38,942 nucleotides of DNA. It comes from a virus. Position 1 is the first letter of the stretch, and every line of letters starts with the position of its first letter. The position numbers and the translations under genes are program-made. Under the pieces are notes generated by a model that ran no database searches, was not told the DNA's origin, and saw only the letters and a program-made list of their open reading frames with translations. This document shows positions 1-38,942 of this stretch, piece after piece. Location of the stretch: the IMG/VR virus record IMGVR_UViG_3300011114_000270, positions 1 through 38,942 of that record, one strand, 5' to 3'.

Positions 1-169
1 ACCGCTTCAGAGTATGAAGTGGCAGCAGTCAGATTTCGCAACGTAATCAAGGCAGAACCAGCAGCCAAATATGAAACGTAAGTTGTGTAAGCACCAAGCG
101 CACTACCAGTGGTATTGCTTGATACGTTCACAATGATGGTGTCATTGATGGAAATCATGCTGTTGGTCA
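1..169. repeat. Terminal direct repeat, copy 1 (circle-closing overlap)
   Basis: Bases 1-169 are identical to 38774-38942. Reading through the join restores one uninterrupted gene (138 aa), so the ends belong together. This fits a circularly permuted headful-packaged genome or a circular assembly with an overlap. The unit length is then 38,773 bp. Confidence 0.95.
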
Positions 170-380
170 AAATAAACGAAACAGCGGTGGCTCCTGCCAA
201 TGCAGCGTTGTTCATGGTAATGCGGCCAGCAGACTTGTTCAGAGTTACCCCTGTGGACTTGTCTGTTGCTTGCGTCACCGTGCCTTGAGCCGCTGAACTG
301 TAACCAATTTCTTGGCTTGCGTAGCAGGTAGTAAATTCCGGGTCGGAGTAAGCAACGCCTACTGCTTGTGTATTTGGCAT
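1..380 (-). CDS. Small virion-type protein, 5' part (gene crosses the circle junction)
   Basis: The ATG at 378-380 is preceded on the minus strand by AAGGA at good spacing. The frame runs off the window at base 1 and continues from 38773 to a stop at 38737, giving 138 aa. The protein is rich in Ala, Thr, Ser and Val with alternating hydrophobic residues, as expected for a beta-rich structural or decoration protein, and has no membrane segment. It lies downstream of coat and a 141-aa gene and upstream of the 63-aa and gp4-like genes, so it is probably a late virion or head-completion protein. I do not recognise the family. Confidence 0.8.
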   Translation of the reverse strand, partial: MPNTQAVGVAYSDPEFTTCYASQEIGYSSAAQGTVTQATDKSTGVTLNKSAGRITMNNAALAGATAVSFILTNSMISINDTIIVNVSSNTTGSALGAYTTYVSYLAAGSALITLRNLTAATSYSEA

Positions 381-397
381 GATTTTTCCTTATGAAT

Positions 398-423
398 GCC
401 TCACGCCTTTGTGAGCGTGAGGC
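398..423 (-). promoter_or_regulatory. Perfect 9-bp intergenic hairpin
   Basis: GCCTCACGC and GCGTGAGGC (398-406 and 415-423) form a perfect stem with an 8-nt loop. It sits between the stop of the 141-aa gene and the ribosome-binding site of the 138-aa gene. No T-run follows on either strand, so an RNA-processing or stability stem is more likely than a terminator. Confidence 0.6.
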
Positions 424-430
424 GTTTCTA

Positions 431-856
431 TCACAGACGATACAAAGACCAAGCAGCATCGCCGGTTTTACGGGCGCGGAAGGTAGCAGACGTACCTGCA
501 ACAGCCGCAATGGTCATAAGACCTAGCGAGCCAGAAGTGCCAACCGTCCAGCCAGTACCAGCAGTCATGGTGATGACGCCAGAACTGGAGCCGTCCACGT
601 TGATTACTTGGAACTCAAAAGCCGAATTGTTGGGCATACTTGGAAAAGCAGCGTCCATCAAAGCAGCCGTTGGGAGCGTGTAAGCAGCAGCAGAAGCGCC
701 TGGGGAACCAAGAATAATCCGGGTAGCCAGTTGAGCCACGGTCAGAGTTGCTGCGCCTGCGGCGACTGCGCTTGGTGTAGGCTGGGCATTGAACTGAATT
801 TCACCAGTATTGCCGTCACCGACTTGATAACCACCAGAACCATTAGGGAGAGCCAT
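431..856 (-). CDS. Small virion-type protein (141 aa)
   Basis: The ORF is 141 aa starting MALPNGSGGY. An ATAAGGA element upstream gives a good ribosome-binding site. It is Ala/Gly/Thr-rich and predicted beta-rich, with the C-terminus ending in charged and aromatic residues. It follows the coat gene directly, after a UUCG hairpin, and precedes another small protein of similar composition. By position it may be a head decoration, head-fibre or completion protein. No family is recognised with certainty. Confidence 0.75.
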   Translation of the reverse strand: MALPNGSGGYQVGDGNTGEIQFNAQPTPSAVAAGAATLTVAQLATRIILGSPGASAAAYTLPTAALMDAAFPSMPNNSAFEFQVINVDGSSSGVITMTAGTGWTVGTSGSLGLMTIAAVAGTSATFRARKTGDAAWSLYRL

Positions 857-883
857 GATAAATCCTTATGAAAATGTTAAGAA

Positions 884-897
884 GCCCCCGAAGGGGC
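884..897 (-). terminator. UUCG-loop hairpin after the coat gene
   Basis: Read on the minus strand, GCCCC-TTCG-GGGGC lies just after the coat stop codon and is followed by a broken T-rich stretch. The extra-stable cUUCGg tetraloop makes it a likely partial terminator or 3'-end stabiliser for the coat transcript. The T-run is weak, so read-through to the 141-aa gene is expected. Confidence 0.65.
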
Positions 898-904
898 ATT
901 CAAT

Positions 905-2113
905 TTAGCCCCAGATACGGGCGGCCATTTGTGGGCGAATAGTGCCAAAACCGTACAAAACGTCAATACGGCAAGGCATCCGGTCATTGTTGATGTCGTA
1001 CTGGCGAACCACACGCAGGCTGATGCCGTTATGGTTAGCGCGAGCAGCCATATCTACCCCCTGGGGCATGAGAAGGTCAGCCGTAGCAAACGTTATTGCG
1101 TCCTTGTGGTAAACCAAATTCTGCGGATAAGCAGTCGATGCAGCACCGAGGAAGGTCACGGCAGCGTTGTCAGCAGGGAAGCTGTCAACGGTAGCCAATG
1201 CGCTTGCGCTGGTGTAGATTGGTGGGCTGATTGCCATGCTTGCCATGTCACCGCCAGAAGCAGTCTGAGCAGCCGTCACAACAAATTGCTGAAGCGAACC
1301 AGTTGACTCACGGGTTTGTGGGTTAACTGCATACACATTGGCAATCGTAAACACATCGCCAACAGTCACAGTGGTGTTGCTGGTAAGGCCGTCCAAAGTG
1401 ATGGTCGACTGACCTTGGGTTGTCACAGCGCCGTTTACAAGGATCGTACCAGCGCGTGAGCCAGTGGTGTGAACCTTGATGGACTGGCTCATGTTGACTT
1501 CTTCAAAGCCCAGAACACCCGTGCCCATCATGCCGTTCTTGAATTGACGGGAAATGGTGTCGGTGGGGTTAAACAAGCCTTTCATGCCTTCAACCAAGCC
1601 AGCGTTAGCGGCAGGATTGACAGTGGCGTAGCGCGGAGACATGACAGCAGCGTTCTCGTTCAGCTTCTGCTGGGCTTGCAACAGCACCAAAGAAGTCGAA
1701 GGAGTCGTACCGGGGGTGCCAACAGAGGCGTAAATGCTTTTGTAGGCGTTGGCAACGTCAGCGTCAATGCTAGAGGCCAACTGGCTGATACGAGGCTTCA
1801 GAACACGTTCTGCGAAGTCGTCCAATTGCAGGGTCAGTTCAGCAGACGTAAAGTTCACGCCGATGTGCTTCTGGCTTGCCACGGTCAGGGTCGTAAACTG
1901 CTCGTTGTCGTCCTGAACTTGCAGGGCGGCACCGTCAGTGACCAAAGCGCGGTCAGGCAGGCGGATACGCAGGGTAGAGCCGATCTTGGCACCGTTAACA
2001 GCAAAGCTGTCATCGTACTGTCGGTTCACGTTGCGGGTAATCACCAGGTTGTTCTCCAGAATTTCCAGAGCCTTCCGGGTGATCATGTCAATGGTAAGAA
2101 TGCTATTAGCCAC
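905..2113 (-). CDS. Major capsid (coat) protein, P22 gp5-like
   Basis: This 402-aa protein builds the icosahedral shell. P22 gp5 is 430 aa. The N-terminal half has the family pattern: an early helix (EILENNLVITRNVNRQYD), a segment with TLRIRLPDR, and then a long helix DDFAERVLKPRISQLASSIDADV around residues 98-120. A central Thr/Val-rich part is probably the inserted domain. The gene lies immediately downstream of an acidic scaffold gene, as in P22. The start is GTG (minus strand 2113) with AAGGAAATATC in front. The assignment rests on pattern and gene order, not on a search. Confidence 0.88.
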   Translation of the reverse strand: MANSILTIDMITRKALEILENNLVITRNVNRQYDDSFAVNGAKIGSTLRIRLPDRALVTDGAALQVQDDNEQFTTLTVASQKHIGVNFTSAELTLQLDDFAERVLKPRISQLASSIDADVANAYKSIYASVGTPGTTPSTSLVLLQAQQKLNENAAVMSPRYATVNPAANAGLVEGMKGLFNPTDTISRQFKNGMMGTGVLGFEEVNMSQSIKVHTTGSRAGTILVNGAVTTQGQSTITLDGLTSNTTVTVGDVFTIANVYAVNPQTRESTGSLQQFVVTAAQTASGGDMASMAISPPIYTSASALATVDSFPADNAAVTFLGAASTAYPQNLVYHKDAITFATADLLMPQGVDMAARANHNGISLRVVRQYDINNDRMPCRIDVLYGFGTIRPQMAARIWG

Positions 2114-2133
2114 GATATTTCCTTAAAAACAAA

Positions 2134-2874
2134 TTAAAACTTACGCGCTTGTTGCGCTTTCACTTGTCGCGCTCTTTCGGCCTCAATCCACTGGCTGGTT
2201 GTCATGGTCTTGGTAGACCTTGGATCAGTCGTGTCATAAGACCCAGAACCCACCCCTCTGGCGGTGACTGGTGAAATCGGTTCAGGCGCACCAGAAGTGC
2301 GTTTTTGAACGGGGTTATCAGCTAACTTAGCCTCAAGCCGTCCAAGTTCTTTTGCCTGCAAAATAGGCGATAGTCGAGAAATACGATCTGCCTCTTTCGG
2401 GTTAGAGCCAAGGTGATAAACCAAATCAGGCCCAATATCCGACGATTGAATCGTCTGCGCCATCACGGTTGTGATTTTTAGGTTCGGGTTGTAGGCAACT
2501 TGTTCAAAGTCGCTGTACTTAGACCGAGCCGTTTCTTCACGCTCATGATAGTTGTCAAGAATCTCAGCTTGCTGTTTCTGAATTTCCCGTTGCTCAATCA
2601 GTTTATAAGCCTTGGCTTCTGCGTAAGCATCAACCGACTCAAACTGATCTTGCGGCGGTAAGTCCACTGCCACTGGCGGCGCAGGCTGTCGCTCTCGTTC
2701 CCACTTTCGCTGCTCTCTTGCGAGACGTTTTCCAATTGCGGCGTCAAGTTCTTCTTGTGTGAAGGTCTTGGGAGCCTCAACTTCCGGCGTTTCAACTACA
2801 GGTTCTGGTGTGGCCGCCGTGGCTTCCAGTTCCGGCGCGGGGGCTAATTCCGCTGATTGCTCTACTTCTGACAT
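2134..2874 (-). CDS. Capsid scaffolding protein
   Basis: This 246-aa protein directs coat assembly and is lost during maturation. The N-terminal 35 residues are strongly acidic and rich in Glu, Ala, Pro and Val. A charged helical middle follows (residues about 45-110, QREIQKQQAEILDNYHERE) and a basic helix at the C-terminus (IEAERARQVKAQQARKF), the part that binds coat in the P22 type. The position just before coat supports the call. AGGA upstream of the ATG sets the start. A covarying hairpin lies immediately 5' of this gene. Confidence 0.85.
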   Translation of the reverse strand: MSEVEQSAELAPAPELEATAATPEPVVETPEVEAPKTFTQEELDAAIGKRLAREQRKWERERQPAPPVAVDLPPQDQFESVDAYAEAKAYKLIEQREIQKQQAEILDNYHEREETARSKYSDFEQVAYNPNLKITTVMAQTIQSSDIGPDLVYHLGSNPKEADRISRLSPILQAKELGRLEAKLADNPVQKRTSGAPEPISPVTARGVGSGSYDTTDPRSTKTMTTSQWIEAERARQVKAQQARKF

Positions 2875-2892
2875 TTTGAATCCTGAGATTCC

Positions 2893-2909
2893 CTGGTTTG
2901 CCGAACCAG
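2893..2909 (-). promoter_or_regulatory. Intergenic hairpin, copy 1 of a covarying pair
   Basis: On the minus strand: CCGTA, then stem CTGGTT, loop CGGCA, stem AACCAG. It lies just upstream of the scaffold ribosome-binding site. The same element with two compensating base-pair changes occurs at 3464-3480, including the CCGTA lead-in. It is probably a functional RNA structure such as a processing site or translation control. Confidence 0.6.
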
Positions 2910-2919
2910 TACGGGGCTA

Positions 2920-3189
2920 TTATGCCAAAAAATGCTCTGCTTGTCGGGCTTCGATTTCGTATGGGTTTGCTAGATAACCATATCTGACCATCCAATAACT
3001 GTACTTGATCAGGTACATCAGCTTGCCATCACGCTGCATCTGTTCCAAATGCTTGCTCTCATGCCTGATCAATGGTTGACACAGTTCATAGCCTGGAGCC
3101 ATGTAGATGACATTCCAGAAGCTAGTCCAGCCTTGGAAGCCACATGCTTTCATATAGAGCAAGATTAGGCCAGAGGCAGTACGAATCAT
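2920..3189 (-). CDS. Miniature HExxH metallopeptidase-like protein (89 aa)
   Basis: The sequence contains HESKH at residues 43-47, the HExxH zinc motif, followed by NPYEIEARQAE near residues 76-85, where a Glu could be the third ligand. This RHExxH...NPYExEA arrangement is one I know from small uncharacterised bacterial and phage proteins. Residues 8-30 are hydrophobic and could contact a membrane. The start overlaps the stop of the upstream gene as ATGA. It lies between tailspike genes and scaffold. A role in head maturation or wall digestion is conceivable but unproven. Confidence 0.7.
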   Translation of the reverse strand: MIRTASGLILLYMKACGFQGWTSFWNVIYMAPGYELCQPLIRHESKHLEQMQRDGKLMYLIKYSYWMVRYGYLANPYEIEARQAEHFLA

Positions 3190-3437
3190 GGTGTGGCAGT
3201 AGCAGCCTGTGCAGCCTTGTACGCAGCCACAACAGCAGCAGTGTGTGTTGCCGCACAGATGGCCTTCACACGGGCATCCTCGGCGCTGTAATCGTCGCCG
3301 GGGGCAACAACATGGCGGTGGAATGAGCCGCTGATCTGTTTACCGTCTTCCATAATGGCGGTCTTGGTGCGTACTTGTACAGCGCCATTTTCTAAGACCT
3401 CAATGCGGTCAACAATTTCAACTTTAGTTAGTGCCAT
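3186..3437 (-). CDS. Small conserved phage protein (83 aa)
   Basis: Starts MALTKVEIVD; the ATG at 3437 has GGAGATCAAA in front, better than the upstream in-frame ATG at 3449. The sequence reads as a short beta-strand protein (residues 1-45) followed by a charged stretch and an Ala-rich tail. I have seen similar proteins in aquatic phages, but their role is unknown. Its first six residues match the start of the upstream 553-aa tailspike, and the DNA is nearly identical there. It ends in an ATGA overlap with the HExxH gene. Confidence 0.75.
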   Translation of the reverse strand: MALTKVEIVDRIEVLENGAVQVRTKTAIMEDGKQISGSFHRHVVAPGDDYSAEDARVKAICAATHTAAVVAAYKAAQAATATP

Positions 3438-3463
3438 TTTGATCTCCAATCAAAACCAAGAAT

Positions 3464-3480
3464 CCAGTTAGCCGAACTGG
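3464..3480 (-). promoter_or_regulatory. Intergenic hairpin, copy 2 of a covarying pair
   Basis: On the minus strand: CCGTA, then stem CCAGTT, loop CGGCT, stem AACTGG. It lies between the 553-aa tailspike stop and the ribosome-binding site of the 83-aa gene. Compared with 2893-2909, stem pairs 2 and 3 change from T-A to C-G and from G-C to A-T while pairing is kept. Confidence 0.6.
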
Positions 3481-3485
3481 TACGG

Positions 3486-5147
3486 TTAAAGGTTGCCCTC
3501 AGACACCCATGTACCCGGACTTCCAGCCACAGTGTTACGCCATCCTTTTGGGCTGCCAACAACAGGAATTGATTGCTCTATGCGATCACCAACCTGCCAA
3601 CTGCCGCCTGGGGGTGCTGAGTTAAGTCGCTGTTCAAGATTGACGTTAGCAGCACCGTTACTTATTTTGGCCGTATCTGACGTATCAAAATCGTTACTAT
3701 CGTCAAAATACACATTGCTGCAAGTACCGCCTGATAGAAAACGATAAAGAGTTCCTGAACGCGATACGTTGCCAGCCCCTCGAACATTTGAACAATCTTG
3801 AACGTACAAACCAATATAACCTGCTCCACAAATGTTGTTTGAAACAGTTGCACGGTTAAGATTGTTTAGATTCATGCTGACACTTAAAGCGCCAGTGCTA
3901 GTCAGCGTGTTACCGCTAAAAGTACCTGATATGGTTGTACCTGATGCAGACTTATAAGTGTATATCTGAGCATCGTTTCCACCTTGTACTACATTCCCGG
4001 TGACTGACACATTAGACATACCAGATGCTGACTGCACATTTAGAACAATTCCAGCCCTTGCTACGTTTGTTGGAGCAGATACAACATTGCCAGTAATTGC
4101 GGTATTTGCACAGTCAATCCCAAAAATGCCCTGTCCATTTGTAGAGTCTGAATAGTGAACAACGTTTCCGGTTACTGTTGCTCTTGCAGTGCTAACAGCA
4201 ATGCCACTATATTTGTTTGTTGAAACTTTGTTATTTGAAACAACTACCGGCTCAAGTGCTTGACCAAGTGCAATATCAAATGAAAGTGAAATACCCGCAG
4301 GGTTGTTTGTTGCAAGGGTTGTGCTTTGGCAGCAGTCTTCTACAACGTTTTCTGTCACGATACATCCACCAGCAGATTGAACGTAGATTCCGTTGCCACT
4401 AGCACCACTTAAAGCAGACCCAAGAATTCCATAAACGTGATTTTCTTGGACAATGCTTTGCTGATTTCCCGGCGTTACTTGATAAAGAATAATACCGTAA
4501 GCAGTTTTTGGGTTTACTAAATTACCAATGATTTTATTGCGATAAGGCGTTTTGTTAATGCTTGGGCCTTGCACAAAGACGCCAACTGAACCAGTGCCGA
4601 AACACCTGTTGTAAGAAACTGTGTTGTAACGTGCATTGTTATAAACCCCAATATCGTGAGTATCTGCGTGTGTACCAAGAGTGTTGTATACATAGCAGTT
4701 TGTCACTGTGCAGTATTCGGATTCATTAAGAAAAACCCCTGAGTATTGCATCCCTTCAAATTCAACGCCATCAACCATGCACTGAGTACAAGTGTTTAAG
4801 TTGATACCGCCAATCAATCCTGTAGCCCCAGCAATAGTGTACTTAAACTTGCCGCCAAAAATCTTTATGTTAGTTTTTGAAACAGCAGAAAACAAAGAAA
4901 TGCTTGTGGTTGCCGATTGCACAATAGCTTGTGGGTCAAGCTGTATTTCAATGTTTGACGGTAGACTGATAGCAGTCGTAATAAGGTATGTTCCTTCAGG
5001 GAAAAAACATGAACTTCCCTCTGATGCTGTTATTGCTGCTTGAATTGCCACAGTGTCATTTGCAACACCGTTACCTATCGCCCCAAAGTCAAGCACGTTA
5101 ATTGGCGCGCCTTGAATCATTGAATAGGAAACTTTTGTTAGTGCCAT
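3486..5147 (-). CDS. Tailspike-like beta-helix protein (pectate-lyase superfamily)
   Basis: This 553-aa protein opens with a short adaptor and then INVLDFGAIGNGVANDTVAIQAA (residues about 17-39), the hallmark start of a pectate-lyase-3 right-handed beta-helix. The body (about 60-480) has repeated N-x-V, G-N-V and S-N-N-type turns typical of stacked coils. The C-terminal part (VGDRIEQSIP...KGWRNTVAGSPGTW) resembles a small cap domain. Such spikes bind or cleave host surface polysaccharide. It lacks the head-binding domain carried by the 784-aa spike, so it may attach through a partner. GAGGTCATATAA precedes the ATG. Confidence 0.8.
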   Translation of the reverse strand: MALTKVSYSMIQGAPINVLDFGAIGNGVANDTVAIQAAITASEGSSCFFPEGTYLITTAISLPSNIEIQLDPQAIVQSATTSISLFSAVSKTNIKIFGGKFKYTIAGATGLIGGINLNTCTQCMVDGVEFEGMQYSGVFLNESEYCTVTNCYVYNTLGTHADTHDIGVYNNARYNTVSYNRCFGTGSVGVFVQGPSINKTPYRNKIIGNLVNPKTAYGIILYQVTPGNQQSIVQENHVYGILGSALSGASGNGIYVQSAGGCIVTENVVEDCCQSTTLATNNPAGISLSFDIALGQALEPVVVSNNKVSTNKYSGIAVSTARATVTGNVVHYSDSTNGQGIFGIDCANTAITGNVVSAPTNVARAGIVLNVQSASGMSNVSVTGNVVQGGNDAQIYTYKSASGTTISGTFSGNTLTSTGALSVSMNLNNLNRATVSNNICGAGYIGLYVQDCSNVRGAGNVSRSGTLYRFLSGGTCSNVYFDDSNDFDTSDTAKISNGAANVNLEQRLNSAPPGGSWQVGDRIEQSIPVVGSPKGWRNTVAGSPGTWVSEGNL

Positions 5148-5157
5148 TTATATGACC

Positions 5158-6018
5158 TCAAGTTGTTTTGTAGACGCCGCTGATGGCAATTTCAGGCTGT
5201 GCCGAGGTTAATGTCAAACCCGTAAATGCCGCGCCGCCAGTGTTGTAAAAAATTCCACCAACGCCATTAAAATAAAGAACTGGTAAAGCTGTTCCAGCAA
5301 CTACTACACCTGCTGCATAACCCCAAGTGCATCCGTTAATAACACCGCTGGCGGCAGCAAACGGAAATCCAGCAACTCCCAAGGCATCAGCATTTCGGGT
5401 TTGTGCAGCAGCCAAATAAATATAGATGTGGAAATATACCAAGTCGCCCACTTTTGTATATTTACCAACCTGTGAGGTGTACCCAACAGGGCCGTTAAAC
5501 CCTTGGTTAAGGGTTGGTGTAAACGTGCCTTCTTCGTAGTCATCAAACAACTCGCTAGTCATCGTGCCAGAGCCTGAACTAGTGGCAGAAAAGTCAATGC
5601 CTTTGCCTGCTGTGCCGATGACAAGGTTGCCGTCAACAGCCGTTACATTTCCGCTAGTGTCAGAAGAAAGCACAGTTACAAGATTGCTGCCAGTACTATC
5701 AACAGCGTATAAAACGTAGGTTCCTCTGCCGCCTACACCCGCAGAATTTCCATAAGCCACTAATTGACTTACGCCACTTGCAAGTTGCACAACAAATTGA
5801 TTTGCTGCAACGCTACTACCCCCACCAGTTACAGCAAGAGTGTTATTTAAATTTGCAGCGCCAGTGGCAGTTAACGCACCTACAGACACCGCACGACCAG
5901 CGGTCAAATTACTAACTGCAACTTTAACAGTTGAACCACTTTGAACAATTGGCAGAACTTCTGTACCAGCAAGAGGTGTTGATGCACTAGTAAGTGCCGA
6001 GATTTTTTTATCAGCCAT
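5158..6018 (-). CDS. Tail fibre / receptor-binding accessory protein
   Basis: This 286-aa protein starts MADKKISALTSASTPLAGTE, a common N-terminus of phage fibre proteins that attach to the virion. Residues about 40-150 are Ala/Gly/Val/Thr-rich and fibrous. Near residue 160 comes DDYEEGTFTPTL, a motif that introduces the C-terminal tip domain of many such fibres. It lies between two beta-helix spikes, separated by about 10 bases on each side, forming one adsorption cassette. The substrate cannot be read from the sequence. Confidence 0.75.
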   Translation of the reverse strand: MADKKISALTSASTPLAGTEVLPIVQSGSTVKVAVSNLTAGRAVSVGALTATGAANLNNTLAVTGGGSSVAANQFVVQLASGVSQLVAYGNSAGVGGRGTYVLYAVDSTGSNLVTVLSSDTSGNVTAVDGNLVIGTAGKGIDFSATSSGSGTMTSELFDDYEEGTFTPTLNQGFNGPVGYTSQVGKYTKVGDLVYFHIYIYLAAAQTRNADALGVAGFPFAAASGVINGCTWGYAAGVVVAGTALPVLYFNGVGGIFYNTGGAAFTGLTLTSAQPEIAISGVYKTT

Positions 6019-6029
6019 GTTAATTTCCT

Positions 6030-8384
6030 TTAAAAGCTTTCAGCCCAAACAGTAAGTGTTGACGATGCAAGATCAACAGCACCGCCCGTATTGTTGCTCA
6101 GTGTTGCAGTGATTGTATTTGCCGCACTTACAGCCGCTGTTAAAGTCATTCCTGATGTGCTAATCCCAAAAGATGCGTAACAAATCATGCCAAATCCAAC
6201 GCCTGCAACCGTCACCGCCACGCTTTCACTTGCGCCATTGGCAATGCTTGCTGGATTCCACGCCTGTGACACGCTAAAGGGACTTGGGCTAATATTTCTT
6301 ACGGCGGCTCCAGAAGCACCAGCAACCAACTCCATAACAGTTGTTGCGGTGTAGTTAGTTCCCGCGCTTCTTGCGCTGACATTTTCAATAACCAACGGTA
6401 CTTCTATAAACTTAACTGCGCGTTGTCCTGCTGGAATTGCTGTAAGTTGAGTAATAGACACGTTACGGAGTGTCCCCCTTACAGCGCCAGCAAGGAAATT
6501 TACTGCACCCATTGTCCCGCCACTTGTTGCGCCTGGGTTCATCAAAATTACACCGTCAACAACACAATCTGCGCCGATTACATCAATAGATGAAACAGTA
6601 GCTTCACCTGGGGCTTGTTGTTGGATATTTACGTTTGTAAGAGTTGATCTATAGCTATTTAACTGGATAGCTGCGGAATCCGAAAATGTATAGTTTGTAG
6701 CAATTATGTTAGATGCTCTGACAAGACCCACTCCCACCAGCAAGGCACAATCAACATTTTCAGCGGTAATGCCATCAACTACTTGAGTATTCCCAGCAGT
6801 ACCACCACCAACTTGAACACATGATTTAGTTCCTGTTGCGGTAATGTTTGAGAAAAACATATTCTTAAACACCGAAAAAACCGCATCAATTGTTGATACA
6901 ACAACCCCAAAATCTATTGTGTCGGTGTAGTCACTACCTGAGAAACCATCCAGAAGCATAGACCCACCAGCGTTTTGTACGCCTCCATCACCGTTGCCAT
7001 TAGCTATGATGTTGAATAACTTTACATGAGAGTTTGACAGTGCATTGCTAAATCCTTGACCGACGTTGCGAGAACATTCTGTACCGTTAAATACAGCGCC
7101 TTGATTGCCTTGTGTTGTATTTACATTAGGTTCACAGTCAACCCCGGCTTGTGGGCTTGTCCCCGTTGCTGCAGTATATAGGCCGTTGTCATCTCTAAAC
7201 CTGTTGCTGTTGATCAGGCTCAAGTTATTGCGGTAAGCGTTTGTTGCACTGCAGTTTATAAAATGAATGTCTGTTGGCAGTGTTCCAAGCGTGTTGGGAG
7301 TAGCACTGTCAAGCAAAAATCCATCTGTTGTTGAGTTATTGCCTTGACAATTGAAGAAAGTCAACCGTGCCGTGCTGGTGTAGATATGCCAGCAATGGGA
7401 AGTTGATTCAACTGGTGTGCGATTGGCTCTGTTCCCGTTAATAAAAAGACTTTCAACGTAGCCATCAGTACAGTTTTGTATTAGCAGCACAACTTCTGGG
7501 GCAGCCACTGGGCGAGAATTCCCGGCCTTGATTGTTGCGCCATTACCAAAAATTGAGAACCCAACTGCCCCGCTAAGTGTCAATTTTGTATTTACAGTTG
7601 CAGAACCAGCCACGTACACTGCACCCGCAACAAAATTTAACGCCCGTGGAGCAGTAGCAGTGCTTCCAGCCAACCAAGTTAATGCAGTTTGCAATGCGGT
7701 TGTGTCATCTGTTGACCCATCCCCCACAGCACCAAAGTCCAGCACACTCACACTCTCACGCAGCTTGGCCTGGACGTTTGTGGCTACAGCACCAGTGCCT
7801 GCCGGGGTGTAGGTAATCTGTGAAGCATCTCCATAGCTAGAGGCATTGGTGGCGCTGGTGGTGAACTTGACGGATGCGCCAACATGAAGGCCGTTGGTAA
7901 AGGTGACAACCGTTGAACTTGTCTCTGTGAACGCATACAGAGCGCTTGGGCCGTACTGGTTCACGCCATCAACGAACACCGACAAGCTACCAGTCCCCGG
8001 CTGGTACTGCATGGTCGCCAGCGTAAAGACCGTCTGACTAGCCGTAGCAGTCTGAATCTCTTGCTGATTTGTGAAGTTGATAAAGTTGGAGTTGATGCCA
8101 ACAATGTTGTCGTAAGTGCCGATCAGCACATCACTGGAATTCTTCAGTACAAACTTGTATTGTGAGCCATCAGTCAGCCAAATCTCGCCACCAGGCACTC
8201 GGCCACCAGCGTCCAGCACTATGGGGTTGGCGTGGGCTGTAGAGCCTGCGCTGCTGGTGTATGTGGTCTGCGGGGTGGTTGTACCAGCCGCATAACTATA
8301 GAGTTTGCCGCCCGTCAAAGGATTACCGCTGTTGTCAAAGAATTGACCGGCTACACCGCCGACAGGAGATAGATTGACGGCCAT
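6030..8384 (-). CDS. Tailspike with P22-type head-binding domain and beta-helix
   Basis: This 784-aa protein has three parts. Residues 1-100 resemble the P22 gp9 head-binding domain (GQFFDNSGNPLTGGKLYSYA and later GGEIWLTDGSQYKFVL). Residues about 105-205 form a linker with a QTVFTL...YQPGTGSLSVFVDG neck domain. From about 214 (VLDFGAVGDGSTDDTTALQ) a pectate-lyase-type beta-helix runs to about 690, followed by a beta-rich C-terminal domain. It probably anchors on the tail and degrades or binds host O-antigen or capsule. It lies far from its usual P22 location. Confidence 0.85.
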   Translation of the reverse strand: MAVNLSPVGGVAGQFFDNSGNPLTGGKLYSYAAGTTTPQTTYTSSAGSTAHANPIVLDAGGRVPGGEIWLTDGSQYKFVLKNSSDVLIGTYDNIVGINSNFINFTNQQEIQTATASQTVFTLATMQYQPGTGSLSVFVDGVNQYGPSALYAFTETSSTVVTFTNGLHVGASVKFTTSATNASSYGDASQITYTPAGTGAVATNVQAKLRESVSVLDFGAVGDGSTDDTTALQTALTWLAGSTATAPRALNFVAGAVYVAGSATVNTKLTLSGAVGFSIFGNGATIKAGNSRPVAAPEVVLLIQNCTDGYVESLFINGNRANRTPVESTSHCWHIYTSTARLTFFNCQGNNSTTDGFLLDSATPNTLGTLPTDIHFINCSATNAYRNNLSLINSNRFRDDNGLYTAATGTSPQAGVDCEPNVNTTQGNQGAVFNGTECSRNVGQGFSNALSNSHVKLFNIIANGNGDGGVQNAGGSMLLDGFSGSDYTDTIDFGVVVSTIDAVFSVFKNMFFSNITATGTKSCVQVGGGTAGNTQVVDGITAENVDCALLVGVGLVRASNIIATNYTFSDSAAIQLNSYRSTLTNVNIQQQAPGEATVSSIDVIGADCVVDGVILMNPGATSGGTMGAVNFLAGAVRGTLRNVSITQLTAIPAGQRAVKFIEVPLVIENVSARSAGTNYTATTVMELVAGASGAAVRNISPSPFSVSQAWNPASIANGASESVAVTVAGVGFGMICYASFGISTSGMTLTAAVSAANTITATLSNNTGGAVDLASSTLTVWAESF

Positions 8385-8393
8385 GATTTAACC

Positions 8394-8663
8394 TTATTCG
8401 TAGGCAACAGTAAATGCTGCGGAAGTCCCAGCAAGCACAATGTATAGCCCTTTGTTGAAGTACAAGCCAGCGGGGAAGTTCAAGTAGTTTGTACCCGCCG
8501 ATACACTGATTGTGTCCGAAATCTTGGGGTCGCTATTGCTAGATGCGCCTGAGTCATACACCGTCAAAGTGCCGCTAGAAGACGCTGATACAAAAATTCC
8601 GTACAGTTTGCCTGCGCCAACTTTGACTTGCTTGGTTGCGGCCAATTGCATATAGTTTGCCAT
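8394..8663 (-). CDS. Small beta-rich virion-type protein (89 aa)
   Basis: Starts MANYMQLAATKQVKVGAGKLYG. The pattern of strands with GTLTVYDSGA and FPAGLYFNKGLYIVLAG resembles small carbohydrate-contact or decoration proteins often coded next to phage fibres. The upstream element ATAAGGAAATATC matches those of the neighbouring structural genes. The family is not named with certainty. Confidence 0.7.
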   Translation of the reverse strand: MANYMQLAATKQVKVGAGKLYGIFVSASSSGTLTVYDSGASSNSDPKISDTISVSAGTNYLNFPAGLYFNKGLYIVLAGTSAAFTVAYE

Positions 8664-8672
8664 GATATTTCC

Positions 8673-9035
8673 TTATGCCAAAAACTTAAGTTTATAGAGC
8701 GTGGTTAGATACAGTTCAACAATATTGTCAATCAGTTGCTGTAGCGAGGTGTCAGATTTGTCGCACACTTCATAGCGTACTTTTTCAATATCATCTAACT
8801 GCCCTTGAAGAAACTCAATGATGTTGGCCGTTTTCTTGTTGCTGCCCAGCGTGATCTGGCCCATTAGGCCGTACCTGCCTTGGTAGGCTTCAGCAAAGGC
8901 ATCTGCAAGTTCCACAATCTCGCTGTAGAAGGTGTTGAGCGCCATGTGCTTGCTAAAGCTGCGGGTGTTGAGGTGGACGCTGTGCGCCACATCCCGCCCA
9001 AGAAACAGCATCCCTACAAATTCGTTACCTTTCAT
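8673..9035 (-). CDS. Conserved phage protein, DUF5856-like (120 aa)
   Basis: This is an all-helical protein (FVGMLFLGRDVAHSVHLNTRSFSKHMALNTFYSEIVELADAFAEA). The spaced His and Glu residues and the H-x-N-T-x-S-x-x-x-H pattern recall the Dps/ferritin-like DUF5856 family found in many phages. Its function is unknown; metal binding or protection is only an idea. Its ATG overlaps the portal stop codon as ATGA, so it is probably translated together with portal. Confidence 0.6.
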   Translation of the reverse strand: MKGNEFVGMLFLGRDVAHSVHLNTRSFSKHMALNTFYSEIVELADAFAEAYQGRYGLMGQITLGSNKKTANIIEFLQGQLDDIEKVRYEVCDKSDTSLQQLIDNIVELYLTTLYKLKFLA

Positions 9036-11215
9036 TGCGGCATCCCTTCCATGTTTTCTTGGGGCATTTCCATACCCGGCATATCAACGTCACGCCCAGG
9101 CATTTCGTTGATTAGGTCGCCGCTGGTAATCATGCCGTGAATTGTACCTAGTACCACCTCTTGCACCTGCTCTGGTGTCATGGCATCCGATGTAGCAGCA
9201 ATACGCTTGGTTTGGGCATCGTAGGCTTTGACCTCAGAGTCAAACTGCTTGATTTGCAGGTCTTGCGCTTCCATCGAATTTTGGACGTTTTGCAGCATTT
9301 CTTGCATTTGCTGCATTTCCTGACCCATAGCCTGCATCTGCATATTGGCGGCTTGCAGGGCTGGGTCGTTGTCATCACCCATGAGTTTGGGGTCAATGGT
9401 CTTAGCCAGCCGTTTAGCCAACTCGTCAGCACCAGGCCAGTCCATGTTCTTGACGAACAGGTCACCAGCCACAGCCCACAGTTGCGGGTTGCCTTGCAGC
9501 AGGTTCGCCATTTCTTCCCGAGTCTCCACCCGCTTGGTGCTGTAACTTGGGCCGGTGGTGACCACCACATCGTACTTGCCGACATTTGGGTTGTAAATCT
9601 TGTCAATCTCAATGCCCTGCTGGTCAACAATCTTTTTGACCGGCTCGGGCTGCGACGGGTCGATCCGCGCCATGTTTGTCTCGCCGTCTTCACCAATAAT
9701 CCGCGCAACCCGCTGGGTGTCGTAGATTTTGGGGATCATGTCCACCAGTTGCCGGGTCACGTAGCGAATGGCACGGGCTAGGTTGTCAACATAGTGGTAA
9801 GTGCCAACGTCACCCTCGCGTTGACGGGCCAGAATGGCCTTGCCGCTGCGCTCGTTGCCGCCCATGCCCAGACTAGCGTTGTACTGCCCTGTAGCAGCCT
9901 TGATGTCCTCAGAAGCACCCGATTTGGCCTGCAAAAGGCCGCTGGACGCCATTGGAGGTTGGGCACGCTGGGGTAGTGGCAGAGTAGCGCCTGCGCCGTC
10001 TGTAACGTCTGGATTGACCTCCAGATACGGCCAATTGGTCGTATTGGCAGTCTTCCACTGCATCTCGTAGCCTTCAAACTGCCCACCGTAGCCAATAAAC
10101 GGAGCCTTGGGTGCCAGGGCCAGCATCTCTGCCTCTTGGCTGACCCAATAGTTGTACATCCGCTGGGCGTCCTTGGCATTTCGCACTAGACCGGAGACAT
10201 AAATCTGCCCGTCAACTTCAAACTCGTTGCCTACCACGCGCACGATGGGGATGTACTTACCGGCCCAATCGCGTTTCTCCAGCACCTCGTAGCCGTTAGT
10301 CTTGACCCAGCAAACCTTTTGGCGCTGCACAACCCGGTTTTTCAGCGGCTTGCCGTAGAGCATCTTCAGTTGCTTGTCATCCGGCGTGTTGTTAAACGCC
10401 GTGATGTTGTTGGGGTACAGGTTCAGCGTCTCAGGCTTGTACTCCACATAGAAATACTCAGCAATCCGAACTGTCTCGTCCCGCAGCCACTGCGTCAGGT
10501 CTTGGTCGCCAATGCCAAGGGACTGCAAACTGCTAATCGGCGCAGCGTCCGGGTACAGGCGTTCGTACTCATCCTTGGGTACGTCCTCCGTGACAAAACA
10601 CCACCGTGCATCCGCACCACATGGGTCTTGGATAGCGGGATCCATAAACACCGAGAACGAATTCCGAACCCGGCCAATTTTTAGATCCTGGTCAAAGCTG
10701 TTTTCGTCGCAATACTCAGTCAGTACCCGAATGTAGCCTTCACCATAGGTCACCTGGTTCTCGCAGGCCGTGTCGTAGGCCGTGTCGGCGTCACTGATGT
10801 ACTCAATGTGCCGCACAATGCCGTTGAAGATTTCCGCCATCTCCGTGTTGGCAATCTCATCCGCGGGGATGACCTTACCGCTGGGACGGTTGTGGCGCTG
10901 GTCGTTGGTGACCTGGCGAACGTGCTGCGGCAGCTTGTTGATGGTCAGGCAGGGACGGGCGTTGATAGTCTGCCCCTGCACAGCCCCGCGAGTCGCCAGT
11001 ACGTCAGCAGGCCATTGCCACTGATTGTCCGGGCTACCCGCCATAAACCGCAAGTCATCCAGTTCGTTGCTGCGCGAGTCGCTGTAGGCATCCACCGCCA
11101 TAGTCAGGCGTGAGCGCATTGTCGCCAGCATATCGCGCTGGTCGTCCTGCTCCCCCGGCCCACCGCCGACGTTGGCAACCTGACCGACCTTGTTGATACC
11201 CGTGTAATCAGCCAT
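9032..11215 (-). CDS. Portal protein, P22 gp1-like
   Basis: This 727-aa protein (P22 portal 725 aa) forms the dodecameric DNA channel at one capsid vertex and docks terminase. The middle part contains helical and charged segments typical of the family (RNSFSVFMDPAIQDP, KDAQRMYNYWVSQEAEMLAL, SGKAILARQREGD). Residues about 620-685 are a Gln/Met-rich helix, as in the P22-type barrel. The ATG at 11215 overlaps the terminase stop as TAATG, with GGATGGGATCG ahead. An in-frame ATG at 11230 is also possible. Confidence 0.92.
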   Translation of the reverse strand: MADYTGINKVGQVANVGGGPGEQDDQRDMLATMRSRLTMAVDAYSDSRSNELDDLRFMAGSPDNQWQWPADVLATRGAVQGQTINARPCLTINKLPQHVRQVTNDQRHNRPSGKVIPADEIANTEMAEIFNGIVRHIEYISDADTAYDTACENQVTYGEGYIRVLTEYCDENSFDQDLKIGRVRNSFSVFMDPAIQDPCGADARWCFVTEDVPKDEYERLYPDAAPISSLQSLGIGDQDLTQWLRDETVRIAEYFYVEYKPETLNLYPNNITAFNNTPDDKQLKMLYGKPLKNRVVQRQKVCWVKTNGYEVLEKRDWAGKYIPIVRVVGNEFEVDGQIYVSGLVRNAKDAQRMYNYWVSQEAEMLALAPKAPFIGYGGQFEGYEMQWKTANTTNWPYLEVNPDVTDGAGATLPLPQRAQPPMASSGLLQAKSGASEDIKAATGQYNASLGMGGNERSGKAILARQREGDVGTYHYVDNLARAIRYVTRQLVDMIPKIYDTQRVARIIGEDGETNMARIDPSQPEPVKKIVDQQGIEIDKIYNPNVGKYDVVVTTGPSYSTKRVETREEMANLLQGNPQLWAVAGDLFVKNMDWPGADELAKRLAKTIDPKLMGDDNDPALQAANMQMQAMGQEMQQMQEMLQNVQNSMEAQDLQIKQFDSEVKAYDAQTKRIAATSDAMTPEQVQEVVLGTIHGMITSGDLINEMPGRDVDMPGMEMPQENMEGMPQ

Positions 11216-12738
11216 TACGATCCCATCCATCCTGTAGATACCGCCGAATAGTCAGAGTATCGCCGAACAGACGTCTCTCTGTACTCCCGATGCGCCACAG
11301 GAAAAGCAAACGTCACACAGATCGCATCTGCTGCATCTGGACTGGCTAAACCTCGGGCTTTCATCTCTTTTTTGCTCTCCAAGAAGATCGTACCCCGTGA
11401 ATCGGGCTTCATTAAGGGCGAAATTAGGTCTGTCTTCAAAAACCTATCGTGCGGAATACTAGCAGATTTCAACCACGCTTTCATATCCCCCCACATCTGC
11501 GCCCTCATATTTCCATACATTATCGGGTTTTTTGCCTTGTTTCCAAAGTTTACCCCCTTGATCTTGTACCGCTGCTCCTTGAGCCTATCCACAATCCCCG
11601 CCCCAAGCCCACCCTCATCAATCACCACCATTGTTGGTTTGTACTCTTCCATCGCCTCAATGATATGCCCCACCACCGTCATGGTGTCATCGCCCCTGTA
11701 CTTCTTAATCGCCACAATATCCCGCCCCTGCCGCACCGCAATCACAGTTGCATCCGCCCCAAACCGCGCCGGGTCTACGCCAATGATGATGGGGGCACTT
11801 GCATCCTTGTATTTCGGCCTTTTCATGGCCTCATCCACCACATCACTTGGTATAAACTGGTCATCCCCCGCCCGCGGGAACTCACCATACACCTCAACGT
11901 GCGCCTGGGCGCTGTCCGGCCCGTACTCCGCAATAATCCGCTCATAAACAGCCTTGTCCGTCCCCTCCACCGTCCTAGCATCCACCACTTTAGTCGCCCA
12001 AAAGTCCCTTTTCGAGTTAAAGCACTCATAAAAGTACCCCGTATTGCGCCGTGGGTTAGAAAACGCCAACCAGAAACGATTCGGCGTGTTTTCCGTGAAA
12101 AATCCACCAGTAACCGACCAAATCGAGTCGTCAATACCACTGGCCTCGTCAAAAATCACCAGCACACCATCAAAATTGTGCACACCAGCATAAGCATCCG
12201 GGTTCTCAGCACTCCAAAGCCGACCCTCCACCGCCCAATAGCGCGTACCCTTCTTCAAATCACTCTCCACCAAGTCCGTCAACCACTTAGCCGGGGCAAC
12301 CTTCGTCGCACTCACTTCAAACCAGTGCGAGTTCAACCCCATAGCCAACCATTTAGTTATCTCCGCCCAAGTAATTGACCGTAACTGGTTCTCGCTATTT
12401 GCCGAAATAATTGTCGTGCTACCAATCCTTGTGGACACCATCCATATAGTCAGCCAAGACACTAATGCCGACTTACCAATACCACGACCAGAAGATATTG
12501 CTTCTTGCATTACAGAGTAATCTACTTTGCCATTATTCTTAGCAATATGGTCAGTAATATCTTGCAATACCTCCCTCTGCCATTTTCTTGGGCCAGAGAA
12601 ATGCTCCAGTGGAGTACTTTTAACTCCCCAAGGAAATACATATTTAACAAACGCCAGAGGATTATCTTTTAATGCTGGACTCCATAGTATTGCCATTAAC
12701 TCTTGTTCGTCTTCTGGTTTGTATATAGTTGTTTGCAT
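11215..12738 (-). CDS. Terminase large subunit (packaging ATPase and nuclease)
   Basis: This 507-aa motor protein cuts and packages DNA. The ATPase half shows Walker A SGRGIGKS at residues 83-90 and Walker B VLVIFDE at 192-198 with catalytic Glu 198. The nuclease half has the RNase H-like acids at D322 (GVDPARFG), D374 (VVIDEGGLG) and D468/D471 (SPDAADA). Length and motifs fit headful-type enzymes. No clear Shine-Dalgarno precedes the ATG at 12738, so the next Met (residue 15, MAIL) cannot be ruled out as the start. It follows the small subunit after an 82-base gap. Confidence 0.95.
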   Translation of the reverse strand: MQTTIYKPEDEQELMAILWSPALKDNPLAFVKYVFPWGVKSTPLEHFSGPRKWQREVLQDITDHIAKNNGKVDYSVMQEAISSGRGIGKSALVSWLTIWMVSTRIGSTTIISANSENQLRSITWAEITKWLAMGLNSHWFEVSATKVAPAKWLTDLVESDLKKGTRYWAVEGRLWSAENPDAYAGVHNFDGVLVIFDEASGIDDSIWSVTGGFFTENTPNRFWLAFSNPRRNTGYFYECFNSKRDFWATKVVDARTVEGTDKAVYERIIAEYGPDSAQAHVEVYGEFPRAGDDQFIPSDVVDEAMKRPKYKDASAPIIIGVDPARFGADATVIAVRQGRDIVAIKKYRGDDTMTVVGHIIEAMEEYKPTMVVIDEGGLGAGIVDRLKEQRYKIKGVNFGNKAKNPIMYGNMRAQMWGDMKAWLKSASIPHDRFLKTDLISPLMKPDSRGTIFLESKKEMKARGLASPDAADAICVTFAFPVAHREYRETSVRRYSDYSAVSTGWMGS

Positions 12739-12820
12739 GGTTTGGGTGTGTTATTAAAAATAAAAAAATTGTGTGCGAGTCCTCCGTAGCCGTGACCTCG
12801 GCCAGCCGGCCCTCCCTCCC

Positions 12821-13306
12821 CTACCCTGGATCGTCCTGGTCATGCACATCTTGCACATTCGATGCACTCAGGCGCGGTGTAACGTCAACAACGTCAACAA
12901 GGCGCGCTTGGGCGGCCGCTAGCGCACCACTAATAGATATGCGGGTATCGCTGACCTGGACGTCGAGGCGGTCGCCATACTTGCTAGGTGCCAGCTTAGA
13001 TAGGACCCAGCGTCTAGCGTCTATTTGAAGCTGGCGCTGCCTGACCATACCGGGGTCAGTGGCACCATTGTCTAGGGTTGGTATAGGTGCATCAGCAAGC
13101 GTTAGGATTTGATCAACCATAGCGTCTAAAAGGGCTCCGCGCGCCTGCGCATAACGCTCCGCCAACGCCGGAGAATCGTCAACCGCTCGAAGAAACGTCT
13201 GCGCAGTCAGGCCGGCTTTAAGGCAGCTTTGGCGCATCGACAGACCATCTGCCATGTATTCAGGCACCAGTTCAGCAAGTTGCTCTCTATTTTTCAGCGC
13301 TGCCAT
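12821..13306 (-). CDS. Terminase small subunit, Sf6 gp1-like
   Basis: This roughly 161-aa protein recognises the packaging site and feeds the large subunit. The N-terminal half looks like a helix-turn-helix (MADGLSMRQSCLKAGLTAQTFLRAV). The central motif QLQIDARRWVLSKLAPSKYGDRL is the signature segment of the Sf6-type small terminase. The C-terminus is acidic and flexible. GGAG lies upstream; either GTG 13309 or ATG 13306 may be used. It is the first gene of the late leftward operon. Confidence 0.88.
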   Translation of the reverse strand: MAALKNREQLAELVPEYMADGLSMRQSCLKAGLTAQTFLRAVDDSPALAERYAQARGALLDAMVDQILTLADAPIPTLDNGATDPGMVRQRQLQIDARRWVLSKLAPSKYGDRLDVQVSDTRISISGALAAAQARLVDVVDVTPRLSASNVQDVHDQDDPG

Positions 13307-13387
13307 CACTATTCACTCCAAAAAGGGCATCTGCCTAAAAATTAAGCAGATTGACCTAATTTTAAGCATAAACAACCGCAACACGCC

Positions 13388-13433
13388 ATACACAAATGCA
13401 CAACCCTATAGGTTGTTGTGCATGTGCATGTAT
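13388..13433. repeat. Long imperfect inverted repeat
   Basis: ATACA and TGCACAAC (13388-13392, 13397-13404) pair with GTTGTGCA and TGTAT (13415-13422, 13429-13433), leaving small internal loops. A shorter alternative stem CAACC-ctata-GGTTG lies inside. It resembles a protein-binding operator or an origin cruciform. Confidence 0.6.
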
Positions 13434-13456
13434 TTTGGCATGTTCTGTGTCAATAC

Positions 13457-13489
13457 CTTACACAATGCATTGTGCATACATTGTGTAAG
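13457..13489. repeat. Perfect 11-bp inverted repeat containing a 14-bp palindrome
   Basis: CTTACACAATG at 13457-13467 and CATTGTGTAAG at 13479-13489 are exact reverse complements. The uninterrupted palindrome CACAATGCATTGTG occupies 13461-13474. This is the most symmetric sequence in the genome and a likely dimeric-protein operator. Confidence 0.7.
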
Positions 13490-13494
13490 AAATG

Positions 13495-13510
13495 TAAGGG
13501 TAAACCCTTA
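13495..13510. repeat. 7-bp inverted repeat with a 2-nt centre
   Basis: TAAGGGT-AA-ACCCTTA, a near-continuous palindrome between the larger repeat at 13457-13489 and the first rightward gene. It could be an operator half-site pair. Confidence 0.5.
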
Positions 13511-13608
13511 GTCAAAATACCTGGTTTACTGTCACCTATGTGACTGACTGACTGTAATAAAATCCGTGACACTACTTGACGTCAGTAACCCAAACCTAGG
13601 AATAAACC

Positions 13609-13842
13609 ATGTCACTCTCTGAAATGAACCGCACCACTTACATGGCGCATCGTGCCAACATTCGAGCCAATGGTGAGCGCCATGCTTTGCCGCGCATCGA
13701 ATGCCCATTAGAGCGCGAAGACATGGCCTATCTTTCCAACCAAACATACGACCATCTCTTGCAGCGTCTGGCCTATCGCAAGCTCGGCGAAGTGGAAACG
13801 CCGCGCAATGCTTTTATGTTGACAACTCCATTTAAAGTCTGA
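13609..13842 (+). CDS. Small early-type protein of unknown function (77 aa)
   Basis: AGGA eight bases before the ATG supports the start. The protein is soluble, basic and Arg/His-rich in the N-terminal half (MNRTTYMAHRANIRANGERH), with no membrane segment or recognisable motif. It is the first gene of the rightward cluster leaving the inverted-repeat region and is followed by two hairpins. Position suggests an early takeover or regulatory protein; the family is not recognised. Confidence 0.7.
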   Translation: MSLSEMNRTTYMAHRANIRANGERHALPRIECPLEREDMAYLSNQTYDHLLQRLAYRKLGEVETPRNAFMLTTPFKV

Positions 13843-13846
13843 CCCT

Positions 13847-13877
13847 ATCCTGTAGGCCATGCCGTGGCCTATGGGAT
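13847..13877 (+). promoter_or_regulatory. Interrupted 11-bp hairpin between small genes
   Basis: ATCC-TG-TAGGCCA, loop TGCCG, TGGCCTA-TG-GGAT, immediately after the 77-aa gene's stop. No T-run follows, so it is unlikely to be a simple terminator. A second hairpin, GATGTC-ATCC-GACATC (13875-13890), overlaps its right end, so the two could be alternative structures ahead of the GP88-like gene. Confidence 0.55.
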
Positions 13878-13907
13878 GTCATCCGACATCGTTAACTTGG
13901 AGAAGAA

Positions 13908-14579
13908 ATGAAGCACACCCAGATAGCAACGGCCGTCAAAATTTCAGTCACTAGCAAACTAGACGGCATTCGATCATGGAGTTTGCAAGCTCTTGATACC
14001 TGTCCCGGTAGCATCGAATCGCCCGGAGTGTTAGTCGATGCTTGCAAGGGCTGTTACGCCACACAAGGTAATTACCGTTTCGCAAATGTCAAAGCCCCTA
14101 GGGAATTTAATCGAACCGATTGGCAGCGGTTTAATTGGGTCGACGATATGGTGTCCGAATTGGAGCGGGATAAATACTTTCGATGGTTCGATTCGGGCGA
14201 TATGTACTCTCTCGCATTGGCGGAGAAAATTTGCGAAGTTATGCGCCGTACGCCATGGTGCAAACACTGGCTTCCAACTCGGATGCATAAGTTTCCAAAA
14301 TTTCAATTGGTACTGCGTGAGATGTCGCAGCTATCTAATGTGATGGTGCGCCCATCTAGCGATTCGATTGTTGGTGAATTTATATCTGGGTTACATGGTT
14401 CGGTTATCGTGCCTGACAGCCGTGTGAACCCCGACATGGTCACACTATGCCGAGCATATGAGCACGACGGGAAATGTAATGGATGCCGAGCATGTTATGA
14501 CAAATCAATTCCCGTTATCGCATATCCCGCCCATGGTAAGACCATGCAAAAAGTTATCCGAATTAAAGTAGCAGCGTAA
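13908..14579 (+). CDS. GP88-like Cys-rich phage protein (possible Fe-S enzyme)
   Basis: The 223-aa protein matches my memory of the phage Gene product 88 family. It has CPG near residue 32, ACKGCYA near 44-50, a conserved core (WFDSGDMYS, MRRTPWCKHWLPTRMHKFPKF, VMVRPSSDSI) and a C-terminal cluster CNGCRACYD near 195-203. The CxxCYA element and overall plan recall the Gp37/Gp68 (DUF5131) proteins, which look radical-SAM-like. An iron-sulfur centre is likely, but the reaction is unknown. GGAGAAGAA precedes the ATG. It shares no operon partner of known pathway. Confidence 0.7.
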   Translation: MKHTQIATAVKISVTSKLDGIRSWSLQALDTCPGSIESPGVLVDACKGCYATQGNYRFANVKAPREFNRTDWQRFNWVDDMVSELERDKYFRWFDSGDMYSLALAEKICEVMRRTPWCKHWLPTRMHKFPKFQLVLREMSQLSNVMVRPSSDSIVGEFISGLHGSVIVPDSRVNPDMVTLCRAYEHDGKCNGCRACYDKSIPVIAYPAHGKTMQKVIRIKVAA

Positions 14580-14585
14580 TTAACT

Positions 14586-14610
14586 GTTAACCCTATTGAC
14601 TAGGGTTAAC
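14586..14610 (+). promoter_or_regulatory. Perfect 10-bp hairpin
   Basis: GTTAACCCTA, loop TTGAC, TAGGGTTAAC lies just after the GP88-like stop codon and before the next gene. No run of T follows. It is the third such intergenic hairpin in this small cluster and could be an RNA-processing, attenuation or protein-binding site. Confidence 0.6.
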
Positions 14611-14641
14611 GGGCAATTATGCCAACTATTGGAGACCCAAT

Positions 14642-14875
14642 ATGCTTAAGTTTTCTATCGGTGATAACGTCACATTTCACCGCGATGTTATCCGTCGACT
14701 CGGATGCGATAAACGTGTTTCGGAAGCGCGTGGTCGCGTGGTTAACGTCAACGGTCCAGTGGTATCGGTTGATTTTGGCGCAACATGGGTCAGGCATGAG
14801 AACGGCGGGACCGTGCGTCATGTTCCGTCGGCCAACTTAACTAAAATTCTAGCTAATGGGGTGATATATGATTAA
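14642..14875 (+). CDS. Small KOW/SH3-like protein of unknown function (77 aa)
   Basis: GGAGA at proper spacing selects the ATG at 14642. The sequence MLKFSIGDNVTFHRDV...ARGRVVNVNGPVVSVDFGATWV has the strand pattern of a small SH3-like barrel (compare KOW-type folds), which often binds nucleic acid. The fold call is by eye only. Its end overlaps the next start by eight bases. Confidence 0.7.
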   Translation: MLKFSIGDNVTFHRDVIRRLGCDKRVSEARGRVVNVNGPVVSVDFGATWVRHENGGTVRHVPSANLTKILANGVIYD

Positions 14876-15089
14876 AACTATAGCAGCCCGATATCCGGGC
14901 CGATGCGCTCGCACGGGCGCGCGCATACCGGCGGGCGCCATCGTGCTATACAACACGCAAACCAAGCGCATACAGTTACCTAGCCAACACACTATAACCC
15001 TGATGGGCGACAGTGGCCCGAACACGTTCTACCGCAACGTTGCGGGCCGGTGCGAGGATGCGCCATGTTGCGGATGCTGCACGATATGA
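14868..15089 (+). CDS. Small Cys-containing protein (73 aa)
   Basis: The N-terminus YPGRCARTGARIPAGAIVLYN resembles small phage proteins with a zinc-ribbon-like beginning (C-x-x-T-G-x-x-I-x-x-G). The C-terminus is Cys-rich (CEDAPCCGCCTI). Metal binding is likely; function unknown. GGGGTGAT lies close before the ATG. Its stop overlaps the following small gene as ATGA. Confidence 0.7.
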   Translation: MIKTIAARYPGRCARTGARIPAGAIVLYNTQTKRIQLPSQHTITLMGDSGPNTFYRNVAGRCEDAPCCGCCTI

Positions 15090-15181
15090 CAAATTTACTT
15101 GTAAAGCTATTTCAAGCTCTTATCGGTGCTGCCGTTTGGGGCTTGCCATTTGTTTGGTACTTTTGGAGCATGAAACCATGA
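15086..15181 (+). CDS. 31-aa single-pass membrane peptide
   Basis: ATG at 15086 overlaps the upstream stop and the stop at 15179-15181 overlaps the next ATG, both as ATGA. The translation is a basic start (MTNLLVKLFQ) followed by one hydrophobic segment, about residues 11-28 (ALIGAAVWGLPFVWYFW). The double coupling supports translation. It could be a small inner-membrane effector; no family is recognised. Confidence 0.6.
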   Translation: MTNLLVKLFQALIGAAVWGLPFVWYFWSMKP

Positions 15182-15348
15182 CCTACGATGACGACTATCT
15201 CGACGACGCCAGGGACGAAGCCCGACTGATGGCCGATGATGAACCCGATTCAAAGCCCGGCATCTGCCCTGCCTGCTCGGGCAGTGGCGAGGGTATGCAC
15301 GATGGCACCAGGTGCGGCACCTGTAAGGGAGCGGGAGAATGCTACTAG
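15178..15348 (+). CDS. Small DnaJ-type zinc-finger protein (56 aa)
   Basis: ATG 15178 is preferred because GGAG lies in front and it overlaps the preceding stop. Longer reading frames upstream cross other genes. The acidic N-terminus (MTYDDDYLDDARDEA) leads to two CxxCxGxG-like elements, CPACSGSG near residue 30 and CGTCKGAG near 46, as in the DnaJ central zinc domain. It may bind zinc and a protein partner. Confidence 0.65.
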   Translation: MTYDDDYLDDARDEARLMADDEPDSKPGICPACSGSGEGMHDGTRCGTCKGAGECY

Positions 15349-15392
15349 CTGCCCTAGTAGCCGCCCTGCTGGCCCTGCTGCTAAACCTGTAG
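15339..15392 (+). CDS. Possible 17-aa hydrophobic peptide
   Basis: GGGAG stands directly ahead of ATG 15339. The translation is almost purely Leu/Ala/Val (MLLAALVAALLALLLNL). It overlaps the end of the zinc-finger gene. Length alone makes this weak; it is listed because of the ribosome-binding site and membrane-like composition. Confidence 0.3.
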   Translation: MLLAALVAALLALLLNL

Positions 15393-15445
15393 ACCGGGGC
15401 ATCCTCCCCAACTGCACCGGGCATGTCCCGGCATGGAGAATGAAA

Positions 15446-15592
15446 ATGTATTACGGCGCAACCTATAGCACCGACCCCGAAAATTTCGGGGAGATAACGG
15501 CCATTTTTGAGGTGGCCGTTGATTGGGACGGGTACCGATATCACGGGTACTGTGTACCGACCAGCGAAGAACTGGCCGCTGCGGGGTACTAA
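15446..15592 (+). CDS. Small protein of unknown function (48 aa)
   Basis: GGAG followed by seven bases selects ATG 15446. The sequence MYYGATYSTDPENFGEITAIF is beta-rich and soluble and ends in EELAAAGY. It is the last gene of the rightward cluster and is followed after 37 bases by a strong terminator. No family is recognised. Confidence 0.65.
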   Translation: MYYGATYSTDPENFGEITAIFEVAVDWDGYRYHGYCVPTSEELAAAGY

Positions 15593-15629
15593 GCCCTGCC
15601 GCCCGATACCGGGGCGCGTACCGGATACT

Positions 15630-15652
15630 AAGCCCCTTCATTGGGGCTTTTT
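15630..15652 (+). terminator. Rho-independent terminator of the rightward small-gene cluster
   Basis: AAGCCCC, a short loop, GGGGCTT and a continuing T-run form a standard intrinsic terminator on the plus strand. It overlaps the last codons of the minus-strand VRR-NUC gene (stop at 15638-15640), so it marks a convergent junction. Confidence 0.85.
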
Positions 15653-15970
15653 CATGCTCTCAATTTTCGCCTTGGCGTCCTCAAAGCCTCGCCCTATGAT
15701 GACCTGATGGCCGATCCCTTCCAGGTACGCTATCCAATCCCTTTGAACTGGCGATACCACGCCGCCAGCCTCGCGTTTCATCTCCACCCATAAAAGCCAC
15801 TCAGGCACGCAAAGGTCAGGCACCCCAGGGGTCACCCCTTCGGCCTTCAACGATGCGCCCTGTGAGGGTCCACGATGGCCCCCATTGGGGATAGCGAAGA
15901 CCCTCACGCCAGGATAGCTGCGCCGAAACCAGCTAACCAGGCGCACCTGCTGGAGATGTTCGGATTCCAT
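15638..15970 (-). CDS. VRR-NUC domain nuclease
   Basis: This 110-aa single-domain nuclease shows the family pattern: early E and QQ (residues 4-8), PNGG at 28-31, GVPD at 49-52, E-M-K at 63-65 and Q76. These correspond to the PD-(D/E)XK-type metal site. Stand-alone phage VRR-NUC proteins act on branched or flap DNA in recombination and replication. It is the last gene of the leftward replication operon and its start overlaps the preceding stop as TGATG. Confidence 0.88.
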   Translation of the reverse strand: MESEHLQQVRLVSWFRRSYPGVRVFAIPNGGHRGPSQGASLKAEGVTPGVPDLCVPEWLLWVEMKREAGGVVSPVQRDWIAYLEGIGHQVIIGRGFEDAKAKIESMKKPQ

Positions 15971-16164
15971 CAGAAAGGCACGGCTTCAATCCACAAAGCG
16001 CAGCCCCCAGGCTCGGATGCGAACTCAGGTGGTGGTGGCTCATTGAATTCAGCGCATACGCCATCTTTGGTATAGTTATCGCAAACATGACAAACTTGTG
16101 GCGGATCGGCCTTCAATGTGGCGCGGTAAATAGTAACAATCTGCGGCTCTGGGTGACGACTCAT
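15970..16164 (-). CDS. Small Cys-containing protein (64 aa)
   Basis: The sequence carries CHVC near residues 25-28 and later single Cys residues near 37 and 55, a possible zinc site, plus a Pro-rich stretch (NEPPPPEF). It is coupled on both sides by overlapping start and stop codons (ATGA with HNH, TGATG with VRR-NUC). Function unknown; it may be a partner of the adjoining nucleases. Confidence 0.65.
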   Translation of the reverse strand: MSRHPEPQIVTIYRATLKADPPQVCHVCDNYTKDGVCAEFNEPPPPEFASEPGGCALWIEAVPF

Positions 16165-16691
16165 AATAAAAATCCTTTTTGTTGCATAAAATCAATTGGG
16201 TGTTTTGCGTGCTTTTGGCTATTGCATTGCTGGCGCAAAAGCTGAATATTGTCATCAGTGTTTGACCCGCCAAGCGCCAACGGGACAATGTGATCTAAAT
16301 GGTAATCATCGCCTAATGCTTGCTTGCAGCATGGGCATTTACCTTTTTGCAGTTTGAATAATTTAGCAGATAAATTTTTTGATAATTTCCCGCCATTTGC
16401 AAGTTCACGGGCGCGGCGATTATGGTTGTAGTTTCGCGTTGCTTCTGGATTGGCTTTAGCCCACGCAGCTTGGGATAATTTTCTTACCTCGTGGTTTTTG
16501 GCGTACCACTTAGCACCGTATTTTTTGAGTAAATCTGGATGTGCCGCATCCCATGCTGCGCTTGCTTCCTTTGCCTTTTCAGGATTATTAGCCCTCCATA
16601 ATGCAGTGCCTGCCCTATGGCACGGAATACATCTATCGCTCTTTTTATTGCGCTCAGTTTCAGCTTGGCATTTGGGACAAAATCTTGTCAT
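16161..16691 (-). CDS. HNH endonuclease with N-terminal zinc ribbon
   Basis: The 176-aa protein begins with CPKC...CIPC (residues 5-25), a zinc-binding pair. A basic helical region rich in Lys, Ala and Asn follows. The HNH core near residues 118-165 reads CPCC...YHLDHIVPLALGGSNTDDNIQLLRQQCNSQKHAKHP, with the catalytic His in LDHIVP and the central Asn. It could be a free-standing homing nuclease or a resident phage nuclease; its place inside a coupled operon favours the latter. AGAGGG precedes the start. Confidence 0.88.
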   Translation of the reverse strand: MTRFCPKCQAETERNKKSDRCIPCHRAGTALWRANNPEKAKEASAAWDAAHPDLLKKYGAKWYAKNHEVRKLSQAAWAKANPEATRNYNHNRRARELANGGKLSKNLSAKLFKLQKGKCPCCKQALGDDYHLDHIVPLALGGSNTDDNIQLLRQQCNSQKHAKHPIDFMQQKGFLL

Positions 16692-16781
16692 TTGACAACC
16701 CTCTAACGGTTAGATGATGGTGTCAGTAAGCATTGGTTAGAGCAATGCAAGGCTGGCCGGCCCTGTCCTGACGTAGGCATT

Positions 16782-18365
16782 TTACCATGTCCTTTTCAGT
16801 ACAGTAAAAAAACGGCCTTCACGCTTAAATTCTATTTGTGCCGGTGGCCTGCCCTCGGTCATTTGGCCTGCCATCTGGTGCAGTTCAGAAACCCCATAGT
16901 CCAGCACCACGCCTGCTCGGTGGGCAATCTCGGCCAGTAAGCGCCGAGACTTTTCGCCTGCATACCCGTCGTGTGTCACTGCCAAGTACTCTGTCACTGG
17001 CGGGTCACTTAGCCCCCCGTAAAAAGTACAAGAGAGCATCTCCCGGCCACTCGCTCGACTGATGTGCTTTCGCCAAGTCCAGCTACTGACTTCCAAGTCA
17101 GTACCGTCGTTACCCATGATATCCAGGTTATGCAGGCGCAGCGCAGGGCGCTCGGGTTCCGGGAATGGCTCGCCACAGGCTGGGCAGACCCTGACCGACA
17201 AGGCGCATATCTCCTGACAGTTCTCGCAGACCTTAACCGGCGCTTCGCCTACCTTATCGCCCTTCTTTGGCGGTGGCTTGACGGCCGTGATGGGGCCATG
17301 CTGCTCCACCACCCCGGCAAAGTCCAGCACCAAGCAGTCAGTCTTACCCGGCGCGATCCGCAGGCCACGCCCTGCCATCTGCACGTACAGGCCCGGTGAC
17401 ATAGTAGGGCGCAGCATGGCGATCAAATCAATCCCAGGCGCGTCAAAGCCTGTGGTCAGTACATTGGCATTGGTCAATGCTCGGATGCGCCCTGCCTTGA
17501 AGTCGGTCAGGATACGGTCACGCTCGGCGCTCGGCGTCTCCCCGGTCACGCATTCGGTGGTGATGCCTTGAGCCTGTAGTGCGGTAGCAATGTGCTGGGC
17601 ATGGGCAACTCCGGCGCAGAAAACCAGCCAGGACCGGCGCTCAGACCCTAAGCGCACTATCTCAGCGGCCACCTTTCGGTTCTTGTCGGTGGTGTCCACG
17701 GCTGCCTGTAGTTCGGATTCAATGTACTCGCCGCCACGCTTGTGAACCCCGTCCACCTCCAACTTGGTGGCGGTCAGTTTGGAGCGCAGGGTTGATAGAA
17801 ACCCTTTGTGAATCAGTTCTTCAATGGATACAGGTTCAATCAGAGCGTCAAATATGGCTGGTTTGTCAGTGATGTAGCCGTGTCCAAGGCGGTAAGGGCT
17901 GGCGGTTAGGCCCACAATCCGCAGGTTCGGATTAATTTGGATTAAATCGGATAGCAGCATCCGATAGCCGCCTTCGTCCTTGTGGCTCACCAGGTGAGCC
18001 TCATCAATGATAACTAGGTCAACGTGGCCTATTTGCTGGGCCTTGGTTCTTACCGACTGAATCCCTGCAAAGGTGATGGGTTCGCCAAGTTCTTTCTGGC
18101 GCAACCCGGCACTGTAGATGCCCATCGGTGCGTTCGGCCAGTGAAGCCTCATCTTTTCAGCATTCTGGGAGATCAATTCGCGCACATGGGTTAGCATCAG
18201 AATGCGAGTCTCAGGCCAGGATTGCAACGCATCCTTGCATAGTGCAGCAATGATGTGAGACTTGCCTGACCCGGTTGGCAGGACAAGGCACGGGTTACCC
18301 GTGTTGCCTGCTTCAAACCAGGCGTACAGTTGGTCAATGGTGCGGGTTTGGTAGTCACGGAGCAT
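16782..18365 (-). CDS. SF2 DEAH-box DNA helicase
   Basis: This 527-aa protein unwinds nucleic acid with ATP. Motif I PTGSGKS lies at residues 30-36, motif II DEAH at 120-123, motif III TAS at 153-155 and motif VI QMAGRGLR later. After the helicase core a Cys pair set (CENCQE...CPACGE) forms a probable zinc ribbon. Phages with DUF669 and Sak4-like genes often carry such a helicase for replication or recombination. GGAGACTCTTAA precedes the ATG, which directly abuts the TAA of the overlapping upstream frame. Confidence 0.9.
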   Translation of the reverse strand: MLRDYQTRTIDQLYAWFEAGNTGNPCLVLPTGSGKSHIIAALCKDALQSWPETRILMLTHVRELISQNAEKMRLHWPNAPMGIYSAGLRQKELGEPITFAGIQSVRTKAQQIGHVDLVIIDEAHLVSHKDEGGYRMLLSDLIQINPNLRIVGLTASPYRLGHGYITDKPAIFDALIEPVSIEELIHKGFLSTLRSKLTATKLEVDGVHKRGGEYIESELQAAVDTTDKNRKVAAEIVRLGSERRSWLVFCAGVAHAQHIATALQAQGITTECVTGETPSAERDRILTDFKAGRIRALTNANVLTTGFDAPGIDLIAMLRPTMSPGLYVQMAGRGLRIAPGKTDCLVLDFAGVVEQHGPITAVKPPPKKGDKVGEAPVKVCENCQEICALSVRVCPACGEPFPEPERPALRLHNLDIMGNDGTDLEVSSWTWRKHISRASGREMLSCTFYGGLSDPPVTEYLAVTHDGYAGEKSRRLLAEIAHRAGVVLDYGVSELHQMAGQMTEGRPPAQIEFKREGRFFTVLKRTW

Positions 18366-19195
18366 TTAAGAGTCTCCATGCTGTTGCGGCACAGAGTGGG
18401 ACTTGTCCATTGCCAATGGCTTTAAGTCTGTCCACCCTAGCGGCCACCCCATGAGCCACTCGACCCACTCGGGGTTCAACGGCCCACCAACCTGTGCCGC
18501 TAGGGGTATCTCGTTCCTGGCGTATTCCGCAGGGCTTCCCCCGTCTTTGTACATCCTGGCTACTGGAGTGGGCCAAAGTCTCGGATTGTTCACTTGATCG
18601 ACCAATCTGATCTGGATGGGCTGACCATTCTTTCGATGATTCTGGCCTTTTTTGAGTAGCCCAGATGTCCCCCCCCCCCGTGTCTGGCGTGCGCCACAAT
18701 CCACGTTCTATCCCTTTGATGGGGCGCTCCGACCTCGTTTGCTCCCATAACAGTCCACCTCGTGTCAAACCCGAGGCTGGAAAGGTCTCCAAGCACTCGC
18801 CCGATTCCTCGATGAATGAGCATTGGGCTGTTTTCCACAAATACGAATCTGGGTCGAACTTCGCTAACCACCCTCGCCATGTGATACCACATTGAGGAAC
18901 TTTCTCCGTCAAGCCCTGCGCCTCGTCCAGCGATGGAAATGTCCGTACAGGGAAAGCCGCCAGATACAACGTCAACAATTCCTCGCCACGGGTTTCCGTC
19001 AAAGGTTTGTACGTCATCCCAAATCGGGAAAGGCGGGAGAAGGCCGTCATTTTGTCGGGCGCACAGTACGCTTGCTGGATAGGGCTCCCATTCAACAGCG
19101 CAGACGGTTCGCCATCCAAGGAGGTGTCCGCCAAGTATTCCTCCACCAGCGCCTGCGAAAAGAGCCAACTCATTTAATTCCCCTTGGTTATTCAT
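18355..19195 (-). CDS. DNA cytosine-5 methyltransferase, broken by frameshift in a G-run
   Basis: Start ATG 19195 overlaps the exonuclease stop as ATGA. Motif I LALFAGAGG is at residues 10-18, motif IV GGFPCTDIS carries catalytic Cys 83, motif VI is ENS at 121-123 and motif VIII is GAPHQRDRTW near 157-165. As sequenced, this frame stops at 18590 (201 aa). The missing C-terminal motifs (WWAVEPRVGRVAHGVAARVD, then AIGNGQVP) lie in the next frame down to 18355. Removing one G from the 11-G run at 18669-18679 gives a continuous 279-aa enzyme. It probably protects phage DNA from host restriction. Confidence 0.85.
18366..19173 (-). CDS. Overlapping out-of-frame partner of the methyltransferase (268 aa if one G is removed)
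   Basis: ATG 19173 has AGGGGA at good spacing. The N-terminus MSWLFSQALVEEYLAD...LSRFGMTYKPLT matches uncharacterised phage proteins I recognise, as does the C-terminal VGGPLNPEWVEWLMGWPLGW. As sequenced the two halves lie in different frames; the open frame 18355-19173 (272 aa) joins this N-terminus to the methyltransferase C-terminus and is probably an artefact. One G less restores 268 aa ending in TAA at 18366, directly against the helicase ATG. Function unknown. It could instead be a conserved shadow of the methyltransferase. Confidence 0.6.
18669..18679 (-). repeat. 11-G homopolymer inside the overlapping methyltransferase genes
   Basis: Eleven C on the plus strand (G on the coding strand). 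Both overlapping genes change frame here, and in both the required correction is the same minus one (or plus two) bases. Such tracts slip during replication and are also frequent sequencing-error sites. Confidence 0.95.
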
Positions 19196-20205
19196 CCCAC
19201 CACCCTCCCATCCCACTCTTTCCGCAGCGCCATGACCATCGGATCACCAGCCACGCAAGCCGCAGCATTGGTTAACAGTTCCTTTGAGCCATACACGCCT
19301 TCTCCCGGCTCACCATTGGCAATGCCCTGCCCGTCTATCTCATAGACTGCCACCCAATCAGACGGCCCTTCCAGGCGCTTCCACGGCACCAGATCAGGGT
19401 GAATAACGTGAGACTCGCAACCCTCTCGCTGGGCGTCTAGCGGGACAATAGCATCCCACTTGGCGCAGTGCCAGGTTGAATCACTCAGCGGCGTGATGTG
19501 AGAGCAGGTACGGCAGTTAACCTGCTTTGTGGTCTTTGACCCGTGGCAGAAATCATGGCCGGGGCACATCTTGCACTCAAACCATGTTGGATCAGTGCTA
19601 ATCGGTGGTGGCAGGCGGTCAGTCAGAGCCAGCCGCTGGCCCTTGTCGATGGCCTTGATGGCATGGTCACGATCCAGTTCCAGCCGCTCGGTGTAGATGC
19701 GGTCATCGTCCTTGCACACTGCGACATACAAGGCGCGTTTCAACTCGGTGCCGTGCATATACACTTGGCACTGGGTGAAATGCTGGGGCTTACTCTTTGC
19801 CACGCCATTTTTCTCAAGGTCGTTGAATGACTTGAGTGAATGGGTTTTGAACTCCAATACGTGTTCAGTCTTTGGCGCACCAGGTACGCCCTTACCAATA
19901 CCGTCCAGACTGCCCGAGACATGACTACCAAAGTCCACCCGGCGTTGGGTGCCTGATACGGTCATGCCAATGGCGCGTAGGTCACTGATGATGGTGGCCT
20001 CCTCATTGAAGCCACGCCGAAACAGGCGCAGGATTCGTCCTTGGAACTTCTCAACCACTGCCCAACGGAAACTGAGCCAAAGCCAACGCTCGCAATGGTG
20101 GCCTAATGTGCTGCACCCCATGTGAGCGCGGGGCTTCTCAGTGCGCTCCTGATGCGCTTGGTCGATCAGTGAAGTTATGGTAATCTCTGGCTCTGGTATT
20201 TGCAC
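19192..20205 (-). CDS. PD-(D/E)XK exonuclease, Cas4/RecB-like with Cys cluster
   Basis: The 337-aa protein has the nuclease core D101 (GSLDGIG), E118-x-K120 (EFKTHS) and QCQVYM near 145-150. One Cys near the N-terminus (C31, CSTLGHHC) and three after the core (C211, C214, C220) match the arrangement that holds a 4Fe-4S cluster in Cas4/AddB-type nucleases. A further CxxC pair follows. It probably resects DNA ends for Sak4-type recombination. The start is GTG with AGGAGAACACC ahead. It is separated from the DUF669 gene by a hairpin. Confidence 0.85.
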   Translation of the reverse strand: MQIPEPEITITSLIDQAHQERTEKPRAHMGCSTLGHHCERWLWLSFRWAVVEKFQGRILRLFRRGFNEEATIISDLRAIGMTVSGTQRRVDFGSHVSGSLDGIGKGVPGAPKTEHVLEFKTHSLKSFNDLEKNGVAKSKPQHFTQCQVYMHGTELKRALYVAVCKDDDRIYTERLELDRDHAIKAIDKGQRLALTDRLPPPISTDPTWFECKMCPGHDFCHGSKTTKQVNCRTCSHITPLSDSTWHCAKWDAIVPLDAQREGCESHVIHPDLVPWKRLEGPSDWVAVYEIDGQGIANGEPGEGVYGSKELLTNAAACVAGDPMVMALRKEWDGRVVG

Positions 20206-20233
20206 GGTGTTCTCCTGTTGTTGTTGCTATATT

Positions 20234-20264
20234 GACCCCGCCGTTAAAAGCGGGGTCTTTTTTT
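20234..20264 (+). terminator. Strong GC hairpin with T-run on the plus strand
   Basis: GACCCCGC, 8-nt loop, GCGGGGTC and seven T. The T-run faces the plus strand although both flanking genes are on the minus strand. On the minus strand the same hairpin follows the DUF669 stop but lacks the T-run. It may block antisense transcription or stabilise the DUF669 message end. Confidence 0.75.
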
Positions 20265-20266
20265 GC

Positions 20267-20758
20267 TTACTTCTTAGCCCAAGGTGGCGCAGACTTAGCC
20301 GGTGCAGCACCAGCAGCAGGCCCAACGGGCTTGAACGGTGCTACAGCAGCCGGGGAACCCGCACCAAGGGATTTGTACCCCTTGATCTCATTCCCGGCGT
20401 ACTCGCCCGTCTTCACCACCAACTTGATGCCCAAGTTCCCGCCGATAAGCTGGTCGGTGTCGGTCACCTTTGCCAAGCCAATGGCTCGCATGATCTCGCC
20501 AAGCTGCTGGCGTCCGATCTCCTCGGCTTTAGTGCTGGCGTTCTTAATGTTGAGGTTGCCAAACACAACCCGTCCCTGATGGGTTGGCCCGGTGATGGTG
20601 TACTTGCAGGCAATGTACTTGCCGTCGTTTGCCTTAGTGGGCTTGACTTCAGCGCCTGTAATGGTCGCGTTGTACCAGCCATCAGGCAGTGGTTCAAAGT
20701 TGCCGGTGTTGCCTTTCGGCAGGGTGTCGAGGGTAAATTCTTCGTCGAGGAAAGCCAT
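20267..20758 (-). CDS. DUF669 family protein (ssDNA-binding candidate)
   Basis: This 163-aa protein shows the family pattern: PLPDGWYNATITGAEVKPTKAN near residues 24-45, a barrel-like middle with YIACKYTITGPTHQGRVVFGNLNI, and a low-complexity Ala/Pro/Lys tail. DUF669 proteins usually sit with recombinases and exonucleases in phages and are thought to act as single-strand DNA-binding proteins. The neighbours here, a Sak4-like ATPase and an exonuclease, agree. Confidence 0.8.
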   Translation of the reverse strand: MAFLDEEFTLDTLPKGNTGNFEPLPDGWYNATITGAEVKPTKANDGKYIACKYTITGPTHQGRVVFGNLNIKNASTKAEEIGRQQLGEIMRAIGLAKVTDTDQLIGGNLGIKLVVKTGEYAGNEIKGYKSLGAGSPAAVAPFKPVGPAAGAAPAKSAPPWAKK

Positions 20759-20761
20759 GAT

Positions 20762-21136
20762 TTATTCCTTAGTGATAGTGAAAGTTGGGCGTCCAGGGGT
20801 GGACGTGATGGCACCAAGCAAGGGCTGGGTTACGGCGTCAGCAGCCGCGCCCCATGCCTTTGCATTGATTTCTGGCTTCCAGCGGAAAAGGCTGGAAAGG
20901 TGTTCGCTTAGACCAGCCTCTGCGGCCAGCATCTGGAGTTTGTCGGCGTCGATCTTCTTGTTGATGCGGCCCTCCGTTTTGATAACGTAACCGTCAATAG
21001 CGTGTTTGACCGTGCCGTCCAAGTCCTTGGGAATGGCGAACGTCTCGACCATCAGGTCTTCCAGTTCCCGGCGCTCGGTCACGGCAGCAGTCTCGATTTT
21101 CTTGGCGTCAAGCCAGCGTTGGTAAAGGGTGGTCAT
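20762..21136 (-). CDS. Conserved phage protein of the recombination cluster (124 aa)
   Basis: ATG 21136 overlaps the upstream stop as ATGA and is chosen over the ATG at 21151. The N-terminal 60 residues form a charged helix followed by a strand pair (KHAIDGYVIKTEGRINKKIDADKL). The type is known to me from phage operons between Sak4 and DUF669, but no role is established. It could be a small partner of the recombinase. Confidence 0.7.
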   Translation of the reverse strand: MTTLYQRWLDAKKIETAAVTERRELEDLMVETFAIPKDLDGTVKHAIDGYVIKTEGRINKKIDADKLQMLAAEAGLSEHLSSLFRWKPEINAKAWGAAADAVTQPLLGAITSTPGRPTFTITKE

Positions 21137-21327
21137 GCTTCTTCCTGACATTCTTTGACATACTTGGAAATGGAGGTAATGGCATGACCAGCATCACGCA
21201 CGTACTTGGCAAACTGATCAAGGTCATCATCAGTCATCTTGTGAATTGCCATGTTTCTCATGTGTTCCACATTGGCGCAAAGTTCGCCTGTCCACATGGC
21301 GATAATTCCGACAGAAGGTTGGCTCAT
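21133..21327 (-). CDS. Small helical protein (64 aa)
   Basis: A short, soluble, mostly helical protein (MTDDDLDQFAKYVRDAGHAITSISKYVKE) with no catalytic motif. It overlaps the Sak4-like gene's stop and the next gene's start by ATGA, so it is translated within the recombination unit. Unknown function. Confidence 0.65.
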   Translation of the reverse strand: MSQPSVGIIAMWTGELCANVEHMRNMAIHKMTDDDLDQFAKYVRDAGHAITSISKYVKECQEEA

Positions 21328-21989
21328 GCTGCACCCCCAATCTTGGCAATGATTTCGCCCAAGTCAGGCGCTTCCCAGCCACCCAACTTGCCCGACCTAT
21401 CCTTGGCAAGCCACAGGCCATCGCTGTCGCACATTAAGGCGCGTTGAGTGTTGCCCTCTGCATCCTTCTCAACACGCAGAGCCAGCACTTCATCAAAGAA
21501 GTAAGGCAGCGCCTGCCCGGTCTTGTTACCCGGCATGGAAGGGCTGTACAGCACTCGGCCCATTTCGTCTTGGGTCTTCTCCAGCTTGGCGGTCATCAGG
21601 ACATGGCGTCCGGGAATGTCGCGGAAGGCGCGAATGATGTCAGCCATCTGCTCTTGCATGGCACCATAAGCAGCGCGTGGGTCTTTGTTGACCTTTTTTT
21701 CATGGTTCAAGCAGACTTCAGCAATCTCCGAGATGGAATCCAGAGCAACCGATTTGTACTCTGACTCCAGCACCCAAGAGTAAGCCTCGCGTAAGTCATC
21801 CATTGAGGTGATCTCAATGAACGGCAAGTCGGCGTCTTGGATAGACAGCAACCCACCCTCCGCAGACAAAACCACGGGATGCGGTAAAGTCTTAATCAAG
21901 CTGGTCTTGCCAGCCCCTGCTTGCCCGTAGACAAGCAACTTGACACCGTTGGCACTAAGGCCGCTGGTGCGTTTCAACGAAATAGCCAT
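21324..21989 (-). CDS. Sak4-like RecA-fold ATPase
   Basis: This 221-aa protein has Walker A GQAGAGKTS at residues 22-30 and Walker B VALDS at 81-85. A later segment (HVLMTAKLEKTQDEMGRVLYSPSMPG) is typical of the phage AAA_24/Sak4 group. These ATPases promote single-strand annealing and replication-linked recombination with an SSB-like partner, here probably the DUF669 protein. It is the first gene of the leftward replication operon, facing a divergent promoter region. Confidence 0.85.
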   Translation of the reverse strand: MAISLKRTSGLSANGVKLLVYGQAGAGKTSLIKTLPHPVVLSAEGGLLSIQDADLPFIEITSMDDLREAYSWVLESEYKSVALDSISEIAEVCLNHEKKVNKDPRAAYGAMQEQMADIIRAFRDIPGRHVLMTAKLEKTQDEMGRVLYSPSMPGNKTGQALPYFFDEVLALRVEKDAEGNTQRALMCDSDGLWLAKDRSGKLGGWEAPDLGEIIAKIGGAA

Positions 21990-22104
21990 GTTGGCTCTCC
22001 TTCTGGTTGCGCCTCCGTCTGTAACTCAGTTCGAGGCGTGGTTGCAGTGTAGCACAAGTTCATGCTAGGATGTCAACAACTTTATGACGAAAGATTGGAA
22101 ATAA
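21990..22104. promoter_or_regulatory. Divergent promoter region
   Basis: Leftward: TTGACA (22071-22076 on the minus strand) and TACACT (22046-22051) with a TGC extension, spacer 19. Rightward: TTGCAG (22042-22047) and TGC-TAGGAT (22063-22071), spacer 18. The two candidate promoters overlap, so the polymerases would compete. This is by eye only. A six-codon reading frame at 22084-22104 abuts the primase ATG. Confidence 0.5.
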
Positions 22105-24120
22105 ATGGCAGACCTCTCAAATATCCTCGGTGGCCCTTGGTCGCCACCCCCTCAAAAACCTATCAACTCACCAGAGGATCAACTCAAAGATGCCATGCTG
22201 GCCGCAGGCTTGAAGCCACCGGATGTGATCCACCTTGATGGCAAGCTGCACCGTTTTAACAGTGGCACCAAAGGCGAGAAGGGCCACGACAAGCCTGGTT
22301 GGTACGTGGCCTTTAGTGATGGCGTACCGGCTGGGCGCTTTGGCTGCTGGCGATCTGGGTTTGAATCTAGTTGGAAAGCTGACATTGGCCGCAGCTTGAC
22401 GCCGGTGGAAGAAATGGCGCAGTCCCGCCGCTTGGCAGAGGCCAAAACCCAGCGTGACGCCGAGGTGAAAAAGTCCCGCGAGGTAGCGGCAAATACCGTC
22501 GATCTCATCTGGTCGCAGGCCGGGGCAGCAAGCCCTGAGCATCCATACCTTCAGCGCAAAGGCATCAAGGCGCACGGCGCACGGATTACGGGTGACGGCA
22601 GGCTGATGGTTCCGTTGTACAACTCAGACGGCGAACTCTCAAGCATCCAGTATATTGACCATGCTGGTGGCAAGCTGTATCACCCTGGTGGACAGACCGG
22701 CTCGATGTATTGGCTGGTCGGCAGCATGGATGACGCCACCACTCTCTACATTGCCGAGGGCTTTGCCACTGCTGCCACCATTGCCGAGGTAACAGGCCAG
22801 CCCTGCGCGGTGGCTTACAGCGCCAGCAACCTAGTTCCGGTGACGGGGATTCTGAAGGAAGGCCATCCGACGCTGGACATTTGCATTGTGGCCGACCACG
22901 ACGCCAGTGGTGTTGGGCAACGCTATGCCGAGCAGGCGAGCGCCAAGTATGGGGTACGCATGACAACACCGCCAGTGCCAGGTGACGCCAATGATTACGT
23001 CCAAGCAGGGCATGACTTGGCTTTGTTGTTGAAGCCCCAAGAAATAGCCAATTGGTCAGTAGATGGCAATGATTTTTGCGGTCAACCTGCGCCTATCTCA
23101 TGGTTGGTAAAGCACTGGATTCAGGACAAAGCACTTGTGATGGTGCATGGCCCTAGCGGGGGAGGGAAGACGTTTGTTGTGCTTGATTGGATGCTGCACA
23201 TGGCGGCAGGAAAGCCAAGTTGGTTTGGTCACAAAGTGAAACCCGCGAATGTTTTTTACATGGCTGGCGAAGGCCATCATGGTTTGAGAAGTCGATTGGC
23301 CGCTTGGAAACACAAGCATGACGTAAAAAATTTCAACTCTATTCGGATTACAAAATCTGGTTGTGACCTCAACACTGCTGAAGGCTACTTAAAAGCCGTC
23401 ACGGAATTGCGTAGCTTGCCCCAAAAATTTCAGGTCATTGTCATTGACACTTTACATAGGTTTTTAGCCGGTGACGAGAACAGCGCCCAAGACGCCAAGA
23501 CCATGCTGGACGCCTGCGCTGCATTGATGCAAGAGTTTGGCTGCACCGTCATTCTGGTTCACCACACAGGCGTCAGCGAGGAGGCCCAGCACCGTGCGCG
23601 AGGCAGTTCAGCATGGCGTGGTGCTTTGGACATTGAAATCAGCGTCATACCCGCCAAGGGCGACAAGTCCATTGAAATTGTGCAGCGCAAGAGCAAAGAC
23701 GCCGAGATGGCCGCGCCGGTCTACGTTGACCTTGAATCGGTGGCTATACCCGGTTGGTTTGATGAAGATGGCGAGGCCGTTACCAGCGCAGTGGTGGTGA
23801 AGGGCGAAGTGCCAGAGTCTAAGCAAAAAGATAAGTCACTCGGGTTTGCAGATTTTGAGAAAGCCTGGTGGGCATCAGGCGCAGAGGAGCGAGGCGGCGC
23901 ACCTTATCTCACCAAGTCAGTGATGCGCGACTACGCCGTAGCCAACGGCATCTCAACCTTTGCTGGCGCACTTGCGGCTGGTTCACGCCGAAACTTGATT
24001 GATGGCAAGAACGCCAGGTACATCATCAATCTGCTGGACGCCAAGCTGATTGAACCCCATGAGAACGGCTGGATTGTGATTGATCCTGGTACAGCAAGCG
24101 GAATGATGTTGAAGAAATAA
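22105..24120 (+). CDS. Toprim primase-helicase
   Basis: This 671-aa replication protein has a Toprim fold with YIAEGF (Glu 218) and DHDASG (264-269), plus GDAND near 293-297. An AAA_25/RepA-like helicase domain follows, with Walker A GPSGGGKT at 349-356 and Walker B VIVIDT at 444-449, then HHTG and an arginine-rich RGSSAWRGAL segment. The first 90 residues have no zinc ribbon; they contain GWYVAFSDGVPAGRFGCW, common in these phage primases. It starts the rightward operon and probably combines primer synthesis and unwinding at the fork. Confidence 0.92.
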   Translation: MADLSNILGGPWSPPPQKPINSPEDQLKDAMLAAGLKPPDVIHLDGKLHRFNSGTKGEKGHDKPGWYVAFSDGVPAGRFGCWRSGFESSWKADIGRSLTPVEEMAQSRRLAEAKTQRDAEVKKSREVAANTVDLIWSQAGAASPEHPYLQRKGIKAHGARITGDGRLMVPLYNSDGELSSIQYIDHAGGKLYHPGGQTGSMYWLVGSMDDATTLYIAEGFATAATIAEVTGQPCAVAYSASNLVPVTGILKEGHPTLDICIVADHDASGVGQRYAEQASAKYGVRMTTPPVPGDANDYVQAGHDLALLLKPQEIANWSVDGNDFCGQPAPISWLVKHWIQDKALVMVHGPSGGGKTFVVLDWMLHMAAGKPSWFGHKVKPANVFYMAGEGHHGLRSRLAAWKHKHDVKNFNSIRITKSGCDLNTAEGYLKAVTELRSLPQKFQVIVIDTLHRFLAGDENSAQDAKTMLDACAALMQEFGCTVILVHHTGVSEEAQHRARGSSAWRGALDIEISVIPAKGDKSIEIVQRKSKDAEMAAPVYVDLESVAIPGWFDEDGEAVTSAVVVKGEVPESKQKDKSLGFADFEKAWWASGAEERGGAPYLTKSVMRDYAVANGISTFAGALAAGSRRNLIDGKNARYIINLLDAKLIEPHENGWIVIDPGTASGMMLKK

Positions 24121-24144
24121 CTTTTATGTGCTAAACTTCTTGAC

Positions 24145-24309
24145 ATGAACCGACTTACCCAACTCAAAGCTAAGTTGAGGGCTGCACAAGCCGAACTTGC
24201 AATCCGCACCCGGACGCATAACAGTGCGTCACGGGCCTATAACAAGGTGACCGCCCATATCACCGAACTGGAGAAAAGAATTGCTGACTTGGAGAAAATT
24301 TCAAAGTAA
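24145..24309 (+). CDS. 54-aa coiled-coil protein
   Basis: Starts MNRLTQLKAKLRAAQAELAI and continues with heptad spacing of Leu, Ile and Val to ELEKRIADLEKISK. It is almost entirely predicted helix. No clear Shine-Dalgarno precedes the ATG. The stop lies inside the next gene, which starts at a TTG at 24281. Unknown function; a dimeric adaptor is possible. Confidence 0.6.
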   Translation: MNRLTQLKAKLRAAQAELAIRTRTHNSASRAYNKVTAHITELEKRIADLEKISK

Positions 24310-24469
24310 CCTGCCCAACTACAGTGAGGCTGATCTGTTGGCTTTGCTGGATGAGGAGAAGTTAAAACACCGCAGAGTGTCCATGTTGGAGCGTATTCAC
24401 CAACGCTACTGCACTTTACGCGCCAACCGGGAACGGCTGGAGATACTGAAAGAAGGAAGACGACCATGA
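24281..24469 (+). CDS. Small helical phage protein with TTG start (62 aa)
   Basis: TTG at 24281 has GGAG seven bases ahead. The sequence NYSEADLLALLDEEKLKHRRVSMLERIHQRYCTLRANRERL is a charged helix of a kind common in phage early operons. It overlaps the preceding gene by 29 bases in another frame and couples to the next by ATGA. Function unknown. Confidence 0.65.
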   Translation: MLTWRKFQSNLPNYSEADLLALLDEEKLKHRRVSMLERIHQRYCTLRANRERLEILKEGRRP

Positions 24470-24666
24470 CCCTAACGCAACAATTCAAGAGGATGGCTAG
24501 GCGGCTTACGCCCGTTGAGATGGCCGCAGCCGAACTGGCTGACGCCGAACTGCACAAGCTGGAGGCCCACAGTGCCGTGGAGTACGCCAGCAGTGTGGTG
24601 TCGTATGAGGACGCCAGGATCAAACGCCTGCGTAAGTTTTTAGCAGATGCGGAGAAAACGGTATGA
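24466..24666 (+). CDS. Small helical protein (66 aa)
   Basis: Starts MTLTQQFKRMARRLTPVEMAAAELADAELHKLEAHSAVEYA, a basic end followed by a long amphipathic helix, a pattern seen in many small phage proteins next to primase. ATGA overlaps on both sides. Function unknown. Confidence 0.7.
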   Translation: MTLTQQFKRMARRLTPVEMAAAELADAELHKLEAHSAVEYASSVVSYEDARIKRLRKFLADAEKTV

Positions 24667-24926
24667 GCATCTTAGAAGAAATACGGGTTAACCGCACTCC
24701 GACGCACATGGTTCGACCTGCTGCGTTGGAACTCCAAAAGAAGACCAAGTCAATTATGGGCGAGTACACCGAGCGCCAGAAGCTGCCTGGTGAAGTCAAA
24801 GCAGCAGAGAACGATCTCTGGCAACGGGGGACATACCGCACGGGGGATGGTGACTACACCGCCCAAGTGCCGAGAGAGGGTAGTCTGAGGGCGTTTAGCT
24901 TGCCGAGTAAGGGGAACAAAACATGA
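24663..24926 (+). CDS. Small basic protein (87 aa)
   Basis: Starts MSILEEIRVNRTPTHMVRPAALELQKK. The N-terminal half is helical and basic, and the C-terminal half is Gly/Ser-rich with YRTGDGDYTAQVPREGSLRAF. This looks like a small DNA- or RNA-interacting protein, but no family is recognised. ATGA-coupled to both neighbours. Confidence 0.7.
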   Translation: MSILEEIRVNRTPTHMVRPAALELQKKTKSIMGEYTERQKLPGEVKAAENDLWQRGTYRTGDGDYTAQVPREGSLRAFSLPSKGNKT

Positions 24927-25018
24927 CCATATGGCCCTTCCCCACCGAGTTGCCCCCAAACCGGCCTGTACCGCCGATGCCTTTTAACCCTGCAAATCAT
25001 GAGGACGCACCATGGTAA
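24923..25018 (+). CDS. 31-aa Pro-rich peptide
   Basis: ATGA overlap with the previous stop and a seven-base overlap with the next gene support translation. The product is unusually Pro-rich (ELPPNRPVPPMPF) with Trp near both ends and can hardly fold alone. It may be a linear binding peptide or only a coupling ORF. Confidence 0.45.
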   Translation: MTIWPFPTELPPNRPVPPMPFNPANHEDAPW

Positions 25019-25260
25019 ATGAACAACCAGAAGCCCTGCGGTTGGCTCAAGTCGCGCCGTATCTTGAAGGTGGCGAACGAGGCCAGTGGATCATGAGTGC
25101 CGCCGATGAACTACGCCGGTTGCATGAGGTGAATAGGGAGTTGGTGGCGGCGCTGAAAGACCTGATAGCCGACAACAGCAGTTTAAGCATGACGCAGCAC
25201 TTGGCGTTGTACAGAGAAGCCCGTGCAGCAATCTCCAAAGCAGAAAGGACAACACCATGA
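25012..25260 (+). CDS. Small helical protein (82 aa)
   Basis: Contains the frequent phage segment AADELRRLHEVNRELVAALKDLI (residues about 30-52), a charged helix, and ends in a basic AERTTP. Family members are common in phage small-gene runs, role unknown. ATGA overlap to the following membrane peptide. Confidence 0.7.
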   Translation: MVNEQPEALRLAQVAPYLEGGERGQWIMSAADELRRLHEVNRELVAALKDLIADNSSLSMTQHLALYREARAAISKAERTTP

Positions 25261-25376
25261 AAGACGATGAAGTTGAAGGACTGTTTGCATATGGCTGGCT
25301 TGACTTAGCCTTGGCCGTTATCCTGACGCTGCTTGCTGTTGCGGCACTTTTCTTTGCAGCGGGGTATTTGATATGA
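25257..25376 (+). CDS. 39-aa single-pass membrane protein
   Basis: An acidic head (MKDDEVEGL) is followed by one hydrophobic segment (about residues 14-38, LDLALAVILTLLAVAALFFAA). ATGA overlaps on both sides make translation likely. It resembles small phage inner-membrane proteins that modify the host envelope; no family is assigned. Confidence 0.65.
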   Translation: MKDDEVEGLFAYGWLDLALAVILTLLAVAALFFAAGYLI

Positions 25377-25567
25377 ACGATGAGGCAGACACGCTGCTGA
25401 TTGTGTACCAACGAGGTTTTGCAGATGGCAAGAAAGCAGCACAGCGCAAGCCGCTGACGGATGAGCAAGCCCGTGTTGCTCTTGGCCTCGCATGCCTGCC
25501 GGGTGCTGCTGTAATGCGCGATGTGCGAAGAATCGAAGCCGCCCACAACATCAAGGAGGGGATGTGA
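25373..25567 (+). CDS. Small protein of unknown function (64 aa)
   Basis: Starts MNDEADTLLIVYQRGFADGKKAAQ; the FADGKKAA pattern is common in phage small proteins. Cys 41 is the only cysteine. It overlaps both neighbours (ATGA, TGATG). Function unknown. Confidence 0.65.
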   Translation: MNDEADTLLIVYQRGFADGKKAAQRKPLTDEQARVALGLACLPGAAVMRDVRRIEAAHNIKEGM

Positions 25568-25830
25568 TGGCGTTTAAATTTAAATTTCCGAGACCAAAGT
25601 TTGCGGGAAGAGCGGCATTCAAGACCCATTTAAGACGCAATGGGTTTGATGTTCCGCGAGACTTTTACGGTAGTTGTTGCTGCGTAATTAAAAGGGGCAA
25701 TCGTTTATACCGTTTTCGCTTTGCAAAGGACGCAGTAGATGTCTCTTGCCCATTGGGAGACTTTGACCGCTGGGCTAACAGCACAGAATTAACCATGAGT
25801 ATTGAAGCCTTGAAAGCGAGGATGAAATGA
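25567..25830 (+). CDS. Small basic protein (87 aa)
   Basis: ATG 25567 is chosen because it overlaps the upstream stop as TGATG and has GGAGGGG in front; the longer frame from 25492 would overlap deeply. The protein is basic and aromatic-rich (MAFKFKFPRPKFAGRAAFKTHLRR, then CCCVIKRGNRLYRFRF), consistent with nucleic-acid contact. Function unknown. Confidence 0.7.
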   Translation: MAFKFKFPRPKFAGRAAFKTHLRRNGFDVPRDFYGSCCCVIKRGNRLYRFRFAKDAVDVSCPLGDFDRWANSTELTMSIEALKARMK

Positions 25831-26150
25831 CTGACACTGAGATTGACAAGGCGCTGGCGCTGGCTATTGGGTGGCAGCAAACATACCTTTCCTCACAAGG
25901 AATCTGCGTTTACACAGGTCGCTATTTTGACCGTGTTAAGTCTGATGGGCGATGGCGTGATGGGATGCGATTGTTCTCCCACCGCGATTGGAACGTTATC
26001 GGCCCGATTGGGGAGAGGTACAACATGTTTCCCTACCGGCTCAGGATTACAGAAGAGCGCGGGTACTGGAATGTTTTTACCTACAAAGACAATGTGGCAG
26101 ACACCCCACAACGTGCCATCGCACTGGCCGTGATAGGAGCATTGAAATGA
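25827..26150 (+). CDS. DUF2591-like / NinX-like phage protein (107 aa)
   Basis: The order DKALALAIGW...RLFSHRDWNVIGPIGERYNM...DTPQRAIALAVIGALK resembles phage DUF2591 (NinX-like) proteins, which have a similar N-terminal helix, a WxxxGPI centre and an AxxRAxV-type end. The similarity is from memory and moderate. Function of the family is unknown. ATGA-coupled on both sides. Confidence 0.6.
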   Translation: MTDTEIDKALALAIGWQQTYLSSQGICVYTGRYFDRVKSDGRWRDGMRLFSHRDWNVIGPIGERYNMFPYRLRITEERGYWNVFTYKDNVADTPQRAIALAVIGALK

Positions 26151-26191
26151 CTCGAGCGGTGGCAGATCATTTGAAGGAGCGCAACACATGA
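26147..26191 (+). CDS. 14-aa remnant or leader peptide
   Basis: AGGAG ahead of the ATG and ATGA overlaps on both sides are intact. The product (MTRAVADHLKERNT) shares its first three and last six residues with the next gene (MTR...LKERNT). It therefore looks like an internally deleted copy of that gene that still carries the start signal for it. Confidence 0.4.
   Translation: MTRAVADHLKERNT
26172..26191 (+). repeat. 20-bp direct repeat, copy 1
   Basis: TGAAGGAGCGCAACACATGA, identical to 26402-26421. Each copy supplies the stop of one gene and the ribosome-binding site and ATG of the next. Confidence 0.9.
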
Positions 26192-26421
26192 CTAGAGATA
26201 CTGAGGAGAACGTACAAAAGTGTGAGTTTGCAAATGGGGCTTGCATACATTGCGGGTCAGAGGATCGAGGAGATTGTCAAGGCTGGGTTAGTTCGCCCAA
26301 ACGTGAATGGGTAGGGCTGACGGATGAGGAGATCACAGAACTTGACATGGAGATAAGCGGTAGAACAATGGATGAATGTGTCCGAGCCATTGAAGCCAAA
26401 CTGAAGGAGCGCAACACATGA
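26188..26421 (+). CDS. Small Cys-containing phage protein (77 aa)
   Basis: A possible zinc site (CEFANGACIHCGSEDRGDC, residues 12-30) is followed by the widespread phage segment REWVGLTDEEITEL and a helical tail. It ends with LKERNT, and the DNA of that end repeats the end of the preceding 14-aa frame. ATGA-coupled to the next gene. Confidence 0.7.
   Translation: MTRDTEENVQKCEFANGACIHCGSEDRGDCQGWVSSPKREWVGLTDEEITELDMEISGRTMDECVRAIEAKLKERNT
26402..26421 (+). repeat. 20-bp direct repeat, copy 2
   Basis: Second copy of the start/stop cassette found at 26172-26191, 230 bases downstream. Suggests a past tandem gene duplication in this small-gene run. Confidence 0.9.
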
Positions 26422-26597
26422 TTAATGAAGACGATGAGTTCAATCGCATTGAACAGGAAATTAAGCGTCGAAAGAATAAGCCTGCTGAAAAGCTGACGGT
26501 TGTTTACACTGTCAAGCTGACCAAAGCACAGCGCATCAAATTGATACAGTTGGGTGGGCCAACATGGCTGAGGAATCAAATTGACCGATCTACCTAA
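26418..26597 (+). CDS. Small basic protein (59 aa)
   Basis: Starts MINEDDEFNRIEQEIKRRK and continues with AEKLTVVYTVKLTKAQRIKL. An acidic head is followed by a basic middle and a strand-helix pattern that may resemble small ribbon-helix-helix proteins, although this is weak. Supported by the GGAG and ATGA of the 20-bp repeat. Confidence 0.65.
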   Translation: MINEDDEFNRIEQEIKRRKNKPAEKLTVVYTVKLTKAQRIKLIQLGGPTWLRNQIDRST

Positions 26598-26760
26598 CTT
26601 TGCAGCCTGGGAGCGTCAGACACTGGACAGGTTTGCCCTGGACGCTTACTTGAGGTTACAGGCCCAGCAAGAGGCACTTGAGCAACTCAGGGGTGATTTG
26701 CGGGATGCTATGAACCTGATCAGGATAAAAACAGTGAGCGTTCGTCCTGTCGACGTTTAA
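26581..26760 (+). CDS. 59-aa helical protein with TTG start, overlapping the lysozyme gene end
   Basis: TTG at 26581 has AGGA ahead and lies after an in-frame TGA at 26569. The product (TDLPNFAAWERQTLDRFALDAYLRLQAQQEALEQL...) is strongly amphipathic and gene-like. Its last 41 bases overlap the tail of the minus-strand lysozyme gene in a convergent junction. It is the final gene of the rightward operon. Function unknown. Confidence 0.65.
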   Translation: MTDLPNFAAWERQTLDRFALDAYLRLQAQQEALEQLRGDLRDAMNLIRIKTVSVRPVDV

Positions 26761-27196
26761 CTAATCCTGGGAGAATTTTGCCACCCCCTTTGGTGAACTT
26801 CAGGAACTCATTGGAGGCTTCTTCAATCTCACCCCTAAGAACTTTCTGACGGAGGGTGCTACGCTGTACGCCTCCCAGACCAAGGTTAAAAGCAAAACTG
26901 ACAAGAGCATCATTCTGACCTGGGGTAAGCACCATAGGAAAAAGTTTGGTGATGCCAACTTCAAATCGCTGGAGATCAGCACTAAGGATTCCATCTACTT
27001 CATCCTCGGAAAACGTGCGGTTATGTTCTGGTTTGAGTTGGAAAGCATCCCGTTGGTCTAGCGGCAAAGCACCTTGTGCCGGGTATAGAACATGGCCCAC
27101 ACCAATTGTCCACAGCTTTGCAGGGCAACGGTAGGGCTTGTATCTAACACCCTCATGGTGCTTGATCATGTCCTTGCACCGCTGAGATACTTTCAA
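26720..27196 (-). CDS. Endolysin, GH24 (T4-type) lysozyme
   Basis: This 158-aa enzyme cuts peptidoglycan between N-acetylmuramic acid and N-acetylglucosamine. The active site follows the E-8aa-C-5aa-T form: E15 in HHEG, C24, T30 in WTIGVGH. Cys replaces the Asp 20 of T4 lysozyme, a known variant of this triad. No signal peptide or N-terminal anchor is visible, so release depends on the holin. Its start overlaps the holin stop as ATGA. It is the last gene of the late operon. Confidence 0.93.
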   Translation of the reverse strand: MKVSQRCKDMIKHHEGVRYKPYRCPAKLWTIGVGHVLYPAQGALPLDQRDAFQLKPEHNRTFSEDEVDGILSADLQRFEVGITKLFPMVLTPGQNDALVSFAFNLGLGGVQRSTLRQKVLRGEIEEASNEFLKFTKGGGKILPGLVKRRQDERSLFLS

Positions 27197-27684
27197 TCCT
27201 TGCCACCCTTGAATGCCCTGCCACCAAAGTGGAAACTAATGATTGAAGCAAAGATCAATTGGGTATCGGTATCCCAAAGTTTTTCAATCAACACATCAAA
27301 TTCAATACCGTGATTCCAAGCATAGACAAAGCCACCGATTTCAACAAAAGCAAACAGTAGGAAGAAACCGTATGTCAGCAATGGCCTTACACCTGACCGT
27401 AGGTTGATCATCCACTGACTAGCACCTTGACCAATTGCAATGTCGTGAGCATAGATAGCAGTGCGTTCTGATGCCTCTGCCTCTATCATCTGGCCTTCAA
27501 CCCTGATCTCTTCTACCCGTTGCTGTGCCTCAAAGCCTGCTTTGCGGAGTTCCAGTTCGCGTTCAGTCTGGAGTTGAGCCATTGCCATCTCATGCTTCTT
27601 GTCAGCACGATCTTGGAAGAAACCAAGCAGCTTTGGTAAGCCACCAGCAAGGAAGCTAATCAGGGTTGAGAGTAGGGTCAGCAT
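27193..27684 (-). CDS. Holin, GTA-type three-helix family
   Basis: The 163-aa protein has an N-terminal hydrophobic helix (LLSTLISFLAGGLPKLLGFF), a long charged coiled-coil middle (about residues 28-75), and two C-terminal membrane segments (LLTYGFFLLFAFVEIGGFVYAW and LIFASIISFHFGGRAF). This layout, with the RxxxR before the second segment, matches holins of the 3TM gene-transfer-release type. It lies directly upstream of the lysozyme and is translated with it. Confidence 0.82.
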   Translation of the reverse strand: MLTLLSTLISFLAGGLPKLLGFFQDRADKKHEMAMAQLQTERELELRKAGFEAQQRVEEIRVEGQMIEAEASERTAIYAHDIAIGQGASQWMINLRSGVRPLLTYGFFLLFAFVEIGGFVYAWNHGIEFDVLIEKLWDTDTQLIFASIISFHFGGRAFKGGKD

Positions 27685-27686
27685 GA

Positions 27687-28142
27687 TTAGCCTTTAAGGT
27701 CAAAACTTAAATTTGCGTGACGGGGATATTGAACAACACGTTCCCCTTCAGGGCATTTGTACTTGATCGTTGCCAACAGAGTTGCTGTGCCGGGTGCAAT
27801 CTTCTCTTTTCGTACCATTGTGAGTTGGTAGGTGAACGTGTCAATTGTTGGCCCTGCTGGTCCACTGAACTTGCTTGCTGTAGTGGTGGCTTCATGCACC
27901 ATACCTGCGGCATCACGGACGCTCGGGGTAAAACTCTCTACCGAGCAATCATCACGTTTCTTGATTCTGGCAACAGTGACGTTAATGGGCTTCCCGGATT
28001 CCGCCACGATCTTAAAATTCTCAGGTGACCATTCAAGGATGGCCCTGTCAAACCAACCAAATTTATCGGCAAGGGTATAGCCCCCACCAATTGCCGCAAT
28101 GCTTGCTGCAACGGCTCCTATGGCCTTGGTTACGTCAATCAT
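27687..28142 (-). CDS. Membrane-anchored protein of the lysis cassette (151 aa)
   Basis: An N-terminal hydrophobic segment (AIGAVAASIAAIGGGYTLADKFGW, residues 7-30) is followed by a beta-rich soluble domain with two Cys (residues about 65 and 130). This suggests an inner-membrane protein exposed to the periplasm. It lies between the XhlA-like gene and the holin. It does not look like Rz, which is helical. Similar genes occur beside lysozymes in aquatic phages; role unknown. Confidence 0.65.
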   Translation of the reverse strand: MIDVTKAIGAVAASIAAIGGGYTLADKFGWFDRAILEWSPENFKIVAESGKPINVTVARIKKRDDCSVESFTPSVRDAAGMVHEATTTASKFSGPAGPTIDTFTYQLTMVRKEKIAPGTATLLATIKYKCPEGERVVQYPRHANLSFDLKG

Positions 28143-28393
28143 TTTTTCCAGAATTGAACAAAACTAAACACCACCGCCGCCGCCGCCCATATGCCGATGC
28201 CTCTGTTGACCCACTGATCGACCTTTCGGTCAGTGCGATGCAGCATAGACTCATGGACGCTGAGTTGTGTTTCAACTGCGCCGATCCTTGTTCCTTGGTT
28301 GGCTTGCCTTTCCTCGAACAAGATCAGTTTGCCAACAGCATCGGTCAGCTTATCAACCTTGCTTTCCAGGCGTCTGAAATCATCGTCAGTCAT
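28139..28393 (-). CDS. XhlA-like coiled-coil membrane protein (84 aa)
   Basis: Residues 1-55 form a heptad-rich coil (FRRLESKVDKLTDAVGKLILFEERQ) and residues about 62-82 a hydrophobic segment (GIGIWAAAAVVFSFVQFW) ending in lysines. This is the layout of haemolysin XhlA-type proteins that assist holins. ATGA overlaps on both sides place it in the lysis unit. Confidence 0.7.
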   Translation of the reverse strand: MTDDDFRRLESKVDKLTDAVGKLILFEERQANQGTRIGAVETQLSVHESMLHRTDRKVDQWVNRGIGIWAAAAVVFSFVQFWKK

Positions 28394-29187
28394 CTGAATG
28401 TCCCGTTGTTAATCGCGTCCAGAAGACGTTTGCCGTACTTTTCTACCGCCGCCTTGGTGATAACGTACTCACCGCCTTGCAGCGCCCCGTAGCCGTCATC
28501 TGGAGCAGGAGCGCGGCCTTTGAGATGCTGGGCGTGAACCATGCCGCCGTGAGCGTAGCCCATATCAGCGGCATCAGCAGGACTACCGCCGAAATCACCT
28601 GTGCCGACGCCACCACCAAATGCACCACCAGCGCCACCAGCACGGCCACCGAAATCACCAGCCATAGGAGCCAAGGATTCACCGGTAATGCCTGACCGTG
28701 CTACTGGCGAACTTATTGCCTCGGGAGCCATAGGAGCCAAAGCCTCACCAGTAAATGATGACTGCGATACCGGCGAACTAACGGGCGCGTTAAAGGACAA
28801 CCTATCGCCGCTGTCATCAGCATAAGGGCCGTACTCTGGCGCATTTATGTCTGCTATCTCAAAGGCCCTAAATTGATCTTGAGATCGTTCTCTGGCGTCC
28901 CGGCTTGGCGCAAGCTGCGAAGCCTCGTAAGCAGACAGACCTGCGTTAGCCAACCTACCAATGTTAAACGCCGTACCAACACCGGGCAGCATACCCACAG
29001 CAAACTGCGACATAGGCGACATACTATTGATCGCATCCCGCCAAGAAGACCGATCCTGCGCCGGGCCTAGCCCGAGTGGGCCAGATGGCGGGGTAGAACC
29101 GACGCCTTGATACCCACCGCCACCCATCATGTTGTTTTGCGATTGACGCTTGCGGAGCATCTCGTTGAAAGCATTGAGGTAGTACAT
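28390..29187 (-). CDS. Internal virion / ejection-type protein with Gly-rich repeats (265 aa)
   Basis: ATG 29187 with AGGA six bases ahead is chosen over the longer frame from 29295, which runs into the upstream gene. Residues about 125-165 hold two 22-aa repeats (SSPVSQSSFTGEALAPMAPEAI then SSPVARSGITGESLAPMAGD). A Gly/Ala-rich stretch follows, and a C-terminal GGEYVITKAAVEKYGKRLL, a motif seen at the end of several virion proteins. Position after the 834-aa gene suggests an ejection or internal protein. Confidence 0.65.
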   Translation of the reverse strand: MYYLNAFNEMLRKRQSQNNMMGGGGYQGVGSTPPSGPLGLGPAQDRSSWRDAINSMSPMSQFAVGMLPGVGTAFNIGRLANAGLSAYEASQLAPSRDARERSQDQFRAFEIADINAPEYGPYADDSGDRLSFNAPVSSPVSQSSFTGEALAPMAPEAISSPVARSGITGESLAPMAGDFGGRAGGAGGAFGGGVGTGDFGGSPADAADMGYAHGGMVHAQHLKGRAPAPDDGYGALQGGEYVITKAAVEKYGKRLLDAINNGTFR

Positions 29188-29195
29188 ATGTGTTC

Positions 29196-31700
29196 CTACT
29201 GCGTCATGGCGTTTTGGTTGGCCGAAGCAAGGGCGTTTGTGGGCTGCTCTTGTCTTGTGACAATTCTCGCAGAAACTGCGCCAGCCTTGCCCCACGATGA
29301 TGGATCAGCCAATGCTTTAAGTGCCTTACTCTTTTCAGCCGCTGGCAAAGTATTAAGCATTTCTAATGCGCTTTTGCCAGACACCATACCTTTTTGCAGT
29401 TCAGCAAATATTTTCTTGTCTAACCTTTTTTCCAAAATGTCCAATGTCAAATTGGCCGCTGTCGTTGCGCGATTTAACAAACTTGGAAATCTTAAACGGA
29501 AAGAATCAGCGCCGATAACTTTTCCAAGTGCTTCTGTACCGGCAGTTGCAGCCTCTTTCATTGCGCCAGCGCGTTCAATGTTAGATGCCAATTTTTCTAA
29601 AGTAGGCATTTTGCTGCCCATCTCTTTAAAAATGTCGTAGTTTCCGGGGCCAAAAATAGCCTCAACGGCGTCTGGGTTGTTTCCGCGAACTAACTTGACG
29701 TATTCATTTGGAGAGTTTTCAAACAACTTTGCCGCTTGTGACGCCATTGCTTTTTGATCAATGGCTTGCATACCTTGAGCGTATGTTTTAAGGTAATCTC
29801 GCCATCCGGTGCCACCAGCTTTTTCAATGGCGTCATCAATCAACGGACGCACTTCCTCAAGCGTTTTGCGCGTTACCTTGGCGCTAATTTTGGGGTCAGT
29901 CTGGCCCAAAATCTGCATAATGCGCTCATTAATGCCTTCTTTGCGAAGGGTGTACAGATCGTGAGCATCAATGACGCCACCACCTTTTTCTGTCAAATTG
30001 GCAATGTCATCTTTGATGGCTTGCAACACTTTAGTCATGTTGGAACTAGCACGAAGCCCAGGCGTTGAAAGTTTGGCGTCAATAGCCGCTGTGATGCCAC
30101 CCGCATCTAATGGGCGCAACCCGTAATCTTCCAAACTGCCAATCTGACGTTCAATAAACCCAGCTTCATTGCGGCGTTGATTGGCAATAGCGGCAAATGT
30201 ATCTGATGTTTGTTTCCACTCTTGAGAACGATCACCAGCCGTTAAAAACCCAGGCTTGCCTTTGGCCGCAATTGCTGCTTGTTGCGCGGCTTCAGTTGCG
30301 GGTGAAATAGTTGCTTGGCCGATACGGGCTGGGCCTGTCACGGTGCCTTGAGTCAAACCTCCAGATAGAGGGGCCAAAACTGGCGCAGGGATACCGCCGC
30401 GCAAAGCATTTACCATGCTGGCTTCACGCTGTTGCAGTTTTGGAGCCAACTGGTTAACGGTCTGTGCGGCCTGATTAGCCGCCTGCAACTCCACATTCCG
30501 CATATCGGCGGTCAGTTGATTCAGCCGTTTTATTGACTGTTCATACGCCGCCCGTGCTTCTGTTTCATTGCCGCCTTCAGCCATGCGTTGCAATTGCGCT
30601 AGGTCATCTGCCGCTTGACGTTTTAGCAAAGCAGATACTTCATCTGTTTTGCTAGTCATCACCCCAAGAGCCTGCCACGCATCTTTTTGAATGCCCGATG
30701 TGGCTTGTGCTGCGGTAATGTCAGAAGGCGAAGCGGTTAATGCCGCACGAATAGCCGCAATCCGATCACCCGCAACATCACGCGCAATCTTGCCTGCGCC
30801 AACTGCGGCCAACTGACCAGTGAAAGCATCTTTGAGAAACCCGGCGCTTTTAGCCAGCACTTTGACTACAGGGGGTGCAACTACGGCCAAACCAGCACCA
30901 GCACCAGCACCAGCACCAATTTCATCTGGGTTAGTGAGCGCCAAAGTTGCGCCGCCAGTCGTTCCACCGGCAAACAATCTTGCGCCAATATCAGCAGCGC
31001 GGGTTGCCAAAGGAATTGCTTGCGGGGCAACGCCAGGGACAACTTTAGGCAGCAGGCCAGAAGTAAAGCCAGACGAGCGCATGGCGTTGACAATTGGGTT
31101 TATCAAACCCGGTGCATATGGAGCTGCTGCCGCCAAAGGACGCGCAATCAAACCACCTATGGGCGCGGTAATGGCGGCTTCAGCCCCAAGTTCACCAGCA
31201 CCCGTTGACATTGGGTACTCTTGCTTGAACGGTGCAACACGCGCTTGTGACTCAGCTTGGCGGCGCTGGGCGTCAGTAATCAGTGCTTGACCGGCGCGTT
31301 GCACTACGTTAGTTGGCCTTTGGCCGGTAACCAAACTAGACAAAGTTTGAGAAGGCGCAAATATGTCGCCAGCGGCCTCAATACCTTTACCAACAAGTTG
31401 CTGCCCACCAAACATGATGTTGCCGCCACCTTTGATAATGCCTTCAGACAATGCCTGAATCGGAGCGCCAATTGAATCAAAAAACCCACGTTCTTTACGC
31501 CCCGTAGGAATGCCGCTAGATGAAACGTCATAGCTTCCCCGTCCTGGGTCGTAGTTTCCTAAATAAGGATCAACAGGGGCGGGGGCAGACATTGACTGCC
31601 GAGCATCTTTATATGCAGCAGCTACAGTGTCAAATTCTGGCGTACCTTTTTTGTCAGCATTTTTGACAATCCATGCTGCGTATTCATCTGCAGTTGCCAT
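29196..31700 (-). CDS. Large internal virion / DNA ejection protein (834 aa)
   Basis: The N-terminus MATADEYAAWIVKNADKKGTPEFDTV is a small module common on phage virion proteins. Two hydrophobic Gly/Ala-rich regions follow (about 85-110 and 175-295), which could enter the host membrane, then long charged helices (about 300-830). In P22 order this is where gp20/gp16 ejection proteins lie. No lysozyme or transglycosylase motif was found. A hexanucleotide repeat near 30891-30917 encodes an Ala-Gly run. Its start overlaps the preceding stop as TAATG. Confidence 0.75.
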   Translation of the reverse strand: MATADEYAAWIVKNADKKGTPEFDTVAAAYKDARQSMSAPAPVDPYLGNYDPGRGSYDVSSSGIPTGRKERGFFDSIGAPIQALSEGIIKGGGNIMFGGQQLVGKGIEAAGDIFAPSQTLSSLVTGQRPTNVVQRAGQALITDAQRRQAESQARVAPFKQEYPMSTGAGELGAEAAITAPIGGLIARPLAAAAPYAPGLINPIVNAMRSSGFTSGLLPKVVPGVAPQAIPLATRAADIGARLFAGGTTGGATLALTNPDEIGAGAGAGAGLAVVAPPVVKVLAKSAGFLKDAFTGQLAAVGAGKIARDVAGDRIAAIRAALTASPSDITAAQATSGIQKDAWQALGVMTSKTDEVSALLKRQAADDLAQLQRMAEGGNETEARAAYEQSIKRLNQLTADMRNVELQAANQAAQTVNQLAPKLQQREASMVNALRGGIPAPVLAPLSGGLTQGTVTGPARIGQATISPATEAAQQAAIAAKGKPGFLTAGDRSQEWKQTSDTFAAIANQRRNEAGFIERQIGSLEDYGLRPLDAGGITAAIDAKLSTPGLRASSNMTKVLQAIKDDIANLTEKGGGVIDAHDLYTLRKEGINERIMQILGQTDPKISAKVTRKTLEEVRPLIDDAIEKAGGTGWRDYLKTYAQGMQAIDQKAMASQAAKLFENSPNEYVKLVRGNNPDAVEAIFGPGNYDIFKEMGSKMPTLEKLASNIERAGAMKEAATAGTEALGKVIGADSFRLRFPSLLNRATTAANLTLDILEKRLDKKIFAELQKGMVSGKSALEMLNTLPAAEKSKALKALADPSSWGKAGAVSARIVTRQEQPTNALASANQNAMTQ

Positions 31701-33091
31701 TAGTTGCCCCCACGAAGTATTGCATCTGCTTGATCGCGAATAGAACCGCCTCCAGCAGGCGCTGGTGCCACACCGTCTGTAGCCATTTCAGGCGATGCAA
31801 ACTGGCCTTTGCGGTCTTTCATTAAACGCAACACAGTTTTGCCTGCCTTTTTTCTAATCTCTCTCGGCAATGTTGGATCAGCTAATTGACCCGCCGCTTG
31901 TTTATATGACGTTGTATCTGCGTTAGATTGTGGGCCTTCAAACCTTGGCACCATTTTTAGCGCCATGTCTGCGATTGGTTGAAGTTCACCAATGGCAATA
32001 GCACCAGGCATAGCTTTACCACCAAATCCAGCAGCAAGGTCTATTAGTCTCCCCGCACCACTGCCGGTAGATTGGTCAATTAACCCGCCATCTTTAGTTG
32101 CATCAGTAAGTTCAATGATGGCGCGGTCAAGGTCTAAATTAAGTTGTTTGCGTTGTAGCGTTGCTTTTTCTGCGGTAGCTGATGGTTTGCCTTTTACGGG
32201 CGCCCCGCCTTCACCGGTAACAGCCCTTGCAACAGGCACACCGCCTGAAGCAAGCCGCGACGGCAACGCGATAAGATTTCCCTGTGCGTCCTGTTGATAT
32301 GTAACGCCCTGCGCCTCTTGAGCCAATCGTTGCTGCGCCACGCTAAGATTGCCTTGTGCAACGCCCAAGTTTTTCCGTGAAACATCCAAAGAACCAGCTT
32401 GAAATGGCGTCATTCCCGCAGCTTGGGCAGGCATAACTTCTTGTTTAAAAGTAGGACTATTTGGGTTGTTATCCACAAAAATTATTTTGCCGTCAGGGCG
32501 TGTAATTTGAGTTGGACTAGGCTTAACAAAATTCAGGGCTGCGATACCTTCTGGATGCGCCGAAACATAACTTTTGATAATTTCCAACCGTTTTGCCGGA
32601 TCTGGAATAGCAGCAAACTGCGTACGCAAATCTTTAGTAGGTATGTTTTGACTGTCAAGCATATCAAACGCGCGGCTTAAACCTTGGTCTGATGGGTCTT
32701 GAAGTGCTGCAATTAAACCAGTTCCAAGTGCTTTGTTTTTTAACGCAAATACTTCTTGGCTAGTTTTTGCAAGCCCAGCTTTTTCTTTTTCAACTTCAAA
32801 TTGTGATTTTTGGATGGCTGGAATAGACGCCCCAGCGTTAGCGCCAGCCAAACTTTTATAGACGCCTGCGTAATTAATTTCGCCCGTTGTAGGATTCATG
32901 TTTGACTGGTAAGCCTGGTTCAAAGCGTTACGGGTAACGTCTTCTTGCTGGGCTTTTGCCATCGTGTATCGGGCAAGTTCATTCTGATTTTGCCCCTGCT
33001 GCAACTGCTGCATCCTGCCATATTGGACAAACGGGTCAATCGGCGCTTGGAACTGAGCGCCTTGAGCAATCATAGAGTTTAGGTCGGCCAT
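31700..33091 (-). CDS. Ejection-type virion protein, P22 gp20-like position (463 aa)
   Basis: ATG 33091 is preferred over a GTG at 33106. The protein is Gln/Ala/Lys-rich and helical (LNSMIAQGAQFQAPIDPFVQYGRMQQLQQGQ), with repeated coils around residues 30-280 and a Gly-rich C-terminus (APAPAGGGSIRDQADAILRGGN). This composition and place are typical of P22 ejection proteins that form the trans-envelope tube. The exact homologue cannot be named. Confidence 0.7.
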   Translation of the reverse strand: MADLNSMIAQGAQFQAPIDPFVQYGRMQQLQQGQNQNELARYTMAKAQQEDVTRNALNQAYQSNMNPTTGEINYAGVYKSLAGANAGASIPAIQKSQFEVEKEKAGLAKTSQEVFALKNKALGTGLIAALQDPSDQGLSRAFDMLDSQNIPTKDLRTQFAAIPDPAKRLEIIKSYVSAHPEGIAALNFVKPSPTQITRPDGKIIFVDNNPNSPTFKQEVMPAQAAGMTPFQAGSLDVSRKNLGVAQGNLSVAQQRLAQEAQGVTYQQDAQGNLIALPSRLASGGVPVARAVTGEGGAPVKGKPSATAEKATLQRKQLNLDLDRAIIELTDATKDGGLIDQSTGSGAGRLIDLAAGFGGKAMPGAIAIGELQPIADMALKMVPRFEGPQSNADTTSYKQAAGQLADPTLPREIRKKAGKTVLRLMKDRKGQFASPEMATDGVAPAPAGGGSIRDQADAILRGGN

Positions 33092-33092
33092 G

Positions 33093-33872
33093 TTAGTAAC
33101 CCCCACCTTCTTGCATTGGAATCATGGTATTGGCGTTGTATGGCATATTGGTGTACTGAGGCGCGTCATACAAACTAGGCCGTCTTTGCGACGCCAGCCA
33201 TCTGTCAAAGTTGCTCTGATTTTGATAGCCGCTTGCCATTGTGCCAAGTGCGTTGTTGAACGTATTGCCCATGCCCAACTGACCTGCGGCAGTGGCTTGA
33301 CCAGCTTGGCCCATCAAGTTACCCGCATTGGTGGCATAGTTTTGACCCGCCGTTGCGGCCTGATTCGTTGCTGTTTGACCTAAACCGGCCATAGCAGCCA
33401 AACGGTTGTAGCCCGTGTCTGAACGCGCCACGTTGGTGTTGTAGCCTGTCAAAGCGCGGTTGTAGGCGTTGCCAAACTCTTGCGAAGCCATGTCTTGAGC
33501 ATTGCGCGCTGCCGCTGTTAACGCGCCACCAGAAAATAAATTTCCGCCAACAGCTTGACGGCGTTTGAGCGCTTTTTCGCTTTCTGCCAATCGGTACTCA
33601 TAACCTGGGTCTAAAACCAGGTCACCAGCGCCAAACTTAAACGCTGCGGGTTGCGCGAACGCGCCGCCTTGCATCTGTGCCAACGCATTGGTTCCTGCCT
33701 GCTGCCACGGTTGCCGCAACGCAAGTTCTTGTGCTAGTTGCCGGTCTTGCAGTTCAATAGCGCGATTGGCAGCGTTCGCTGAAGTGCTGGCAGCAGCCTG
33801 CTGGCCTTGCGAACTGATTAGCCCACCTAAAAGTGACGCGCCAGCGGGGATTCCAATTTCTGGACTAGGCAT
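33093..33872 (-). CDS. Ejection-type virion protein, P22 gp7-like position (259 aa)
   Basis: ATG 33872 with GGAG and seven bases spacing is chosen over the long upstream start. The protein is Ala/Gly/Asn/Gln-rich. It contains an N-terminal Gly/Ala hydrophobic helix (GIPAGASLLGGLISSQGQQAA), the segment LDPGYEYRLAESEKALKRRQA typical of short-tailed phage internal proteins, and repeated A-x-A-G-Q stretches. It overlaps the upstream gene by eight bases. Probably the first of the ejection set. Confidence 0.75.
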   Translation of the reverse strand: MPSPEIGIPAGASLLGGLISSQGQQAAASTSANAANRAIELQDRQLAQELALRQPWQQAGTNALAQMQGGAFAQPAAFKFGAGDLVLDPGYEYRLAESEKALKRRQAVGGNLFSGGALTAAARNAQDMASQEFGNAYNRALTGYNTNVARSDTGYNRLAAMAGLGQTATNQAATAGQNYATNAGNLMGQAGQATAAGQLGMGNTFNNALGTMASGYQNQSNFDRWLASQRRPSLYDAPQYTNMPYNANTMIPMQEGGGY

Positions 33873-34320
33873 CTTCAAACTCCTCAAAAGCGTAGAACTC
33901 GCGGATTTCGCGAGACACCTTACGCATATGCTCAAAACCACCAATCAAAAAGGCAGTGGCGATATGTATTTCAATCCCAAAATTGCGGATGTGAAATGCT
34001 AAATTTCGCAAGTGCTTTTTGTCACTTTTGCACATCTCATTTGCGTCATGGAACCCATTGATTGACGCCATGATCAAAGGCTGGTAATAGGCGTAGTTTG
34101 CCACAAACCAGCGGTTAGCAGGCAATACAAACATCAGCGATAAAAACGCCCGATTGATGTGTTCGTCTAAGATTGGAACATCCTTGTCAATCAGATCGTC
34201 CCACAACTCAACTGCGTCAAAAAAGCAGCCCACAAATTCAATGGCTTCTTGATGGCCTAAAAACCAACGCTGCTTATTGGCTTTGCTATCCTCTTGCCAT
34301 TGGGTGGACATAATGGGCAT
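33865..34320 (-). CDS. Conserved helical phage protein (151 aa)
   Basis: Starts at ATG 34320 with GGAG six bases ahead. The sequence is rich in aromatic and charged residues (FVGCFFDAVELWDDLIDKDVPILDEHINRAF), entirely helical, with no signal peptide. It resembles uncharacterised proteins that sit between the fibre and ejection genes of freshwater phages. P22 gp14 occupies this place in the P22 order, but there is no visible similarity. Role unknown. Confidence 0.65.
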   Translation of the reverse strand: MPIMSTQWQEDSKANKQRWFLGHQEAIEFVGCFFDAVELWDDLIDKDVPILDEHINRAFLSLMFVLPANRWFVANYAYYQPLIMASINGFHDANEMCKSDKKHLRNLAFHIRNFGIEIHIATAFLIGGFEHMRKVSREIREFYAFEEFEDA

Positions 34321-34323
34321 CTG

Positions 34324-35799
34324 TTACTCCAGCAACAAATTGTTGTTAGAAGCAGCCTGCATAATGACCCAATTGGTGCCATCAGAGACTAATGTAGCCC
34401 AATTCCCAACCACTCCCAAAAGGATAGCAGTTCCAGCTGTAGTGCTGTCAATTGGCACGACATTGCTAGATGCCGAGTTTACCAATTGCGCCTGCATATT
34501 TTTGACCGTGATATATCGACCTGTCCAACTTGAGGCAGCAGGGAATGTCAGCGTCATGGCCGAGCCGCTTTTGTTGTTGATGATCCAGGTGTCAGTGCCT
34601 GTAATCGTGTAATCCGCAGTCTTGGTCAAGACGGTAGACAACGGAACATAGTCAGTGTTAGCCACTGCTGCTGAGATAGCCGTGCCATTGCCCTTGAGAA
34701 GCCCTGTGACGCTTGTTGTCAGGGTAATAGCAGGCGTTGTAGTGGCAGTAGCTACAGTACCTGCAAAGCCGTTTGCCGAGACAACAGATACGCTTGTGAC
34801 CGATCCAGAACCCTTGTTGTTAAACGTTGTCCAATCAGTTGAGGTTAGGTAGCCATTAACGCTGGTGGTCGCCGCTGCCATGCTGATGGCTGGGGTTGCG
34901 CCGCCAGATGAAACAACAGGCGCTGTGCCGGTGACAGATGTAACCGTACCGCCAGAGCCAGTGGCCGACAATGTGCCGCCAGCAAAAGAAACACCTGAAC
35001 CAATGGTGACGTTGCTGAACCCGCCGCTGCCGTCGCCGTACAGTATGGACGTTCCGCTGGTTGCCGGTGCATAGTCTGTGCCGCTAGTAGCTGCGCTGAT
35101 GGCTGTACCGTTGCCTTTTAAAATGCCCGTAATGCTGGTGGATAGGGTGATTGCAGGTGTAGCGCCACTCGTTACAGTTCCTGCTAGGCCATTGCTGGAC
35201 GTAACGCTGATTGAGGTTACGTAAGTTCCAGCAGGCTGCTTGTTGTTAAACGTTGTCCAATCAGTTGAACTTAACGCACCTCGATTTGTCGCTGATGCTG
35301 TAGGAACGTTCAGCGTAATGACCGGAGTGGTTGTGCTATTGACAACAGTGGAACTTAGATCAGTCCCCGTTGTTCCCAAGGTCAGCGCGGCCACAGATGT
35401 GACTGTACCTACATACTGATCGTTGCTGGTGATCGTGAAGTTTGGGTAAGTTCCAGTGACAACCGTTGTGCCTGCGCCCGTCAGCACTACCGTCAAGTCG
35501 GGCAGGCTGTTGGTTACCGTAATAGTGCCCAAACCGTTGGTCACGGTAATGCCGGTGCTGGCCGTCAACGTGTTGAGAGAATAGCCGGTTCCGTTGCCAA
35601 TCAGCAGTTGGCCGTTGGTTGGGATAGTGCCTAAACCCGTGCCGCCGTTAATGACCGGTGTAATCGCTAAACCGCCGCCCGTGATTGTGTAAATGTTGTT
35701 GAACCAAAGGAACCACTCCATTGACACAGCGCCCGTCTTCCCATTGATTAACGGGACGCGAGGCGCCGGGATCTGAGTAATGTTGACGCCAGTTGCCAC
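34324..35799 (-). CDS. Repeat-built fibre protein (491 aa) in the tail-needle position
   Basis: The protein is Thr/Ser/Gly/Val-rich and built of repeated beta modules. One unit of about 142 aa occurs twice, marked by STDWTTFNNK and by TGxLKGNGTAISAA...TDYxP. The first 60 residues (MEWFLWFNNIYTITGG) probably attach to the tail. The C-terminal domain (YITVKNMQAQLVNSASSNVVPID) is a trimer-tip type. It occupies the place of the P22 tail needle gp26 but is far longer and not coiled-coil, so it may be a plug or fibre. Confidence 0.75.
   Translation of the reverse strand: MATGVNITQIPAPRVPLINGKTGAVSMEWFLWFNNIYTITGGGLAITPVINGGTGLGTIPTNGQLLIGNGTGYSLNTLTASTGITVTNGLGTITVTNSLPDLTVVLTGAGTTVVTGTYPNFTITSNDQYVGTVTSVAALTLGTTGTDLSSTVVNSTTTPVITLNVPTASATNRGALSSTDWTTFNNKQPAGTYVTSISVTSSNGLAGTVTSGATPAITLSTSITGILKGNGTAISAATSGTDYAPATSGTSILYGDGSGGFSNVTIGSGVSFAGGTLSATGSGGTVTSVTGTAPVVSSGGATPAISMAAATTSVNGYLTSTDWTTFNNKGSGSVTSVSVVSANGFAGTVATATTTPAITLTTSVTGLLKGNGTAISAAVANTDYVPLSTVLTKTADYTITGTDTWIINNKSGSAMTLTFPAASSWTGRYITVKNMQAQLVNSASSNVVPIDSTTAGTAILLGVVGNWATLVSDGTNWVIMQAASNNNLLLE
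34813..34842. repeat. 30-bp direct repeat within the fibre gene, copy 1
   Basis: Identical to 35239-35268, 426 bases apart (142 codons). It encodes the STDWTTFNNK segment. It marks an in-frame duplication of the fibre module. Confidence 0.9.
35239..35268. repeat. 30-bp direct repeat within the fibre gene, copy 2
   Basis: Second exact copy of the fibre-gene repeat; see 34813-34842. Confidence 0.9.
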
Positions 35800-35800
35800 A

Positions 35801-37243
35801 TCAGTCCTTTGATGGACTTAACACCAACTCAGCACCCATGATGCTTACCTTTATTGGGTCAGTACCGCTAATTTCATATACCCGATCACGCAACTTGAGC
35901 GTCATGCCCAACCGACGCCAAAAAGTACGGTAGCCGTACTCGCCAATCTTGCCCATGCTGGCCCAATGCTCGTTTGACCAAGTGTGACCACCATCGTCCG
36001 ACCACCGCAGCATACATTGCGGGTCAGAGCCTTGGCCGTCGTTCAGCCCTGCGCCCATTTCAGCATTAAGTTGCAGGGTATGGTGGGCCGTGCGCTTAAA
36101 GTTATTCTGACCTGGCGGCAGCGCCCTCCACGAACGCAGCCACTTTTGAACCCCGCCGTTGTCAGCGTAAACGTCTAGGTTGAACTTGTAGATGTTGCCA
36201 TTCTCAAAGTCGCCAACAATGATGTTGCCGCCAAAGTTGCATTGGCAATTGCTGCGGTGCCGCATAAACTGACCATTATCAAACCCGGCTCGTTCGTGCC
36301 ATGCCTCAGTAGCCACATCGTAGACCCAAGTGGCGTTGCCTGATGGAAAGTTCAGCACGTAGAAAGCGTGGCCTTCCTGCTGGTAGGTATACGCCACGGC
36401 GTCCGAAATGTTGCCGTATTGGGCAATAGCGTACTCAACGGCGTGAGTAGAAACCCGAGTTCCGGTGTAGCCGTTGGCGCGGTAAACAATGCCCTGCCCA
36501 CGGGCGTCTGTGCCCAGCCAGAACAAGCCGTTGTCCAATTTGGCTATGGAGTACGCAGATATGCAGCCAATCTCATTGAACGCGCCTTGAATGCGCGTCA
36601 AGGGGAAATCAACAGCGCCTGAGTCATACCAAACCTCTACCGAATCGGTGCCAAACACCCATAGCTGCCGGTGATCAGAGATAAGCCCAACTACGCCATC
36701 TGGCGAACCTTCAGCAGATGCAAAGTCCAACGGCTCAACTGAAGTTCCATCCAGCAGTTGCGACACCCAGATGATTTGGCTATCGGGCTGGTTGAAGACA
36801 AAGTAGCCGTCAAGGTACGCCACCGTCACAGCGCCAGCAAAGTCTGGATCTGTAATCTGCGCGAATACGTTGGTGGTTTCGTTGTAAATGTAGCCGTCAG
36901 GATTGCAGGCAAAGAAGATCTGAGTGCCGTTGTCCGCAATGGATACCGGGCCGGTGCCTGACACCGTACCAAGCAAAGTCGGTGTAGCCGTCAGGCCAGT
37001 CAGTTTATACACTTGCTGGCCCGACACCACGTAGAAGTCGCTGCCGTTGGTTTGGTGCGCCCACAGCGCCCGGATGGGGCCGGTGCCTACAGATTGCAGG
37101 AACTCCAGCCCTGGCGCACGGTTCAGAAAGCCAGCCTCTAAGCCACCAGCAGGAATGGCTTCAGGGAACAGGTTGACCATCCTGTTGTCCGCAGCGTTAA
37201 CGCTACGCGCAACATAGGCGCTGCCAAGGATTGGCGTGTGCAT
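35801..37243 (-). CDS. P22 gp10-like tail hub / DNA-stabilisation protein
   Basis: The 480-aa protein (P22 gp10 is 472 aa) closes the head and builds the tail tube base. It starts LGSAYVARSVNAADNRMVNLFPE, a family hallmark. A beta-propeller-like body with repeated GxxxxYxxxG blades follows (SDFYVVSGQQVYKLTG, RQLWVFGTDSVEVWYDSG, WLGTDARGQGIVYRANG), and then a C-terminal WRRLGM domain. It lies just downstream of the gp4-like gene, as in P22, although a homing endonuclease now separates them. Confidence 0.88.
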   Translation of the reverse strand: MHTPILGSAYVARSVNAADNRMVNLFPEAIPAGGLEAGFLNRAPGLEFLQSVGTGPIRALWAHQTNGSDFYVVSGQQVYKLTGLTATPTLLGTVSGTGPVSIADNGTQIFFACNPDGYIYNETTNVFAQITDPDFAGAVTVAYLDGYFVFNQPDSQIIWVSQLLDGTSVEPLDFASAEGSPDGVVGLISDHRQLWVFGTDSVEVWYDSGAVDFPLTRIQGAFNEIGCISAYSIAKLDNGLFWLGTDARGQGIVYRANGYTGTRVSTHAVEYAIAQYGNISDAVAYTYQQEGHAFYVLNFPSGNATWVYDVATEAWHERAGFDNGQFMRHRSNCQCNFGGNIIVGDFENGNIYKFNLDVYADNGGVQKWLRSWRALPPGQNNFKRTAHHTLQLNAEMGAGLNDGQGSDPQCMLRWSDDGGHTWSNEHWASMGKIGEYGYRTFWRRLGMTLKLRDRVYEISGTDPIKVSIMGAELVLSPSKD

Positions 37244-37245
37244 TA

Positions 37246-37254
37246 TGCTATACT
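37246..37254 (+). promoter_or_regulatory. Extended -10 promoter candidate of the homing endonuclease
   Basis: TGC-TATACT is one base off the extended -10 consensus. It lies 27 bases upstream of the plus-strand endonuclease ATG and three bases from the start of the minus-strand gp10-like gene. No good -35 was found, which extended -10 promoters do not require. Confidence 0.5.
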
Positions 37255-37281
37255 CCTATTTAACTTAACTAGAGGTACAGT

Positions 37282-37815
37282 ATGGAAATATGGAAGCCTG
37301 TTTTTGGCTACGAAAATCTTTACGAAATTAGTAATCTTGCCAACGTGCGTCGTGTTGGTAGGGCTAAAAAACTTGATGCCGCAAAAATTCCCGTTGCAAA
37401 ACAAATGTTTGAAAACGGCGCGTTTCTTCGCGAAGTTGCAGAATTTCTTGGCACTAGCAACGCCACTGCCAGCATGATTAAAAATGGAAAAACTTGGAAA
37501 GGCGATGCTGCGTACAGAAAAGTTAAAACTTCTGCTGGTTCCGATCACTATTTGCGTTTTGCTGCGTGTAAAAATGGCAAATACACCAAAGTTGGGGTTC
37601 ACAGAGCTTTGTGGGAAGCCTTTGTTGGTCCTATTGAAGGTCGATTGGAAATAAACCATAAAGACCTTAACCGAGTCAATAACTGCCTTGACAATTTGGA
37701 ACTGCTTACACATCAACAAAATATTCAACACGCGCATAATATTTATCGGCAAGAACGAACGCATCTTCCCAAAGGCCAACGTAGCGGCCCTTTTGGTAGA
37801 TTTGATAACCGCTAA
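37282..37815 (+). CDS. NUMOD4/HNH homing endonuclease
   Basis: The 177-aa protein begins with a NUMOD4 DNA-binding domain (MEIWKPVFGYENLYEISNLANVR). A helix-turn-helix-like segment follows (AKQMFENGAFLREVAEFLGTSNATASMIKNG, about residues 39-69), then a HNH_3 nuclease (HRALWEAF...LEINHKDLNRVNNCLDNLELLTHQQNIQHA). It is the only plus-strand gene among the virion genes, is A+T-rich, and sits neatly between gp4- and gp10-like genes. These are signs of a mobile insertion. AGAGGT precedes the ATG. Confidence 0.92.
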   Translation: MEIWKPVFGYENLYEISNLANVRRVGRAKKLDAAKIPVAKQMFENGAFLREVAEFLGTSNATASMIKNGKTWKGDAAYRKVKTSAGSDHYLRFAACKNGKYTKVGVHRALWEAFVGPIEGRLEINHKDLNRVNNCLDNLELLTHQQNIQHAHNIYRQERTHLPKGQRSGPFGRFDNR

Positions 37816-37826
37816 GTTAAACATAC

Positions 37827-38543
37827 TTAGAAGTTGCCACTATAAATATTATATCTTTGGCGATTTGCCACGATGCCGTAAGGCATAGCCATCACATCAT
37901 CTGGGTTGTTGATGCGCTTGAGGTTGCGTTTGCTGGTCATGGCAATGCGCTGAACTTGTGGACTTGGCTCGACGCCAAACTCGGCGGCAATCTCACAAGC
38001 CAAATTGAACCTAAAGGCTCGCAGGTAGCCTGGCGGGAACGACAGCGTAGTCGCCAAAGTTGCCGGTTGATGCAGTTCTTCAACCGAAATAAAGTGCCAT
38101 TCCAACGGGCGCAAAGGCACTGGATATACGTACATCTCAATGTCGGGATACGACATATTGATCCACAGCACTTGTGGGTACGTTGAGGTAACCGTTTTGA
38201 CAGCAATACCATCGTATTGCTGCTGATTGATGATCTTGATGCCGTAGCTGACGTTGGTGGCAGCATCCCTAAAGTAGGTAGCATCGTCAATCAAAACCGG
38301 CCTATTGCCGACAAAATCACCAGATGGGCCTAGCGTTCTGCTCTTAATACTGGCAGGCCAAGTAAACACCTGATCCTGAGTGCTGAACACTGACAATCGC
38401 TCAGTGTTCCATGAGTCAATCATCTGGTTGAGCGCCGCCAGCGCGTCTTCAGATGCTGCCGCTGAAGGTGTCTCACCCTCTGCCAGCATCCCAATCAGGC
38501 GCATGGCCCCGTTAATCTGGTCGCCAGCAGATGTGGTACTCAT
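37827..38543 (-). CDS. P22 gp4-like tail accessory / head-completion protein
   Basis: The 238-aa protein begins with a helical domain (GDQINGAMRLIGMLAEGETPSAAASEDALAALNQMIDSWN) that matches the gp4-type neck factors binding to portal. A beta-containing middle follows (VYPVPLRPLEWHF) and a helical C-terminus. P22 gp4 is shorter (166 aa) and has muramidase activity; no catalytic motif is evident here. The order coat, small genes, gp4, gp10 supports the role. Confidence 0.85.
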   Translation of the reverse strand: MSTTSAGDQINGAMRLIGMLAEGETPSAAASEDALAALNQMIDSWNTERLSVFSTQDQVFTWPASIKSRTLGPSGDFVGNRPVLIDDATYFRDAATNVSYGIKIINQQQYDGIAVKTVTSTYPQVLWINMSYPDIEMYVYPVPLRPLEWHFISVEELHQPATLATTLSFPPGYLRAFRFNLACEIAAEFGVEPSPQVQRIAMTSKRNLKRINNPDDVMAMPYGIVANRQRYNIYSGNF

Positions 38544-38735
38544 TTACGCTCCTAGTTCAGCAACCCCAACTCGCGGCCTGCCACGGGGACGCCTCATTTC
38601 GTTTACCGTGGCAGGTGGCTCAACGTCACCCAAATCATACCTCACCCAGCCGTTTTGTTCATCATAAGCGGCTTCCGCATCTACGCAAGCTACTTTAGTC
38701 CCATGCTCTGGATGGCGCAGATAGATGACCGCCAT
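38544..38735 (-). CDS. Small conserved phage protein (63 aa)
   Basis: Starts MAVIYLRHPEHGTKVACVDAEAAYDEQNGW, a pattern found in many phages directly before the gp4-like gene. The C-terminus is basic with PRGRPRVG, an AT-hook-like GRP motif that could bind DNA in the minor groove. It is probably a small head-associated protein; role unknown. Confidence 0.75.
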   Translation of the reverse strand: MAVIYLRHPEHGTKVACVDAEAAYDEQNGWVRYDLGDVEPPATVNEMRRPRGRPRVGVAELGA

Positions 38736-38736
38736 A

Positions 38737-38942
38737 TTACGATGCGCCGTGAATGACTGAGAAATTGATAATCACCGCTTCAGAGTATGAAGTGGCAGCA
38801 GTCAGATTTCGCAACGTAATCAAGGCAGAACCAGCAGCCAAATATGAAACGTAAGTTGTGTAAGCACCAAGCGCACTACCAGTGGTATTGCTTGATACGT
38901 TCACAATGATGGTGTCATTGATGGAAATCATGCTGTTGGTCA
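38737..38942 (-). CDS. Small virion-type protein, 3' part (start across the circle junction)
   Basis: This is the remaining part of the 138-aa gene that begins at 380. The frame is open at the right edge of the window. The ATG at 38931 is an internal Met, not the true start. The C-terminus ends AVIINFSVIHGAS. See the 1-380 entry for composition and context. Confidence 0.8.
   Translation of the reverse strand, partial: TNSMISINDTIIVNVSSNTTGSALGAYTTYVSYLAAGSALITLRNLTAATSYSEAVIINFSVIHGAS
38774..38942. repeat. Terminal direct repeat, copy 2
   Basis: This is the second copy of the 169-base terminal overlap. It carries the middle part of the structural gene whose start lies at 380 and whose stop lies at 38737. 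It should be collapsed onto bases 1-169 when the genome is circularised. Confidence 0.95.

Follow-up and report, generated by a model that had tools for sequence, protein, structure and literature searches.

A repeat-rich region beside terS as the probable replication origin of a freshwater phage, with the C-terminal domain of its primase-helicase as candidate reader

Introduction

What is the function of a short intergenic region that is crowded with inverted repeats and lies between oppositely directed genes, next to the gene for the terminase small subunit (terS)? The question is raised by a freshwater phage genome of 38.9 kb, complete or nearly so, which we analysed over its whole length of 38,942 nucleotides (hereafter the window). 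The ends of the window, 1-169 and 38774-38942, form a perfect 169-bp direct repeat, indicating a circular or terminally redundant genome of about 38,773 bp. The original prediction offered three readings for the region at 13310-13608: an operator, an origin or a packaging site. Its description of the setting is accurate, as terS starts at 13309 on the minus strand and a plus-strand gene starts at 13609.

Results

Repeats of the intergenic region

The region and its surroundings contain the following features:

12821-13309, minus strand: terS, flanking gene (Pfam Sf6_terminase, PHROG terminase small subunit)
13310-13608, no strand: divergent intergenic region of 299 bp with the proposed replication origin, marked by its repeat density and an AT peak
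13329-13351: inverted repeat ATCTGCCTAA/TTAAGCAGAT in the terS leader; on the minus strand a T-run comes after it, so that it is terminator-like
13385-13439: hairpin 1 (GCC...GGC), with the apical stem ACAACC/GGTTGT (13400-13405/13411-13416) and the loop CTATA
13440-13456: spacer, where relatives have TTTTGYC at 32-35 nt from the loop; the motif of the window, CTGTGTCAATAC, is degenerate
13457-13499: iteron cluster, CTTACACAATG / ATTGTGCA / CATTGTGTAAG / TGTAAG half-site, including the 14-bp palindrome at 13461-13474
13497-13508: palindromic element AGGGTAAACCCT, frequent in window-type relatives irrespective of the word
13561-13573, plus strand: promoter-like element AATCCGTGACACT, common to relatives whatever the word (relaxed motif in 25/37)
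13609-14579, plus strand: flanking early genes, a 77-aa ORF (from 13609) and a GP88-like gene (from 13908)

Every inverted repeat named in the original prediction is present. The perfect 14-bp palindrome CACAATGCATTGTG lies within a perfect 11-bp inverted repeat, CTTACACAATG (13457-13467) / CATTGTGTAAG (13479-13489), and the inverted repeat at 13393-13426, CAAATGCACAAC/GTTGTGCATGTG, belongs to the longer and imperfect hairpin 1. What had been overlooked is that the short word in hairpin 1, the arms of which contain the iteron words ACACAA and TGCACAA, is also the word of the second cluster. The inverted repeat at 13329-13351, whose sequence is not conserved in relatives, probably lies outside the origin. 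The AATCCGTGACACT element is a probable early-gene promoter; a sigma-70 consensus scan found no promoter at 13561-13573. Downstream, the GP88-family gene (13908-14579) adjoins the origin and stays its neighbour in many relatives, and directly behind it an inverted repeat, GTTAACCCTA/TAGGGTTAAC (14586-14610), is probably a terminator.

The repeats were set against 2000 dinucleotide shuffles of this 299-bp region. A palindrome of at least 14 bp arose 42 times, a perfect inverted repeat of at least 11 bp with a spacer of at most 15 nt arose twice, and the real density of repeated 6-mers was reached in 0/2000. The stretch 13371-13530 is the genome's most repeat-dense 150-bp stretch. A cluster of like short repeated words, as in iteron-type origins, is thus found here, and beside the iterons there is an AT-rich stretch, modest in degree (100-bp AT peak of 0.65 at 13464, the 99.4th percentile of the genome). 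Cumulative GC skew, the check that had been suggested for an origin, reaches its minimum at 22.2 kb, does not switch at 13.4 kb and hence does not point to the region; it is uninformative as an origin test, and gene orientation and local bias dominate in it.

A common plan in relatives

Relatives were collected by IMG/VR scans with four window proteins (GP88-like, TerS, TerL and primase), the primase of one relative and a more distant primase, which gave several hundred loci. Most of the 37 distinct terS-upstream regions share one plan: a hairpin, TTTTGYC, a second cluster of short repeats, often AGGGTAAACCCT, and then the promoter-like element. The hairpins are topped by CTTAAG, CTATAG, CTTAG or similar, with TTTTGYC about 33 nt from the loop, a distance that stays within 32-35 nt in 35 of the 38 distinct hairpins (search window 18-48). 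Hairpin and TTTTGYC occur together in 36/59 origins and never in 100 mononucleotide-shuffling rounds. The sequence of the apical stem is free to vary while its complementarity is kept; the hairpins had been preselected for at least five apical pairs, so that the 'own 1.00' apical complementarity is by construction. By eye, hairpin 1 seemed always to have a 2-nt bulge; only part of the set bears this out, as a change of register removes the bulge from several hairpins.

The repeated word itself differs among phages: TTACACAA, TTGCACG, GCATCG, GGTAAC, GGAAC, GCCCCCT, CGGTACA, GGTTCA and others. Within one phage, the hairpin arms and the second cluster share the word, with 17.0 shared 5-mers as against 11.6 when the halves are randomly re-paired; the maximum after 2000 random re-pairings was 14.2. 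The conservation of the palindromes in relatives, proposed as a check on the original prediction, therefore has a divided outcome: the palindrome sequence is not conserved, whereas the architecture is, and the sequence shifts with the reader protein.

The position of the element also varies. In a more distant branch (L335-L342, L349-L426) it lies directly behind the primase gene, apart from L393, which has no element behind its primase; in the window the primase-helicase gene is about 8.5 kb, and the part that encodes its predicted winged-helix domain about 10 kb, from the repeat region. Four cultured phages, which have a full-length relative at 50-55% identity and were not used in building the idea, served as an out-of-sample test. 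In each of them (Salicola CGphi29, Idiomarinaceae 1N2-2, Alteromonas PB15 and XX1924) the densest repeat segment of the genome is directly behind the primase gene, with the words GGGGACA, CGGTACA, GGTTCA and GGTTCA, respectively. Three MAG contigs likewise carry the element behind the primase gene; in one of these, L430, it is only the second-densest segment. Exact DnaA boxes occur at 1.67/kb near the origins of relatives versus 0.011/kb elsewhere (about 150-fold, 35/59), and none is found near the region in the window.

Several further observations were made in these genomes. In L432-L437, which include the cultured phages, a small gene annotated as a transcriptional regulator (Cro/XRE in some records) directly precedes the primase gene; the window shows no such gene, and the gap between its primase gene and the divergent gene is only about 115 bp. 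Five phages (L169, L174, L193, L194 and L196) have a TerL 82% identical to that of the window and a primase only 34-37% identical, and an origin-like element of the same plan, with the word TTCGGTACA, adjoins their primase gene; from their sequences, the replication module appears to have been exchanged and its logic kept. L052 has a second dense repeat array (word TGCAACATAGTGCAATGCAACAT) upstream of TerL in addition to its origin-like element, and L335 and L336 carry long tandem arrays (CCCAGGCACG... and CATCGCCCAGA...) about 800 bp behind their origins.

Covariation of the word with the primase-helicase

Which protein goes with the word? No DNA-binding partner had been recognised before, and covariation with the word now makes the product of 22105-24120, by its C-terminal domain, a strong candidate:

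22105-24120, plus strand: primase-helicase of 671 aa, proposed initiator (Toprim_3 and AAA_25 RecA-like; AlphaFold2 model)
23785-24117, plus strand: predicted C-terminal winged-helix domain, proposed iteron reader (AF2 model and structural neighbours)
23914-24039, plus strand: hypervariable recognition stretch, residues 604-645, which covaries with the iteron word

This gene stood out in a first table of the window genes against 14 relatives. In the primase alignment the difference lies in the last ~90 residues, with about 95% identity among phages that have the word of the window and 25-72% identity, over residues 601-640, in phages with other words. Across 59 dereplicated phages, word similarity (a k-mer cosine, a metric of our choosing) correlates with identity in residues 604-645 at r=0.91. 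With the primase core held constant the partial correlation of the C-terminal stretch is 0.88 (permutation p=0.0005), as against -0.05 for the core given the C-terminal stretch; as the phages share ancestry, fewer independent events underlie the permutation p-values than these suggest. When the comparison is slid along the primase-helicase, 571-660 alone stands out strongly. Other proteins, TerL (r=0.06), TerS (r=0.17) and Sak4 (r=0.10), do not track the word. Some other genes reach r of about 0.5-0.67 (0.67 being one gene in 7 phages only), and fall to 0.05-0.46 when the C-terminal domain is controlled for. By covariation, then, the words match the specificity of a cognate initiator, as in an iteron-type origin.

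In the relatives whose element adjoins the primase gene, joint inheritance of gene and origin could be a source of this covariation. It is unlikely to be the whole explanation, because a partial correlation of 0.77 (p=0.0002) is still found in 20 window-type phages, whose gene and origin are separated by about 8-10 kb, and because of a swap in L266: its primase core is 86% identical to that of L300 and 81% to that of the window, and both its C-terminal domain and its word are of the window type.

Other relatives offer similar natural experiments. The primases of L423 and L426 differ at 20/671 residues, three of which are in the recognition stretch (Q626V, S632A and P633T), and their iterons are GGTAAC (6 copies) and GGAAC (9 copies), respectively. 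L385 has 96 differences from L426, yet has V626/A632/T633 and GGAAC in common with it. In L084 the usual place beside terS is occupied by another sequence, but the C-terminal domain is of the A type; the A-word element expected from this was located farther upstream.

The predicted C-terminal domain

Modelled in isolation with AF2, the C-terminal domain has a mean pLDDT of 80.5 (>90 for most of the ordered part) and a predicted order of helix, strand, helix, helix, helix, two-strand wing and helix. Its structural neighbours are mostly winged-helix proteins (CRP, PrfA, SmtB, linker histones, ORC), with modest scores (Z <=7.1). Foldseek with this domain gave no E-value <0.001, and a PDB sequence search with its profile gave no convincing match, the best being a designed protein (9e-4). 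On the strength of the model we predict that the domain is a winged helix. The hypervariable stretch sits between the second helix and the wing of the predicted domain, and it is there that winged-helix proteins contact DNA. The helicase domain matches RSF1010 RepA (1g8y, E=5e-5).

Discussion

Comparison of these sequences argues that the region at 13310-13608 is, very probably, the replication origin of the phage, and that the primase-helicase of the phage itself binds the iterons there through its C-terminal winged-helix domain. Of the three readings first offered for it, the origin is thus strongly favoured, as the C-terminal domain tracks the word. The covariation points to a functional link between word and domain and does not, by itself, indicate the step at which they act together. 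Several results weigh against this reading: no exact DnaA box is found near the region in the window, the GC-skew minimum is elsewhere, L393 has no element behind its primase, and the winged helix is a prediction for which the Foldseek E-values are weak.

Initiation could proceed as follows. Several copies of the primase-helicase would bind, via their C-terminal winged-helix tails, to the iterons of both the hairpin arms and the second cluster. The iteron-bound copies would place RecA-like helicase rings on the adjacent AT-rich DNA, and the Toprim primase domain, brought to the first single-stranded template, would start the first primers. By analogy with RSF1010, the recurrent hairpin with TTTTGYC at its fixed distance may serve for single-strand initiation. 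That the domain binds the iterons directly, that the helicase is loaded and primers are made there, and that the hairpin has any special role, are steps that we infer beyond the covariation. DnaA may help in relatives, because host DnaA boxes flank the element in many of them.

In a different arrangement replication would start elsewhere, and the words would be regulatory sites through which the primase-helicase, by its C-terminal domain, acts as a repressor on the divergent early and late promoters. Divergent gene sets do flank the region, relatives have the promoter-like element in common, and small regulators precede the primase in the cultured relatives. However, distant relatives carry the element not between divergent promoters but behind the primase gene, and DnaA boxes flank it there. 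Furthermore, a scan of ten window proteins again gave no repressor-type match, in agreement with the original prediction, which had recognised no repressor gene. We consider a purely regulatory function unlikely, although the element may possibly be both an origin and an autoregulator, or have a side role on the flanking promoters.

A packaging (pac/cos) site read by the terminase small subunit encoded alongside is very unlikely. Such sites are often situated beside terS, and the region does adjoin this gene. But the correlation of TerS identity with the word, already low, falls to a partial value of -0.08 given the C-terminal domain, so that, by covariation, the recognition by TerS expected of such a site is not apparent. 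L003 has the same word with a 47%-identical TerS and L088 a different word with an 89%-identical TerS, and in distant relatives the element is behind the primase gene.

Least probable of all is a structured RNA, leader or antisense, on one strand: the hairpins are strong and the minus strand of the window folds with a z of -5.9, but 37 relatives show no strand preference (mean z of -5.3 for plus and -5.1 for minus, minus being better in 16/37), no Rfam family was matched, and such an RNA would explain neither why two separate elements have a word in common nor why this word covaries with a protein domain.

As an origin with its own initiator, the system resembles several known ones. Phage P4 alpha has a C-terminal winged-helix origin-binding domain, ori/crr iterons and an SF3-type helicase. 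As in P4 alpha, where primase and helicase are fused in one initiator (PMC7145576), both are fused here, and the helicase carries, by prediction and covariation, a C-terminal winged-helix iteron reader. The core is not of the SF3, D5 or DUF927 kind, but AAA_25 and RSF1010-RepA-like, and no solved relative of the C-terminal domain was found by sequence. In SaPI Rep and SCCmec Cch2 the helicase C-terminal domain recognises short repeats directly behind its own gene, and the SCCmec site also has inverted repeats and potential hairpins (PMC7581432). The iterons of our distant branch are likewise behind the helicase gene, whereas the window origin is about 8.5 kb from it; and the SaPI/SCCmec helicases are DUF927-related, D5/Primase_Cterm, unlike the Toprim primase and RecA-like AAA_25 helicase found here. 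The system works like the P4 alpha and SaPI Rep initiators, yet it is not a member of their family, because the helicase core differs.

In RSF1010 the helicase, the primase and the iteron binder are separate proteins, RepA, RepB' and RepC. The helicase domain here is like RepA, but the primase is of the Toprim type and fused with it. The RSF1010 primase RepB' is of the archaeo-eukaryotic type and uses hairpin single-strand initiation sites, ssiA being a hairpin that it reads (PMC4434180). In the Vibrio PLE satellites, the origin iterons covary with the type of initiator, and the two are exchanged together as modules (PMC8263062); their RepA, however, is a RepA_N family initiator, with few module types and no fused primase-helicase. 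As far as a limited literature search goes, three things are new: a fused Toprim/RecA-like initiator with an origin of hairpin and iterons, how many classes of word there are, and a switch of specificity that is near-minimal.

The recognition stretches and words form pairs, AKQY-GGTAAC, AKVY-GGAAC, AKNYM-GGTACA and AKNYT-GGTTCA. It is conceivable, and we put it forward only tentatively, that a single protein chain, its winged-helix tail reading the iterons, recognises one ~200-bp element, opens it and primes it, that the hairpin and TTTTGYC are the initiation site of the Toprim primase, and that these pairs reflect a residue-to-base code. If such a code were true, the origin word of an unseen phage would be predictable from its recognition stretch.

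In conclusion, most origins of tailed phages whose hosts are uncultured have not been mapped, and here one can be located from sequence alone. As the repeat word and the reader protein point at each other, the approach should extend to contigs in their hundreds. For bench work, the system is present in four cultured phages, Salicola CGphi29, Idiomarinaceae 1N2-2, Alteromonas PB15 and XX1924. The family forms a natural series in which a winged-helix reader goes with more than a dozen words, the smallest step being a pair with three recognition-stretch differences; how replication initiators acquire new targets and still function can therefore be tested directly.
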